From Roseovarius sp. 217 (GTDB lineage: Bacteria; Pseudomonadota; Alphaproteobacteria; Rhodobacterales; Rhodobacteraceae): a stretch of 64,000 bases of DNA. This document shows positions 1 to 64,000 of the stretch, in pieces; the stretch's first letter is position 1; every line of letters begins with the position of its first letter. The position numbers and the translations under genes were made by a program. Location of the stretch: positions 1,330,933 through 1,394,932 of the forward strand of contig NZ_CH902584.1 in the NCBI RefSeq assembly GCF_000152845.1. Direction: 5' to 3'. The notes below the pieces were generated by a model. It saw only the letters and a list, made by a program, of their open reading frames with translations. It was not told the origin of the DNA and ran no database searches.

Positions 1-882
1 AACATCAGCAATGCTGCCAGGCAGTGCGCCATGTGCCGTCTCCGCCCACAGCAGCTTGCAACGGTCTTCCAGCCATTCATTCAGTGCAGCAAGGTCTGGG
101 AAGACAGGAGCGACCTGCCAGAGGCGATGTCGGGCATCACGCACGCTCTTCTCAACCTGACCCTTCTCCCAACCAGCCGCCGGATTGCAGAACTCGGGAT
201 CGAAGACGTAGTGGCTGGTCATGGCCAGGAACCGCGCATTCACATCGCGCTGTTTGCCGACGCCAACCCGGTCGACGGCTGTCTTCATGTTATCATAGAT
301 GCCGCGCCCAGGGACGCCTTCGAAGACGCGGAATGCATGCCAGTGGGCATCAAACAGCATCTCATGTGTTTGCAGCAGATAGGCCCGCACCAGAAACGCG
401 CGGCTATGTGACAGCTTGATGTGGGCAACCTGCAGCTTGATGCGCTCACCGCCGATATAGGCCCAGTCCTCGCTCCAATCGAACTGGAAAGCCTCACCCG
501 GCGCGAACACCAGTGGCACGAAAGTCCCGCGATCCGTCGTGTGATGCGCACGCTGCCGTTCACCCTTCCAGTCCCGCACGAAGGCCGCAACACGCTCGTA
601 AGAACCGTCATATCCAAGCTTCACAAGATCGGCGTGCATCAGCTTCGCCGTTCGGCGTTCCTTGCGTGATTTGCGCTGATCAGTCGTCAGCCATGCTGTC
701 AGATGCTTGGCAAAAGGGTCCAACTTGCTGGGGCGATCTGGCACCTGAAACGCAGGTTCAACAATCCCCTCCCGCAAATACTTCTTGATCGTGTTGCGAG
801 ACACGCCAGTCCGCCGCGCGATCTCGCGAATGGGCATCTTCTCTCGCAGCGCCCATCGCCGAATAACTTTCAAAAATCCCAT
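1..882 (-). CDS. istA: IS21-family transposase IstA (partial, runs off window)
   Basis: This is the DDE transposase of an IS21-family element, which catalyses cut-and-paste transposition with its partner ATPase IstB. The frame stays open to base 1, so 294 residues are visible and the C-terminus plus istB lie outside the window. Residues 15-40 form a helix-turn-helix (IREIARRTGVSRNTIKKYL). The integrase core shows FDWSED (Asp135), YDNMK (Asp197) and WEKGQVEKS (Glu239/Glu244). The ATG at 882 has GGAG nine bases upstream. Two imperfect copies of the family's end repeat lie just upstream at 936-954 and 970-988. The element has inserted into the gene ending at 990. Confidence 0.93.
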   Translation of the reverse strand, partial: MGFLKVIRRWALREKMPIREIARRTGVSRNTIKKYLREGIVEPAFQVPDRPSKLDPFAKHLTAWLTTDQRKSRKERRTAKLMHADLVKLGYDGSYERVAAFVRDWKGERQRAHHTTDRGTFVPLVFAPGEAFQFDWSEDWAYIGGERIKLQVAHIKLSHSRAFLVRAYLLQTHEMLFDAHWHAFRVFEGVPGRGIYDNMKTAVDRVGVGKQRDVNARFLAMTSHYVFDPEFCNPAAGWEKGQVEKSVRDARHRLWQVAPVFPDLAALNEWLEDRCKLLWAETAHGALPGSIADV

Positions 883-935
883 GTCTATCACTCCATGCGC
901 CCCCAGCTGATTCAAGCCGGGGCAAGGTTGCACAT

Positions 936-988
936 GGGTCAATTCTCAATGACAATTTCTGCTGTTGCCGGGTCAGTTCTCAGTGACA
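936..988 (-). mobile_element. Left end of the IS21-family element with two terminal repeats
   Basis: Read on the minus strand, TGTCACTGAGAACTGACCC (970-988) is followed by TGTCATTGAGAATTGACCC (936-954), 17 of 19 bases alike and 34 bp apart. IS21-family ends typically carry such multiple transposase-binding repeats beginning with TG. This places the outer boundary of the element at about 988-990. The other end is outside the window, so the target duplication cannot be checked. Confidence 0.8.
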
Positions 989-989
989 A

Positions 990-1454
990 TCAACAATCCT
1001 TGATTGATCCGGTGCCACAGCATACCAGCCGCCACGCCGCGTTTCCCCGCTCTTCACGAGTGATCGTGACTTTCTCGCGAGCATTGAGAAGGGACGCCGC
1101 GCCAAGGGCTTCTTCAAGGGGCATTGTGGGGTGGGCCTTCACGGCCACCTTACGGACTTCCCCGCCACGTTCCTGCGCCAGCCTATGAGCCGCTAGCCGG
1201 TGATGACCATCAATCACGATCCAGCCCTTGCCACCCCACCAGACGTGAATGGGATCATCAAGGTCAGGGGCCGAAAGGTCGCCCGCGATCTCCTCGACCC
1301 TCTCCATATCCAGACCCGCCGCCCGCACTTGGAAAACCAATGGCTCTGTTGCGATTTCTTTCAGGTGGAGCCGTTCGGGTGTCCTGTTGGGGGGCCGGGG
1401 GTTGTCAGCCTTCTCCCGTCTGAGCCTGTCAAGTGCCGCGCTGGGCGTATCCAT
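990..1454 (-). pseudogene. ParB-like N-terminal domain protein, truncated by the IS
   Basis: A 154-residue remnant with the ParB/Srx fold signature: DDPIHVW, then IVIDGHHRLAAHRLA around residues 77-91 (the GxHR nucleotide-binding motif). Such proteins normally continue into a helix-turn-helix DNA-binding region. Here the reading frame reaches GTGSIKD and then ends at a TGA created at the junction with the IS21 end at about 988, so the HTH is lost. The start at 1454 is chosen because GGAGG lies just upstream of the ATG. A longer frame to 1553 exists but lacks that support. The native role (plasmid or island partition, or transcription) is unknown. Confidence 0.75.
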
Positions 1455-1583
1455 GGGCGTGCCTCCTGTTCTGTTGATGACCTCTATGGTGATAACGCTG
1501 GAGGGGGCGCAGTTGCCCACGCCCTCCCCTACCGGCTCTTGCGGGGCTTTCACCCGCTCTCATCGTCGCGCCGCCGCGTCCCG

Positions 1584-2069
1584 TCATGCACGAAAGACCT
1601 TTCTCGCGGCTTTGTCGGCGGCTTTCCCCGCCATGGCGTCCACATGCTCATTGTCCGGGTCGCCTGAATGGGCTTTGATCTTGTGAAAGGTCACCTCTCG
1701 GGTCGCCATGAGGGCAATGATCTTCTCCCACAATTCGCGATTGCGAACCTCTTGGCCGTTCGTCTTTCGCCAGTCTCGGCTTAGCCATCCCTCAAGGTGC
1801 TGTTCAATGCCGTCCTTGATGTATCCGCTGTCTAGACACACCAGCACGGGTGCGTCCTCTGGGATCGCTGTGAGGGCATCTATGACGGCCCACATTTCAG
1901 CTTTGTTGTTGGTGGTTTCCAGACTTTGGCGTGATTTTTCGATGATCTGCCCATCCGGCGCATAAAGCCGAAAAGCGCATCCACCGGGTCCGGGGTTGTC
2001 CTTGCAGCTGCCATCTGTGTAGGCCACGTAAAATCCATCGGCCAAGGCCGTTGTTGCGATAGTATCCAT
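1584..2069 (-). CDS. Stand-alone ribonuclease HI
   Basis: RNase HI hydrolyses the RNA strand of RNA-DNA hybrids. The 161-residue product has all catalytic positions: Asp19 in YTDGSCKDNPGPGG, Glu58 in TNNKAEM, Asp80 in CLDSGY, His134 and Asp144 near the C-terminus. Length is typical of bacterial RNase HI. The ATG at 2069 shares a 15-base leader (ATCAACAGAACAGGA) with the ParB-like gene downstream. Position inside an integrated element suggests an accessory copy rather than the housekeeping rnhA, which Rhodobacteraceae carry elsewhere; that is an inference. Confidence 0.88.
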   Translation of the reverse strand: MDTIATTALADGFYVAYTDGSCKDNPGPGGCAFRLYAPDGQIIEKSRQSLETTNNKAEMWAVIDALTAIPEDAPVLVCLDSGYIKDGIEQHLEGWLSRDWRKTNGQEVRNRELWEKIIALMATREVTFHKIKAHSGDPDNEHVDAMAGKAADKAARKVFRA

Positions 2070-2331
2070 CGGGATTATTCCTGTTCTGTTGATGTTGGTT
2101 GAGGATTTCGGACAAGACCGGTGGCCCCTTCGGGAAACCCCCGGGGGAGACACATGGTCTTATCTGAAGGTGCAACCTAATTGGGGCGAAACGGGCCATC
2201 AGGTCGCCCATCATCCTCAGTCACGCAATCAAAACAGATAGGAGACACACAGGCACATCAGGGGCGCAACTCGGGGCCTTTGGGGCGCTTTGGCTAGTGA
2301 CTTGCAGGGGTGAGCTGATTGATGAGTGCCC
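2070..2331. other. Gene-free spacer upstream of the RNase HI gene
   Basis: About 260 bases between the RNase HI start and the stop of the membrane protein gene. It must hold the promoter of the RNase HI gene, read on the minus strand. The only clear element is the 15-base leader repeat at 2079-2093. I see no convincing ORF, tRNA or terminator. Confidence 0.5.
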
Positions 2332-3642
2332 CTACTCAGCGCCTCCCAAGTCAGCCTTTGACAGTCGCCTTGCTCCACTCCGGTTCAACTCAACCTTTGG
2401 GCCGTCCGGGCCAAAAGAAGCCGCAGCAGTGAATGCGAGGAGCGACTTCAGCGCTTGAGCACGGTCGTCCATTTCAGTGTTTGCTGCTTTGTCGGTGAAT
2501 AGGCCACGTGTGACGCCCTCAATCCACGCCTGCGGTACTTCGCCTTTTTTCTCGTGCTGTACTTCCAAGACCGTCTCGATAATCCAGCTGGCGCGGGCCA
2601 AGTCGAGATTGAATCGGTTGATGTCACGTGCTCGTTCGATGTCTGAGTGGTAAAAGCCTCTCATCCAAGTCGCTGCATACACCAACGCACCCATAGAAAC
2701 GAGCGACGAAAGAACAGTGCGACCAATTAGATACCAGTCTGTGAATGCAAAACGTTGTTCGATAGCCTTTGAGAACTCAGAGATGTCAGCGCCACTTTCC
2801 ACAGCGCCAGAGATCGCCGATAGCATCGCCTCTGACACACCGAGTTGTAGAAGGCTAGTGTAGGCGTACCAGCCGGACAGGCTAGCGGCCAAGAGTGAAG
2901 CGATAAACACTGCCCATCGTGCATAAGTTGCACCTCTCGGTACAATAGCTTGTCTTACGTCTGACGCCGTTTGGCTCGTCAGGGCCCGGTAAATTTCACG
3001 GCGCTCAGACATGTGGGATTGAAGACGTAATTTAGCTCGATCTGTCTCGATATCCTCCAGAGCCTTTGCGTGGTCTTCTCGACGCGCTTCTTCTTTCGCT
3101 GCGGTCTGTTCTTCGATCTGCTGGCGACGTCTTTCTAGGCTTTTGAAGCTCTCATTGAGGTCATCAACCATCGCTCGATGCTGGTTGCTAAATCCAGTCA
3201 TGAGTTGGCGAAGAACGTCCACGTCATCGTTCTTCACACCTTCCTCGACAGAGTTAAGGCGGCCGATCAAGTCGTGGACTTCATCTACAAAACTGGTGCG
3301 ATCTTTCCAACTCGACGGCTCGGGCCCGAAAGTAGTTTGAATCTCGTCAAACGTCGCTGAGGGCTCACGTCCGTTCGCAAGTGTGATATCGCGGCTAAAC
3401 GCTAAAGAGAACGTTGTCCGCTCGGGCGTGGTGACTGCGATGTTGCCGGTGCGGTAAACATATCGACCTGCCTTCGTCTTTTTTGTCAGAACCTCTGCTA
3501 TCGGTATGTTTATGCCTTGAGATAGGCTTACATTTCCTTCAAGCGTGTACTCGCTGAAGACTGCCCGTATATCTTTGAAGAACTTAACAAGGGTTGCATC
3601 GTCTAATTTGTAAATTCTGAAAACGTTTGGTCTCGACGCCAC
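2332..3642 (-). CDS. Unrecognised coiled-coil protein with two membrane helices
   Basis: I do not recognise this 436-residue protein. Residues 1-110 look like a mixed alpha/beta domain. Residues about 120-215 are highly charged and predicted coiled coil (FKSLERRRQQIEEQ, then many E/K/R). A hydrophobic helix lies at about 242-264 and a second at about 303-327, followed by a soluble helical C-terminus of roughly 110 residues. There is no signal peptide. The start is GTG at 3642 with AGAGGTG just upstream. It stands alone, with no co-transcribed partner in view. The architecture would fit an inner-membrane sensor or effector, but no function is assigned. Confidence 0.7.
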   Translation of the reverse strand: MASRPNVFRIYKLDDATLVKFFKDIRAVFSEYTLEGNVSLSQGINIPIAEVLTKKTKAGRYVYRTGNIAVTTPERTTFSLAFSRDITLANGREPSATFDEIQTTFGPEPSSWKDRTSFVDEVHDLIGRLNSVEEGVKNDDVDVLRQLMTGFSNQHRAMVDDLNESFKSLERRRQQIEEQTAAKEEARREDHAKALEDIETDRAKLRLQSHMSERREIYRALTSQTASDVRQAIVPRGATYARWAVFIASLLAASLSGWYAYTSLLQLGVSEAMLSAISGAVESGADISEFSKAIEQRFAFTDWYLIGRTVLSSLVSMGALVYAATWMRGFYHSDIERARDINRFNLDLARASWIIETVLEVQHEKKGEVPQAWIEGVTRGLFTDKAANTEMDDRAQALKSLLAFTAAASFGPDGPKVELNRSGARRLSKADLGGAE

Positions 3643-3912
3643 TTTGCACCTCTTGTTCTTCTGTAAACATAATAGCCTGCGCCTCCACTAGGGGGCTCTG
3701 GAGAGCTTGTATGCTCAGCTTCTGGTGGTCCAGAAAAAAGAACCCCTAAGGGCTCTTTAGTTGGTAGTCCGTGGTTCATTGGGCAAACGCCGATGCTTTC
3801 AAGACGGCCTTTGGGCAGTAGTTCAACGCCTGCAACCAGTTCTCGAGGCACTGAGCGCGACCCAGCCTCGGTTCGCTGGTTATGTCTAGCTTGGCACAAC
3901 AGAACGCCGCTC

Positions 3913-4260
3913 CTAGCTTAGCCACCAGCTCCGCGAACCTATTAGCTGGATACCGTAATCACGGCTTGCAATGTGCTGTAAGCGAAGCCACTTCGCTTTT
4001 AGATAAGGGAGGTTTTGCTTGCCTTTATAATCATGTTTCTTGGTGCACCGATAGGCATCCAAACCGCCAGCATCGCGGATGTTGACATCAAGCGCCCTGC
4101 ATACATCAACCGCCACAAACCACGGGGCGTTGTTGATCTCGATCACCCGGATGGTGTGGCCTTTGAACTTCGATTTGATCGAGGTTCTAACTGTAAAAAG
4201 ATTACAGTTTTGGTTGACTGGGTAAATATACCAACGCCGCCCAGCAAACCTAAGCCCGTC
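3913..4260 (-). pseudogene. Bro-N (phage antirepressor) domain fragment
   Basis: The minus strand encodes a recognisable Bro-N segment: FKGHTIRVIEINNAPWFVAVDVCRALDV and then NIRDAGGLDAYRCTKKH. Bro-N domains bind DNA in phage antirepressors. The frame is open from a TAA near 4272 but no good start codon lies in front of the domain; the first usable one is a GTG at 4146, already inside it. After residues KKHDYKGK the sequence no longer resembles the family, and the C-terminal half is missing. It is probably a prophage relic joined to unrelated sequence. Confidence 0.6.
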
Positions 4261-4338
4261 TTTGCCGTCAGTTAAATCGGATTAAACTGACCCTGCGCCC
4301 GCCGGAAGCCCTACGTGCCGCGCCAGCACGTAGCCCCA

Positions 4339-4980
4339 TCACATCCCCCAGCGGGCCAATGCAGCCTCAGCCGCCGCCGGGTCGCCCTTGATCCGCAGCA
4401 CGGTTTGCCGGGACACCCCGACCGCCTTGGCGATCTCAGAGGTGCCAGAGCCGGTGGTCAGCATATCCCGCACCCTATCCAGCTTGTCACGGTCATATGT
4501 GGGCTTCTTGCCGGGATACCTTACCCGGTCCGTCATTTCTCTCGCAGCCGCTATGCCTGCCTTCTGTGCCTCTTTGGTCGCCTCTGCCTGTGCCTGCGCG
4601 GTTGCCGCCATGAAGGCGATCAGGGCGTCTCTTACGGCCTCCTGCATGGGGTCTCTGGTGGCCCCGTCGAAGGTCAGCCCATTGATCACCGTCTTGACCA
4701 CGACCCCTTGTCGCATGAAGTGGCGGATCGTGTCTGTCACGTCCTGATAGTTGCGCCCCAGCCGGTCAACCCAGCGCACCACAAGGGTATCGCCGCGCCG
4801 CAGCTTGTCGAATAGCCTTCGCCCGTTAGGCCGCTCTGCCAAGGGGACAGAGACACCGGACACACCATGATCCGACACCACATCATCAATGACAAATCCA
4901 GCCGCTGTGGCTTGGGATAGCTGGTGATCAAGGTTCTGGTCTACAGTCGAGACGCGGGCATATAGGATGGTCTGGGTCAT
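4339..4980 (-). CDS. Serine recombinase, resolvase/invertase type
   Basis: Small serine recombinase of 213 residues that cuts and rejoins DNA through a phosphoserine bond. The catalytic N-terminus is intact: YARVSTVDQNLDHQ with Arg9 and Ser11, then LVVRWVDRLGR (RxxDRLGR). A C-terminal helix-turn-helix is present around residues 185-205 (TSEIAKAVGVSRQTVLRI). The ATG at 4980 is the natural start of the domain. Upstream, CCTTACGGACA occurs twice and could be part of its binding sites. It may resolve or invert DNA in the element, or be left from a transposon. Confidence 0.9.
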   Translation of the reverse strand: MTQTILYARVSTVDQNLDHQLSQATAAGFVIDDVVSDHGVSGVSVPLAERPNGRRLFDKLRRGDTLVVRWVDRLGRNYQDVTDTIRHFMRQGVVVKTVINGLTFDGATRDPMQEAVRDALIAFMAATAQAQAEATKEAQKAGIAAAREMTDRVRYPGKKPTYDRDKLDRVRDMLTTGSGTSEIAKAVGVSRQTVLRIKGDPAAAEAALARWGM

Positions 4981-5046
4981 AGTGGCCTCTCAGGTGTCCG
5001 ATTGGGTTATGTCCCCTGATACGTGTGACCGTTGATCAATGTCAAT

Positions 5047-5106
5047 CCTTACGGACACCCTAGCGGCATCTTTTCTGCTGACCGCTACGCCATACCCTTA
5101 CGGACA
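5047..5106. repeat. Direct repeat CCTTACGGACA, two copies
   Basis: The 11-mer CCTTACGGACA appears at 5047-5057 and 5096-5106, 49 bp apart, within 130 bp of the start of the serine recombinase gene. Resolvase subsites usually lie next to the resolvase gene, so these are candidate binding sites. Inference only. Confidence 0.45.
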
Positions 5107-5640
5107 AAACAGTATGCACCCCCGCCCAGCCTTGAAGGTGGCCCCTGCATAATCATCCGCAATCAAACACCCCGTAGCGCTGGGCCTCGGCCCCCTGCCC
5201 CGTGTCTGACCCGTACGGGTGGCGGTATGGGGGGAAATTGCAGCGCTCGGCTGGGGCGATATGGGCGTTCGGAAATGTGACCCAAAAAAATAGCCGCTGG
5301 TGAATTTGCAGAAACACAGTCGGCCCAGACTGGACTTTGGCCAGCTGACCTATCGCTGCGGCGCAGCTTCTCCAGTCCAGCCATTGGTGCACTGCGCAGC
5401 ATTTTTCGCGATTGGAGGACCACAGTTCGAAGTCTTGGGTCCTGCGCAGCATGTGCAAAATCCCAGTGTTTTGAAGACGCCTTCACACCTCGCGTGGGCA
5501 GCTGTCGTTCGCGGCAGGTGCAAAGAAAGCACCCGTATACTCAGTGGGCTTGCGCTGAAGCAACTTGGCAACGTAAGCTGACGGACAATCACAAAGCGGA
5601 AAAAAGATGCGGCAATTCTGGAAAGTGAATATATCAAAAA

Positions 5641-5670
5641 AGACGTTTATTTCAGAGACGTTTATTTCGG
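5641..5670 (+). repeat. Tandem 15-bp repeat in front of the HNH gene
   Basis: AGACGTTTATTTCAG is followed directly by AGACGTTTATTTCGG, 14 of 15 identical. The copies end 6 bases before the first ATG of the HNH nuclease gene and sit in AT-rich DNA, so they may be an operator or leader element. Confidence 0.6.
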
Positions 5671-5676
5671 GATTGA

Positions 5677-6489
5677 ATGTGGATGAGTAGGCCACCCATA
5701 CCAGAAACACTCAAACGGGAGGTAAGGCAAAAGTGCAATTATGGCTGCTTGCTTTGCGGCGCGATTCCTTACGATTATGAACACGTAGTCCCGTATAGTG
5801 AGTGCAAAGAACACAAGCTAGATAATTTGGTTTTACTCTGTACTAGACATCATCGTGAAATAACTAGTGGCAGATTTCCGAAGAGCGCAATCCGCGATAT
5901 ATTGAGCGGAAGAACACACCCGTTGGGTGTGGCGAAATATAAGTTTTTTCACATTCCTTTAAAGTACTTTTCGCTTGGTGGTAGTGCCTTTGGGCTACCA
6001 CGGAATGGTATTTTGAACGTACTTTGCTTCAAAGAGCAAACGCCAATTTCGATAAACATGGAGGACGGACTCCCTCTATTTAATATGGAACTTAATGACG
6101 TCCGAGGAGACGTTTGCTTCAAGATGGTCAACAACACCATTACCTTGGCGACAAAAACTTTCGATTTTAACGTATCTGGTAAGAGTATTATTGCGCGGCT
6201 TGGGCCGCAAAAACGTCTAGTAGATATGAAGATTGACGCGGGTGTCCTGAAAGTAAGATCTATACGAATTGGATCAAGCGGTTTTGCAATTAGAGTCCGC
6301 GAAGACAAAATAATTATTTCAACTAACCCTTTGGGTGGCCAAGCAATCTTCGATAGCTGTGCTTTCGGTGGCGATATCCAGAACTGTATTGCTGGCACTG
6401 GAGTGTTAGGTAATACAGCTTTCTCCCTTGGTTGTGAAAGAGGCGAATACGGTAATGTCGAGGCCCTAAGAGCAGCTTTCAGATTGTGA
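5677..6489 (+). CDS. HNH endonuclease-domain protein with an unknown C-terminal domain
   Basis: The 270-residue product starts with a zinc-type HNH nuclease domain: CxxC at Cys24/Cys27, YEHVVPYS with His36, LDNLVLLC around Asn50, and CTRHHR at Cys55, His58, His59. The remaining 200 residues are beta-rich, rich in Ile/Val/Gly, and match no family I recognise. The gene is visibly AT-richer than the core genes around it, a sign of transfer. ATG at 5677 or 5683 could be used. Isolated HNH proteins in integrated elements can act in DNA mobility, restriction or defence, but the sequence does not decide which. Confidence 0.8.
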   Translation: MWMSRPPIPETLKREVRQKCNYGCLLCGAIPYDYEHVVPYSECKEHKLDNLVLLCTRHHREITSGRFPKSAIRDILSGRTHPLGVAKYKFFHIPLKYFSLGGSAFGLPRNGILNVLCFKEQTPISINMEDGLPLFNMELNDVRGDVCFKMVNNTITLATKTFDFNVSGKSIIARLGPQKRLVDMKIDAGVLKVRSIRIGSSGFAIRVREDKIIISTNPLGGQAIFDSCAFGGDIQNCIAGTGVLGNTAFSLGCERGEYGNVEALRAAFRL

Positions 6490-6724
6490 CCTGAGCCGCA
6501 ATCGGCGGAAAGTTTGCGGCCTTCATAGGTCGAGGGACTGCTTTGCCGAAATCGACCCTCTCATTTCACGACCGCAGCGAACGACCGCTATCCGCCCTTG
6601 GTGTTCAGAGGTAAGATGTGATCCTTCGCATCTCCCGCGCAAGCCTCGGCAGACTGACCTCGCTCTTGCCGTACATCGCCCCCTCATCTCTTTGGTGGCC
6701 GTGAAGGGCTACCGTTCGCACGGC
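6490..6724. other. Spacer between HNH and integrase genes
   Basis: A 235-base convergent spacer. It contains a GC-rich segment around 6565-6605 (the run GACCGCAGCGAACGACCGC) of a kind I associate with repeated intergenic sequence in roseobacters. No ORF with a ribosome site and no clear terminator is seen. Confidence 0.35.
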
Positions 6725-8104
6725 CTACTTCTGCCGCTCATGGGGGCTTCCCCTATAGCCCCCCAGCGCTTTCACCAGTGCATCACGCTTCTGTTCCAGC
6801 GATGCAGGGCCCCCATAGGCCGCATCCTCACCGCCCTTGAAGGCGTGGCCTTGGATAGCCCGCGCGGTATCCGGAAAAATCTCCTTCGCCCGCATCCTGT
6901 CTTTCATGTTGTGGCGTAGGCTGTAGGGGACGTGGCGTTTGTCCTTGGTTAGCGCCCTTATGCGCCTCTTCAGTGCCTGAGACAGGCGATCCATTCCGCC
7001 CTCACCATAGAAACGGGGAAACGCTGGGGCCGTTGGATCATTCACCCCCCTCACGGCCTGTGCCGCAGCCAGCAAAGCCGCGCCCACAAGGGGCACCTCT
7101 CGGGTAGACCATGAGGTTTTGAGGGTTCTATCGTCGCGCTCCTGAATGACCACATGGGGGATGGGGTGATCAACGATGATTTCACCAACCTGCAATTGGC
7201 TGATCTCGCTAGGTCGCGCCCCGGTGAAGTCCAGTAGGGTCCAGATTTGCAAAAGGTCGCGGCGCTGACCGCTCAGAGCATTGTAAACCCCTTCAACCAC
7301 TTCGGGCGGCAGCGCCAACCGCTCTTCTCGGCGGCTCACCTTTGCCTTGGGCAGTTGGAGACGAAAGAAAGGATTTATACCCCCCGCGTCCAATTCGCTG
7401 CGGGCCACGGCTATCACGGCGCTGATGTCGTTCTTCTCACGACTTATTGTTGACGCGGCTTTTCCCGCCGCCACGCGCATATTGCGCCATTTGCGGGCAT
7501 CCTCTCGGGTCAGTTTGGATATGGGTTTATCCTCCCCGACCGCCGCGATCAGGTGCAGCTCAGCACGGGCCAACCTCTGCTCCTGCTTCTTGCGCTGTTC
7601 GGGGAGTGCCTTGGCGTTCTCAGCCAGATAGAACTTGAACGCGTCCGTGATGGTCGGCTCTGGGGTTTCCTTTGGCACACCCCCAATGAGGGCAGAGGCC
7701 AGCGCAGCCTCTTTCTCCGGGACACCTTCATATCGACCCGTGTCAGCGTTTTGATAGCGATCAACCAGCTTTGCCGCCGCTTCCCCCCGCCACGTCTGTT
7801 CATTGAGATCATGTCCGGGTCCGTAGGGGTCAGCGCCCCACACTTCCAGCATGGCCTTCAGGCGTTCGCGTTGCTCGGCGGGTGTAAGCCCCGTCACGCC
7901 ATTCTTGGCCAGTGCCAGCATGTGTTCAATGCGCTGATGGTACGGACCGTAAGCGACAAGCGCCTCGCCCTCTGTGCGGCCAAGTGACGAGATAAACTCA
8001 GTCTTGCCTATAGTCGCCAACAACGCCTTGGGGACGCGCCTGCGATAGATGTAATGACCATTTCGTTTGTCAGTCTTGACGTGCTTCACGCTGAAACTCC
8101 GCAT
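6725..8104 (-). CDS. Tyrosine recombinase (integrase) of the tRNA-Leu element
   Basis: Site-specific integrase of 459 residues. The N-terminus (VKHVKTDKRNGHYIYRRRVP) resembles the DUF6538 domain of alphaproteobacterial integrases, residues 150-240 form the SAM-like core-binding domain, and the catalytic domain shows Arg297 (TGARPSE), Lys329, SLRHNMKDR with His398, QGH with His420 and the nucleophile Tyr430 (AAYGG). The usual second Arg of the HxxR box reads Lys401. The start at 8104 has GGAG nine bases upstream. The gene lies 95 bp from the 3' end of tRNA-Leu, the expected position for an integrase that uses that tRNA as attB. Confidence 0.92.
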   Translation of the reverse strand: MRSFSVKHVKTDKRNGHYIYRRRVPKALLATIGKTEFISSLGRTEGEALVAYGPYHQRIEHMLALAKNGVTGLTPAEQRERLKAMLEVWGADPYGPGHDLNEQTWRGEAAAKLVDRYQNADTGRYEGVPEKEAALASALIGGVPKETPEPTITDAFKFYLAENAKALPEQRKKQEQRLARAELHLIAAVGEDKPISKLTREDARKWRNMRVAAGKAASTISREKNDISAVIAVARSELDAGGINPFFRLQLPKAKVSRREERLALPPEVVEGVYNALSGQRRDLLQIWTLLDFTGARPSEISQLQVGEIIVDHPIPHVVIQERDDRTLKTSWSTREVPLVGAALLAAAQAVRGVNDPTAPAFPRFYGEGGMDRLSQALKRRIRALTKDKRHVPYSLRHNMKDRMRAKEIFPDTARAIQGHAFKGGEDAAYGGPASLEQKRDALVKALGGYRGSPHERQK

Positions 8105-8120
8105 AGATTCACACTCCGCT

Positions 8121-8140
8121 GTGGATACGGGCGTGGATAC
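8121..8140. repeat. GTGGATAC direct repeat upstream of the integrase
   Basis: GTGGATAC occurs at 8121-8128 and 8133-8140, spaced 12 bp, between the integrase start and tRNA-Leu. Integrase arm-type sites are often short direct repeats in this location; binding is not demonstrated. Confidence 0.35.
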
Positions 8141-8198
8141 AGGAGCACAATAGAGAAGGATAAGCGCCAATGTTATCAATTAGTTATGGCGATATTTT

Positions 8199-8284
<86 letters not shown>

Positions 8285-8430
8285 AGGTGTCGTGAAGCAG
8301 GCGTTTATCGCTCGCCCATCATAGTGTCAACGGCGATTTTACGGGTGTAGTGGAATTGCCTTATCGTCTTGTCCAAACCGCGCGAGAGCGGTAGGAAAGT
8401 GAGCGAATGCGCATAGCCCCGGAGGCCGAA

Positions 8431-9414
8431 ATGTCAAAGCTAGTCACCATCTACGGCGGATCAGGGTTCGTGGGCCGCTATATCGCGCGGCGCATGGCGC
8501 AGGCCGGTTGGCGGGTCCGTGTCGCGGTGCGACGTCCCAACGAGGCGATTCATGTCAAACCCTATGGCGTCGTCGGTCAAGTTGAGCCGGTGTTCTGCAA
8601 CATCCGCGACGATGCCAGCGTACGGGCCGTAATGCAGGGTGCCGATGCGGTGGTGAACTGCGTGGGCACCTTTGATCGCAAAGGCAAGAACAGCTTTGAC
8701 GCGATCCAAGCCGAAGGTGCAACGCGGGTTGCGCGGATGGCGGCGGAGGTGGGCGTGGCGCATTTGGTGCATATATCCGCGATTGGTGCGGATGCAGAGT
8801 CGGATAGCGCCTATGCCCGGTCCAAGGCAGCAGGGGAGGCTGGGATTCTCAAGCATTTTCCGGGAGCTGTGATCTTGCGGCCATCGGTGATCTTTGGGCC
8901 GGAGGATCAGTTCTTCAACCGATTTGCCGCAATGACGCGGTTTGGCCCGGTGTTGCCCGTGGTCGGGGCCGAGACGCGGTTTCAACCAGTTTACGTGGAT
9001 GACGTGGCGCAAGCCGCGGTCATGGGTGCAATGGGACAGGCTGCGCCGGGCATTTACGAATTGGGTGGGCCAGAGGTGGCTAGCTTTCGTGCCTTGATGC
9101 AGCAAATGCTCGGGGTGATCCGCAGATCTCGTTTGATTGTGAATATCCCGTTTGGGGTGGCTGCGATCTTGGCAGGGGTAATGGAACTTGTGCAGACCGT
9201 GACCCTTGGGTTGATCCCGCCGCAGATCACGCGCGATCAGGTCCGCAGCCTGCGTGTTGATAATGTGGTGTCTGAGCAGGCCAAGGGCTTTGATTCTCTT
9301 GGAATTTCCCCGACAGCTCTGGGGGCTGTTCTGCCCGATTATCTGTGGCGGTTCCGTCCTGCCGGCCAGTATTCCGCGATCAAGGAATCGGCCAAGAACC
9401 TGCGCGCGCGCTAG
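8431..9414 (+). CDS. NDUFA9-like NAD(P)-binding SDR protein (complex I associated)
   Basis: Atypical short-chain dehydrogenase of 327 residues. The nucleotide-binding motif [15 protein letters not shown] lies at residues 6-20, followed by VNCVGTF and the [19 protein letters not shown] region. Alphaproteobacterial homologues are related to the complex I subunit NDUFA9 and are often annotated as NADH:ubiquinone oxidoreductase accessory proteins. ATG at 8431 is preferred over 8407 because GGAGG lies five bases upstream. The stop is 3 bp from the convergent uppP gene. Confidence 0.85.
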
Positions 9415-9417
9415 GTG

Positions 9418-10221
9418 TCAGGTATAAGCGATCGCCAGTAGGGTCACGCCAAGGATCAAACGGTAGACCACGTAAGGCGTAAAGCTCACGCTGCGGAGCA
9501 GACGCATCATTAGGCTGAGGGCCAGCAATGCCGCCACAAAGGCGAAGGCGGCGGCAATAGCGCCATCACGCAAGAGCCCGAGATCAGCTTGCATAGCGGC
9601 CTCACCACCCAAAAGAACGCCACTGGCGATGATTGTAGGCACTGACATGAGCATCGAGATGCGGGCGGCATCTTGGCGCGCGTATCCTATAAACCGCGCG
9701 CCGGTGATGGTGATACCAGAGCGGGATGTGCCCGGAATGAGCGCGATTGCTTGCCACAATCCTAAGACGATAGCATCCCGCATGTTCCAGTTTTCGCTCG
9801 CTTTTTCGACCTTTCCGGTTTGATCGGCCCAATAGAGTAATACCCCGAAGATCAACGTTGTCCAGCCAATCACGGCGATTGAGCGGAGCGCCTCATCAAG
9901 CCCTGAGAGTTTCAGCAGGAGGCCGCAGACCATAACCGGAACCGAGGACACGATCAAAAGTAGTGCCAGGCGGGCACCCGGCGTGTCGGCGCGGCCAGAG
10001 ATGAGGCGCGGGAACCCCAGGACAGCGCCGCGCAAATCAGACCAGAAATAGATCATGACGGCAAAGAGTGTGCCTACATGCACGGCAACATCAATGACCA
10101 ACCCTTGGTCCGGAATGCCCAACAGATTCGGCAAGAGGATCAGATGACCAGATGAGGAGATCGGCAGAAACTCGGTGATCCCCTGCACGATGGCGACAAG
10201 GAAAATATGGAAAAGTGCCAT
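9418..10221 (-). CDS. uppP: Undecaprenyl-diphosphatase
   Basis: Inner-membrane enzyme of 267 residues that dephosphorylates undecaprenyl pyrophosphate to recycle the lipid carrier for peptidoglycan and polysaccharide synthesis; overproduction gives bacitracin resistance (BacA). Family motifs are intact: QGITEFLPISSSGHL at residues 13-27 and PGTSRSGITI near 160. Around seven to eight hydrophobic helices span the protein. Length matches the family. It is convergent with the SDR gene and divergent from gltD. Confidence 0.96.
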   Translation of the reverse strand: MALFHIFLVAIVQGITEFLPISSSGHLILLPNLLGIPDQGLVIDVAVHVGTLFAVMIYFWSDLRGAVLGFPRLISGRADTPGARLALLLIVSSVPVMVCGLLLKLSGLDEALRSIAVIGWTTLIFGVLLYWADQTGKVEKASENWNMRDAIVLGLWQAIALIPGTSRSGITITGARFIGYARQDAARISMLMSVPTIIASGVLLGGEAAMQADLGLLRDGAIAAAFAFVAALLALSLMMRLLRSVSFTPYVVYRLILGVTLLAIAYT

Positions 10222-10440
10222 CGGGACTGCCTTATGCTCGTTTTTGTAATCCTATAAACCATTGTGTTTCAAAGGCAAACTTGATTGTAGGTCCGAATCG
10301 GAATTAAAATATGAAGATTTTACTAAGTGTCAGTGCTGTCCAGCATATATTAATTCATAATAGGTCATAGTTTGTGACTTTTAATTACAAAACGACTGGG
10401 GTAAACCTTCGCGTAAGAACGTGACTCGGGAGGATAAGCC
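10222..10440 (+). promoter_or_regulatory. AT-rich divergent promoter region of uppP and gltD
   Basis: This 219-base spacer is much AT-richer than its flanks (for example CATATATTAATTCATAATAGG at 10342-10362), as expected for promoters. It serves both uppP (minus) and gltD (plus). A strong ribosome site GGGAGGA precedes the GTG start of gltD. I cannot assign exact -35/-10 boxes. Confidence 0.5.
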
Positions 10441-11874
10441 GTGGCGAAGCAACCTATGCTGAAATTCGTGACCGTCGAACGGGACATGCCCGAGAAGCGT
10501 GGCGCGGAGGCGCGGCGGCAGGATTTCCATGAGATCTATGCGGAATTTGCCGATGCGAAGGCCAAGGAGCAGTCGGGGCGGTGCAGTCAGTGTGGTGTGC
10601 CCTATTGCCAGAGCCATTGCCCCCTGCACAACAATATCCCCGACTGGTTGCGGCTGACGGCCGAAGGTCGCCTAAAAGAAGCCTATGAAATCAGCCAGTT
10701 GACCAATACCTTTCCTGAGATTTGTGGGCGGATTTGTCCGCAGGACCGACTGTGCGAGGGCAATTGCGTGATCGAGCAATCGGGTCACGGCACTGTCACA
10801 ATCGGCGCGGTTGAGAAGTATATCACCGATACAGCCTGGGACGAGGGTTGGGTCGAGGTGATCAAGCCGAGCGTAGAACGTGTTGAATCCGTTGGGATAA
10901 TTGGTGCTGGTCCCGGTGGTCTTGCCGCTGCGGATGTGCTGCGGCGGGCTGGGATACAGGTCACGGTTTATGACCGCTATGACCGCGGCGGCGGGTTGAT
11001 GACCTATGGCATTCCCGGTTTCAAGCTGGAGAAAGATGTGGTGATGCGCCGCGTCGATCAATTGGAGCAGGGTGGGGTCAAATTCGTGCTCAATTGCAAC
11101 GTGGGTGTGGACCTCAGCTTTGACGAAATTCGCAGCAAACACAACGCGTTACTGATTGCCACCGGGGTGTACAAGAGCCGCGATCTGGAGGGGCCGGGCG
11201 CGGGGGCCAAGGGGATCGTGCGGGCGATTGATTATCTGACCGCGAGCAATCGTGTGTGCTTTGGCGATGCTGTGCCGGAGTATGAGAGCGGCGAGTTGAA
11301 TGCGGATGGCAAACGAGTTGTTGTGGTTGGCGGTGGCGACACCGCTATGGATTGTGTTCGCACCGCGATCCGGCAGGGTGCGACATCGGTCACCTGCCTC
11401 TACCGTCGGGACCGCGACAACATGCCCGGCAGTCAGCGTGAAGTGGCAAATGCCGAGGAAGAAGGCGTTAAGTTTGAATGGCTTAGTGCGCCGGTTGGGT
11501 TTGTGGGTGATCCGGTCTCGGCGGTGAAGGTGCAGAAAATGCGCCTAGGCGCGCCGGATGCCACCGGGCGGCAGAGCCCGGAACCGATTGAGGGCGCCAT
11601 TGAGAATGCACCTGCCGATCTGGTGATCAAGGCACTCGGGTTTGAACCAGAAGACCTGCCAAGCCTCTGGAATCAAAAGGAATTGGAAGTCACTCGCTGG
11701 GGGACGATCAAGGCCGAGTTCACCACCGGACAGACTGCGATGGAGGGGGTTTATGCCGTGGGCGACATCGTGCGCGGTGCGAGCCTCGTGGTTTGGGCGA
11801 TCCGGGACGGGCGCGATTCCGCAGCGGCCATTCTTGACTATCTGAGCACCGCACAGGCCGTCGCGGCAGAGTGA
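10441..11874 (+). CDS. gltD: Glutamate synthase (NADPH), small subunit
   Basis: The beta subunit of GOGAT takes electrons from NADPH through FAD and passes them over iron-sulfur clusters to the large subunit for reductive formation of glutamate from glutamine and 2-oxoglutarate. The 477-residue protein has the N-terminal cysteine clusters CSQCGVPYCQSHCP and CGRICPQDRLCEGNC, the FAD motif GIIGAGPGGLAAAD near residue 150, and the NADPH motif VVVGGGDTAMDC near 290. The start is GTG with GGGAGGA upstream. The large subunit gltB follows after one small gene. Confidence 0.97.
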   Translation: MAKQPMLKFVTVERDMPEKRGAEARRQDFHEIYAEFADAKAKEQSGRCSQCGVPYCQSHCPLHNNIPDWLRLTAEGRLKEAYEISQLTNTFPEICGRICPQDRLCEGNCVIEQSGHGTVTIGAVEKYITDTAWDEGWVEVIKPSVERVESVGIIGAGPGGLAAADVLRRAGIQVTVYDRYDRGGGLMTYGIPGFKLEKDVVMRRVDQLEQGGVKFVLNCNVGVDLSFDEIRSKHNALLIATGVYKSRDLEGPGAGAKGIVRAIDYLTASNRVCFGDAVPEYESGELNADGKRVVVVGGGDTAMDCVRTAIRQGATSVTCLYRRDRDNMPGSQREVANAEEEGVKFEWLSAPVGFVGDPVSAVKVQKMRLGAPDATGRQSPEPIEGAIENAPADLVIKALGFEPEDLPSLWNQKELEVTRWGTIKAEFTTGQTAMEGVYAVGDIVRGASLVVWAIRDGRDSAAAILDYLSTAQAVAAE

Positions 11875-11888
11875 GTTTGCGGGTCACT

Positions 11889-11915
11889 CGTACGTTTGTG
11901 CGGTGAGAACGTACG
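11889..11915. repeat. Inverted repeat CGTACGTT/AACGTACG
   Basis: Perfect 8-bp arms at 11889-11896 and 11908-11915 separated by 11 bases, 15 bp after the gltD stop and flanked by direct copies of GGGTCAC. There is no T-run, so it is not a classical terminator. A related dyad with GTACGTTT is found after ilvE. Confidence 0.5.
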
Positions 11916-12014
11916 GGTCACCGTCGGAGACAGGGCACGGCAAAAGAACAGCGGAACTTTCCGCATGACAGGACAACAATCCTGACCCACCGGGTAAAGG
12001 AAGGGTTAAGACCG

Positions 12015-12437
12015 ATGACAGGAAAAATGACCGGACATTGCCTGTGCGGCGCTGTGACGCTCACGGCCCTGTCGCATGCCGGGGCGGTGAGCGCCTGTCA
12101 TTGTTCCATGTGCCGCCGCTGGAGCGGCGCGGCGATGTGGGTTCTGGAGGTGCCGGTGGACTCGGTCGAGGTGGCGGGGCCGGTGGAGCGCTATCGCTCA
12201 TCGTCTTTTGCCGAACGGGCTTGGTGCGGCGCTTGCGGAACGCAACTCTGGATCAAGAACGATGACGGGCCATACGAATTTATGCCGGGGCTGTTTGATG
12301 AGGCGCGCGCGCTTCCGCTCTCGCATGAGCTCTACGTTGACCAAGCATTTACCAGCGTCACGCTGGCGGGCGGTCACAGGCGGGTGACGCGGGCAGAGTA
12401 CGAGGCGTCAGAGCGCGCCGTGCCGGATCAGTCGTGA
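12015..12437 (+). CDS. GFA/CENP-V family zinc protein
   Basis: 140-residue protein of the GFA family, named for glutathione-dependent formaldehyde-activating enzyme; most members are uncharacterised zinc proteins. Zinc-binding cysteines are visible as GHCLCGAV (Cys9, Cys11), CHCSMCRRWSG, and WCGACGTQLW. It lies between the two glutamate synthase subunits and may be co-transcribed with them, yet no link to GOGAT activity is known to me. The start could also be the second Met at residue 5. Confidence 0.85.
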   Translation: MTGKMTGHCLCGAVTLTALSHAGAVSACHCSMCRRWSGAAMWVLEVPVDSVEVAGPVERYRSSSFAERAWCGACGTQLWIKNDDGPYEFMPGLFDEARALPLSHELYVDQAFTSVTLAGGHRRVTRAEYEASERAVPDQS

Positions 12438-12485
12438 TAAAGAATAAAACGGATGCGCCGCGGCGCAGGATGAGGAGTGATTGCG

Positions 12486-15400
12486 ATGTCAAACTTCGAT
12501 AGCAACTGGGCCGCCAAAGAAGAGGCCAAGCGCGACTGGATGGCCGAGAACGGGATGTATGCGCATGAAGAGGAGCATTCCTCTTGCGGTGTTGGTCTTG
12601 TGGTGTCGATTGATGGTCAACCGTCGCGCCGCGTGGTCGAGGCAGGGATCAACGCGCTCAAGGCGATCTGGCACCGGGGCGCTGTGGATGCCGATGGCAA
12701 GACCGGCGATGGCGCGGGCATTCATCTGCAAATCCCGGTGTCGTTCTTTTATGATCAGATTCGCCGCACCGGGCATGAGCCCAACGAGAGCCGCCTGGTT
12801 GCTGTCGGTCAGGTGTTCTTGCCGCGCACCAATTTCGGCGCGCAGGAACAGTGCCGGACCATCGTGGAAACCGAAGTGCTGCGCATGGGTCATACGATCT
12901 ATGGCTGGCGGCATGTGCCGGTGGACATCACCTGTCTGGGGGACAAGGCCAATGCGACGCGCCCTGAGATCGAGCAGATCCTGATTTCCAACGCCAAGAC
13001 AATTGGGGAAGAGGAATTCGAGCGCGAGCTTTATGTGATCCGCCGCCGGATCGAAAAGGCAGTGCAGGCCGCCGGGATCATGGGATTCTACATGGCCAGC
13101 CTGAGCTGCCGCAGCATCATCTACAAGGGGATGATGCTGGCCGAGCAGGTGGCGGTGTTCTATCCGGATCTGATGGACGAGCGGTTCAAGAGCGCCTTTG
13201 CGATCTATCACCAGCGCTATTCGACCAATACATTCCCGCAATGGTGGTTGGCGCAGCCGTTCCGCATGTTGGCGCATAACGGTGAGATCAACACGCTCAA
13301 GGGCAATACCAACTGGATGAAAAGCCATGAGATTCGCATGGCAAGCGGGGCCTTTGGCGATCTGGCCGAGGATATCAAGCCGATCATCCCGCAGGGATCA
13401 AGCGACAGTGCAGCCCTGGATGCGGTGTTCGAGGTGCTGGTGCGCGCCGGGCGGTCTGCGCCGATGGCCAAGACCATGCTGGTGCCCGAGTCGTGGTCCA
13501 AGCAGGCCGAGGAGCTGCCGCAGTCCTGGCGGGACATGTATTCCTATTGCAATTCGGTGATGGAGCCTTGGGACGGTCCGGCTGCGCTTGCGATGACCGA
13601 TGGTCGTTGGGTTTGCGCCGGGCTTGACCGCAACGGGCTGCGCCCGATGCGCTATGTGGTGACGGGCGACGGTCTTGTCATTGCCGGGTCTGAGGCCGGA
13701 ATGGTGCCGATCGACGAACGCACGGTCAAGGAAAAGGGCGCGCTTGGGCCGGGGCAGATGCTTGCCGTGGATATGGCCGAGGGCAAGCTCTATCACGATT
13801 CAGAGATCAAGAACCGGCTGGCCAATGCGCAGCCCTTTGGCGACTGGGTCGGCAAGATCAACGAGCTGGATGAGGCGCTGGCGGTGGTGAGCGAAGCGCC
13901 GATCTATTCCGGGGCGGAGCTGCGCACGCGGCAGATCGCGGCAGGCTATAGTATCGAAGAATTGGAACAAATCCTCGCCCCGATGGCCGAGGATGGCAAA
14001 GAAGCGGTGGCGAGTATGGGCGACGACACGCCGAGCGCCGTGCTGTCCAAGCAATATCGCCCTCTGAGCCATTTCTTTCGGCAGAACTTCAGTCAGGTGA
14101 CAAACCCGCCGATTGACTCCTTGCGCGAATACCGGGTGATGAGCCTCAAGACGCGGTTTGGCAACCTCAAGAACGTGCTGGACGAGTCGAGCGCGCAGAC
14201 CGAGATTCTGGTGCTGGAGAGCCCGTTCGTGGGCAATGCCCAATGGGCGGAGATGATCAAGCAGTTCAATGCCGATGTGACCGAGATCGACTGCACGTTT
14301 GCGCCCGGCAAGAACGCGCTGCAAGAGGGTCTGGAGCGTATTCGGGCCGAGGCAGAGGATGCCATCCGTTCTGGCACCGGGCATCTGATCCTGACGGATC
14401 AGAACCAAGGTGAAAACCGTGTCGGCATGCCGATGATTCTGGCGACGAGTGCGGTCCACAGCCATCTGACGCGCAAGGGATTGCGGACGTTTTCGAGCCT
14501 GAATGTGCGGTCGGCCGAATGTATCGACCCGCATTATTTCGCGGTGCTGATCGGGGCCGGGGCAACGGTGGTCAATGCCTATCTGGCCGAGGATAGTATC
14601 GCCGACCGGATCGCGCGGGGATTGATCGACGGCAGCCTGACCGAGGCGGTGGCGCGCTATCGCGCGGCGATTGATCAGGGTCTCTTGAAGATCATGTCGA
14701 AGATGGGGATTTCGGTGATTTCCTCGTATCGCGGCGGTCTGAATTTCGAGGCGGTGGGCCTGAGCCGCGCCATGTGCGCAGAGTATTTCCCCGGTCTGAC
14801 CAGCCGGATCAGCGGTATCGGCGTGTCTGGGATTCAGGCCAAGCTGGAAGAGGTGCATGGGCGCGCCTATGCGGCCGGGCAGGATATTCTGCCGATCGGC
14901 GGGTTCTACAAGGCGCGGAAATCGGGCGAAACCCATGCCTGGGGTGCGCAGACGATGCATATCCTGCAAACCGCCTGCAACAAGGCGAGCTATGAGCTCT
15001 GGAAGCGGTATAGCGCCGCGATGCAGGCCAATCCGCCGATCCATCTGCGCGATCTGATGGCGATCAAGCCAATGGGCAAGGCGATCCCGATTGAAGAGGT
15101 CGAGAGCGTGACCGCGATCCGCAAGCGGTTTGTCACGCCGGGCATGTCCCTAGGGGCGCTCAGCCCCGAGGCGCATAAGACGCTCAACGTGGCGATGAAC
15201 CGGATCGGGGCGCGGTCGGACAGTGGCGAGGGCGGTGAAGATCCGGCGCATTTCACGCCGGAGGCCAATGGCGACAACCCGTCGGCCAAGATCAAGCAGG
15301 TGGCGAGCGGTCGCTTTGGCGTGACTGCGGAATATCTCAACAATTGCGAGGAGTTGGAGATCAAGGTCGCCCAAGGGGCCAAGCCCGGTGAGGGCGGGCA

Positions 15401-17018
15401 GTTGCCGGGCATGAAAGTGACCAAGCTGATTGCGCGGCTGCGGCATTCGACCGAAGGCGTCATGCTGATCAGCCCGCCGCCGCATCACGATATCTACAGT
15501 ATCGAGGATCTGGCGCAGCTCATCTATGACCTCAAGCAGATCAATCCCAACGTCAAGGTCTGCGTCAAGCTGGTGGCCCAATCGGGCGTGGGCACGATTG
15601 CCGCCGGGGTGGCCAAGGCCAAGGCGGACGTGATCCTAATCTCGGGGCATAATGGCGGTACGGGCGCAAGTCCCGCGACCTCGATCAAATACGCGGGTCT
15701 GCCGTGGGAGATGGGGCTGACCGAGGCGCATCAGGTGCTGAGCATGAACAATCTGCGCGAGCGGATCACGCTGCGCACCGATGGCGGCCTGCGCACGGGT
15801 CGTGACATCGTCATGGCGGCGATGATGGGGGCCGAGGAATACGGCATCGGCACCGCCGCGCTGATCGCCATGGGCTGTATCATGGTGCGTCAGTGCCAGA
15901 GCAACACCTGCCCGGTTGGGGTCTGCACACAGGACGAGGCGTTGCGCGCCAAGTTTACCGGCAATGCCGAGAAGGTGGTGAACCTGATTACCTTTTACGC
16001 GCAGGAAGTGCGGGAGATTCTGGCCAGCATCGGCGCGCGCAGTCTGGATGACGTGATCGGGCGCGCGGATCTGTTGACGCAGGTCAGCCGTGGGTCGGCG
16101 CATCTGGACGATCTGGATCTCAACCCGATGCTGATCACCGTCGATGGGGCCAAGGATCAGCGTTATGATCGGTTGCGTCCGCGCAACGAGGTGCCCGATA
16201 CCCTTGATGCGGAAATCGTGCGTGATGCACAGCGGTTCCTCAACGATGGCGAAAAGATGCAGTTGCATTATGCGGTGCAGAACACGCATCGGACCGTCGG
16301 AACGCGGGTGTCCAGCCATATCGTGCGCAAGTTTGGCATGCGCAACAGCCTGCAGCCGGATCACCTGACGGTGAAGCTGACGGGGAGTGCGGGGCAATCG
16401 CTGGGTGCCTTTGCCGCGCCGGGGCTGAAGATCGAAGTTTCGGGCGATGCCAATGATTACGTCGGCAAGGGTCTCTCGGGGGGGACTATCGTGGTGCGTC
16501 CGCCGATGGCAAGCCCGCTGGTTGCGTCGCAGAACACGATCATCGGCAATACCGTGCTCTATGGCGCGACCGATGGGTATCTCTTTGCCGCCGGGCGCGC
16601 AGGCGAGCGGTTTGCCGTGCGCAACTCGGGTGCGAAGGTGGTGATCGAGGGCTGTGGCAGCAACGGCTGTGAATACATGACCGGCGGTGTGGCGGTGATC
16701 CTGGGCGATATCGGGGCCAATTTCGGGGCCGGGATGACCGGTGGCATGGCCTATCTCTATGATCCGCAAGGCCGCGCGTCGGCCCTGGTCAATGGCGAGA
16801 CATTGGTGAGTTGCGCCGTAACAGAGCCGCATTGGGAGGCCGAGTTGAAAGGGCTGATCGAGCGGCATGTGGCCGAGACCGGAAGCCGTTGTGGGCAGGA
16901 TATTCTGCAATACTGGGATCAGGAGCGGGTAAATTTCATCCAGCTTTGCCCCAAGGAGATGCTCAACAAGCTGAGCCATCCGCTGGGTATGGTGCCAGAG
17001 GCTATTCCGGCGGAATAG
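12486..17018 (+). CDS. gltB: Glutamate synthase (NADPH), large subunit
   Basis: The alpha subunit of GOGAT carries the glutamine amidotransferase, FMN and 3Fe-4S centres. The 1510-residue protein shows the N-terminal nucleophile Cys34 (HSSCGVGLV), implying removal of a 33-residue propeptide, HRGAVDADGKTGDGAG, the FMN-binding central domain with GEGGEDP and AQGAKPGEGGQLPG, the cluster motif CQSNTCPVGVCTQ, and the C-terminal beta-helix GXG repeats (GLSGGTIVV). ATG at 12486 is chosen because GAGGAG lies eight bases upstream; a GTG nine bases earlier is also in frame. It is the natural partner of gltD. Confidence 0.97.
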   Translation: MSNFDSNWAAKEEAKRDWMAENGMYAHEEEHSSCGVGLVVSIDGQPSRRVVEAGINALKAIWHRGAVDADGKTGDGAGIHLQIPVSFFYDQIRRTGHEPNESRLVAVGQVFLPRTNFGAQEQCRTIVETEVLRMGHTIYGWRHVPVDITCLGDKANATRPEIEQILISNAKTIGEEEFERELYVIRRRIEKAVQAAGIMGFYMASLSCRSIIYKGMMLAEQVAVFYPDLMDERFKSAFAIYHQRYSTNTFPQWWLAQPFRMLAHNGEINTLKGNTNWMKSHEIRMASGAFGDLAEDIKPIIPQGSSDSAALDAVFEVLVRAGRSAPMAKTMLVPESWSKQAEELPQSWRDMYSYCNSVMEPWDGPAALAMTDGRWVCAGLDRNGLRPMRYVVTGDGLVIAGSEAGMVPIDERTVKEKGALGPGQMLAVDMAEGKLYHDSEIKNRLANAQPFGDWVGKINELDEALAVVSEAPIYSGAELRTRQIAAGYSIEELEQILAPMAEDGKEAVASMGDDTPSAVLSKQYRPLSHFFRQNFSQVTNPPIDSLREYRVMSLKTRFGNLKNVLDESSAQTEILVLESPFVGNAQWAEMIKQFNADVTEIDCTFAPGKNALQEGLERIRAEAEDAIRSGTGHLILTDQNQGENRVGMPMILATSAVHSHLTRKGLRTFSSLNVRSAECIDPHYFAVLIGAGATVVNAYLAEDSIADRIARGLIDGSLTEAVARYRAAIDQGLLKIMSKMGISVISSYRGGLNFEAVGLSRAMCAEYFPGLTSRISGIGVSGIQAKLEEVHGRAYAAGQDILPIGGFYKARKSGETHAWGAQTMHILQTACNKASYELWKRYSAAMQANPPIHLRDLMAIKPMGKAIPIEEVESVTAIRKRFVTPGMSLGALSPEAHKTLNVAMNRIGARSDSGEGGEDPAHFTPEANGDNPSAKIKQVASGRFGVTAEYLNNCEELEIKVAQGAKPGEGGQLPGMKVTKLIARLRHSTEGVMLISPPPHHDIYSIEDLAQLIYDLKQINPNVKVCVKLVAQSGVGTIAAGVAKAKADVILISGHNGGTGASPATSIKYAGLPWEMGLTEAHQVLSMNNLRERITLRTDGGLRTGRDIVMAAMMGAEEYGIGTAALIAMGCIMVRQCQSNTCPVGVCTQDEALRAKFTGNAEKVVNLITFYAQEVREILASIGARSLDDVIGRADLLTQVSRGSAHLDDLDLNPMLITVDGAKDQRYDRLRPRNEVPDTLDAEIVRDAQRFLNDGEKMQLHYAVQNTHRTVGTRVSSHIVRKFGMRNSLQPDHLTVKLTGSAGQSLGAFAAPGLKIEVSGDANDYVGKGLSGGTIVVRPPMASPLVASQNTIIGNTVLYGATDGYLFAAGRAGERFAVRNSGAKVVIEGCGSNGCEYMTGGVAVILGDIGANFGAGMTGGMAYLYDPQGRASALVNGETLVSCAVTEPHWEAELKGLIERHVAETGSRCGQDILQYWDQERVNFIQLCPKEMLNKLSHPLGMVPEAIPAE

Positions 17019-17028
17019 AGCCTGTTGC

Positions 17029-17057
17029 GGCCCGGTTTCTCTGCAAGAAATCGGGCC
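17029..17057 (+). terminator. Hairpin after gltB
   Basis: GGCCCGGTTTCT (17029-17040) pairs with AAGAAATCGGGCC (17045-17057) around a CTGC loop, one wobble pair. It starts 11 bases after the gltB stop. No strong T-run follows, so termination may be weak or Rho-assisted. Confidence 0.4.
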
Positions 17058-17108
17058 AGCACTGCCAAACGGGTTTTGCTGCGCGCGCGGTGTCGCTATA
17101 GCAGAGTC

Positions 17109-17828
17109 ATGGCACGGGCGCGCAAATCAAGTGCTTCGCGAAGCACGGCACGATTGAACCCGACAGCATGGCTGTTGCGGTGGGCATGGCGTGTGGCCGT
17201 GGTGGCCGTCGTGATCGTGCTGGGCGTGATTGCCGTGCATCGGGAGATCGAGCCGCCTAAGACCTATTACATGGGACAGGAAGAACGACGGTTGGGCACA
17301 ATCGCGCGCGACTGGGTGCCGATGGCGCGGATAGCGCCTGTGATGGCGCGCTCTCTGGTGGCGGCGGAGGATGCCAACTTCTGCCAGCACTGGGGCTTTG
17401 ACATGGCCGCGATTCGCACCGCGATTGCCGAAGGATCAGGGCGGGGTGCCTCGACCCTCAGCCAGCAGGTGATCAAGAATGTGTATCTCTGGCATGGGCG
17501 CAATTGGCTGCGCAAGGCGCTGGAGGCCAGCCTTACGCCGGTGGTCGAGACGGTCTGGTCCAAGCGGCGGATCATTGAGGTCTATCTCAACGTGGCGGAA
17601 TTCGATGAGGGTGTGTTTGGCGTTGAGGCGGCGGCGCAGCATTATTTCGGCGTGAGCGCCCAAGACCTGAGCGCGGTTCAGGCCGCGCGGCTCGCGGCGG
17701 TCTTGCCCGATCCAAAGGGGCGATCCGCGTCAAAGCCATCGCAAGCCTTGCGCAACCGGGCGGCGGGAATTCTGGACGGGGCGGCGACGATTGACCGAGA
17801 CGGGCGGGCCGCCTGTTTCGAGGATTGA
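17109..17828 (+). CDS. mtgA: Monofunctional peptidoglycan glycosyltransferase
   Basis: GT51 enzyme of 239 residues that polymerises lipid II into glycan strands at the periplasmic face. A basic N-terminus is followed by one membrane anchor (about residues 25-45). The catalytic motif LVAAEDANFCQHWGFD holds the essential Glu87, and GASTLSQQVIKN plus KRRIIEVYLNVAEF are the further conserved GT51 blocks. There is no transpeptidase domain. The start at 17109 gives normal length; a frame from 17025 would add 28 atypical residues. Confidence 0.95.
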   Translation: MARARKSSASRSTARLNPTAWLLRWAWRVAVVAVVIVLGVIAVHREIEPPKTYYMGQEERRLGTIARDWVPMARIAPVMARSLVAAEDANFCQHWGFDMAAIRTAIAEGSGRGASTLSQQVIKNVYLWHGRNWLRKALEASLTPVVETVWSKRRIIEVYLNVAEFDEGVFGVEAAAQHYFGVSAQDLSAVQAARLAAVLPDPKGRSASKPSQALRNRAAGILDGAATIDRDGRAACFED

Positions 17829-17887
17829 AAATCGCGGCCAAAGGGGGCATTGAGGGACAACCCCCAAGACCCAAGGTGTGATTTTCC

Positions 17888-18553
17888 ATGGCCAAACTCT
17901 ATCATGTTCCCCTGTCGCCCTATTGTCGCAAGGTGCGGCTGAGCCTGGCCGAAAAGCGGATCGAATGCGAGTTGGTCGAGGAGCGCTATTGGGAGCAGGA
18001 CCCGGATTTCTTGCGTCGGAACCCGGCCGGTAAGGTGCCGGTGCTCAAGATCGACGGCAAGACCATGTCGGAGAGCGCGGCAATCTGTGAGTATCTCGAG
18101 GAGAAATATCCCGAACCGTCGTTGATGCCCAAGGGCACCGATGCGCGCTATGAGGTGCGGCGGCTGGTCGGGTGGTTTGACGACAAGTTTCACCGCGAAG
18201 TGACCAGCAAGCTGGTCTATGAGCGGGTCAACAAGAAGGTGATGAAGCTGGGCTTTCCCGACAGTCGCAATGTCAAGGATGGGGCGCGAGCGGTCAAATA
18301 CCATCTGGATTACATGGCGTGGCTCCTGGATCATCGCCGGTGGTTGGCCGGAGATGTGATGACGCTGGCGGATTTTGCCGCTGCGGCGCATCTGAGCGCG
18401 CTGGATTACATCAGCGATGTGGATTGGACCCGCAGCGAGGCGGTCAAGGACTGGTATGCCAAGATCAAGTCGCGCCCGGCGTTCCGGGGGATTCTGGCGG
18501 ATCAGGTGCCGGGATTCCCGCCGCCCCCGCATTATGCCGATCTGGATTTTTGA
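17888..18553 (+). CDS. Glutathione S-transferase family protein
   Basis: 221-residue cytosolic GST-like protein. The N-terminal thioredoxin-fold domain shows SPYCRKVRL (residues 10-18, Ser/Cys catalytic candidates), KVPVLKIDG with the cis-proline, and ESAAICEYL (glutathione gamma-glutamyl contact). The C-terminal helical domain carries WLAGDVMTLADFAAAAHLS, the GST N-capping region. The substrate cannot be told from sequence. It is followed by a repeat hairpin at 18558-18604. Confidence 0.88.
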   Translation: MAKLYHVPLSPYCRKVRLSLAEKRIECELVEERYWEQDPDFLRRNPAGKVPVLKIDGKTMSESAAICEYLEEKYPEPSLMPKGTDARYEVRRLVGWFDDKFHREVTSKLVYERVNKKVMKLGFPDSRNVKDGARAVKYHLDYMAWLLDHRRWLAGDVMTLADFAAAAHLSALDYISDVDWTRSEAVKDWYAKIKSRPAFRGILADQVPGFPPPPHYADLDF

Positions 18554-18557
18554 CAAA

Positions 18558-18604
18558 GCATGTTGCTCAAAAGTGGGAACCGGTTTTGAGCTACTCGAAC
18601 ATGC
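18558..18604. repeat. Palindromic intergenic repeat of alphaproteobacterial type
   Basis: A two-step hairpin: outer arms GCATGTT/AACATGC (18558-18564, 18598-18604) and inner arms GCTCAAAA/TTTTGAGC (18565-18572, 18584-18591) around an 11-base loop GTGGGAACCGG. The pattern CATGTTGC-CAAAAGTG-CGGTTTTG-ACATG is one I recognise as recurring between genes in many alphaproteobacteria. It directly follows the GST stop and could stabilise the mRNA end. Confidence 0.7.
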
Positions 18605-18668
18605 GACATGACTCAGGGGCGCTGCCCCTCTTGGCCTGCGGCCAATTCACCCCGGAGTATTTGCCGGC

Positions 18669-19754
18669 ATGATGAAAGATGGGCTGAAACAGAGACTGGT
18701 TGCGCAGGCGCGCGCCGAAGGGTTCGACGCCTGCCGACTGTGTCGTCCCGGGGATGTGGGGCATGTGCCGGAGCGGTTGGCGGCGTTTCTGGCGCGGGGC
18801 TATCACGGGCAGATGGGGTGGCTCGCGGAGCGCAGCGCATGGCGCGGCGCGCCTGAGGTGCTCTGGCCCGAGGCGCGGACGGTGATCATGCTGGGAGAGA
18901 GCTATACGCCGGAGGGCGACCCGCTGGCGGGGCTGGCGCGGCGCGATTGTGGCAATATCTCGGTTTATGCCCGCAACAGAGACTATCACAACACGGTCAA
19001 GAAGCGATTGAAGCGGCTGGCGCGGTGGTTGATCGAGGCGGGCGGTGGGGAGGTGAAGGTGTTTGTGGACACGGCCCCCGTACCCGAAAAACCGCTGGGA
19101 CAGGCGGCGGGATTGGGATGGCAGGGCAAACACACCAATCTGGTGAGCCGCGAGTTGGGGAGTTGGTTCTTCCTTGGGTCGGTGTTCACGACCTTGGATT
19201 TAGAGACTGATCCGGCGGAAGTCGATCATTGTGGGTCTTGCCGCGCCTGTCTCGATATCTGTCCGACGGATGCCTTTCCCGCTCCCTATCAGTTGGACGC
19301 GCGGCGCTGCATTTCCTATCTGACGATCGAGCATAGGGGGCCGGTGGATGAGGATTTGCGCGCCGGTTTGGGCAATCGGATTTATGGCTGTGACGATTGT
19401 CTGGCGGTCTGTCCGTGGAACAAGTTTGCCGTTGCCGCGCGCGAGGTGAAGTATCATGCGCGCGAGGATCTGGTGACGCCACGGCTGGCGGAGCTGGCAA
19501 CGCTGAACGATGCAGGGTTTCGCGAGACGTTTTCCGGCAGTCCGATCAAGCGGATCGGGCGCGACCGGTTTTTGCGCAACGTGCTCTATGCGATTGGCAA
19601 TTCCGGCGATCCGGGGCTGCGCGGCGTGGCGCAGGCGCAGTGCGAGGATGCCGATGCGGCGGTGGCGGATGCGGCGCGCTGGGCCGTGCTGCGACTGGAT
19701 CGTGACGCAAACGGGCTGGCATCGCGCGTGAAACCCGCTACACCCCTAGCCTGA
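18669..19754 (+). CDS. queG: Epoxyqueuosine reductase
   Basis: QueG catalyses the last step of queuosine synthesis in tRNA, reducing epoxyqueuosine with cobalamin and two 4Fe-4S clusters. The 361-residue protein has [30 protein letters not shown] in the catalytic core, ferredoxin-type clusters [12 protein letters not shown] and [11 protein letters not shown], and a short C-terminal HEAT-like tail. The first ATG (18669) is part of a recurring intergenic motif; ATG at 18672 is an equal choice. The following hydantoinase gene begins 20 bp downstream. Confidence 0.95.
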
Positions 19755-19774
19755 GATACCAAGAGGGCAGGCAG

Positions 19775-21775
19775 ATGGCGTTGTTGTTGGGCGTGGACAC
19801 AGGCGGCACCTATACGGACGCCGTTCTGATCCGGGATGAGCGTGAGGTGATCGCGAGTGCCAAGGCGCTGACGACACGGGCTGATCTGGCCGTTGGGATC
19901 GGGGCTGCGGTCGAGGCCGTGCTGCGCGAGAGCGGGGCGGATGTGGGCGAAATCGGTCTGGCCTCTTTGTCCACCACTTTGGCGACCAATGCACTGGTCG
20001 AAGGGCAAGGCGGGCGTGCGGGCCTCGTCTATATCGGGTTTCGGGCGGCGGATTTGCAGGCGCATGGGCTGGCAGAGGCGTTGGGTGGTGATCCGGCGCT
20101 TGTGCTGAGCGGTGGCCATAACCATGCCGGAGGCGAGGCGGTGCCGCTGGATAAAGACACGCTTTTGGCTTGGTTAGAGACTGGAACAGGAGCAGAGGCC
20201 TATGCGGTGGCCTCGCTCTTTGCCACGCGAAACCCAGGCCATGAATTGGCAGCGGCCGAGATGATCCGCGCGGTCACGGGACGGCCCGTGAGCCTGTCGC
20301 ATCATCTGTCGGCCAAGCTGAACGGGCCGAAGCGGGCGCTGACGGCGCTGCTCAATGCGCGGCTGATCGGGATGATTGCGCGGCTCATCGACCGGGCCGA
20401 GGGCAAATTGCGCGAGTTGGGGATACACGCGCCGCTGATGGTGGTGCGGGGCGACGGTGCCTTGATCAGCGCGGATCAGGCGCGGGAACGGCCCATTGAG
20501 ACGATCCTGAGCGGGCCTGCGGCAAGCATCGTGGGCGCGCGTTGGCTGACCGGCGCGGAGCATGCGCTGGTGTCGGATATTGGTGGGACGACGACCGATG
20601 TGGCGGTGCTGCGCGAGGGGCGACCAGCGATTGATCCCGAAGGCGCGCGGGTCGGCCCGTGGCGCACGATGGTCGAGGCGGTGGCGATGCGGACCTTTGG
20701 CCTAGGTGGCGACAGCGAAGTGCATGTGCGCGACGAGGGGCTGGAGGGGGGTGTGATGCTTGGGCCAAGGCGTGTCGTGCCGGTGAGCCTGATGGCGGCA
20801 GAGGCACGCGACGCGGTGCATGGTGTCCTGGAGGAACAGTTGCGCGCGGCGGCCCCCGGTGAGCATGACGCGCGATTCGTGCGCGCGGTGCCGGGGATCG
20901 AAGCGGGCGGGCTGGGCGAGCGGGAAGAGGCGCTGTTGGGCCGGATTGGGGTCGATGTGCGCCCCGTGGGCAAAGTACTCAAGACCCGGATGGATGGCGC
21001 GGCGCTGACGCGTCTGGTGCGCCGGGGGCTGGTGCAGGTTGCGGGTATCACGCCGTCGGATGCAAGCCATGTGCTGGGCGGATTGGACAGTTGGGACGCA
21101 GAGGCCGCGCGCATGGCGCTGGATCTGGTGGCGCGCAAGCGGACGGGGTCGGGCAACCGGCTGGCAGAGGGGCCGGAACATTTGGCGCGGATGATCGTGG
21201 ATCGCCTCACGCATCAGACAAGTTTGGCCTTGTTAGAGACTGCTTTTTCCGAAGAAGAGATGGATTTTGGCCTCTCGCCTGCGGCGCTGGCAGAGCATGT
21301 GCTGATGCAAAAGGGTCTTGATGGGCATCGCGGTCTGGTGCGGATCGAGAGCGGGCTGGCGGTGCCGGTGATCGGGCTGGGCGCCTCGGCGGCGAGCTAT
21401 TATGGCGCGGTGGGCGACCGGTTGGGCTGCGACATGATCCTGCCCGCGCATGGGGGCGTCGCCAATGCGATTGGCGCGGTGGTGGGCCGGGTCACGATCC
21501 GGCGGGGCGGCACCGTGACATCGCCGTCCGAGGGAAAATTCCGCGTGCATCTGGAGAGCGGGCCAGAGGATTATGCCGCGTCCGAGGCGGCGATGGCGGC
21601 GCTCGAGGCGGTTTTGCGCGCCGAGGCGCAGGCCGAGGCCGAAGCGGCGGGGGCGGTGGATATTCATGTGACAGCGCGGCGCGCCGTGAAAGAGGCGCAG
21701 GCGGAGGCGAGGCGGGTATTTCTGGAGGCCGAAATCGTGGTAGAGGCGAGTGGACGGCCAAGAATTGCCGTTTGA
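19775..21775 (+). CDS. Hydantoinase/oxoprolinase family protein (HyuA type)
   Basis: 666-residue member of the HyuA/5-oxoprolinase/acetone carboxylase beta ATPase family. The N-terminus [16 protein letters not shown] holds the phosphate-binding loop of the actin-like fold, [12 protein letters not shown] follows, and the central motif [13 protein letters not shown] (near residue 268) is the second ATP-binding block. Members open imide rings such as hydantoin or 5-oxoproline in an ATP-dependent way. The usual HyuB partner is absent here, so the substrate remains open. GAGGGCAGGCAG precedes the ATG. Confidence 0.88.
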
Positions 21776-21852
21776 AGCGTGGGGGCGCGGCCCCCGTCGC
21801 CCGATGGGCGACTCCCCCGGAGTATTTCGGGAACAGTGAAAGGGAGGGCGAC

Positions 21853-23046
21853 ATGACAGCTGCGGATCGGTTTGACGCGGATATGGCGGAGCGGCTGGAC
21901 GGCCTGCGCGCCGAGGGGCTGTATAAGAGCGAGCGGGTGATTGCCTCGATGCAGGCGGGCGAGGTAACGCTGGCGGATGGGCGCGCCGTGGTGAACCTCT
22001 GCGCCAACAACTATCTCGGGCTGGCGGATAACCCGGAGATTATCGCGGCGGCGCATGGCGCGCTGGATCGCTACGGGTTTGGCATGGCGAGCGTGCGGTT
22101 TATCTGCGGGACGCAGCAAGAGCATAAAGAGCTGGAGGCGCGGATTGCCGGGTTTCTGGGGAAAGAGGATGCGATCCTCTATGCGGCGGCCTTTGATGCC
22201 AATACCGGTTTGTTCGAGACGATTTTGGGGCTTGAGGATGCGATCATCTCGGATGCGCTCAATCATGCGAGCATCATCGACGGCGTCCGGCTCTGCAAGG
22301 CGGAGCGCTATCGCTATGCCAATCGCGACATGGCTGATTTGGAGCGGTGTTTGCGTGAGGCGCGGGGCGCGCGCCATCGGTTGATCGCCACGGATGGCGT
22401 GTTTTCGATGGATGGGTATTACGCGCCCTTGGATGAGATTTGCGATCTGGCCGCGCGCTATGATGCGATGGTGATGGTGGATGACTGCCATGCCACCGGG
22501 TTTGTCGGCGAGACCGGGCGCGGGACGCCGGAGCGGTTCGGGGTGATGGACCGGGTGGATATCCTGACTGGTACGCTGGGCAAGGCGCTGGGCGGGGCCT
22601 CGGGCGGCTATACGGCGGCGAGTGCGCAGGTGGTGGATTGGCTGCGGCAACGCTCGCGCCCCTATCTTTTCTCCAACACGCTGGCGCCGGTGATTGCGGA
22701 TGCCTCGCTCAAGGTCTTTGACATGCTGGAGGAGGGCGCGGAGCGGCGCGCGCGGCTTTGGGAGAATGCCGGGTATTTCCGGGAGCGGATGGGCGCGCTG
22801 GGCTTTGAATTGCTGCCCGGAGAGCATGCGATCATTCCGGTCATGTTGCGCGATCCGAAACTGGCGCAGGAGATGGCAGCGCGGTTGAATGCACGGGGCG
22901 TTTATGTGACCGCCTTCAGTTTCCCGGTGGTGCCCAAAGGGCAGGACCGGATCAGAACGCAAATGAGCGCCGGGCTTAGCCGCGGGATGCTGGACCGGGC
23001 GATTGACGCCTTTGCGGTCGTGGGCCGCGAATTGGGAGTGATCTGA
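21853..23046 (+). CDS. kbl: Glycine C-acetyltransferase (2-amino-3-ketobutyrate CoA ligase)
   Basis: PLP enzyme of 397 residues that splits 2-amino-3-oxobutyrate with CoA into glycine and acetyl-CoA, the second step of threonine breakdown. Conserved features of the alpha-oxoamine synthase family are [26 protein letters not shown] (Asp and His binding PLP), and [10 protein letters not shown] with the Schiff-base lysine. The ATG at 21853 follows AGGGAGGG. Its stop overlaps the start of tdh by one base (TGATG), so the two are translationally coupled. Confidence 0.96.
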
Positions 23047-24080
23047 TGCAGAACGAGATGAAGGCGCTGGTCAAGGCCAAGGCGGAGCCGGGGCTCTGGA
23101 TGGAGTATGTGCCGGTGCCCGAGGTGGGGCCATCGGATGTGCTGATCAAGGTGCGCAAATCGGCGATTTGCGGCACTGATGTGCATATCTGGAAATGGGA
23201 TGAGTTCAGCGCGAAAACGGTGCCGGTGCCGATGGTGGTGGGGCATGAGTTTGTCGGTGAGATCGTCGATACCGGCGCGGCGGCGGTGAAATACCGGATC
23301 GGGCAACGGGTCAGCGGCGAAGGGCATATTGTCTGCGGCACCTGTCGGAACTGTCGCGCGGGTCGTGGGCATCTGTGCCGGAATACACGCGGGGTGGGCG
23401 TGCATCGGCCGGGGAGTTTCGCCGAGTATCTGTGCATTCCGGAGAGCAATGTGGTGCCGATTCCAGAGGATATTCCCGACGAGATCGCGGCGATTTTTGA
23501 CCCCTTTGGCAATGCTGTGCATACCGCGCTGAGTTTCGATCTGGTGGGCGAGGATGTGCTGGTCACGGGGGCAGGACCGATTGGCATCATGGGGGCGCTG
23601 GTCGCGCAGAAGGCGGGCGCGCGCAAGGTTGTGATCACCGATATCAACCCTTACCGCCTTGAACTGGCGCGGCGGATGGGCGTGCAGCATGTGGTCGATG
23701 TGGGCCGCGAGCAGCTGCGCGATGTGATGGCAGAGATCGGGATGACCGAAGGGTTTGACGTGGGTCTGGAAATGTCGGGTGCGGCCCCTGCCATGCAGCA
23801 GATGATTGCGCGGATGAACAATGGCGGTAAGCTGGCGCTCTTGGGCATTGCGCCCACGGAATTTGCGGTGGATTGGAACGCGGTGATCTTTAAGATGCTG
23901 CATATCAAGGGGATCTATGGCCGCGAGATGTTTGAGACCTGGTACAAGATGATCGCGTTGGTGCAATCGGGGCTGGATGTGTCGGGCCTCATCACCCACC
24001 GGATCGGGATCGACGATTTCGAGCAAGGATTTGCCGCGATGATTTCGGGCAATTCGGGCAAGGTGGTGATGGACTGGTGA
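23046..24080 (+). CDS. tdh: L-threonine 3-dehydrogenase
   Basis: Zinc-dependent NAD oxidoreductase of 344 residues that oxidises L-threonine to 2-amino-3-oxobutyrate, the substrate of the overlapping kbl product. Catalytic zinc ligands appear as [11 protein letters not shown] (Cys) and GHEFVGE (His, Glu), the structural zinc cysteines as [15 protein letters not shown], and the Rossmann motif as [11 protein letters not shown]. Length is that of E. coli Tdh. The two genes form a compact operon for converting threonine to glycine and acetyl-CoA. Confidence 0.97.
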
Positions 24081-24176
24081 GGGCCGGATTACCTTCAATT
24101 CTAGGCAAATAGATCGGGGGCGTTAGGCTGCGTTTCATAGTCTCTGACCCAAGGTGCCGCAAAGGAGCGGCGCGGC

Positions 24177-25157
24177 ATGGTCAAGACTTTTGAGGGCCTC
24201 GATAACGAATTCGCGGTGGCGACGGGCGGTAATGTCAACACTGGGCCGGGGATATCAACCTTTGATTATCCGCCCGATGGCACATTCGATCTGCTTGTCA
24301 CCTCGCATGAGGGCGACACAAATCCCAACCTCTTTCAGATCGGAGAGAGCTATACGGTCAGTTGGACTGGAAATGGCGGTGGCGGCCTGTTGGAGGATGC
24401 CGTCGCGGTGCGCAGCGATCTGGCACCGAATGGCGGTGGGATCGTGGTGTTCGAGGGGCTCGATCAGAATGGCGACCTGGCGCAGGTGGTCTGGTCGCCG
24501 GGTTTCGATCTGGAGAGTTGGTACTGGGCGAATTTCAACCATGGGGCCTCGCCAGGGTTTTACACGACGGATCGGACTGCGAGTTATACGCATCAGTTCG
24601 TCTGCTTTGCGGCGGGTACGGGGATTGCCACACCAAAGGGCGCGCGGCGGGTCGAGACGCTGGAACCGGGTGACAGGGTCGAGACGCGGGATCATGGGGT
24701 GCAGCGGGTGCTCTGGGTCGGGCGGCGCGTGGTGCGGGGCATTGGGGCGGATGCGCCGGTGCGGTTCGAGCCGGGGAGCATCGGCAATCGCGACATGCTG
24801 CTGCTCTCGCCGCAGCATCGGGTGATGATCCGCTCGCCCATGGCGGAGCTGCTCTTTGGCGCGCATGAGGTGCTGGTGCCCGCCAAGGCGATGATCAACG
24901 GGCGGGCGATCCGCGCGGCGCCTGTTGCGCGCGTGACCTATGTGCATCTGCTCTTGGAGCGGCACGCGCTCCTCGACGCGGCGGGCGGCGCGCCGTGTGA
25001 GAGCCTGTTTCCGGGGGATGTTGCCACGGGGCTGTTGCGGGCCGAGTTGCCGGAGGGATTGCCGCGCTACCGCGCGGCGCGCCTGATGCTGACCTATCGC
25101 GAAGCCCGCTGCGTGGTGGGCGCGCGGATGCCGGTGGCGCGGATGGCGATGCTATAG
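24177..25157 (+). CDS. Hint-domain protein (Hedgehog/intein fold)
   Basis: The 326-residue product has an N-terminal 140-residue beta-rich region and a C-terminal Hint domain starting at FVCFAAGTGIATPKGARRVETLEPGD, with the candidate splicing/cleavage nucleophile Cys and the typical block order including LLLSPQHRVMI. Such Hint_2 proteins are frequent in Rhodobacteraceae and usually of unknown role; many are associated with secreted or surface proteins. There is no signal peptide, so any export would be of another type. The N-terminal part matches no family I recognise. Confidence 0.8.
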   Translation: MVKTFEGLDNEFAVATGGNVNTGPGISTFDYPPDGTFDLLVTSHEGDTNPNLFQIGESYTVSWTGNGGGGLLEDAVAVRSDLAPNGGGIVVFEGLDQNGDLAQVVWSPGFDLESWYWANFNHGASPGFYTTDRTASYTHQFVCFAAGTGIATPKGARRVETLEPGDRVETRDHGVQRVLWVGRRVVRGIGADAPVRFEPGSIGNRDMLLLSPQHRVMIRSPMAELLFGAHEVLVPAKAMINGRAIRAAPVARVTYVHLLLERHALLDAAGGAPCESLFPGDVATGLLRAELPEGLPRYRAARLMLTYREARCVVGARMPVARMAML

Positions 25158-25163
25158 GCGCCT

Positions 25164-25622
25164 TTAGATCGGCAGGGCCGTGGTCTTGAATACGGTGCGC
25201 AGCGCAAAGCTCGACTGCATCTTGGCCACACCGGGCAGACGGGTGAGGTATTGGCGGTGGATGCGGGCGAAATCCTCGGTATCCTCGGCCACGACCTTGA
25301 GGATATAGTCGGCGGTGCCGGCGGTGAGGTGGCATTCGAGCACGTCGGGGACGCGCGAGACTGCCTTTTCGAAGGCATCCAGCACGTCGTCGGCCTGTGT
25401 GGTCAGGGTAATTTCAACAAAGATGGTGGCGGGCACGCCCATCTTGCGGGGGTCAAGGAGGGCGACATAGCCCTTGATATAGCCGTCGGATTCGAGGCGC
25501 TGCACGCGTCTGTGACAGGCGGAGGCGGACAGATTGACCTCTTCGGCGAGGTCTGCGTTGGAAATGCGCCCGCGTCGCTGAAGCACGTTCAACAAGCGAC
25601 GATCTGTCGGATCAAGGGACAT
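25164..25622 (-). CDS. Lrp/AsnC-family transcriptional regulator
   Basis: 152-residue Lrp-like regulator: an N-terminal winged helix-turn-helix (DRRLLNVLQRRGRISNADLAEEVNLSASACHRRVQRLE) and a C-terminal RAM ligand-binding domain (VLECHLTAGTADYILKVVAED). It is transcribed divergently from alanine dehydrogenase, 139 bp apart, as in many proteobacteria where the Lrp-type protein activates ald in response to alanine; that regulation is inferred from position. ATG at 25622 has GGAAAGG upstream; a GTG at 25649 would add nine residues. Confidence 0.93.
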   Translation of the reverse strand: MSLDPTDRRLLNVLQRRGRISNADLAEEVNLSASACHRRVQRLESDGYIKGYVALLDPRKMGVPATIFVEITLTTQADDVLDAFEKAVSRVPDVLECHLTAGTADYILKVVAEDTEDFARIHRQYLTRLPGVAKMQSSFALRTVFKTTALPI

Positions 25623-25761
25623 AGACGCAATACCTTTCCAACCAAGCACGATTATCCCGAAGGATATTCACAAAATACCGTAGAAGGCGAGCGATTTTTC
25701 AATCCCATTGCGCGCGATCCGGTGCAGGATTCGCCCAAAATCAAACAGGGAGAAGCATAAC
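25623..25761. promoter_or_regulatory. Divergent Lrp/ald control region
   Basis: 139 bases between the two divergent starts, with AT-rich blocks such as GGATATTCACAAAATACCG near 25660. It is where an Lrp-type protein would be expected to bind. Exact sites are not assigned. GGGAGA precedes the ald ATG. Confidence 0.45.
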
Positions 25762-26874
25762 ATGAGAATCGGTTGCCCAACAGAAATCAAGCCGCAGGAA
25801 TTTCGCGTGGGCGTCACGCCCATTGCTGCACAAGAGGCCGTGAGCCACGGCCATGAGGTTCTGATCCAATCCGGGGCCGGACTGGGCGCCGGGTTTGACG
25901 ACGCGGCCTATCAGGCGGCGGGGGCCAAGATCGTCGGCACCGCCAAGGAAATTTTCGCGCAGGCGGATATGGTGGTGAAGGTCAAGGAACCGCAGGCCGG
26001 CGAGCGCAAGATGCTGCGCGCGGGGCAGGTTCTGTTCACCTATCTGCATCTGGCACCGGACCCCGAACAGACCAAGGACTTGCTGGCCTCTGGCGCGACC
26101 TGCATTGCCTATGAAACGGTGACGGATCGCGCGGGCGGTCTGCCGCTGCTGGCGCCGATGTCAGAGGTCGCCGGGCGTTTGGCCCCGCAAGTGGGCGCAT
26201 GGACGCTGCAAAAGGCCAATGGCGGGCGCGGTGTGCTGATGGGCGGCGTGCCCGGTGTGGGCCCGGCGCGGGTGATCGTGATCGGCGGCGGTGTCGTGGG
26301 CACGCATGCGGCCAAGATCGCCGCTGGCATGGGCGCGGATGTGACCGTGCTCGATCGCTCCTTGCCGCGTCTGCGCTATCTCGATGACGTGTTTGGCGGC
26401 ACGTTCAAGACCGGCTATTCCTCGGCCGGGTTGCTGGAAGAATTGCTGCCGCTGGCGGATATGGTGATTGGCGCTGTGCTGATCCCCGGTGCCGCCGCCC
26501 CCAAGCTGGTGCGGCGCGATCAGTTTCCGATGATGAAGCCGGGCGCGGTGCTGGTGGATGTGGCGATTGACCAAGGCGGATGCTTTGAGACCTCGCGCGC
26601 CACGACGCACCAAGACCCCATCTATGAGATCGACGGGATCATGCATTACTGCGTGGCGAATATGCCGGGGGCCGTGGCGCGCACCTCGACGCTGGCGCTG
26701 GGCAATGCAACGATGCCCTTCATGCTGGCGCTGGCCGACAAGGGCTGGAAACAGGCCTGTGCCGATGATGCGCATTTGCTCAACGGTCTGAATGTGCATG
26801 CCGGGCAACTGACCTATGCCGCCGTGGGCGAGGCGCTGGGGATTGCGACGGTTGACCCTAAATCCTTGATCTGA
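25762..26874 (+). CDS. ald: Alanine dehydrogenase
   Basis: NAD-dependent oxidative deamination of L-alanine to pyruvate and ammonium, reversible. The 370-residue protein starts MRIGCPTEIKPQEFRVGVTP, the family signature with substrate-binding Arg15; Lys75 region VVKVKEPQ and His96 (FTYLHLA) complete the active site, and VIVIGGGVVGTHAAKIAAGMGADVTVLD is the NAD-binding fold near residue 170. ATG at 25762 gives the standard length. The next-door Lrp-type regulator probably controls it. Confidence 0.97.
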   Translation: MRIGCPTEIKPQEFRVGVTPIAAQEAVSHGHEVLIQSGAGLGAGFDDAAYQAAGAKIVGTAKEIFAQADMVVKVKEPQAGERKMLRAGQVLFTYLHLAPDPEQTKDLLASGATCIAYETVTDRAGGLPLLAPMSEVAGRLAPQVGAWTLQKANGGRGVLMGGVPGVGPARVIVIGGGVVGTHAAKIAAGMGADVTVLDRSLPRLRYLDDVFGGTFKTGYSSAGLLEELLPLADMVIGAVLIPGAAAPKLVRRDQFPMMKPGAVLVDVAIDQGGCFETSRATTHQDPIYEIDGIMHYCVANMPGAVARTSTLALGNATMPFMLALADKGWKQACADDAHLLNGLNVHAGQLTYAAVGEALGIATVDPKSLI

Positions 26875-26881
26875 AGGGCTG

Positions 26882-26914
26882 CGCCCCCGGTCTGAACAGG
26901 GCCGGGGGCGTTTT
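26882..26914 (+). terminator. Rho-independent terminator of ald
   Basis: CGCCCCCGG (26882-26890) pairs perfectly with CCGGGGGCG (26902-26910), loop of 11 bases, followed by TTTTC. It begins about eight bases after the ald stop and separates ald from the transporter operon. Confidence 0.85.
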
Positions 26915-26997
26915 CTGACAAGGTGGGGTCGCAAATGATGCTGGACCGCCTGCCCCCTCTCGACTAGCGTCATTGAAAACGCCAACAGGGGGCGACT

Positions 26998-28044
26998 ATG
27001 GCCATGTTCATCCTGCGTCGCGTCGGGGTCATGATCCTGACGGCGCTCTGCCTGACGTTTATCGTTTTCTTTCTGACCAACCTCTATCCCAATCTGGAAA
27101 AGCTCGCCAAGACGCAGGGCGATTTCCGCATGAGCGATGAGGAGGTGGCGAGCTATCTGGGCCGCAATGGGTATTTGCAGCCCATGGCCGTGAAATACGG
27201 GCAATGGTTGGGTGTGGTGCCGGGGTTCGTGATCGAGGATCGCGACGGGGTGACACGCGGGCAGTGTATCGAAGCCGGGACCGCCCCCGAAGATGCCCCG
27301 CGATTCTGTGGTATCCTTCAGGGGGATTGGGGCTATTCCACCGTGTTTCGGGAGGATGTCGGCAAGATCCTGAACGACAAGCTGGCGCTGACCGGAAAGC
27401 TCATGTTCTGGGTGATGGTGCTGATGGTGCCGTCTGCGCTCATCCTCGGGATTTTGGCGGGGATGCGCGAGGGGTCGCGCACCGACCGGACGCTGTCGAC
27501 GATTGCCATCACCACGACCGCGACGCCGGAATATGTGTCGGGCGTGCTCTTTATCGCGGTGTTTGCCAGCACGGCCGTGGGCCTTAAATGGTTCAAGGGC
27601 ACCGCAACTGCGGCGATGGATGGGGCGAATTTCGAGAATTTCTTTTTGCCGGTGCTGACCATCGCGCTCTATGGCATGGGGTATATCGCGCGGATGACGC
27701 GGGCGAGCATGGCCGAGGTGATGACCGCACAATATATCCGCACGGCCCGCCTCAAGGGCGTGAGTTTTCCCAATGTGGTGATGAAACATGCGCTGCGGAA
27801 TGCATTGATTGCGCCATTTACCGTCATCATGCTGCAGTTTCCCTGGCTTTTGAACGGCGTTGTCATCGTCGAGACGCTGTTCAACTACAAGGGCTTTGGC
27901 TGGACGCTGGTGCAGGCGGCCGGGAACAATGACATTGAATTGCTGCTGGGGGTTTCAGTGATCTCTGTGGTGGTCGTTCTGGTGACGCAACTGATCTCGG
28001 ATATCGGGTACGTCTATCTCAATCCGCGCATCAGCGTTCGCTAA
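26998..28044 (+). CDS. Peptide-type ABC transporter permease (DppB/OppB family)
   Basis: 348-residue inner-membrane permease. The N-terminus MAMFILRRVGVMILTALCLTFIVFFL is the first membrane helix typical of DppB/OppB, followed by a large periplasmic segment and five further helices. The cytoplasmic EAA loop ARLKGVSFPNVVMKHALRNAL contacts the ATPase. It starts an operon with a second permease and a fused ATPase. No periplasmic binding protein is encoded here, so it must be elsewhere or the system uses a shared one. Confidence 0.92.
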   Translation: MAMFILRRVGVMILTALCLTFIVFFLTNLYPNLEKLAKTQGDFRMSDEEVASYLGRNGYLQPMAVKYGQWLGVVPGFVIEDRDGVTRGQCIEAGTAPEDAPRFCGILQGDWGYSTVFREDVGKILNDKLALTGKLMFWVMVLMVPSALILGILAGMREGSRTDRTLSTIAITTTATPEYVSGVLFIAVFASTAVGLKWFKGTATAAMDGANFENFFLPVLTIALYGMGYIARMTRASMAEVMTAQYIRTARLKGVSFPNVVMKHALRNALIAPFTVIMLQFPWLLNGVVIVETLFNYKGFGWTLVQAAGNNDIELLLGVSVISVVVVLVTQLISDIGYVYLNPRISVR

Positions 28045-28060
28045 AGGAGGTATCGGGGCC

Positions 28061-29245
28061 ATGGACGCACTGAGCTGGAGCGACATCATCCTGCGCATGC
28101 TGGAGCAGTTCACGCCAGTCTGGATCGCATTGATCGTGACCTTTGTCCTGTCATTCTCGTTCAAGCGGCATCTGGGCCTTTATGGCAAGCTGTTTGACAG
28201 CCCGATTGGGATGGTGGGCTATGCGATGGTGATGTTCTGGGTGTTCACCGGGGTTTTCGGCGGTGGCTTCGACATGATCGTGACGCATGACGTTCTGGCG
28301 CAATCCGCTCCGATGAAGAACAAGGGGCCGGGCACGGCCTTTACTCAGCTGATGGGCACGCCGGACCCGAATGCCTATCCCTATTACCTGCTGGGCGGGG
28401 ATAACCTCGGGCGGGATGTGTTCAGCCGGATGGTGGTCGGCGCATGGGAGGTGATCAAGATTGCCCCCTTTGCCAGCCTCTTTGCCTTTATGGTCGGGAT
28501 CACGCTGGGGCTGCCTGCGGGCTATTACGGCGGCAAACTGGATACGTTCCTTTCGTTTCTCGCCAATCTGATCCTCGCCTTTCCGGTGATCCTGCTGTTT
28601 TATCTGCTGGTCACGCCCGAGATCGTTCTGACGGGAATTCCTGTCTATATGGCGGCGGTGCTGTTTCTCTTTCCCATCGTGTTTCTGGTGCTGCTCTGGA
28701 ACTCGCGCTATCACACGCAGCCGTCGCGGCGGAATGTCTATGTGGGGATCACGCTGGTGATCGGTCTCTGGCTTTATCTCGGGATTGCCTGGGATGCCGA
28801 CCCGCTGGGACTGGTCAGTTTTCCGCCGAATCTGCTGGTGGTGTTCGTGGCGGTTGTGTTCGTCAATTCGCCCACGGTGTTCCGGATCGTGCGCGGTCTG
28901 ACCATGGACATCAAGACGCGCGACTATGTGGCCGCGGCACAGACGCGGGGTGAGCGGCCGTGGTATATCATGCTCTGGGAAATCCTGCCCAATGCGCGCG
29001 GGCCGCTCTTGGTCGATTTCTGCCTGCGGATTGGCTATACGACGATCCTTTTGGGCACATTGGGGTTCTTTGGTCTGGGCCTCAGCCCCGAGAGCCCGGA
29101 TTGGGGCAGCACCATCAATGACGGGCGCAAATTGCTGACGATGTATCTACATCCCGCTCTGCCGCCGGCCTTTGCGCTGTTGTCTTTGGTTCTGGGGCTC
29201 AACCTGTTGGCGGATGGGCTGCGCGAAGAAAGCCTGCGCGATTGA
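28061..29245 (+). CDS. Peptide-type ABC transporter permease (DppC/OppC family)
   Basis: 394-residue partner permease, 17 bp downstream of the DppB-like gene with AAAGGAGG ahead. Longer than typical DppC: an N-terminal helix, a periplasmic region, and the transport domain with EAA-type loop AAAQTRGERPWYIMLWEILPNARGPLLVDF. LGLSPESPDWGSTINDGR near the C-terminus is a conserved DppC block. Substrate inferred to be oligopeptide or a related amino compound by family. Confidence 0.92.
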   Translation: MDALSWSDIILRMLEQFTPVWIALIVTFVLSFSFKRHLGLYGKLFDSPIGMVGYAMVMFWVFTGVFGGGFDMIVTHDVLAQSAPMKNKGPGTAFTQLMGTPDPNAYPYYLLGGDNLGRDVFSRMVVGAWEVIKIAPFASLFAFMVGITLGLPAGYYGGKLDTFLSFLANLILAFPVILLFYLLVTPEIVLTGIPVYMAAVLFLFPIVFLVLLWNSRYHTQPSRRNVYVGITLVIGLWLYLGIAWDADPLGLVSFPPNLLVVFVAVVFVNSPTVFRIVRGLTMDIKTRDYVAAAQTRGERPWYIMLWEILPNARGPLLVDFCLRIGYTTILLGTLGFFGLGLSPESPDWGSTINDGRKLLTMYLHPALPPAFALLSLVLGLNLLADGLREESLRD

Positions 29246-29315
29246 CGAGTCGAAGATGAGTATTTGAAGAACGATGAAAGAGGGCGGCAGCGCCCCGGTG
29301 ACAAGGGAGATGGAC

Positions 29316-31403
29316 ATGGCCAAGCTGGACTATGACGGGCCGATCCTCGAGATCGAGAACCTGTCGATTTCCTTTTTCACCCGGCTGCGGGAGATTCCGG
29401 CGGTGATGGATTTCTCTGTCACGGTGCAACCCGGCGAGGCGGTGGGCCTTGTGGGCGAATCCGGCTGTGGCAAATCCACGGTGGCGTTGGGCGTGATGCG
29501 CGATCTCGGCGTCAATGGTCGTATCGTCGGCGGAACGGTGCGGTTCAAGGGCCGCGATCTGGGCGATATGAGTGCTGCCGAACTGCGCGACATTCGCGGC
29601 AACGAGATCGCGATGATCTATCAGGAGCCGATGGCGAGCCTGAACCCGGCCATGCGGATCGGCAAACAGCTGATCGAAGTGCCGATGATCCACGAGGGGA
29701 TTTCCGAGGCCGAAGCCCTAGCGCGGGCGCTGGAGGTGGTGCGCGATGTGAAGCTGCCCGATCCCGAGCGGATCATGCGCAGCTATCCGCATCAGTTGAG
29801 CGGTGGGCAGCAGCAGCGGATCGTGATTGCGATGGCGCTGATGTCTAAGCCGTCGCTGCTCATTCTGGATGAGCCGACGACCGCGCTTGATGTGACGGTC
29901 GAAGCGGCGGTGGTGGAGCTGGTCAAGGATCTGGGCAAGAAATACGGCACGTCGATGCTGTTCATCAGCCACAACCTTGGCCTTGTGCTGGAGACCTGCG
30001 ACCGGATTTGCGTGATGTATTCCGGTGAGGCGGTCGAGACCGGCAGTATTCGGGACGTGTTCGACAAGATGCAGCATCCCTATACGCAGGCGCTGTTTCG
30101 GTCGATCCCCCTGCCCGGAGCGGATAAGAACACGCGGCCCTTGAAGGCCATTCCGGGAAATTTTCCATTGCCGCATGAGCGCCCGGACGGCTGTAACTTC
30201 GGGCCACGTTGCGATTATTTCAGGGCGGGGCTCTGCGACAAGTTTGACATTCCCATGGTTGGGATCAAGGGCGATGATCGCCACTTTACCCGCTGTTTGC
30301 GGATTGACGAGATTGATTGGCATGCGCCTATGGAGGCCATGGCACAGCACGAGGCGACCGTGCCGGGCAAGGTCGTGCTCAAGATGGAGAACCTCAAGAA
30401 ATACTATGAGGTGGCCGCGAATGCGCTCTTTGGGGGGAGCAGCGGCAAAAAGGTGGTCAAGGCCAATGAAACGCTGAGTTTCGAGGCGCGCGAGAGCGAG
30501 ACTCTGGCGATTGTGGGCGAGTCGGGCTGTGGTAAATCCACCTTTGCCAAGGTGCTGATGGGGTTGGAGACCGCGACCGAGGGGCAAATCCTGCTCGATA
30601 ACCGCAATATCGAGCAGGTGCCGATCGAGAAGCGCGATACGCAGACGGTGGCCGATGTGCAGATGGTGTTTCAGAACCCGTTCGACACGCTCAACCCGTC
30701 GATGACGGTGGGTCGTCAGATCATCCGCGCGCTGGAGGTGTTTGGCATTGGCGACACGGATCAGGCGCGGCGGGACGAGATGCTGCGCCTGCTGGATCTG
30801 GTCAAGCTGCCGCGTGAATTTGCCGAGCGGATGCCACGGCAATTGTCGGGCGGGCAGAAACAGCGGGTGGGCATTGCCCGCGCCTTTGCCGGGGGCGCGC
30901 GGATTGTGGTGGCTGACGAGCCGGTTTCGGCGCTGGATGTGAGCGTGCAGGCGGCGGTGACGGATCTCTTGATGGAGATTCAGCGCAAGCAGAAGACGAC
31001 ATTGTTGTTTATCAGCCATGATCTGAGCATCGTGCGCTATCTCAGCGACCGGGTGATGGTGATGTATCTGGGGCATGTGGTGGAACTGGGCACGACCGAA
31101 CAGGTCTTTGCCCCGCCTTATCATCCCTATACCGAGGCGCTGCTATCGGCGGTGCCGATTGCCGATACGCGGATCACCAAGAAACATATCGTGCTGGAAG
31201 GCGATGTGCCCTCGGCGATGAACCCGCCACCCGGCTGCCCGTTCCAGACGCGGTGCCGTTGGAAAGCGCAGGTGCCGGGGGGGCTGTGTGAGCGCGAGGT
31301 GCCGCCGGTGCGCGAGTTGGTGCCGGGGCATCAGGTGAAGTGCCACCTGTCGCAAGAGATGTTCGACCGGATGGAGCCGGTGATCACCGTTGCGGCGGAG
31401 TGA
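29316..31403 (+). CDS. ABC transporter ATPase, fused DppD-DppF type
   Basis: 695-residue protein with two complete ATPase units. Unit 1 has Walker A GESGCGKSTVALG, signature LSGGQQQR and Walker B LLILDEPT; unit 2 has GESGCGKSTFAKV, LSGGQKQR and IVVADEPV. Each unit ends with an oligopeptide-transporter C-terminal cysteine cluster (CNFGPRCDYF and CPFQTRCRWK). It energises the two upstream permeases. ATG at 29316 has AAGGGAG six bases upstream. The gene is preceded by a copy of the recurring GAGTATTT-GATGAAAG motif. Confidence 0.94.
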   Translation: MAKLDYDGPILEIENLSISFFTRLREIPAVMDFSVTVQPGEAVGLVGESGCGKSTVALGVMRDLGVNGRIVGGTVRFKGRDLGDMSAAELRDIRGNEIAMIYQEPMASLNPAMRIGKQLIEVPMIHEGISEAEALARALEVVRDVKLPDPERIMRSYPHQLSGGQQQRIVIAMALMSKPSLLILDEPTTALDVTVEAAVVELVKDLGKKYGTSMLFISHNLGLVLETCDRICVMYSGEAVETGSIRDVFDKMQHPYTQALFRSIPLPGADKNTRPLKAIPGNFPLPHERPDGCNFGPRCDYFRAGLCDKFDIPMVGIKGDDRHFTRCLRIDEIDWHAPMEAMAQHEATVPGKVVLKMENLKKYYEVAANALFGGSSGKKVVKANETLSFEARESETLAIVGESGCGKSTFAKVLMGLETATEGQILLDNRNIEQVPIEKRDTQTVADVQMVFQNPFDTLNPSMTVGRQIIRALEVFGIGDTDQARRDEMLRLLDLVKLPREFAERMPRQLSGGQKQRVGIARAFAGGARIVVADEPVSALDVSVQAAVTDLLMEIQRKQKTTLLFISHDLSIVRYLSDRVMVMYLGHVVELGTTEQVFAPPYHPYTEALLSAVPIADTRITKKHIVLEGDVPSAMNPPPGCPFQTRCRWKAQVPGGLCEREVPPVRELVPGHQVKCHLSQEMFDRMEPVITVAAE

Positions 31404-31428
31404 GGGGGCGACTGCCTGTGTCGCCCCC
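31404..31428. terminator. Bidirectional hairpin between ATPase and mcl1
   Basis: GGGGGCGAC (31404-31412) pairs perfectly with GTCGCCCCC (31420-31428), loop of seven. It sits between two convergent stops (31403 and 31436) and can serve both strands. T-runs are weak. Confidence 0.65.
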
Positions 31429-31435
31429 GTTCGGA

Positions 31436-32395
31436 TTACTGCCCCGCGATCATCTCGGACTGTTTGACGATCACCTCGGCCTGTTTGATCGAGGCGATGT
31501 CGACCAAGCGGCCCTTGTAGGTGGTAGCGCCTTCGCCGCGCGACTTGGCCTCTTCCATCGCAGCCAGAATTTCGCGGGCTTCTTGCACAGCGGCGTCGGA
31601 GGGCGTGAAAATCTCATTGGCGATGGCAATCTGCTTGGGGTGGATGGCCCATTTACCAACCATGCCAAGGGTGGCCGACCGGCGCGCCTGCGCGCGAAAA
31701 CCCTCGTCATCCGAGAAATCGCCAAACGGGCCGTCCACCGGCAAGAGACCATGGGTGCGACAGGCGGCGACGATGGCGGTCTGTGCCCAATGCCACGGGT
31801 CTGACCAATAGCGCTGACCCTCGCGCAGCATATAGTAATCCTCTTGCGTGCCGCCGATGCCGGTGGTCTGCATTCCCATGGAGGCGGCAAAATCGGCGGC
31901 GCCAAGGCTCATCGCCTGAAGTCGGGGCGAGGCGGAGGCGATGTCCTCGACATGGGCGATACCAGCGGCGGATTCGATGATGACCTCGAAGGAGATCCGC
32001 TTGGCGCGGCCCTTGGCGGCCTCGATGGCGGTGACGAGCGCATCAACGGCATAGATGTCCGCGCCGCAGCCGACCTTGGGGATCATGATCTGATCAAGCC
32101 GGTCGCCTGCCTGTTCCAAGAGGTCCACGACATCGCGATACCAGAAGGGGGAATCGAGGCTGTTGATGCGGACAGAGAGGTATTTCTTGCCCCAATCGAC
32201 GGTATTGATCGCCTGAATGGTGTTCTGGCGGGCGATGCCCTTGTCGGTGAGCGCGACGGAATCTTCGAGGTCGATATTGATCACATCAGCGGCGCTGGCC
32301 GCCATTTTCTCGAAGAGTTTGGTGTTGGAGCCGGGGCCGAAGAGCTGGCAGCGGTTGGGACGTGCGGGCGGGGTCGGTTGCAGGCGAAAGCTCAT
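31436..32395 (-). CDS. mcl1: L-malyl-CoA/beta-methylmalyl-CoA lyase
   Basis: CitE/HpcH-family lyase of 319 residues that cleaves malyl-CoA and beta-methylmalyl-CoA to glyoxylate plus acetyl- or propionyl-CoA in the ethylmalonyl-CoA pathway. Metal-binding Glu and Asp are in VINIDLEDSV and EVIIESAAGI/MSLGAADFAAS. QLFGPGSNTKLFEKM at the N-terminus and KWAIHPKQIAIANEIF are closely like Rhodobacter Mcl1. It is convergent with the transporter operon and divergent from dgcN. Confidence 0.92.
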   Translation of the reverse strand: MSFRLQPTPPARPNRCQLFGPGSNTKLFEKMAASAADVINIDLEDSVALTDKGIARQNTIQAINTVDWGKKYLSVRINSLDSPFWYRDVVDLLEQAGDRLDQIMIPKVGCGADIYAVDALVTAIEAAKGRAKRISFEVIIESAAGIAHVEDIASASPRLQAMSLGAADFAASMGMQTTGIGGTQEDYYMLREGQRYWSDPWHWAQTAIVAACRTHGLLPVDGPFGDFSDDEGFRAQARRSATLGMVGKWAIHPKQIAIANEIFTPSDAAVQEAREILAAMEEAKSRGEGATTYKGRLVDIASIKQAEVIVKQSEMIAGQ

Positions 32396-32524
32396 GATCT
32401 GGCGGCTCCGTTCAATAAGGAAATTGCGGGATTGTCGCGTTTGTGGTTATGAAATTGCGCGGGGCTCTGCAAGGCAGATTTCCCCTGCGTCTTGCTTGGG
32501 CAGTGAATGTGCGGAGTGAAGAAA

Positions 32525-32555
32525 ATTCGATGAATATTATAAATATTCGAAGAAT
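32525..32555. promoter_or_regulatory. 31-bp AT-rich palindrome upstream of dgcN
   Basis: ATTCGATGAATATT (32525-32538), spacer ATA, then AATATTCGAAGAAT (32542-32555): 14-base arms with 11 complementary positions and a perfect GAATATT/AATATTC core. It lies in the divergent spacer between mcl1 and dgcN, about 97 bp ahead of the dgcN start. It is a candidate operator; D-glutamate genes in other bacteria have a LysR-type regulator (DgcR), not seen in this window. Confidence 0.5.
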
Positions 32556-32651
32556 GATGTGTAAATTGTGAGTTAGACATGAAATCAAACAGCAAATCGC
32601 GGGCATTTCATAGGAACTTTCCAGTCAAACGCCATTGAGTGAGGACGCGCC

Positions 32652-33653
32652 ATGATCGAGACCCCCTATCTATTGTTTCTGGGCGATGCGCCCGACATGC
32701 TGGCGGCGAAGGTCGCTATTGGCATCCGTGACTGGCGGCCCGAGAATGCCGTGGGTCAGTTACGTTTGCCCGGTTGCGGCGCCGATCTGGGCCTGCCTGA
32801 GATGACGCTGGCCGAGGCCAAGGCGGCAGGGGTCAAGACTGTGGTGATTGGTGTGGCCAACCGGGGCGGGGTGATCAGCCAGGAGTGGAAGAAGGTGCTG
32901 GTTGCGGCGTTGGAAGAGGGGTTCGATCTGGCGTCAGGCTTGCACAACCTCTTGCGCGAGGAGGCGGATTTGCGCGCGGTCGCCGAGGCAACGGGCCGCA
33001 AGCTGCATGATGTGCGGGTGCCGTCGGTCAAATATCCCATCGCGGATGGCAAGAAGCGGACCGGCAAACGCTGTCTGGCGGTGGGCACGGATTGCTCTGT
33101 GGGTAAGATGTATACCGCCATGGCGATGGAGCGCGAGATGCACGCCAAGGGGATGAAGGCCACGTTCCGGGCGACCGGGCAGACGGGGATTCTGATCACC
33201 GGCGATGGCGTGCCGCTCGATGCGGTGATCGCGGATTTCATGGCCGGGTCGGTGGAATGGCTGACGCCGGATAACGACCCGGATCATTGGGATTTGATCG
33301 AGGGGCAAGGCAGCTTGTTCCATGTGTCCTTTTCCGGGGTCACGATGGCGTTGATCCATGGTGGGCAACCCGACGCGCTGATCCTGAGCCACGAGCCGAC
33401 ACGGGTGCATATGCGCGGATTGCCCGAGTATACCCCGCCGACGCTGGAGGCGTTGCGCGATATGGTTCTGCCGATTGCACGGATCGCCAATCCGGCCTGT
33501 CAGGTTGTCGGGGTGTCCGTCAATACGCAGCATATGACCGAGGATGCGGCGCGTGCCTATCTGGCAAAGGTCGAGACGGAGATGGGATTGCCTGCGACCG
33601 ATCCCTACCGTTTTGGAGCCGAAAAGCTGGTGGCTGCTCTGGCGGCGATTTGA
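32652..33653 (+). CDS. dgcN: DgcN: D-glutamate N-acetyltransferase (DUF1611)
   Basis: 333-residue DUF1611 protein. In the marine D-glutamate pathway DgcN acetylates D-glutamate to N-acetyl-D-glutamate. The C-terminal P-loop domain shows CLAVGTDCSVGKMYTAMAM near residue 147 and ATGQTGILITGDGVPLDAVIADF after it; the N-terminal domain has the typical GVANRGG segment. The dgcA gene follows 30 bp later, the known pairing. ATG at 32652 is preceded by GTGAGGA. The assignment rests on family and neighbour, not on activity. Confidence 0.88.
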   Translation: MIETPYLLFLGDAPDMLAAKVAIGIRDWRPENAVGQLRLPGCGADLGLPEMTLAEAKAAGVKTVVIGVANRGGVISQEWKKVLVAALEEGFDLASGLHNLLREEADLRAVAEATGRKLHDVRVPSVKYPIADGKKRTGKRCLAVGTDCSVGKMYTAMAMEREMHAKGMKATFRATGQTGILITGDGVPLDAVIADFMAGSVEWLTPDNDPDHWDLIEGQGSLFHVSFSGVTMALIHGGQPDALILSHEPTRVHMRGLPEYTPPTLEALRDMVLPIARIANPACQVVGVSVNTQHMTEDAARAYLAKVETEMGLPATDPYRFGAEKLVAALAAI

Positions 33654-33683
33654 GTATTTTAGGCAAGATGAAAGGGGGCGCCT

Positions 33684-34649
33684 GTGCAGATTGATGTAAC
33701 GCGGGATGTGTTCCGGCTGGCGCAGGTGTTTACCATCAGCCGGGGATCACGGACCGAGGCCAAGGTCTTGACCGTGCGGATCACCCAAGGCGGTGTGACC
33801 GGCTGGGGTGAATGCGTGCCCTATGCGCGCTATGATGAAACGCTCGAGAGCGTAACCGCGCAGATCGAAGGACTGCCAGCGGAATTAACGCGGGCCGCGC
33901 TCTATGACTTGCTACCGGCTGGTGCGGCGCGGAATGCGGTGGATTGCGCGCTCTGGGATCTGGAGGCGAAGCGCGCGGGGCGTCGTGTTTGGGATCTGGC
34001 GGGGTTGCCTGTGCCGGGGCCAGAGATCACGGCCTATACGCTGTCGCTTGATACGCCAGAGGCGATGCAAGCACAGGCCGAGATACATGCGCATCGCCCG
34101 ATGCTCAAGATCAAGCTGGGCACGCCGGATGACATGCCACGGCTCGAGGCGGTGCGGCGGGGCGCGCCGGAGGCAAAGATCATTGTGGATGCCAACGAGG
34201 GGTGGAGCGCCGAGGTCTATGCCGATTTGGCACCGCATCTGGTGCGGCTTGGCGTGGCCTTGGTCGAACAACCGCTGCCCGCCGGGGATGACGCGGCGCT
34301 GATCGGCATGGCGCGCCCGGTGCCGGTCTGTGCCGATGAATCCTGCCATGATCGGGGCAGTTTGCCGGGATTGAAGGGCAAATATGACGTGGTCAATATC
34401 AAGCTGGACAAAACTGGCGGTCTGACCGAGGCGCTGGCCCTGCGGGAGGCCGCATTGACCGAGGGCTATGGGATCATGGTCGGCTGCATGGTCGGCAGCT
34501 CGCTTGCGATGGCGCCTGCGGTGCTTGTGGCACAGGGCGCGATGGTGACAGACCTTGACGGGCCGCTGCTTCTGGCCGAAGACCGCGAGGACGCTTTGAT
34601 TTTCGATGCCGCAGGCGTACATCCGCCGCGGCCCGAGTTATGGGGATGA
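33684..34649 (+). CDS. dgcA: DgcA: N-acetyl-D-glutamate racemase (enolase superfamily)
   Basis: 321-residue enolase-superfamily protein related to dipeptide epimerases. It carries the two catalytic lysines of that subgroup: LKIKLG (near residue 137) and VNIKLDKTGG (near 240), and metal ligands Asp/Glu/Asp in IIVDANEGW, ALVEQPL and CADESCHD. In the DgcN-DgcA route it converts N-acetyl-D-glutamate to the L form. The start is GTG with AAAGGGGG ahead. Its TGA is followed within 5 bp by the transaminase start. Confidence 0.88.
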   Translation: MQIDVTRDVFRLAQVFTISRGSRTEAKVLTVRITQGGVTGWGECVPYARYDETLESVTAQIEGLPAELTRAALYDLLPAGAARNAVDCALWDLEAKRAGRRVWDLAGLPVPGPEITAYTLSLDTPEAMQAQAEIHAHRPMLKIKLGTPDDMPRLEAVRRGAPEAKIIVDANEGWSAEVYADLAPHLVRLGVALVEQPLPAGDDAALIGMARPVPVCADESCHDRGSLPGLKGKYDVVNIKLDKTGGLTEALALREAALTEGYGIMVGCMVGSSLAMAPAVLVAQGAMVTDLDGPLLLAEDREDALIFDAAGVHPPRPELWG

Positions 34650-34653
34650 GACC

Positions 34654-35514
34654 ATGCGCACTGTCTATGTAAACGGCGAGTATCTGCCGGAAACCGAGGC
34701 CACCGTTTCGATTTTCGACCGGGGGTTCCTGATGGCCGATGGCGTTTACGAGGTGACAAGCGTGCTGGGGGGCAAGCTGATTGATTTCGGCGGGCATCTG
34801 GCGCGGCTGGAACGGTCGCTGAGCGAGCTCGACATCAAGAAACCGGCGGCGTTTGGAGATCTGCTGGAAATCCACCGCGAATTGGTGCGGGCGAATGATA
34901 TCGTCGATGGTCTGGTGTATCTTCAGGTCACGCGCGGCAGCGATGGCGACCGTGATTTCGTCTTTCCTGATGCAGAAACCACAGAGCCGACATTGGTGTT
35001 GTTCACCCAGTCCAAACCCGGTTTGGCGGCTAATCCGGTTGCCAAAAAAGGCATCAAGATCATCAGCATAGAGGATATTCGCTGGGGTCGGCGGGATATC
35101 AAGACGGTGCAGCTCTTGTATCCGTCGATGGGCAAGATGATGGCCAAGAAGGCCGGCTGCGATGACGCCTGGATGGTCGAAGACGGCCATGTGACCGAGG
35201 GCACCAGCAACAATGCCTATATCGTCAAAGGCAACCGGATCATCACGCGGCAGTTGTCGAATGACATCCTGCACGGGATCACCCGTGCCGCCGTGCTGCG
35301 CTTTGCCCGTGAGGCGCAGATGGAGGTTGAGGAGCGCGCCTTTACGATTGATGAGGCCAAGGATGCCGATGAAGCGTTCGTGACTTCGGCGAGCGCGTTT
35401 GTCATGCCGGTGGTCGAGATTGACGGGGTCGCCCTTGGGGGCGGTGTGCCGGGCCGGGTTGCGGCGCGGTTGCGGGAAATTTATCTGGACGAGAGCCTGA
35501 AAGCGGCGGTCTGA
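34654..35514 (+). CDS. D-amino-acid transaminase (fold IV)
   Basis: 286-residue class IV aminotransferase. The PLP lysine is in RRDIKTVQLL, a spacing typical of D-amino acid transaminases rather than BCAT, and EGTSNNAYIV holds the phosphate and pyridine contacts. The N-terminus ATVSIFDRGFLMADGVYEV is a further fold IV block. It exchanges amino groups between D-alanine/D-glutamate and 2-oxo acids. It directly follows dgcA, supporting a D-amino-acid catabolic operon. Confidence 0.9.
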   Translation: MRTVYVNGEYLPETEATVSIFDRGFLMADGVYEVTSVLGGKLIDFGGHLARLERSLSELDIKKPAAFGDLLEIHRELVRANDIVDGLVYLQVTRGSDGDRDFVFPDAETTEPTLVLFTQSKPGLAANPVAKKGIKIISIEDIRWGRRDIKTVQLLYPSMGKMMAKKAGCDDAWMVEDGHVTEGTSNNAYIVKGNRIITRQLSNDILHGITRAAVLRFAREAQMEVEERAFTIDEAKDADEAFVTSASAFVMPVVEIDGVALGGGVPGRVAARLREIYLDESLKAAV

Positions 35515-35610
35515 GCCGCGCATTTCTGCACAGAATATGGGCGGAATCGGGGAATTGAGTGCGGGGGGCGTTGAGGCCATTCTAGGGGAAACCTGAGATT
35601 GGAGCCGCAA

Positions 35611-36102
35611 ATGACCCCCGTTCATCCGCAAGCCCGCATCGGCCATGTGCATCTGAAAGTGGCCGATCTTGACCGCGCCATCGGATTCTACTCCGGTGTC
35701 CTAGGCTTTGAATTACAACAGAAATTTGGCACTCGAGCGGCGTTTCTGTCGGCTGGCGGCTATCACCATCACCTTGGCTTGAACACTTGGGAGAGCCTCG
35801 GCGGGAGGCCTGCGCCCAAGGGTCATACCGGCCTCTATCACACCGCGTTTCTCTATCCGGACCGGGCGCAGTTGGCGGATGCGCTGCGGCGGGTGATCAA
35901 GGCTGGGATTTCGATCGAGGGGGCGGCAGATCATGGGGTGAGTGAGGCGATTTATGTGAGTGATCCGGATGGGAATGGTGTGGAGCTATACTGCGACCGC
36001 CCCGAATCCGAATGGCCGCGGGATGCCGCGGGTAATCTGGCGATGGGCAATGATCCCATTGATTTGAATGAACTTTTGTCGCATGCCCCGGCAGAGGGCT
36101 AG
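35611..36102 (+). CDS. VOC-superfamily (glyoxalase/dioxygenase-like) protein
   Basis: 163-residue metal-dependent VOC protein. IGHVHLKVADLDRAIGFYSGVLGFEL is the first beta-alpha-beta unit with a metal-binding His; HTGLYHTAFLYPDR and DPDGNGVELYCDRP supply the other ligands (His, Glu). The pattern is like catechol-2,3-dioxygenase-type members, yet the substrate is open. ATG at 35611 follows GGAG by six bases. Confidence 0.85.
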   Translation: MTPVHPQARIGHVHLKVADLDRAIGFYSGVLGFELQQKFGTRAAFLSAGGYHHHLGLNTWESLGGRPAPKGHTGLYHTAFLYPDRAQLADALRRVIKAGISIEGAADHGVSEAIYVSDPDGNGVELYCDRPESEWPRDAAGNLAMGNDPIDLNELLSHAPAEG

Positions 36103-36158
36103 ACGATCCGGCGCGCAGAGCCTAGGCTAGTCTCATCGCATCAGGAGAGGGCGCGCAG

Positions 36159-37022
36159 ATGGCGACGGGCATAAATATTCGCACATATTTCAATGGCTTA
36201 TGGCATGATGGCGACCCGGCGGTGATCCGGGCGGCGGATCATGGGGCATGGTTGGGCACTACGGTGTTTGACGGGGCACGATATGTTGATGGAATTGCCC
36301 CGGATATCGCTAAACATTGTAGTCGGGTGAATGCCTCGGCCAATGCATTGATGATCACGCCGACGGTTGACCCACAAGATATGGTAGAGATCATCTGGGA
36401 GGGGTTGAAGGCCTATCCCAAGGAGGCCGCGATCTATATCCGGCCAATGTATTGGGCGCTGGAGGGCGGCGATCTGGGAATTGTACCCAAGGAAGGCGCC
36501 ACGGGGTTTGCCATCAGCCTTGAGGAAATCCCGATGCCACCGCAGGGATTCAGCACGACGCTGTGCCGGACCCGGTTTCGACGCCCGGTGCTGGAGGATG
36601 CGGTGGTCAATGCCAAGGCGGGCTGCCTCTATCCCAATAACGCACGGATGCTGAAAGAGGCGCGAAACAAGGGGTTTGGCAATGCTCTGGTGGCGGATGC
36701 GCTGGGCAACGTGGCCGAAACCGCGACCGCCAATGTCTTTGCTGTCAAGGATGGCGAGGTGTTCACGCCGATCCCCAATGGCACGTTTCTGGCGGGGATC
36801 ACGCGGGCGCGGCATATCGAGAATATGCGTCGGGCGGGCATGCCGGTGCATGAGACCGTGATGACATTTGACGATTTCCACGTGGCGGATGAGGTGTTTC
36901 TGTCCGGAAACCTGATGAAAGTGACGCCGATCTCGGCCTTTGAGGATACTAAATATAGTCTCGGCCCGGTAACGGAACGCGTGCGGGAATTATACTGGGA
37001 CTGGGCGCATTCCGCCAACTGA
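36159..37022 (+). CDS. ilvE: Branched-chain amino acid aminotransferase
   Basis: 287-residue fold IV aminotransferase for leucine, isoleucine and valine synthesis or breakdown. The PLP lysine is in VVNAKAGCLYPNN, and VAETATANVFAVKDGEVFTP contains the conserved Glu. AAIYIRPMYWALEGG marks the substrate pocket. Slightly shorter than E. coli IlvE, and of the type paired with an additional classic IlvE in roseobacters, so transaminase specificity could differ. GGAGAGGGCGC precedes the ATG. Confidence 0.85.
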   Translation: MATGINIRTYFNGLWHDGDPAVIRAADHGAWLGTTVFDGARYVDGIAPDIAKHCSRVNASANALMITPTVDPQDMVEIIWEGLKAYPKEAAIYIRPMYWALEGGDLGIVPKEGATGFAISLEEIPMPPQGFSTTLCRTRFRRPVLEDAVVNAKAGCLYPNNARMLKEARNKGFGNALVADALGNVAETATANVFAVKDGEVFTPIPNGTFLAGITRARHIENMRRAGMPVHETVMTFDDFHVADEVFLSGNLMKVTPISAFEDTKYSLGPVTERVRELYWDWAHSAN

Positions 37023-37028
37023 GCGGGA

Positions 37029-37069
37029 TGTGTACAGGCTGTACGTTTCGTACGCGCAGTCTGTACACA
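37029..37069. repeat. Nested inverted repeat between ilvE and gyrB
   Basis: Outer perfect arms TGTGTACAG/CTGTACACA (37029-37037, 37061-37069) enclose inner arms GTACG/CGTAC (37041-37045, 37049-37053). It lies seven bases after the ilvE stop and before the convergent gyrB end; possibly a bidirectional terminator without T-run. Confidence 0.5.
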
Positions 37070-37159
37070 AGGTGAAGCTCTGATTTCTTTTCAGAGTCGC
37101 ATCTCCGCCTGAGCGGGGATGAGACAGTGTTTTGAGGCCAGATTGCCCCCCTATCCCGA

Positions 37160-39601
<2,442 letters not shown>

Positions 39602-39666
39602 TCATTTTATACGAGCTATGGGGGGGAATGTCACGTCATTCCCCCATATTTTGCGGTTCTGGGCCG

Positions 39667-40287
39667 TCAGGTAAAGGGGATGATGAGGCCCACCAGAATC
39701 AGCAGCAGACCGGAGCCGAAATTCATCCGCGCGATGGCCTTGGGGCTCTGCAAAAGACGCCGGGCGCGGTCGAGAAAGAGGGCAAGGCCGAGATTGCCCA
39801 GCATCGGCACGATGGCAGACACCACGAGGATCGCGGCGATGTCCGGGACTGTCACTGAGGAAAGGTCGAAGAAGCCCGGCAGAAAGCCCATGTAAAAGAG
39901 GATCGCCTTGGGATTGCCGACCACCGCCGCGACGCCCACGGAAAAGCCCGCCCAGATTCCGGGGCGCGTCATGCGGCTGTCGGTGCCGGGCGTGCGGGCC
40001 GGCGCGCGGATCAAGAGCAGGCCCATCACGATGAACACGCCCGCCGCGACCCAGCGCAGCATCGAGAGGGCGTCGCCATAGAGCGACAGCACCCAAGCAA
40101 GGCCGAGGATGGCGCAGAGTGGCCAGATCAGATCGCCCAAGGCCACGCCCACCGCCAGCGGCCATGCCGCACGCATGCCGCCCGAGAGGGCGCGTGCCGT
40201 GAGGGCCACCCAGACCGGGCCGGGCACGGCCCAGAGACCCGCCATGGCCGCGGCATAGAGCATCAGATCGAAAGGGGCGATGGTCAT
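39667..40287 (-). CDS. LysE/RhtB-family exporter
   Basis: 206-residue inner-membrane protein with about six hydrophobic helices, start TIAPFDLMLYAAAMAGLWAVPGPVWVALTARAL, the conserved PGP motif of the LysE/RhtB amino-acid exporters, and NPKAILFYMGFLPGFF. Its ATG overlaps the stop of the upstream VOC gene by four bases (ATGA), so it is translated from a shared mRNA with recF and that gene. Substrate unknown, likely an amino acid. Confidence 0.9.
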   Translation of the reverse strand: MTIAPFDLMLYAAAMAGLWAVPGPVWVALTARALSGGMRAAWPLAVGVALGDLIWPLCAILGLAWVLSLYGDALSMLRWVAAGVFIVMGLLLIRAPARTPGTDSRMTRPGIWAGFSVGVAAVVGNPKAILFYMGFLPGFFDLSSVTVPDIAAILVVSAIVPMLGNLGLALFLDRARRLLQSPKAIARMNFGSGLLLILVGLIIPFT

Positions 40288-40715
40288 GGGGTCTTTGGCA
40301 AGGTCAGGCTGCCATCCTCGGACAGTGGCCAGAAGGGGTTCATCGCCACTTCCCAGACATGATCGTCCGGATCGCCGTAATAGCCGGAGTAGCCACCCCA
40401 GAATACCTTTTCAGGATGTTTGAGCGCGGTGGCTCCGGCGGCGAGGGCGGCGGCAAAGGCGGCATCCACCTCTGGCTCGGTTGCAAAGTTCTGTGCCAGC
40501 GTGATTGCGCCAGTGCCGAGGGCGGCATCGGGGCGGCCTTGGTCAGCGGCGAGATGCGCCTTGCCGAAGAGAGCCAGGACCAGACCGTTCATCTGGTAGA
40601 ATACCACCTCTGGAAGCGCCTCTGCCGGGGTCCAGCCAAGTGTTTCATAGAAGGCACGCGACCGGTCGAGATCCTCGACGCCAAGGGTGATGAGAGTGAC
40701 GCGTTGCGGGGTCAT
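40284..40715 (-). CDS. VOC-family protein (glyoxalase/bleomycin-resistance fold)
   Basis: 143-residue VOC protein: RVTLITLGVEDLDRSRAFYETLGWTPAE, VVFYQMNGLVLALFGK and YYGDPDDHVWEVAMNPFWPL with the terminal Glu ligand. Uncharacterised. It is wedged between recF and lysE with four-base ATGA overlaps on both sides, an unusually tight arrangement. ATG at 40715 is chosen since it overlaps the recF stop. Confidence 0.85.
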   Translation of the reverse strand: MTPQRVTLITLGVEDLDRSRAFYETLGWTPAEALPEVVFYQMNGLVLALFGKAHLAADQGRPDAALGTGAITLAQNFATEPEVDAAFAAALAAGATALKHPEKVFWGGYSGYYGDPDDHVWEVAMNPFWPLSEDGSLTLPKTP

Positions 40716-41821
40716 GGGGCCTCTGGTGTGATCTGGCTGATGCCAGCGGTGTCGGTGACGTGGATATGTTGTGCGCGGTCGCCCAATTCGGAGAAGAGCT
40801 CTGGTCCGGTGCCGGTCATCCAAGCCTGAGCGCCGAGGGCGCAGATTTCGTCATAGAGCGCAGCACGGCGGGTGGCGTCAAGATGGGCTGCGACCTCATC
40901 CAGCAACAAGAGCGGTGGCGCGCCGAAATCGCGCGCAAGGGCGCGGGCATTGGCAAGGATGAGCGAGACCAGAAGCGCCTTTTGCTCGCCGGTGGAGCAG
41001 TCGGCGGCGGGTACGCCCTTGGCGGCATAGACGCCGTAGAGATCGGCGCGGTGCGGACCGATCAGCGTGCGCCCGGCCACAAGATCGCGAAAGCGGCTTT
41101 CGGCCAGCGCCTGACGCAGGTCTTCGGCGGTCTCGGGCATCTCGCCCTCTGTCTGGGTCAGCTCCAACTCGGCGGTGGGAAAGGCGGTTTCAGCCTGCAT
41201 CTGCGCGCCTGCGATCAGCGCGAGGGCGTGTTGGCGGTTGGCGTGGATTTCGGCACCCGCGTCAGCCAACTGCCGTTCAAGGGCGAGATACCACTGTGCG
41301 TCGCGGACCTGATCCTTGAGCAGGCGGTTGCGTTCGCGCATGGCCTTTTCATAGGCGAGCGTGGCCTCGGCATGGCTGGGAACAAAGCTCATGGTCATGC
41401 GGTCGAGAAAGCGGCGGCGGCCCTCCGCGCCTTCGATCCAGAGACGGTCCATGGCCGGGACAAGCCAGAGCACGCGCGCGATGCGCCCGAGGGCAATCTG
41501 CGTCGCGGTCTTGCCGTCGATCCGGAGCTGACGGGCGGCGCTGCCTTCGGCAAAGGTCTCGACCTCGTGGACCTGATGCAAAGAGTGCAGGATCGTGGTG
41601 ATCTTCCATCCCAGCGCCTCGGGTCGCCGCGCCATGTCCTGCGCCGCCGCGCGCCTCAGGCCACGACCGGGCGACAAAAGCGAGACGGCCTCGATCAGAT
41701 TGGTCTTGCCTGCGCCATTCGGCCCGTGAATTGCCACGGGCCGCGCATCAAGCGAAAGCCGCGCGGCTTTGTGCGAGCGGAAATGCGAGAGGGTCAATTC
41801 CGACAGGGAGAGTCCGGGCAT
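40712..41821 (-). CDS. recF: DNA replication/repair protein RecF
   Basis: 369-residue SMC-like ATPase that loads RecA at gaps with RecO and RecR. Walker A is HGPNGAGKTNLIEAVSLLSPGRGLRRA near the N-terminus, the signature STGEQKALLVSLILA and Walker B PPLLLLDEVAAHLDATRR are in the C-terminal lobe. It lies downstream of dnaN with 53 bp between. A copy of the recurring intergenic motif sits just upstream, giving GAAAGG near the ATG. Confidence 0.96.
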   Translation of the reverse strand: MPGLSLSELTLSHFRSHKAARLSLDARPVAIHGPNGAGKTNLIEAVSLLSPGRGLRRAAAQDMARRPEALGWKITTILHSLHQVHEVETFAEGSAARQLRIDGKTATQIALGRIARVLWLVPAMDRLWIEGAEGRRRFLDRMTMSFVPSHAEATLAYEKAMRERNRLLKDQVRDAQWYLALERQLADAGAEIHANRQHALALIAGAQMQAETAFPTAELELTQTEGEMPETAEDLRQALAESRFRDLVAGRTLIGPHRADLYGVYAAKGVPAADCSTGEQKALLVSLILANARALARDFGAPPLLLLDEVAAHLDATRRAALYDEICALGAQAWMTGTGPELFSELGDRAQHIHVTDTAGISQITPEAP

Positions 41822-41874
41822 TCACTGCCCTTTCTTCTTGCCAAAAATATCCCCGCCGGAGGCTCCGACAGGCG

Positions 41875-42993
41875 TCACACCCGCATCGGCATGACGACAT
41901 AGACCGCCGTCGTGTCATTGCCTTCGCGCATCAAGGTGGGATCGCCCGAGGAATTGAAGAGGAAGACGGCGTTCTCGCGGTCGACCTGGCTTGCGATTTC
42001 CAAGAGGTATTTGGCGTTAAAGCCGATTTCCAGCCGCTCATCGCCATAAGCCACGGCCAATTCTTCTTCGGCGGCGCCGCTGTCGGGGGCGTTGACCGAC
42101 AGGATAAGACGGTCTTCGTCGAGCGAGAGTTTCACGGCGCGCGAGCGCTCGGAGCTGACGGTTGCCACGCGGTCGACGGCCTGAGCGAATTCGGCGGCGT
42201 CCACCTCCATCCGGCGGGTGTTGCCCTGCGGAATGACGCGGGTGTAGTCGGGGAACGTGCCGTCGATCACCTTGGAGGTGAGGGTGATGTCGGGGGTGGC
42301 AAAGCGGATCTTGGTTTCCGAGACCGAGACCGCGATCTTCATGTCGTCGTCTTCCAAGAGCTTGCGCAATTCGCCCACGGTCTTGCGCGGGACGATCACA
42401 CCGGGCATGTCCGACGCGCCATCGGGCAGGTCGGCGTCAATCCGGGCGAGGCGGTGGCCATCGGTGGCCACACAGCGCAGAACCTTGCCGCCATCGGCGT
42501 CAGAGACATGCAGGTAGACGCCGTTGAGGTAATAGCGGGTTTCCTCGGTGGAAATGGCGAATTTCGATTTGTCGAAGAGGCGGCGCAGCACCGGCGCGGG
42601 GGCCGAAAAGTTGCTGGCATATTCCGAGGAGGCCATCACCGGAAAGTCTTCTTTCGGCAAGGTGGCCAGATTGAAATTGGAGCGACCAGCCTGCACGGTG
42701 AGGCGGCCCGAGGTGCCATCGTCGCTAAGCGTGACGAGCGATCCATCCGGCAGTTTGCGCACGATTTCATGCAGCATGACCGCCGATACGGTGGTGGCAC
42801 CGGCGCGCTCGACCTGGGCCGGGGCCTTGTCCACCACTTCGATGTCAAGATCGGTGGCGCGGAACTGCACGCTGTTGCCCTCGGCCTCGATCAGGACATT
42901 GGCGAGGATTGGAATGGTGTTGCGCCGTTCGACCACAGATTGGGCCTGGGACACGGCCTTGAGCAATGCGCCGCGTTCGATGCTGAGTTTCAT
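41875..42993 (-). CDS. dnaN: DNA polymerase III sliding clamp (beta subunit)
   Basis: 372-residue beta clamp. Three repeated clamp domains are visible; MKLSIERGALLKAVSQAQSVVERRNTIPILANVLIEA starts domain 1, and the C-terminus ends DPTLMREGNDTTAVYVVMPMRV, the normal partner-binding end. Length matches alphaproteobacterial DnaN. Lies between dnaA and recF as in many bacteria. Confidence 0.98.
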   Translation of the reverse strand: MKLSIERGALLKAVSQAQSVVERRNTIPILANVLIEAEGNSVQFRATDLDIEVVDKAPAQVERAGATTVSAVMLHEIVRKLPDGSLVTLSDDGTSGRLTVQAGRSNFNLATLPKEDFPVMASSEYASNFSAPAPVLRRLFDKSKFAISTEETRYYLNGVYLHVSDADGGKVLRCVATDGHRLARIDADLPDGASDMPGVIVPRKTVGELRKLLEDDDMKIAVSVSETKIRFATPDITLTSKVIDGTFPDYTRVIPQGNTRRMEVDAAEFAQAVDRVATVSSERSRAVKLSLDEDRLILSVNAPDSGAAEEELAVAYGDERLEIGFNAKYLLEIASQVDRENAVFLFNSSGDPTLMREGNDTTAVYVVMPMRV

Positions 42994-43118
42994 TCCCTCG
43001 CTCCTGTCAGGTGCCGGTTTAACGCCGGGAGGGGCAAGGTAGCAACTCTACCCCGCACCTCAAGTGTTTTCTTGGTGTTTTCGGCTGGAAAACCGACAGC
43101 GTCAAGGGCCAGCGCCCC

Positions 43119-44471
43119 TCAGCCCTCGAGTGTGCGGCGCAGAAGCTCCAGGTCTTCTGCGATTTGCCCGTCTTGAAGGCTGAGTTCCTCGATGCGGCGG
43201 ACGCCGTGCATGATGGTTGTGTGGTCGCGTCCGCCAAAGCGACGGCCGATTTCGGGCAGGGAGCGCGAGGTCATCTGTTTGCACAGATACATCGCCACTT
43301 GCCGGGGCCGCGCATAGCAGCGGGTGCGCTTGGGGCCGATCATGTCGCTGAGGCGGATGTTGTAGTGATCCGAGACCTTGCGCTGAATTTCCTCGATCGA
43401 GACCTTGCGTTCGGAGGCGCGGAGCACATCCGCCAGACAATCCTGCGTCAGTTCCAGCGTGATCGGTTTGCGCACCAGTGAGGCGAAGGCAAAGAGCCGG
43501 GTCATGGCACCTTCGAGCACGCGGACATTGGTGGTGATCCGGTGGGCGAGGAATTCGAGCACGCCGTCATGCAGGGTGAGGTCCGGATATTGCGCGCGAA
43601 AGCGGTCGACCTTGGATTGCAGGATGCCCAGGCGCAATTCGTAGTCGGTCGGGTGCAGATCGACCACGAGGCCGCATTGCAGGCGCGATTTGATGCGTTC
43701 CTCAAGATTGGCAATCTCGCCGGGGGCGCGGTCGGCGGAGATCACGATCTGTTTGTTCTGATCCACGAGGGCGTTGAAGGTGTGAAAGAATTCCTCTTGG
43801 GTGCTGTCTTTGCCGGCGATGAATTGCACATCGTCCACCATCAACACATCGACCGAGCGGAACACGGATTTGAAATCCATCATCTTGCGGTCGCGCAGGG
43901 CCTGCACAAAGCGATACATGAACTGTTCCGCCGAGAGATAGACCACGTTGAGATCGGGGCGGGTGGTTTTCAACTCCCATGCGATGGCGTGCATGAGGTG
44001 GGTTTTGCCCAGACCGACGCCGCCATAGAGAAACAGCGGATTGAAAGTGACCGGGCCGCATTCGGCCACCCGGCGGGCGGCGGCATGGGCCAGCTCATTG
44101 GGTTTGCCGACAACGAAGCTGTCAAAGGTGAACCGCTCGTCCAGCGGCGCGGAGGGCACGATGCTGTCGATCTGTGACTCCGGTGTCGCGGCAGCGGCAG
44201 CGACGGGTTTGGAGGGGCGGTTCGCACTATTGGCCGCGACCCGGAATTGCACACGCCGGACATGCGGCGCGAGTGTGGTCATCTGATAGAGGATCAGATC
44301 ACCGAAATGCTGCGAGACATAGTTGCCGAGAAAACTGGTGGGGACGTGAAAGGTCGCGACACCATCATCTACCCGAGCAAATTCCAGTGGTTCGATCCAG
44401 TTCTTGAAATTGCTCTGTCCGACGGATTGCTGAAGTTTCTGCTTCAACTGGCCCCATTGTTCTTGTGTCAT
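43119..44471 (-). CDS. dnaA: Chromosomal replication initiator DnaA
   Basis: 450-residue AAA+ initiator. Domain I (WGQLKQKLQQSVGQSNFKNWIEPLEF) is followed by a short linker; domain III has Walker A LYGGVGLGKTHLMHA, Walker B VLMVDDVQFIAGK and arginine finger region LEERIKSRLQCGL; domain IV has the DNA-binding signature RFGGRDHTTIMHGVRRIEEL. Complete and standard in length. The 486-bp region upstream carries a 21-bp palindrome but no convincing cluster of DnaA boxes. Confidence 0.98.
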   Translation of the reverse strand: MTQEQWGQLKQKLQQSVGQSNFKNWIEPLEFARVDDGVATFHVPTSFLGNYVSQHFGDLILYQMTTLAPHVRRVQFRVAANSANRPSKPVAAAAATPESQIDSIVPSAPLDERFTFDSFVVGKPNELAHAAARRVAECGPVTFNPLFLYGGVGLGKTHLMHAIAWELKTTRPDLNVVYLSAEQFMYRFVQALRDRKMMDFKSVFRSVDVLMVDDVQFIAGKDSTQEEFFHTFNALVDQNKQIVISADRAPGEIANLEERIKSRLQCGLVVDLHPTDYELRLGILQSKVDRFRAQYPDLTLHDGVLEFLAHRITTNVRVLEGAMTRLFAFASLVRKPITLELTQDCLADVLRASERKVSIEEIQRKVSDHYNIRLSDMIGPKRTRCYARPRQVAMYLCKQMTSRSLPEIGRRFGGRDHTTIMHGVRRIEELSLQDGQIAEDLELLRRTLEG

Positions 44472-44573
44472 TCTGTCCCCGTTTCACGACGCTGCGATAC
44501 TGATTCACCAAGATCGGAAAACACAGATTCGATCCCATGCGATACAAGTTCGGGGTGACAACAGACCACATAT

Positions 44574-44594
44574 ACCGTTGCAAAGAGCAACGGT
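44574..44594 (-). promoter_or_regulatory. Palindrome in the dnaA upstream region
   Basis: Perfect 8-bp arms ACCGTTGC and GCAACGGT around AAAGA, centred about 113 bases upstream of the dnaA ATG. It lacks a T-run and so is not a terminator. It may be an operator or mRNA leader hairpin for dnaA. Confidence 0.5.
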
Positions 44595-44902
44595 CGTATG
44601 ACCTCTCATCGATAAGCGTGCATTTCGGAATCAGTGAGTACGCTTGCGCAGCCCGTCCCAAAGCTACGCGGTCTCTGACCCAAAATACCTTCGCAATGGA
44701 CAAAACCAGAGCAGCAGATGCTCAGTCGCGGTGCCTGGGCCGGGATTTCCCCTGTGCCTAGTACCGATGCGGCCTGTCCCCCCAAGCGTGAATCGCAGGT
44801 CTGAAACTAGCAACCTCGGAGGCGCGGCGGCAACTACTCAATGCGCTTGACAGGGCCTTTGACTGAAAAGAATCTCTTGGTGTGTTTTGAACGCCAGTCA
44901 CG

Positions 44903-44935
44903 AAAAAAGGCACCGCGGGCCGCAGTGCCTTTATC
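44903..44935 (-). terminator. Rho-independent terminator of rpsT
   Basis: On the minus strand AAGGCACTGCGG pairs with CCGCGGTGCCTT, followed by TTTT, ending about 55 bases after the rpsT stop. Stem of 11 to 12 pairs with one wobble. Confidence 0.85.
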
Positions 44936-44957
44936 TTCAAAGACTTGGACGAAAGCC

Positions 44958-45221
44958 TTAGCCGAGCGACTTGACGCGGGCCGAGAGGCGGGAAATTTTG
45001 CGCGATGCGGTGTTCTTGTGCACAACACCTTTGGTGACGCCGCGCATCAGTTCGGGCTGAGCATTGCGCAATGCGGTCACGGCTGCGTCTTGATCACCGG
45101 AGGCAATCGCTTCTTCAACCTTGCGGATGAAGGTACGGATACGCGAGCGGCGTGATTTGTTGACAGCGAAACGCTTTTCGTTCTGCTTGGCGCGTTTTTT
45201 GGACTGCGGCGTATTGGCCAT
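44958..45221 (-). CDS. rpsT: 30S ribosomal protein S20
   Basis: 87-residue basic primary 16S-binding protein. Sequence [39 protein letters not shown] and the C-terminal [25 protein letters not shown] are standard for S20. It has its own terminator. Upstream of dnaA as in many alphaproteobacteria. Confidence 0.98.
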
Positions 45222-45398
45222 GTGACGTGGACCCTTTCAAGGTTCGATATGTGTAAACGCACGTCATACCCAACCGGGACCCTCGCCGAACGAGGTGATT
45301 CTTGCCTGAGCGGGCATCACGCGCATGTCTGGCGTGCCGTATACGCCAGTTTTGCCGGAATGCAACCCCTTGTGGTGGGGCGGTATCGCGGGTGCGGG

Positions 45399-46217
45399 TC
45401 AGTCGCCCAGTTTGGCGTGGACCTCTTCCAAGTCGATTTCTGCGACGGGCATTTTGTTGCCGGGATTCTCGAAATCGTATTTGAAGAGGTCGAAATCGCG
45501 TTTGTAGATTTCATAGACCAGATGCATCGACAGGTCGTCGAAATAGGCCTCGACCGGGTGGGCGCGTTTGGGGCCGTGGCCTTCGGATTCGTTGAAGCGG
45601 GGAATCGTCTTGAGGTCGATCTTGTGCCGGGTCTGGATCGCGCCCAGCACCTCGCCCATGCCGTCATCGAATTTCTCGGTCCAGAAAATCTTGTCGTAGC
45701 GGCCACCGTTGACGATGAAGGTCGAGATATGGCCCGACATGGCGGACCAGTGAATATCCGGCTCCATCGGGCGTTTCCAGCGGATGGTGTCGCGGGCAAA
45801 GAGCAGGAATCGCCGAAAGCTCTGGATCTGGTCGAAGTCCTGCTTGCCGTCGTCGCCCCCCACCTCGATCCCGTACTTCTGGATGATGGTGGGCACCAGT
45901 TTGCCGCGATAGCGGCTGCCGTTGCGCTGGATGCCGCAGATCTTGTCAAAGAACGAGGACAGAATGCGGGTATAGGGATTGCGCACGCAGGAAAAGGCGT
46001 AGGAGGTGTGGGTTTTCACATTGGCGTTGATCAGTTTCTGACTGTCTTCACGCGCCCATTTGTGCAGACCTGTGGTGGCGTCGTGGATGTCACCCTCGAA
46101 AAACACGCCGTGATCGGAGTAATAGAGAATCTGGCCGATGGTCGAGCAGGCGCATTTCGGCACCACGCGGTAGACCACGCTCTCGCTCTCGGTCATCCAG
46201 GTTCCGGGAAATCCCAT
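45399..46217 (-). CDS. Sulfotransferase family 2 protein
   Basis: 272-residue PAPS-dependent sulfotransferase of the carbohydrate type. VYRVVPKCACSTIGQILYYSD is the 5'-phosphosulfate loop, SYAFSCVRNPYTRILSSFFDKI the 3'-phosphate binding block, typical of sulfotransferase 2 family members. The start at 46217 has GGAGG eight bases upstream; ATG at 46262 is an alternative giving 15 extra residues. It is divergent from a GT14 glycosyltransferase, suggesting joint work on a sulfated surface polysaccharide. Confidence 0.85.
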   Translation of the reverse strand: MGFPGTWMTESESVVYRVVPKCACSTIGQILYYSDHGVFFEGDIHDATTGLHKWAREDSQKLINANVKTHTSYAFSCVRNPYTRILSSFFDKICGIQRNGSRYRGKLVPTIIQKYGIEVGGDDGKQDFDQIQSFRRFLLFARDTIRWKRPMEPDIHWSAMSGHISTFIVNGGRYDKIFWTEKFDDGMGEVLGAIQTRHKIDLKTIPRFNESEGHGPKRAHPVEAYFDDLSMHLVYEIYKRDFDLFKYDFENPGNKMPVAEIDLEEVHAKLGD

Positions 46218-46367
46218 GGTAACTGCCTCCGCCATCACTTTCCCACTTAATGCGGGCTTCATCCTGTCTAACCTGTTCAAAAAACCAAAGAAAGTCTGTT
46301 TATTCAGGCGCTGTTCACGTCTATTGCTATAACCAGTCGGTAAATCGAGGGTTAAACCGTTTCCGCA

Positions 46368-47945
46368 ATGGCAAAAATCGCGTTCATCCTGTTGTGTCAC
46401 AAAGACCCTGAGGCGATTATCCGTCAGGCAGAGATGCTGACGGCGGCGGGCGATTACATGGCGATCCATTTCGACGCCCGCGCCAAGCCCGAGGCATTTG
46501 CCCGGATCAAGGCGGCGCTGGCGGATAATCCCAATGTGACCTTTGCGAAAAAGCGGATCAAATGCGGGTGGGGTGCGTGGTCGCTGGTGCAAGCCACACT
46601 TTATGCAGTGGAGGCGGCGGCAGAGGACTTTCCACGCGCCACGCATTTCTACATGCTCTCGGGCGATTGCGCGCCGATCAAATCGGCGCGGTTCGCGCAT
46701 CAGTTTCTGGACAACCGCGATGTCGATTATGTCGAAAGCTTCGATTACTTCGACAGTGACTGGATCAAGACCGGGATGAAGGAAGAGCGGCTGATCTATC
46801 GCCACTTCTTTAACGAGCGCACGCAGCCAAAGCGATTCTACGCCTCTTATAATGTGCAGCGCAAACTGGGCCTGACCCGACCGATACCGCATGACATCCA
46901 GATCCAGATCGGAAGCCAGTGGTGGTGTCTGCGGCGGCGCACGGTGGAATGGATCCTCGAATTCACCCGCAAGCGGCGCGACGTGATGCGGTTTTTCCGC
47001 ACCACTTGGATTCCGGACGAGACATTCTTTCAGACACTGGTGCGGCATCTGGTGCCGGATGCCGAGATCGAGACACGCACGCTGACGTTTCTCATGTTCA
47101 CCGATTATGGGATGCCAGTGACCTTCTATAATGACCATTACGATCTCTTGCTCAGTCAGGATTATCTCTTTGCCCGCAAGATCAGCCCCGAGGCGCTGGA
47201 GCTGAAGCGGCGATTGGGCACGCTCTATTCCGATGAGGTGACGCAGTTCCAGATTTCGAACGAAGGGCGCGGCCTGTTTCAATTCCTGACCGCGCGCGGA
47301 CGCGAGGGGCGGCGGTTTGCACAGCGGTTCTGGGAAACCGAGAGCACGCTGGGCCGCGAGCGCGAATTGATGATCGTCGTGTGCAAGAAATGGCATGTCG
47401 CCAAGCGATTGCTGGAGCGTATCCGGCAAGTGACGAATGTGCCCGCGATCGAGTATCTCTTTAACGAAGAGGGCACCGCCCTGCCTGATCTGGGCGGGCT
47501 TCAGGCGACGCTGGCCAAGCGGACGCGGCACAGGCGGGCGCTGATGCGGATGCTGTTCGATTATTATGAAACCGACCGCCTCTTGGTCTGCATGGACCCC
47601 GGCAGCATTGATCTCTTGCAGGATTTCTGTGGGGACCGGGCTGTGACCAAGCTCTTGGAAGTGCAATGCCATTTCACCGATGAGTATCTGACAGGGCATG
47701 CCATGCGGGTGGGGCTGGCCGGAGAGCAGACCCCGCACGAGACCTTGGAGCGGCTGTTGCCGACGATCCGGGGTGACATGACCTATGAGAGCGACCGGAT
47801 TCGCGATGCCGAGTTCGAGAATCACATGATCCTGAGGCAATCGGATGACCGGGGCTATCGCGCCGATCTCCTGGCGCGGTTCCTTGATATTCCGCGCGAA
47901 AAAGCGCAGGAAATCGCTGAACCTGACCACCTGTTTGCAGATTGA
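46368..47945 (+). CDS. GT14-type beta-1,6-N-acetylglucosaminyltransferase with DUF5928
   Basis: 525-residue protein of the core-2/I-branching enzyme type. N-terminal residues 1-260 are the glycosyltransferase: KIAFILLCHKDPEAIIRQAEML, FYMLSGDCAPIKS, and GSQWWCLRRRTVEWILEF, then TTWIPDETFFQTLV with the catalytic Glu/Asp. Residues 270-525 match the DUF5928 region found in roseobacters. Soluble, no membrane helix. Pairing with the divergent sulfotransferase suggests surface polysaccharide or adhesin modification. Confidence 0.85.
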   Translation: MAKIAFILLCHKDPEAIIRQAEMLTAAGDYMAIHFDARAKPEAFARIKAALADNPNVTFAKKRIKCGWGAWSLVQATLYAVEAAAEDFPRATHFYMLSGDCAPIKSARFAHQFLDNRDVDYVESFDYFDSDWIKTGMKEERLIYRHFFNERTQPKRFYASYNVQRKLGLTRPIPHDIQIQIGSQWWCLRRRTVEWILEFTRKRRDVMRFFRTTWIPDETFFQTLVRHLVPDAEIETRTLTFLMFTDYGMPVTFYNDHYDLLLSQDYLFARKISPEALELKRRLGTLYSDEVTQFQISNEGRGLFQFLTARGREGRRFAQRFWETESTLGRERELMIVVCKKWHVAKRLLERIRQVTNVPAIEYLFNEEGTALPDLGGLQATLAKRTRHRRALMRMLFDYYETDRLLVCMDPGSIDLLQDFCGDRAVTKLLEVQCHFTDEYLTGHAMRVGLAGEQTPHETLERLLPTIRGDMTYESDRIRDAEFENHMILRQSDDRGYRADLLARFLDIPREKAQEIAEPDHLFAD

Positions 47946-47954
47946 GGACGCGCC

Positions 47955-48341
47955 ATGCCCTTTGCCTATGATGCCCAGAATATCTTTGCCCGTATCCTGC
48001 GGGGCGAAATCCCCAACAAGACTGTGCTGGAGACCGCGCATACGCTGGCGTTTCACGATATTCAGCCACAGGCGCCCGTGCATGTGCTGGTGATCCCCAA
48101 AGGCTCCTATGCGAGCTATGATCATTTCGCCGCCGAGGCGAGCGATGCCGAGATCGTCGATTTCAACCGTACCGTGGCCGAGGTGTGCCGCATGACGGGC
48201 GTGCATCTGGGCGAGGGTGGGCAAGGTTTCCGTGCCATTACCAATGCGGGCGAGCATGGCGTGCAGGAGGTGCCGCATTACCACCTGCATATCCTTGGCG
48301 GTCGTCCGCTGGGCCGGATGCTGGCGCGCAGCGAAAGCTGA
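47955..48341 (+). CDS. HIT-family nucleotide hydrolase/transferase
   Basis: 128-residue HINT-type protein. The catalytic triad motif EVPHYHLHILGG (HxHxH variant) lies near the C-terminus; IFARILRGEIPNKTVLET and VHVLVIPKGSYASYDHF are conserved HINT blocks. It hydrolyses AMP-linked phosphoramidates in family members. It starts 9 bp after the GT14 gene and may share its transcript. Confidence 0.92.
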   Translation: MPFAYDAQNIFARILRGEIPNKTVLETAHTLAFHDIQPQAPVHVLVIPKGSYASYDHFAAEASDAEIVDFNRTVAEVCRMTGVHLGEGGQGFRAITNAGEHGVQEVPHYHLHILGGRPLGRMLARSES

Positions 48342-48420
48342 GACGACCCCGCTTGCAGGGCAGATGCGATGCGCCCATATGAGGGGCATTGGTCACGCAC
48401 AGGATTTGATAGGCAGCCCC

Positions 48421-49215
48421 ATGACATTTCGCAGCCGCGTCGGCGCATTTCTTGACACGTCGTTGTTTCAGAACGCCATTCTGGGCGTGATCCTGTTCAA
48501 CGCTGTGATTTTGGGTCTGGAAACCTCGGGTCTGATCATGGCGCAGGTGGGCGTGTTGATCCTCTTGCTCGACAAGCTCTGTCTTGCGGTCTTTGTGGTC
48601 GAGATCGCCGCCAAGCTCTTTGCGCGGGGGCTCGGGGGGTTTTTCCGGAACGGCTGGAATCTCTTTGATTTCGTGATCGTGGGGATTTCGCTGATTCCGG
48701 CCACTCAGGGGCTGTCGGTGCTGCGGGCGTTGCGGATCTTGCGTCTGTTGCGCGTGGTCTCGGTCGCGCCGTCACTGCGCCGGGTGGTCGAAGGGCTGGT
48801 GACGGCTCTGCCGGGGATGGGATCGGTATTCCTGCTGATGGGCATGCTGTTTTATATCGGGTCGGTGATGGCGACCAAGCTCTTTGGCGCGGCCTATCCG
48901 GACTGGTTTGGCGATATGGGGCGCTCTGCTTATTCGCTCTTTCAGATCATGACGCTGGAATCCTGGTCGATGGGGATCGTGCGCCCGGTGATGGAGGAAT
49001 TTCCCTATGCCTGGGCGTTCTTTGTGCCCTTCATCATGGTCACGACCTTTGCGGTGGTGAACCTCTTGGTCGGTCTGATCGTGAATTCGATGCAGGATGC
49101 GCATCACGCCGAGGATGTGGCAAAAACCGACAACTACCGTGACGAGGTTTTGGCGCGGTTGACCCAGTTGGAGGTGATGGTCCGCGAGGGCCAGGCCAAG
49201 ACCCCCAAGGGCTGA
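48421..49215 (+). CDS. Bacterial voltage-gated sodium channel (NavBac type)
   Basis: 264-residue single-domain cation channel forming tetramers. Voltage sensor S4 reads LRALRILRLLRVVSVAPSLRRVV with regular arginines; the pore selectivity filter is TLESWSMG, matching the TLESW of NaChBac-like sodium channels. Six helices are visible, and the C-terminus ends in a coiled-coil-like tail (DEVLARLTQLEVMVREGQ). Marine alphaproteobacteria carry such channels for motility and Na+ homeostasis. Confidence 0.92.
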   Translation: MTFRSRVGAFLDTSLFQNAILGVILFNAVILGLETSGLIMAQVGVLILLLDKLCLAVFVVEIAAKLFARGLGGFFRNGWNLFDFVIVGISLIPATQGLSVLRALRILRLLRVVSVAPSLRRVVEGLVTALPGMGSVFLLMGMLFYIGSVMATKLFGAAYPDWFGDMGRSAYSLFQIMTLESWSMGIVRPVMEEFPYAWAFFVPFIMVTTFAVVNLLVGLIVNSMQDAHHAEDVAKTDNYRDEVLARLTQLEVMVREGQAKTPKG

Positions 49216-49296
49216 GGTCGGTTTGCGCAGGAATCGGGTCGAGTTTTAGGGCGGCTGCGGGCAGGGTTTCGGAAACCACAAGCCGGAGACCCGCCA

Positions 49297-49761
49297 ATGA
49301 TCCTTATAACGCCCCTTGCCACCGAGACTGTCCGCGCCTTGCAGGCCGGCGCGCCCGATGCCTATGGAATCCCGCCAGAGCAGCATGTGGCGCAGGGCAC
49401 TGGCAATCCGTGCCGCCATTGTCTGCGCTTCATACCCGAGGGGGCGGAGATGCTGATCCTCGCCTATCGCCCCTTTGCCGGGCTGCATCCCTATGCCGAA
49501 ACCGGGCCGATTTTCCTCTGTGCCGATGCCTGCGCGCAGCATGAGGGCGGAGCAATGCCGGAGGTCTTGCGCGACAGCCCCGACTATTTGCTCAAAGGCT
49601 ATAACGCGCAGGACCGCATCGTTTACGGCACTGGCCGCGTCGTGGCCGCAACAGAGATCGCAGAGTATGCAGAGACGGTGTTCGAGCGCGGCGAGGTGGC
49701 CTATATTCACGTCCGGTCTGCCCGCAACAATTGCTATCAGGCGCGGATCGACCGGGGCTGA
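49297..49761 (+). CDS. DUF1203 protein
   Basis: 154-residue protein of the DUF1203 family, function unknown. Visible landmarks are GNPCRHCLRFIPEGAEMLILAYRPF near residue 37, CADACAQHEG, and YIHVRSARNNCYQARIDR at the C-terminus. Cysteines and histidines suggest a metal site. Stands 60 bp before pheS. Confidence 0.8.
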   Translation: MILITPLATETVRALQAGAPDAYGIPPEQHVAQGTGNPCRHCLRFIPEGAEMLILAYRPFAGLHPYAETGPIFLCADACAQHEGGAMPEVLRDSPDYLLKGYNAQDRIVYGTGRVVAATEIAEYAETVFERGEVAYIHVRSARNNCYQARIDRG

Positions 49762-49821
49762 GCGGTGCAATCGCTTGCACGCCGCGCCGATGCGCGGTAA
49801 CTCGCCGGAGAGACCAGCGGG

Positions 49822-50904
49822 ATGGATGCGATGAGTGATCTGCGGGAAAAATATCTGACGGCGGTTGCCAATGCCGGTGACGAGGCCACGCTAGAGGACC
49901 TGCGCGTGCAGGCCGTGGGCAAGAAGGGCGAAATCAGCCTCGCGATGCGCGAACTGGGCCGGATGAGCCCTGACGAGCGGCAAGAGGCCGGGCCGCGTCT
50001 GAATGCGCTGAAAGACGAGATCACAAGCGCGCTGGCCGCCAAGAAACAGGCGCTGGGCGATGCCGCATTGGACGAACGGCTGCGGGGCGAGTGGCTGGAT
50101 GTGACGCTGCCTGCGCGGGGGCGGCGGATGGGCACGATCCATCCGGTCAGTCAGGTCACCGAGGAAGTGACCGCGATTTTCGCCGATATGGGGTTTGCCG
50201 TGGCCGAGGGGCCGCAGATCGAATCCGATTGGTTCAACTTCGACGCGCTGAACATTCCCGGCCACCATCCGGCGCGGGCCGAGATGGATACGTTTTACAC
50301 GCATCGGGCAGAGGGCGACGAGCGCCCGCCGCATGTCCTGCGCACCCATACCAGCCCGGTGCAGATCCGCACCATGCAGGCCGAAGGCGCGCCCATTCGG
50401 ATCATCGCGCCGGGGCGGGTGTATCGCGCGGATTACGACCAGACCCATACACCGATGTTCCATCAGGTCGAGGGGCTGGCGATCGACAAAGACATCAGCA
50501 TGGCCAACCTCAAATGGGTGCTGGAAGAGTTCGTCAAGGCGTTCTTTGAGGTGGATGATGTCGAGTTGCGCTTTCGCGCCTCGCATTTTCCGTTCACAGA
50601 GCCGTCGGCCGAGGTGGATATCCGCTGTTCTTGGGAAGGCGGCACGCTCAAGATTGGCGAGGGCAATGATTGGCTGGAGATTCTCGGATCCGGCATGGTG
50701 CATCCCAAGGTCTTGCAGGCCGGGAATATTGATCCCAATGAGTGGCAGGGTTTTGCCTTTGGCATGGGGATCGACCGGATTGCCATGCTGAAATACGGCA
50801 TCCCCGATCTGCGGGCGTTCTTTGATTCAGACCTGCGCTGGCTGCGGCATTTCGGGTTCGCCAGCCTCGATCAACCGACGCTGCATGGTGGGTTGAGTAG
50901 GTGA
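49822..50904 (+). CDS. pheS: Phenylalanyl-tRNA synthetase alpha subunit
   Basis: 360-residue class II synthetase subunit that charges tRNA-Phe together with PheT. Motif 2 [21 protein letters not shown] and motif 3 [21 protein letters not shown] are intact. N-terminal coiled-coil region follows the ATG at 49822 (second ATG nine bases later). Unusually, pheT does not follow; a DUF2513 gene overlaps the pheS stop instead. Confidence 0.97.
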
Positions 50905-51257
50905 AGCGTAACGATGATTTTTTGCGTGAAATGCTCATTGAGTTTGAAGAGCAGGAGGATTTTCTGATCCTTGACAAGAATGTCATGGGCGCCTCGAAAG
51001 AAGATCGACGGTGGCAATACCACCTTAACTTGCTCGAAGACCAACGGCTTGTAACGCCTGTCGGGCGTGGCACCTACCGGATGACGGCCTCGGGCCATGA
51101 TTTTCTCGAAGCAATCAGAGATGATGGACTTTGGCAGAAAACCAAGGACGCAGTTTCCGAAACTGGGGGAAACGCTACGCTAGAGATTCTCAAAACACTT
51201 GCTGTTGGCTTGTTGAAGAAGAAGATCTCACAGCACACTGGTATAGACCTTGGATAG
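50901..51257 (+). CDS. DUF2513 protein, likely horizontally acquired
   Basis: 118-residue protein beginning [20 protein letters not shown], with [14 protein letters not shown] and [22 protein letters not shown], the pattern of DUF2513 proteins from phages and mobile elements; probably winged-helix. The GTG start overlaps the pheS stop (GTGA). Base use is visibly more AT-rich than pheS. It may be a hitchhiker of an insertion that separated pheS from pheT. Confidence 0.8.
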
Positions 51258-51771
51258 TACCGGTACGGTGGGTGCCAACCGATAGCGTGATGTTTGCGAT
51301 TGAATGCTGGTTTCCATTCAACATAACGGTGCCGAATCCTCGCGCGGAACAAAGGCGCGGAACGCGCCGCCGCGCGATCGCTGGGCCGTCCCGCGGCCTA
51401 GCGATTATGAAGCGCCGCGCAGCGCTTAGAGGTCGTACGGGTTTTGCTGGCATAAAGTGGCAGTTACCGCCGTTGCTTCGCTAGTCCCCGGCCCAGCGGT
51501 CGCGCGGCTCATCGTCTTTGAGCGAACGATTCTCTCCTATCTATAGCGGCGCTTAACGCTATGCTAACGTATGGCGTATACCTGTGGGTGGGTTGATCCG
51601 GGTCTGGCGGTTTCGTATTCAGGTGGCACAAGCCTTGATGTGAGTGATCCATGGTTGTGCGGGCCCGGTTCCGGGCCGCAGACGATTGGTCTTTGCGCTG
51701 AGTCTTGAGGGTATTGTCCTATCGACGGCGCGATCTGCGTCGCCTATCGTGACGCAGTAAGGAGCCACGCC
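51258..51771. other. 514-bp gene-free stretch with a long imperfect inverted repeat
   Basis: No plausible ORF. The arms GCCGCGCGATCGCTGGGCCG (51369-51388) and its near-complement at 51489-51508 match in 19 of 20 positions with 100 bp between; a second inner pairing uses CTAGCGA. A GC hairpin GGCCCGG-TT-CCGGGCC lies at 51662-51677. AAGGAG precedes the BLUF start. Looks like the scar of an acquired segment. Confidence 0.55.
51369..51508. repeat. Inverted repeat, 20-bp arms, 19/20
   Basis: Left arm 51369-51388, right arm 51489-51508, one mismatch. The 100-bp spacer has a further partial complementarity (CTAGCGA), so a long structured RNA or a mobile-element end are both possible. Confidence 0.6.
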
Positions 51772-52185
51772 ATGCCGCTGACACAGATGATCTATGCCTC
51801 GCAGCCCTTTGGCTTTGACGATGCAATGCTGGCGGGGATTCTGCTCGATGCGCGGCGGTGCAATGCGCGCGACGATGTCACCGGGGCGCTGATTGTGCGC
51901 GGCGACATGTATCTGCAACTGCTGGAAGGGCCGAAATCCAAGGTTGAGGCGACCTATGAGCGCATCATTCAGGATGACCGCCACGTCAATCCGGTGCGCT
52001 TGTTGACCCATGAGATTGACGCGCGGATGTTTCCCGAGTGGTCCATGCTCGACGATCCCGCGAAGAGCTGGGTCTGGAGCATTGCCGAGGTGCGCGGTGG
52101 CGCGGTGGAACGGTTTTCTGCCGGGAAAGAGGCGCTGAAATTCTTTCAGCGGTTGGCCGCGTCGCGTGCAGACACGGCGGGGTGA
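51772..52185 (+). CDS. BLUF-domain blue-light sensor
   Basis: 137-residue single-domain BLUF protein that senses blue light with FAD. Photocycle residues are present: Tyr8 (MIYAS), Asn31 (RRCNARDDVTG) and Gln49 (MYLQLLEGP); FPEWSM contains the Trp/Met pair. No output domain, so it must act on a partner protein. A GC hairpin spans the stop codon. Neighbour is creatinase on the other strand. Confidence 0.92.
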   Translation: MPLTQMIYASQPFGFDDAMLAGILLDARRCNARDDVTGALIVRGDMYLQLLEGPKSKVEATYERIIQDDRHVNPVRLLTHEIDARMFPEWSMLDDPAKSWVWSIAEVRGGAVERFSAGKEALKFFQRLAASRADTAG

Positions 52186-52194
52186 CCCCCGCCG
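52175..52194. terminator. Hairpin over the BLUF stop codon
   Basis: CGGCGGGG (52175-52182) pairs with CCCCGCCG (52187-52194), loop TGAC containing the stop codon. It lies between convergent genes; no T-run. Confidence 0.45.
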
Positions 52195-52207
52195 CGCCGG
52201 TATGTGA

Positions 52208-53416
52208 TCAGCCGACCACGTTGAAATCGGGGCCATAGGGATAGCCGGTGATATTCTCGTTGCCGTCCTCGGTGATGACCAGAATGTCATGCTCGCGGTA
52301 GCCCCCGGCACCGGGCTGGTCGGCGGCCAGTGTCAGCATCGGTTCCATCGAGATGACCATGCCCGGTTCGAGCACCGTGTCGATATCCTCGCGCAGTTCC
52401 AGACCTGCCTCGCGGCCATAGTAATGGCTGAGAATGCCAAAGCTGTGACCATAGCCAAAGGTGCGGTATTGCAGCAATTGGCGCTCTTCGAGGAAGGTGT
52501 TGATCTGATGCGTGACCTCGGCGCAGCTGACGCCGGGTTTCAGAAGCGACATGCCATATTCATGGGCGGCGACGTTGGCCTTCCAGATTTTCAGGCTGGC
52601 ATCGTCCACGTCGCCTGCGAACATGGTGCGTTCCAGCGCCACGTAATAGCCTGACACCATCGGAAAGGTGTTGAGCGACAGGATGTCGCCGCGTTCAATC
52701 GCGCGGGCGGTCACTGGGTTATGCGCGCCGTCGGTGTTGAGGCCGGACTGGAACCAGACCCAAGTGTCGCGGTATTCGGCGTCAGGGAAGCGTTTGGCAA
52801 TCTCTGCCTCCATTGCATCGCGGCCTGCCATGGCGACGTCAATCTCGCGCGTGCCGATCCTGACCGCGTCGCGGATGGCATAGCCGCCCACGTCCGCCAC
52901 CTGCGCGCAGGAGCGTATGAGGGTGATTTCCGCCGCCGATTTACGCATGCGCTGGCGCATGGTGGCGGGGGCGAGATCCTTGAGGGCGCTGGGCTTGAGG
53001 AAATGCTCTAGCTTGTCGCGCTGCAGGAGCGTCAGGTGATCGCCCTCATAGCCTATGATGCGCCCCTCGCCTGTGACCGACAGGATCGCGCGCCAGTAAT
53101 TATCGCGCTGCCAGTCGGTATAGGTGATGTTGTCGCAAAACGAGCGCCGCCACGGTTGACCGGCGTCGATGCCTGCCGAGATGGTGACGCAGTCGGTGTC
53201 CGTGATAACGAGCCCATAGGGGCGGCCAAATGAGCAATAGAGAAAGCCAGAGTAATAGGCGATGTTGTGCATCGAGGTGAGGACGACGGCGGCGGTGCCG
53301 GTCTCGGCCATGATGGCGCGCAGCCCCTTGATCCGGGCCTCATACTCTTCGGTGGCAAAGGCCAGCGGCGCCTTTTCACCATTGTGGAAACGATAGAATT
53401 CAGGACGTGCAGTCAT
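52208..53416 (-). CDS. Creatinase (creatine amidinohydrolase)
   Basis: 402-residue M24-fold enzyme that hydrolyses creatine to sarcosine and urea. It is closely like Pseudomonas creatinase throughout: NIAYYSGFLYCSFGRPY, AGQPWRR, TYTDWQRDNYW, WFQSGLNTDGAHNPVTAR with catalytic His232 at the same number, YGHSFGILSHYYGREAGLEL and GAGGYREHDIL with the Glu. It lacks the metal ligands of true aminopeptidases. A sarcosine oxidase is not in view. Convergent with the BLUF gene. Confidence 0.93.
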   Translation of the reverse strand: MTARPEFYRFHNGEKAPLAFATEEYEARIKGLRAIMAETGTAAVVLTSMHNIAYYSGFLYCSFGRPYGLVITDTDCVTISAGIDAGQPWRRSFCDNITYTDWQRDNYWRAILSVTGEGRIIGYEGDHLTLLQRDKLEHFLKPSALKDLAPATMRQRMRKSAAEITLIRSCAQVADVGGYAIRDAVRIGTREIDVAMAGRDAMEAEIAKRFPDAEYRDTWVWFQSGLNTDGAHNPVTARAIERGDILSLNTFPMVSGYYVALERTMFAGDVDDASLKIWKANVAAHEYGMSLLKPGVSCAEVTHQINTFLEERQLLQYRTFGYGHSFGILSHYYGREAGLELREDIDTVLEPGMVISMEPMLTLAADQPGAGGYREHDILVITEDGNENITGYPYGPDFNVVG

Positions 53417-53566
53417 AGTGACCCTCCTTGCAAAAGAAGGTCCCGGCGTTCAGGACTGTGGGGAAAGGCCATGAGGGGGCGACGCCATCGCCCGGGCCTG
53501 AGGCGTTCTTGCCGATTGGATGCGGTCTGGCAAGCGGGTTTGCGACAAGGATAGAGGGATTGCGGC

Positions 53567-54559
53567 ATGGGGACGAAAATCGCTGCGCGAAATCTGATCA
53601 CCGATGTGGCGGGGCTGCGCGTGGGCCATGCGCAGGATATGCGGCTGCGCTCGGGTGTGACGGTGCTGGTGGGCGATGCGCCCTTTACCGCGGGCGTGCA
53701 TGTCATGGGCGGCGCGCCGGGCACGCGTGAGACGGACTTGTTGGCCCCCGACCGGGTGGTTGAACAGGTGGATGCGCTGGTGTTGTCTGGCGGATCGGCC
53801 TTTGGTCTGGATGCGGCATCCGGCGTGGCGGATGGGCTGCGCGACATGGGGCGCGGGTTTGCCGTGGGTGATGTGCGGGTGCCGATCGTACCGGGGGCGA
53901 TTCTCTTTGATCTCTTGAACGGCGGGGATAAGGCGTGGCGCGAGAACCCCTATAAACCTCTGGGCCGGGCGGCGTTGGCGGTGGCGACACAAGACTTTGC
54001 GATCGGCAGCGTCGGGGCCGGAACCGGGGCGACCACGGCCAATCTGCGCGGCGGGCTGGGATCGGCCTCGGTGACCTTGCCGGGGGGCGTGACGGTGGGC
54101 GCGCTGGTTGCGGTCAATGCGCTGGGCTCTGCCACGGTGGGCGACGGGCCAGAGTTCTGGGCGGCGCCATTCGAGCGGAACGCAGAATTTGGCGGGCGGG
54201 GGGTGGCGCGGGCCTATCCCGATCCGGTGCTGGCGCCAACCAAGCTGGCGCAACATGGCAATACCACGATTGGAATTGTCGCCACCGACGCCACGCTCAC
54301 TCAGGCGCAATGCACGCGGCTGGCCACGGCGGCGCAGGACGGGTTTGCGCGGGCCTTGGTGCCCTCGCATACCTTGATGGATGGGGATTTGATTTTTGCC
54401 GCAGCCATGGGCGCGCGGCCTGCGCCCGATCTGGCCGGACAGGTGATGCTGGGTCATGCTGCGGCATGCGTCATGGCGCGGGCAATTGCGCGGGCGGTGT
54501 ATGCCGCGCAGTCGGTTTCGGGCGATGCGTTGCCGGCGTGGCGGGACAGATTCGGCTGA
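53567..54559 (+). CDS. P1-family (S58) peptidase, DmpA type
   Basis: 330-residue self-cleaving N-terminal-nucleophile hydrolase (L-aminopeptidase D-esterase/beta-peptidyl aminopeptidase). The cleavage site is the Gly-Ser in [11 protein letters not shown], which would split the chain into alpha and beta subunits; [17 protein letters not shown] and [17 protein letters not shown] are conserved. It may cut peptides with D- or beta-residues, in line with the D-amino-acid genes elsewhere in the window. Confidence 0.9.
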
Positions 54560-54587
54560 GGCGGAATCCCCCTTGCAGACTCAGGGA

Positions 54588-54607
54588 GAGGGGCGTATAT
54601 GCCCCTC
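54588..54607 (+). promoter_or_regulatory. Hairpin in the rimP leader
   Basis: GAGGGGC-GTATAT-GCCCCTC, perfect 7-bp arms at 54588-54594 and 54601-54607, ahead of the terminator at 54654-54677. Between them GGTCCACTCG and CGGAGAGTG may also pair. Probable structured leader. Confidence 0.5.
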
Positions 54608-54653
54608 AACAGCGGCGCTTTCGGGTCCACTCGAATGCACCACCGGAGAGTGT

Positions 54654-54677
54654 AACGGGCCGCGCGCCCGTTTTTTT
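54654..54677 (+). terminator. Terminator/attenuator before rimP
   Basis: AACGGGC-CGCGC-GCCCGTT followed by TTTTTT: a textbook intrinsic terminator. It ends only 13 bases before the rimP start, so it either ends the P1-peptidase transcript or acts as an attenuator in the rimP-nusA-infB leader. Confidence 0.8.
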
Positions 54678-54690
54678 GTGCTTGGGAAAG

Positions 54691-55266
54691 ATGACGAACG
54701 ACCTGATTGCAAAAGCAGCGATTGATCGCCGGATGGCAGAGATCATCACCCCCGTGATCGAGGATCTCGGGTATGAGTTGGTGCGCGTGCGGTTGATGGG
54801 CGGGCAATACCACACCCTTCAGATCATGGCGGACAAGCCTGATGGCGGCATCGAGGTGGATGACTGCGCCGTGATCAGCACGGCAGTGAGCGCGGTGCTG
54901 GATGTCGAGGACCCGCTGGTCGAGGCCTATACGCTGGAAGTGTCGAGCCCCGGCATTGACCGGCCCCTGACGCGGCTCAAGGATTTCGAGGCCTTTGAGG
55001 GCTATGAGGCCAAGATCGAGACGACCGAGTTGATTGACGGGCGTCGCCGCTTCAAGGGTGTGCTGGCGGGCGTTGAGGGCACCGAGGTGCTGATCAATGT
55101 CGAGGAAGGCACGATCGGACTGGAATTTGACTGGCTGTCTGATGCCAAGCTGGTTCTGACGGATGAGTTGATCAAGGAAATGCTGCGGCAGCGCAAGGCG
55201 GCGGGCGTGATCAACGAAGAGCAATTTGACGAGATCGAAACCGAGAACGGTTCTGAGGAGGACTGA
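54691..55266 (+). CDS. rimP: Ribosome maturation factor RimP
   Basis: 191-residue factor for 30S assembly. [46 protein letters not shown] and [12 protein letters not shown] are family blocks; the C-terminal Sm-like domain follows, plus an acidic tail. It heads the rimP-nusA-ylxR-infB operon. The ATG at 54691 sits right after GGGAAAG. Confidence 0.94.
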
Positions 55267-55270
55267 CACG

Positions 55271-56890
55271 ATGGCAATCACATCCGCCAACCAGCTGGAG
55301 CTGTTGCAGACCGCAGAAGCGGTCGCGCGCGAAAAGATGATCGACCCGGCACTGGTGGTCGAAGCGATGGAAGAGAGCCTCGCCCGCGCCGCCAAGAGCC
55401 GCTACGGCAGCGAGATGGATATCCGGGTGGAGATCGACCGCAAGACGGGCCGTGCCAAATTCACCCGCGTGCGGACCGTGGTCGCGGATGACGCGCTCGA
55501 GAATTATCAGGCCGAAATGACGGTCGAGCAGGCCAAGCAGTTTCTGGACGACCCCAAGGTCGGCGATGCCTTTGTCGAAGAAGTGCCGCCGGTGGAAATG
55601 GGCCGGATCGCCGCGCAGAGCGCCAAGCAGGTCATTCTGCAAAAGGTGCGCGAGGCCGAGCGGGATCGTCAGTTCGAAGAGTTCAAGGACCGCGTCGGCA
55701 CGATCATCAACGGGGTGGTCAAGCGCGAGGAATATGGCAACGTCATCGTCGATGTGGGCCGGGGTGAAGCGATCCTGCGCCGCAACGAAAAGATCGGGCG
55801 CGAAGCCTATCGCCCCAATGACCGCGTGCGTTGCTACATCAAGGATGTGCGCCGCGAACAGCGCGGGCCGCAGATCTTCCTCAGCCGCACAGATCCGCAG
55901 TTCATGGCCGAACTGTTCAAGATGGAAGTGCCCGAGATTTACGACGGTATCATCGAGATCAAGGCCGTGGCGCGCGATCCGGGCAGCCGGGCCAAGATTG
56001 CCGTGATCAGCTATGACAGTTCGATTGATCCGGTCGGTGCCTGCGTCGGTATGCGCGGCAGCCGGGTTCAGGCGGTGGTCAACGAATTGCAGGGTGAAAA
56101 GATCGACATCATCCCGTGGAACGAGGATCAGGCGACCTTCCTTGTCAACGCGCTCCAGCCGGCCGAGGTCAGCAAGGTGGTGATCGACGAGGACGCGCAG
56201 CGCATCGAAGTTGTGGTGCCGGAAGAGCAGCTGAGCCTTGCCATTGGGCGTCGTGGTCAGAACGTGCGTCTGGCCAGCCAATTGACCGGGCTTGATATCG
56301 ACATCATGACCGAGGCCGAAGATAGCGAGCGCCGTCAGAAGGAATTCGAAGAGCGCACCAAGCTGTTTGTCGATACGCTCGATCTGGACGAGTTCTTTGC
56401 GCAGTTGCTGGTCTCTGAAGGGTTCACCAACCTCGAAGAGGTGGCCTATGTCGATCTCGACGAACTGCTCGTGATCGACGGCGTTGACGAGGACACCGCG
56501 GCAGAGCTTCAGGCGCGGGCGCGTGATGTGATCGAGGCGCAAACCAAGGCGGCACTGGACAAGGCGCGCGAACTGGGTGTCGAGGACAGCCTGATTGCGT
56601 TCGAGGGTCTGACCCCGCAGATGGTGCTGGCGCTGGCCGAGGACGATGTGAAATCGCTCGAGGATTTCGCCACCTGCGCCGATTGGGAACTGGCTGGCGG
56701 CTGGACCACGGTCAAGGGCGAGCGCGTCAAGGACGAGGGTATTCTGGAGAAATTTGACGTCTCGCTGGAAGAGGCGCAACATATGGTGATGACCGCCCGC
56801 GTGATGCTGGGCTGGGTCGATCCGACCGAACTCGAAACCGATGCCGACGACAGCGAGATCGACGGCGATGACGAGGAGGCCGAGGCCTGA
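55271..56890 (+). CDS. nusA: Transcription termination/antitermination factor NusA
   Basis: 539-residue protein. The N-terminal RNA-polymerase domain is followed by S1 ([24 protein letters not shown]), two KH domains ([37 protein letters not shown]), and two C-terminal helix-hairpin-helix repeats ([23 protein letters not shown]). An acidic tail closes the protein. Five bases after rimP. Confidence 0.98.
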
Positions 56891-56913
56891 TCCTTCAGGC
56901 CTTGGAGCACAGG

Positions 56914-57537
56914 ATGGGGCGCGGTGGTGAACCCAAAGACCGGAGCGACGGTCCCGAGCGTAAATGCATCGCCACAGGCGAGGTGCAGCCAAAACACGGG
57001 CTTATCCGCTTTGTGATCGGCCCCGAGGGGCAGATTGCCCCGGATCTGGCGGAAAAGCTGCCGGGGCGTGGCATATGGGTCGCCGCGGATCGGGCGGCCT
57101 TGGACAAGGCGGCAACCAAGGGTCTGTTTGCCCGCGCCGCCAAGCAGCCTGTGCAGGTGCCCGAAGGTCTGACTGATAAGGTCGAGGCCCTCTTGGTGCG
57201 GAGGGTGATCGACCTCATCAGCCTCGCCCGCAAGGGCGGGCGCGCGGTGTCGGGATATGAGAAGGTCAAGGACATGCTCATGCGCGAGGATGCGCGTGTT
57301 CTTATTCAGGCCAGCGATGGCTCTGAACGCGGAAAATCAAAGCTGAGCACGCCGCATGGCGGCTCATTCATCGGGTGGCTGACAGCGGATGAGCTGGGCC
57401 AGGCCTTTGGTCGACAAACCACAATCCACGCGGCACTGGGTGCTGGAGGTTTGTTGCAACGTGTTGTAGAGGAGGCGGCAAGACTGAAAGGTCTGCGCGT
57501 CTCGGACGGCGAGACAGCGCGCCGGAAAGGAAAGTAG
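56914..57537 (+). CDS. YlxR-family RNA-binding protein (DUF448)
   Basis: 207-residue protein with the YlxR domain (ERKCIATGEVQPKHGLIRFVIGPEG, then LPGRGIWVAADRAAL) and an L7Ae-like C-terminal part (VIDLISLARKGGRAVSGYEKV). Standard member of the nusA-infB operon; ATG at 56914 follows GGAG. Homologues bind RNA and can affect RNase P in other species. Confidence 0.9.
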   Translation: MGRGGEPKDRSDGPERKCIATGEVQPKHGLIRFVIGPEGQIAPDLAEKLPGRGIWVAADRAALDKAATKGLFARAAKQPVQVPEGLTDKVEALLVRRVIDLISLARKGGRAVSGYEKVKDMLMREDARVLIQASDGSERGKSKLSTPHGGSFIGWLTADELGQAFGRQTTIHAALGAGGLLQRVVEEAARLKGLRVSDGETARRKGK

Positions 57538-57543
57538 AAGACT

Positions 57544-60048
57544 ATGAGCGACAACGACGGAAAAAAACCATTGGGTGTGCGTGGCGCGGGTTCCCGGCCG
57601 GGGAACGTGAAGCAGAGCTTCAGCCATGGCCGGACCAAGAACGTCGTGGTGGAAACCAAGCGCAAGCGCGTCGTCGTGCCCAAGCCCACCGCCGCCGCGA
57701 CCGGCGCTGCCGGGACTGGAACGTCTTCGGGTATCACCAGCGCGTCCAAGCGCCCGGCCGGGATCTCTGATGCAGAGCTGGAGCGCCGGATGCGCGCGCT
57801 CGCCGCAGCCAGAGCGCGCGAGACCGAGGATGCAGCACAGCGCGAAGCCGATGAAAAGGCCCGCGAAGAAGAGCGTATGCGCCGCCGCGAAGAGGCCGAG
57901 GCCAAAGAGCGCGAGCAGCGCGAGGCCGAGGAAAAGGCCCGCGCCAAGGTCGAGGAAGACGAACGCCAGAAGCGTGCGACCGAGCAAGCCGCTCTCAAGG
58001 CGGCGGCATCGGCGGCAGAGCCGGATGCAGTGCCTGCTGCGGCTCCGTCTCGGGCGCCCGCCTCCAAGGTGACCCCCGTTGCGCGCAAGCGTGAGGAAGA
58101 CGATCAGCAATCCCGCCGGGGCAAGGCGCGTGGCACGGATGATGCACGCCGGTCCGGCAAGCTGACGCTCAATCAGGCCCTGTCTGGTGGCGAAGGCGGT
58201 CGCCAGAAATCCATGGCCGCGATGAAGCGCAAGCAAGAGCGCGCGCGGCAAAAGGCAATGGGCGGCTTGCAAGAGCGCGAAAAGATCGTGCGCGACGTGC
58301 AACTGCCCGAAGTGATCATGGTTTCGGAACTCGCCAACCGGATGGCCGAGCGCGTGGGCGATGTCGTCAAGGCGCTGATGCAAAGCGGCATGATGGTCAC
58401 GCAGAACCAGTCGATTGATGCCGATACCGCAGAGTTGATCATCGAGGAATTCGGGCACCGTGTGGTGCGCGTGAGCGACTCGGACGTCGAGGATGTGATT
58501 GATCAGGTCGATGACAAGCCCGAGGATATGATCTCGCGCCCGCCGGTCGTCACCATCATGGGCCATGTCGACCACGGCAAGACGTCGCTTCTGGATGCGA
58601 TCCGCGATGCCAAGGTTGTCGCCGGCGAGGCCGGGGGGATCACGCAGCATATCGGGGCCTATCAGGTCAAGACCGACAGCGGCGCGATGCTGACCTTCCT
58701 CGACACGCCCGGTCACGCGGCCTTTACCAGCATGCGGGCCCGTGGCGCGCAGGTGACGGATATCGTGGTTCTGGTCGTGGCGGCCGATGATGCGGTGATG
58801 CCGCAAACCATCGAGGCCATCAACCACGCCAAGGCGGCCAAGGTGCCGATGATCGTGGCGATCAACAAGATTGACAAATACGAGGCCAATCCGCAGAAAG
58901 TGCGGACCGATCTCTTGCAGCATGAAGTGATTGTCGAACAGATGTCCGGCGATGTTCAGGATGTCGAGGTTTCGGCCGTCACCGGACAAGGTCTGGATGA
59001 GCTGTTGGAGGCGATCGCCCTTCAGGCCGAGATTCTCGAACTCAAGGCCAACCCGAACCGGGCGGCTGAGGGTGCGGTGATCGAGGCGCAGTTGGATGTG
59101 GGCCGCGGTCCGGTCGCAACCGTGCTGGTCAAGAAGGGGACGCTGCGTCAGGGCGATATCTTTGTCGTGGGCGAGCAGTATGGCAAGGTGCGGGCGCTGA
59201 TCAACGACCGCGGCGAGCGGATCAAGGAAGCGGGTCCGTCGGTGCCGGTTGAGGTTCTGGGTCTGAATGGGACCCCCGAAGCGGGCGACGTTCTGAACGT
59301 GGTCGAGACCGAGGCGCAGGCGCGCGAGATCGCGGAATACCGCGAGAGCGCGTCAAAAGAAAAGCGCGCCGCTGCCGGGGCTGGCACCACGCTGGAGCAG
59401 CTATTGGCCAAGGCCAAGGAAGACGAGAACGTCAAGGAGATGCCGATCGTCGTCAAGGCGGACGTGCAAGGCTCTGCCGAAGCGATTGTTCAGGCGATGG
59501 AGAAGATCGGCAACGACGAGGTGCGCGTGCGCGTGCTTCATTCGGGTGTGGGCGCCATCACTGAATCCGATATCGGTCTGGCCGAGGCGTCCGGCGCGCC
59601 GGTGTTCGGCTTTAACGTGCGGGCCAATGCGCCGGCACGCAACAGCGCCAACCAAAAGGGTGTGGAGATCCGGTATTACTCGGTGATCTACGATCTGGTC
59701 GACGATGTGAAAGCCGCCGCAAGCGGTCTCTTGGGCAATGAAATTCGCGAGAAGTTCATCGGCTACGCCAAGATCAAGGAAGTCTTCAAGGTGACTGGCA
59801 TTGGTCGCGTGGCTGGCTGTCTGGTGACCGAAGGCGTTGCACGGCGGTCTGCCGGTGTGCGTCTGTTGCGCGACGATGTCGTGGTCCATGAGGGCACGCT
59901 CAAGACGCTCAAGCGGTTCAAGGACGACGTCAACGAGGTGCAGTCCGGTCAGGAATGCGGTATGGCGTTCGAGAACTATGACGATATTCGCCCCGATGAT
60001 GTCATCGAGATCTTTGAGCGCGAAGAAGTGGTGCGCACACTGGCGTAA
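57544..60048 (+). CDS. infB: Translation initiation factor IF-2
   Basis: 834-residue GTPase that places fMet-tRNA on the 30S subunit. A long charged N-terminal region (residues 70-250, rich in Arg/Glu/Ala) precedes the G domain [20 protein letters not shown] near residue 335, DTPGHAAF and NKIDK. Domains II-IV follow ([14 protein letters not shown]). It ends the operon; a hairpin terminator lies at 60074-60103. Confidence 0.98.
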
Positions 60049-60073
60049 GTCAGGTGTTCAGGATGAACCAATG

Positions 60074-60103
60074 AAAAGGGCGGCCGAATGGGCTGCCCTT
60101 TTT
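60074..60103 (+). terminator. Terminator of the rimP-infB operon
   Basis: AAAAGGGCGGCC pairs with GGCTGCCCTTTT (one wobble), then T-run; located about 26 bases after the infB stop. Confidence 0.8.
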
Positions 60104-60124
60104 CATAGGTCTGTCGATGGTGGC

Positions 60125-60262
60125 TCAGGCGGCGCGGGAGTCGACCGGGCGGCCGGAATAGAGCCGGTTCCCAACCCTGACCTGCATCAGGCCATTGCTC
60201 AGCAGCCGAACGAATATTCCCTGAATTGAGACGCAAGAGCCTAATTGAACGGTGCGCAGCAT
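60125..60262 (-). CDS. Small conserved-looking 45-residue protein
   Basis: The sequence MLRTVQLGSCVSIQGIFVRLLSNGLMQVRVGNRLYSG looks like a folded small beta protein and is of a kind I associate with Rhodobacteraceae, though I cannot verify it. GGGGGA lies five bases before the ATG at 60262. It is convergent with infB, and the 180 bp upstream are AT-rich (promoter-like). A frame to 60343 would add 27 atypical residues. Confidence 0.5.
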   Translation of the reverse strand: MLRTVQLGSCVSIQGIFVRLLSNGLMQVRVGNRLYSGRPVDSRAA

Positions 60263-60444
60263 GTCATTCCCCCGAATGTGACAACTCCGTAAAGATGCTT
60301 TGATTATTTCCATATCTAGTAAAAAAGAAACAAACATTTCCATAAATTGTGCATTTTCTTGCGCTGGCCCGAAATACTATTTGTTTTCATAGGAAATAGT
60401 TGACGACTCAAATTTCATGACACCTGTTTCCGGTGCGAATCACG
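60263..60444. promoter_or_regulatory. AT-rich spacer upstream of the small ORF
   Basis: About 180 bp, rich in A/T (for example TAGTAAAAAAGAAACAAAC near 60320), between the small ORF and the convergent-side mutT end. It likely holds the promoter of the small ORF. No other ORF is supported. Confidence 0.4.
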
Positions 60445-60843
60445 TCACAGCCAGTCCCGCAGGATGGGAATCAGGGGAATATCGGCGGGGGGCATGGGGT
60501 AGGACCGCAGGTCCGCCGCGCGCACCCATTTGAGCGCCTGACCCTCGCGCCCCTGCACGATTCCCTCCCATTTACGACAGGCAAAGAGCGGCATCAGCAG
60601 GTGAAACTCAGGATAGGTATGGCTGGCAAAGGTCAGAGGCGCCAGGCAACTGGCCCAGGTGTTGATCCCCAACTCCTCGTCAAGTTCGCGGATCAGCGCC
60701 ACCTCTGGCGTCTCGCCCGGCTCAACCTTGCCGCCGGGAAACTCCCAGAGACCGGCCATGGATTTGCCGTCCGGTCTCTGGGTCAACAGAATGCGGCCAT
60801 CCACGTCAATCAGGGCGACCGCCGACACCAGAACGGTTTTCAC
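60445..60843 (-). CDS. mutT: 8-oxo-dGTP diphosphatase MutT
   Basis: 132-residue Nudix hydrolase. GGKVEPGETPEVALIRELDEELGI is a complete Nudix box. It removes oxidised dGTP. ATG overlaps the argJ stop by four bases (ATGA), so the two are coupled. Confidence 0.93.
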   Translation of the reverse strand: MKTVLVSAVALIDVDGRILLTQRPDGKSMAGLWEFPGGKVEPGETPEVALIRELDEELGINTWASCLAPLTFASHTYPEFHLLMPLFACRKWEGIVQGREGQALKWVRAADLRSYPMPPADIPLIPILRDWL

Positions 60844-62069
60844 GAGCGGTAATCCGCGTTGATGTCGATATAGCCATGCGTGAGATCGCAGGTCCAGACG
60901 CGCGCCGTGCCGCCGCCAAGGCCCAGATCGACGTGAATGACGATGTCTTGCTGCTTCATATAGGTGGCGGCGGCGGCCTCGTCATAGCTGGGGCTGACAA
61001 AGCCGTCCTTGGCCACCTGCATGGTGCCAAACCAGATCGCCAGCAGATCGCGGTCCGCACGTGCGCCGGATTTCCCGATGGCCATGACGACACGCCCCCA
61101 ATTGGGGTCTTCGCCCGCGATGGCCGTCTTGATCAGCGGCGAATTGGCGATGGCCTTGGCGTGGATATGCGCCTCAGCGTCCGAGGCGGCGCCGGTGACG
61201 GAAATTTCAACAAATTTCGTCGCCCCTTCACCATCGCGCACCACCTGATGCGCCAGGTCGAGCATGACGCGGCGCAGCCCTTCCATGAAGCCCATGCTGT
61301 TCTCGGTCACGCGGATGCCCGAGGCACCCGTCGCCGCCACAAGCAGCGTGTCAGAGGTCGAGGTGTCACTATCGACCGTGATGCAGTTAAAGGTCGTGCG
61401 ATTGAGCGCGCTGACCATGTCCTGCAAGATGTCCTGATCTATGGCCGCATCGGTAAAGATATAGACCAGCATCGTCGCCATATCGGGGGCGATCATGCCA
61501 GACCCCTTGGCGATGCCCGCGATATGCACGGCCTGCCCGTCGATCATCACGATTTCTGAGGCCCCTTTGGCAAAGGTATCGGTGGTCATGATGGCGCGGG
61601 CTGCGGTCTCTATCGCATGGGGTGAGAGGGCCGCAGCCAGATCATCGAGTTTGTCGATGATGCGCTCATGCGGCAGCGGCTCTCCGATCACGCCGGTCGA
61701 GGAGGAAAAGACGCGGGTGGCGGGCATGCCCAGCGTCTTGGCCGCCGCCTCGGTGATGGCCTGCACCGAGGAAGCTCCGCGCCGCCCGGTAAAGGCATTG
61801 GCATTGCCCGAGTTGACCACGATGGCGGCACCGGGAGTCGGATCGCCGCCGATCTTGTCCTGACAATCAAGCACCGCCGCAGAGCGGGTAGCAGAGCGGG
61901 TAAAGGCCCCCGCCATCGCAGTGCCGGGTGCCAAGCTGACCAAGAGCACATCGGTGCGATTCTGATAGCGCACCCCGGCCTCGGTGGTGGCAAAGCTGAC
62001 GCCGCCAATCACCGGCAGCGCGGGAAATCCCGCCGGGGCAAGCGGGGATAGCGGCGGTTTGGCACCCAT
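60840..62069 (-). CDS. argJ: Bifunctional ornithine acetyltransferase/N-acetylglutamate synthase
   Basis: 409-residue self-processing enzyme of arginine synthesis; it moves acetyl from N-acetylornithine to glutamate. The cleavage site is Ala-Thr in KGSGMIAPDMATMLVY; VNSGNANAFTG and MTTDTFAKGA are conserved. Fused single ORF as usual. Gap of three bases to the parvulin upstream. Confidence 0.97.
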   Translation of the reverse strand: MGAKPPLSPLAPAGFPALPVIGGVSFATTEAGVRYQNRTDVLLVSLAPGTAMAGAFTRSATRSAAVLDCQDKIGGDPTPGAAIVVNSGNANAFTGRRGASSVQAITEAAAKTLGMPATRVFSSSTGVIGEPLPHERIIDKLDDLAAALSPHAIETAARAIMTTDTFAKGASEIVMIDGQAVHIAGIAKGSGMIAPDMATMLVYIFTDAAIDQDILQDMVSALNRTTFNCITVDSDTSTSDTLLVAATGASGIRVTENSMGFMEGLRRVMLDLAHQVVRDGEGATKFVEISVTGAASDAEAHIHAKAIANSPLIKTAIAGEDPNWGRVVMAIGKSGARADRDLLAIWFGTMQVAKDGFVSPSYDEAAAATYMKQQDIVIHVDLGLGGGTARVWTCDLTHGYIDINADYRS

Positions 62070-62072
62070 GGC

Positions 62073-62924
62073 TCAGTTCTCCAGCAAGTCGGTTTGGTTG
62101 ATCACGGCCGGGTCCATGGCGCTACTGTCGGAGCGCACAATCTCGGTTGCGGCCTCGCGTTCGGTCATGAAGGCATTGAATGCGTCGCGGCGCAGGGTGT
62201 TCGCCAAATCCTCGCGCACCGCATCGAGCGTTGGGCGTTCCTTGACGCGAGTCTCGTTGAGTTGGATCACATGCCAGCCGAATTGCGTCTGCAACGGGGC
62301 GGAAACGTCTCCGACCTCGAGGGCTGCAACCGCCGCAAAGAACTCTGGCACCATCACGCCATCACCGAACCAGCCCAGATCGCCGCCCGAGGGGCCGGAC
62401 GGGCCGGTGGAATGCTCTTGCGCGAGTGCTGCGAAATTTGCGCCGCCTTCCAACTCCGCCACCAGCTTTTGCGCCTCTTCTTCGGTCTCGACGAGGATAT
62501 GCGCGGCCTTGTATTCGGTCTGATCCTCTTGCCCCGCATATTGCGCGTCATAGGCGGCTTGCAGGCGCTCTTCGGTCATGTCGGCGTTGACCACACCTTC
62601 GGCCACATCGGCGGCCAGCACGGCGCGGCGCTCGTTCTCGAGCCGGAGAGCGGCGGCGCGGGACACCTCGCCGTCATGTGCCTGCACCAGCAATTCCTGC
62701 TGGATGAGCTGTTCGAGCACGCCGCTGAACAACGCATCGGGGGGTGTCTGATCAAATTGCTCTGGCAGGGCCGCACGCACCGCCAGCATATGCCCAAGGG
62801 TGATGTCGGTGCCGCCAACGGTGGCCATCACCGTTTCGGGGCTGGGGGTATCCTGGGCTGTGGCGGGAGAGGTGAGGGCCAGTCCGGTGACCAGTATGGT
62901 GGTGGAAAAGAGGGTGCGGAGCAT
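62073..62924 (-). CDS. Periplasmic parvulin-type peptidyl-prolyl isomerase
   Basis: 283-residue exported PpiC-like chaperone. A signal peptide covers residues 1-23 (cleavage after ATAQ). The parvulin domain begins at YKAAHILVETEEEAQKLV and has GPSGPSGGDLGWFGDG, MVPEFFAAVAAL and FGWHVIQL. The N-terminal part resembles SurA-like chaperone sections. ATG at 62924 is the start of the signal peptide; divergent from secA. Confidence 0.92.
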   Translation of the reverse strand: MLRTLFSTTILVTGLALTSPATAQDTPSPETVMATVGGTDITLGHMLAVRAALPEQFDQTPPDALFSGVLEQLIQQELLVQAHDGEVSRAAALRLENERRAVLAADVAEGVVNADMTEERLQAAYDAQYAGQEDQTEYKAAHILVETEEEAQKLVAELEGGANFAALAQEHSTGPSGPSGGDLGWFGDGVMVPEFFAAVAALEVGDVSAPLQTQFGWHVIQLNETRVKERPTLDAVREDLANTLRRDAFNAFMTEREAATEIVRSDSSAMDPAVINQTDLLEN

Positions 62925-63115
62925 GAAATCATCCTTTGGTGTGGTGCGCAGGGCGCGGGTGCGCGGGTGCGCAGCGTTGACACTCAACCGGCTGGCCCTT
63001 ACATCGCCTTGAGACCAAGGCAGAACCGCCGTCTTGCGCCCGTTTTAGGGTGGTGCGGCAAGAGGGGCAAGCGGTTGCCTGTCACGGATAGTCAAAACAC
63101 CGGAACGGATAGAAC

Positions 63116-64000
63116 ATGTTGGGTATTGGAACGGTCGCCAAAAAGATCTTCGGCACCCCGAATGACCGCAAGATCAAGGCGACACGGCCGCTGATCGCAA
63201 AGATCAACGCGCTGGAACCCGAATATCAGGCGCTGAGCGATCAGGCGCTGATTGACAAGACCGCAGAATTCCGCAGCCGTATCGCCGGGGGCGAGACCCT
63301 TGATGCGATCCTGCCAGAAGCCTTTGCCAATTGCCGCGAGGGTGCGCGCCGGGCCTTGGGGCTGCGCGCGTTCGATGTTCAGCTCAAGGGCGGGATATTC
63401 CTGCATCAGGGCAACATTGCCGAAATGAAGACCGGCGAGGGCAAGACGCTGGTCGCGACCTTTCCCGCCTATCTCAACGCGCTGTCGGGCAAGGGCGTGC
63501 ATATCGTCACGGTCAACGACTATCTGGCAAAGCGCGATGCCGAATGGATGGGCAAGGTGTTTGCCGCGCTCGGCATGACGACCGGCGTGGTCTATCCCCA
63601 GCAACCCGAGTCCGAGAAAAAGGCGGCCTATGCCGCCGACGTGACCTATGCCACCAACAACGAACTTGGCTTTGATTATCTGCGCGACAACATGAAATCC
63701 TCGCTCGAGGACATGAACCAGCGCGGGCATAATTTCGCCGTGGTCGACGAGGTGGACAGTATCCTGATCGACGAGGCGCGCACGCCTTTGATCATCTCGG
63801 GTCCAAGTCAGGATCGCAGCGGTCTCTATCAGTCGATCAACACGCTGATCCAGGAAGTGCAGGACGATCATTACAAGCTGGATGAGAAGACCCGCAACGT
63901 CACCTTTACCGACGAGGGCAACGAGTTTCTCGAAAACCTGCTCAGTGTGCGCGGCGTGCTGCCCGAGGGGCAATCGCTCTATGATCCCGAGAGCACGACC
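63116..64000 (+). CDS. secA: Preprotein translocase ATPase SecA (N-terminal part)
   Basis: 295 residues visible, the rest lies beyond the window. Motor of Sec export. [21 protein letters not shown], then Walker [23 protein letters not shown] and DEAD-type [22 protein letters not shown]. Frame open to the last base. Confidence 0.97.

Follow-up and report, generated by a model that had tools for sequence, protein, structure and literature searches.

A conserved leader with an intrinsic terminator and a covarying 5' hairpin upstream of rimP-nusA-infB in Rhodobacteraceae

The rimP-nusA-ylxR-infB operon of Roseovarius sp. 217, contained in the 64,000-nucleotide stretch of contig NZ_CH902584.1 analysed here (the window), is preceded by a leader of about 70 nt that was also found before rimP in all the other protein-chosen loci (81 of 81, the window plus 80). 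Sequence and conservation reveal in it a promoter-like element, an intrinsic terminator, a covarying hairpin and a linkage to rimP, with no space for a promoter behind the terminator. On balance, we regard this leader as a probable transcription attenuator of the operon, in which read-through would most likely be set by NusA and to which an extra 5' hairpin has been added. The coordinates of its elements and of the genes that follow are given in Table 1.

Table 1. Elements of the leader and genes of the rimP operon (window coordinates)
Feature	Coordinates	Strand	Basis
-35 box TTGCAG of the leader promoter	54573..54578	+	TTG-N20-TAT in place in 125/132 loci
-10 box TATATG, 17-base spacer from the -35 box	54596..54601	+	comparison of loci
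Inverted repeat bracketing the -10 box	54588..54607	+	90% complementary; not conserved, probably outside the RNA
Leader RNA, ~70 nt	54608..54677	+	81/81 rimP loci; model R1, 83.1 bits; predicted start, end in the T-run
5' flank AACAGC, conserved	54608..54613	+	ACAGC or ATAGC at the 5' end in 127/133 leaders
5' hairpin	54614..54641	+	compensatory changes
Stretch ACCGG linking hairpin to terminator	54642..54646	+	ACCGG in 106/133, ACCGG or ACCGA in 125/133 leaders
Intrinsic terminator, GGGC..GCCC stem, seven T	54654..54677	+	stem pattern in 125/133 leaders
Possible ribosome-binding site GGGAAAG	54684..54690	+	by eye
rimP	54691..55266	+	Pfam RimP_N, NCBIfam RimP
nusA	55271..56890	+	Pfam NusA_N, NCBIfam TIGR01953
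ylxR-like gene	56902..57537	+	Pfam YlxR
infB (IF-2)	57544..60048	+	Pfam IF-2

Promoter, terminator and upstream gene

The best named relative of the window rimP is that of Roseovarius mucosus (97% identical). In 125 of the 132 loci whose upstream sequence is long enough, the promoter pattern lies just 5' of the leader, and offset positions gave 0 matches against 6.4 expected; the seven loci in which the strict pattern is absent are L058, L151, L154, L158, L160, L162 and L165. The spacer is strictly 17 bases in 130 of the 132 loci, and in 111 the -10 box reads TATATG or TATATC, without the final T of the Escherichia coli consensus. Many promoters of this bacterial group lack that final T and are CarD dependent. 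A scan for E. coli-type promoters reported none in the leader region, the combination TTGCAG-N17-TATATG being below the scan thresholds. Transcription would start at about position 54608, as judged by its spacing from the -10 box and by the onset of conservation.

The original prediction had placed an intrinsic terminator directly ahead of rimP, and this element proved to be conserved in relatives. It consists of a 7-bp stem, a 5-nt loop and 7 T residues, with pairing probabilities of 0.95 to 0.98 in the window, and both stem and loop are nearly invariant among the leaders. A terminator scan detected 2 terminator-like sites in 2 kb, compared to a mean of 1.1 in shuffled sequences, which by itself is weak evidence; the terminator is taken as real because of its conservation and not because of the scan. 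From the end of the T-run to the start codon of rimP there are 13 nt in the window, and 10 to 52 nt across the 81 loci. The gap of the window leaves no space for a promoter, and rimP is therefore reached by read-through. A promoter located wholly between the terminator and rimP, the arrangement said beforehand to be incompatible with such control, is thus excluded in the window.

Architecture and covariation of the 5' domain

The order of elements was maintained in the 81 loci, with small variations: AACAGCGGC, the hairpin, CCACCGG, a short variable stretch, and ACGGGC-CGCGN-GCCCGT followed by the T-run. When 71 distinct leaders were aligned with plain MAFFT, RNAalifold returned the 5' hairpin (columns 7 to 39) plus the terminator. 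In this alignment 97.5% of the hairpin cells were paired, and two-sided changes were present in 64 cells, compared to 28.3 in shuffled alignments and at most 11 with slid partners; 4 pairs had changed on both sides, which was unexceptional (62 of 500 shuffles). A second set of 97 more diverse leaders was aligned by the covariance model, which biases the alignment towards the structure, and rendered 96.0% of cells paired, 115 two-sided cells (38.1 in shuffles, at most 14 with slid partners) and 9 pairs changed on both sides, versus 4.7 in shuffles. Covariation in relatives, proposed beforehand as a check, was obtained for this hairpin, which the prediction had not named; the perfect hairpin and the alternative pairing that it did name were not convincingly supported.

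The prediction had described a perfect hairpin at the repeat bracketing the -10 box. The repeat is present in the sequence, but pairing of its arms in relatives was at chance level: the 7-base arms were fully paired in 3 of 132 loci, with a mean of 2.40 pairs, while shuffling the partners gave 2.33 ± 0.08, and the repeat was accordingly ruled out as a leader structure. Given that it brackets the conserved -10 box, it probably lies upstream of the transcription start. It is shared by the window with a few close relatives and is not conserved more widely.

Folding energies were unexceptional in the window (z of -1.66 for positions 54575 to 54700 and of -0.54 for 54607 to 54680), and across the family single-sequence folding was mildly better than in shuffles, with a mean z of -0.88 and 44% of values below -1, compared to 0.05 and 18% in control windows. 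The loop of the 5' hairpin is variable. Since it often reads UCCAMA, mimicry of a tRNA anticodon loop was considered, and dropped because this pattern appears in only 74 of the 133 leaders. The most diverged leaders belong to genus g31 (L159, L163, L164, L165 and L217), with a longer terminator loop and a stem of the form GGGGCC..GGCCCC or similar.

Distribution of the leader

Covariance model R1 found one strong site in the window genome, the next match scoring 15.5 bits. Of the 292 genomes searched in the order, which all bear the label of a single family, 290 gave at least one match, covering all 112 genera (112/112). These figures count model matches, the model-found loci inspected singly being those given below, and in weak genomes the listed match may lie elsewhere. 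The two genomes missed by the model, G166 and G222, nevertheless carry the leader at rimP. Fifty-three model-found family loci were compared (3 from the class search, 30 picked mostly among low scorers, and 20 more), and rimP stood at the match in 52, the exception being a match at the wrong place in G222 (L166). Two further family loci from the phylum search also have rimP at the match. In one genome R1 also matched a further site weakly (G149:C3:315239-315305, 27.6 bits), about 8 kb from the rimP leader of that genome.

Outside the family, all R1 matches were weak. At E ≤ 0.1 they occurred in 36 of 285 class genomes, and of 16 such loci fetched, 1 (L132) adjoins rimP. In the phylum search the best match outside the family reached 32.1 bits, and neither of the two loci fetched (L278, L279) adjoins rimP. 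An occurrence of the whole leader beyond the family was consequently rejected, the model matches being weak and the loci fetched, except L132, lying away from rimP.

For their part, other Alphaproteobacteria share the terminator, not the Rhodobacteraceae leader. A terminator was present in 61 of 85 rimP upstream regions, with a GGGC..GYCC stem in 45, compared to 4 and 3, respectively, of 81 control windows further upstream; regions and controls have 40 nt in common, and contig ends truncated two of the regions. ACAGCGG appeared in 0 of these 85 regions and CCACCGG in 3. A hairpin of different sequence precedes the terminator in some of these bacteria (L187, L191, L216, L224, L226, L234 and L235). 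In the 61 regions the mean z of such hairpins was -0.55 ± 0.17, with 31% below -1, compared to -0.19 ± 0.13 and 13% in the 61 matching control windows, a modest enrichment that is no more than suggestive.

Possible function and relation to known leaders

Attenuation of rimP-nusA-infB by the leader terminator, as originally predicted, agrees with the conserved promoter and terminator and with the 13 nt separating the latter from rimP. RNA polymerase would start near 54608 at a dedicated promoter, make a small hairpin and then meet a strong intrinsic terminator, so that many transcripts would probably end early and the operon would be expressed only by the polymerases that read through. Most likely NusA, which promotes termination at such sites, would determine the fraction reading through; abundant NusA should therefore leave fewer operon transcripts. 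The 5' hairpin and its AACAGC and ACCGG flanks would be an addition of the Rhodobacteraceae, probably serving as a site contacted by NusA or by some other factor, as a pause hairpin, or as a protector of the released short RNA. Termination in vivo, NusA as the effector and a role for the hairpin are what we infer from the sequences; by analogy with other bacteria, feedback by NusA on the operon is likely. A strong terminator alone could set a fixed ratio, and the near invariance of the terminator loop, together with the 5' domain, hints at a specific partner, which might be a factor other than NusA.

More tentatively, one of the operon's own products (NusA, RimP or IF-2) may bind specifically to the 5' hairpin and flanks, or the 70-nt RNA, once released, may be an as yet undescribed trans-acting small RNA of the family, a proposal that we put forward with considerable reserve. 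If it is true, one RNA meters the operon and signals elsewhere. A rival reading, in which the released RNA serves chiefly as a stable trans-acting small RNA while the operon is expressed by read-through, strikes us as unlikely. It would fit the layout (a 5' hairpin, a conserved single-stranded stretch and a terminator with seven U residues), the listing of the rimP leader among ProQ-associated small RNAs of enterobacteria (PMC5391140), and a precedent in the family, since UpsM of Rhodobacter sphaeroides is described as released by termination from a leader (PMC5089854). UpsM, likened here by description and not by sequence, is likewise a Rhodobacteraceae-specific 5' leader whose Rho-independent terminator can release a short RNA, although that leader is 268 nt long and belongs to the dcw operon (PMC5089854). 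Against the trans-acting reading, the leader adjoins rimP in all but one of the 53 model-found loci, as expected of a cis element.

Regulation by the RNA itself, either through pairing of the 5' GGCGCG with the 3' arm of the terminator to form an antiterminator or through a competing fold, is much less probable still. The antiterminator pairing is possible in 93.0% of cells; however, none of its pairs is changed on both sides, shuffles perform equally, and forcing it costs 3.1 kcal/mol relative to the best fold. The prediction had also mentioned a possible alternative pairing, which it did not spell out. In the window leader the 5' domain can adopt a competing fold of 11 pairs that beats the conserved hairpin by about 1 kcal/mol. 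This fold is poorly conserved, its pairs forming in 61.5% of cells compared to 60.1% in shuffles, with 5 of 500 shuffles attaining the observed value. Without a conserved alternative pairing showing compensatory changes, antitermination by RNA only was rejected. It is more improbable again that the terminator simply ends the upstream gene, rimP having another promoter. That gene, encoding an S58-family peptidase, is codirectional and ends at 54559, but a homologue exists in only 12 of 134 loci, being non-adjacent in two, and the leader is kept while the upstream gene differs. This reading was discarded on account of the changing upstream gene and of the conserved promoter lying between the S58 gene and the terminator, with no promoter space 3' of the latter. 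Attenuation through a translated leader peptide can scarcely be credited: the window leader does contain ATG CAC CAC CGG AGA GTG TAA, but an ATG is present in 33 of the 133 leaders and at no fixed place, and the absence of any conserved short open reading frame among the 133 led to its rejection.

The favoured reading, attenuation with NusA feedback, has precedents. Naville and Gautheret (2010) named the "rimP-leader" and proposed NusA feedback for it (PMC2965389). As described there, that element shares with ours its place before rimP-nusA-infB, a GGGc..gCCC terminator stem with a U-run, a distance of 4 to 130 nt to the gene and no visible antiterminator, and the present loci likewise have a terminator directly before rimP, the GGGc(...)gCCC stem motif and no conserved antiterminator. 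In that survey nothing larger was seen to be conserved (PMC2965389), whereas the Rhodobacteraceae add a conserved promoter, a covarying 5' hairpin and conserved flanks. In Streptococcus agalactiae, termination 31 nt after the start has been reported before this operon, and NusA feedback was suggested (PMC4448216). According to a 2025 review citing Mondal 2016, NusA of Bacillus subtilis is autoregulated by termination in the leader (PMC12288461). That system shares attenuation in the leader of a NusA-encoding operon; the effect of NusA was measured there (PMC12288461) and is a prediction for the Rhodobacteraceae leader. The B. subtilis leader, likened without sequence comparison, has about 180 nt (PMC2965389) against about 70. 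In E. coli NusA is described as controlling its own operon, and the metY-nusA-infB leader also carries terminators ahead of rimP, but a tRNA gene comes first and there are several promoters (PMC6511841); the sole tRNA gene that ARAGORN found in the window is at 8199-8284. A fusion of the E. coli rimP 5' untranslated region and open reading frame fell in a Rho mutant (PMC7815308), and by analogy further regulatory layers may exist.

No description of the Rhodobacteraceae 5' domain was found in the open-licence PMC literature searched, subscription papers and supplementary tables being outside this scope; the hairpin domain thus seems undescribed, while this kind of terminator and the idea of NusA feedback are already in print. 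The mechanisms that set the level of the core factors NusA and IF-2 have been elucidated in few bacteria, so a compact leader, present at rimP throughout the Rhodobacteraceae sampled, offers a clean system for asking what feedback needs besides a terminator hairpin. It is also a candidate RNA family absent from Rfam 15, with a covarying domain that the general rimP-leader description lacks. Rfam families matched neither the window leader, the two matches in the window lying elsewhere, nor the leaders of 20 divergent family loci. The small RNA SorX (RF02784) shares a hairpin, a single-stranded stretch and a terminator; it was the best subthreshold match (16.4 bits against a gathering threshold of 46.6), had none in those 20 loci, and was set aside. 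One of the window matches, Cis52_sRNA at 27622-27799 on the minus strand (119.4 bits), lies antisense within a 348-aa open reading frame (26998-28044, plus strand), and its conservation may simply be that of the coding sequence.
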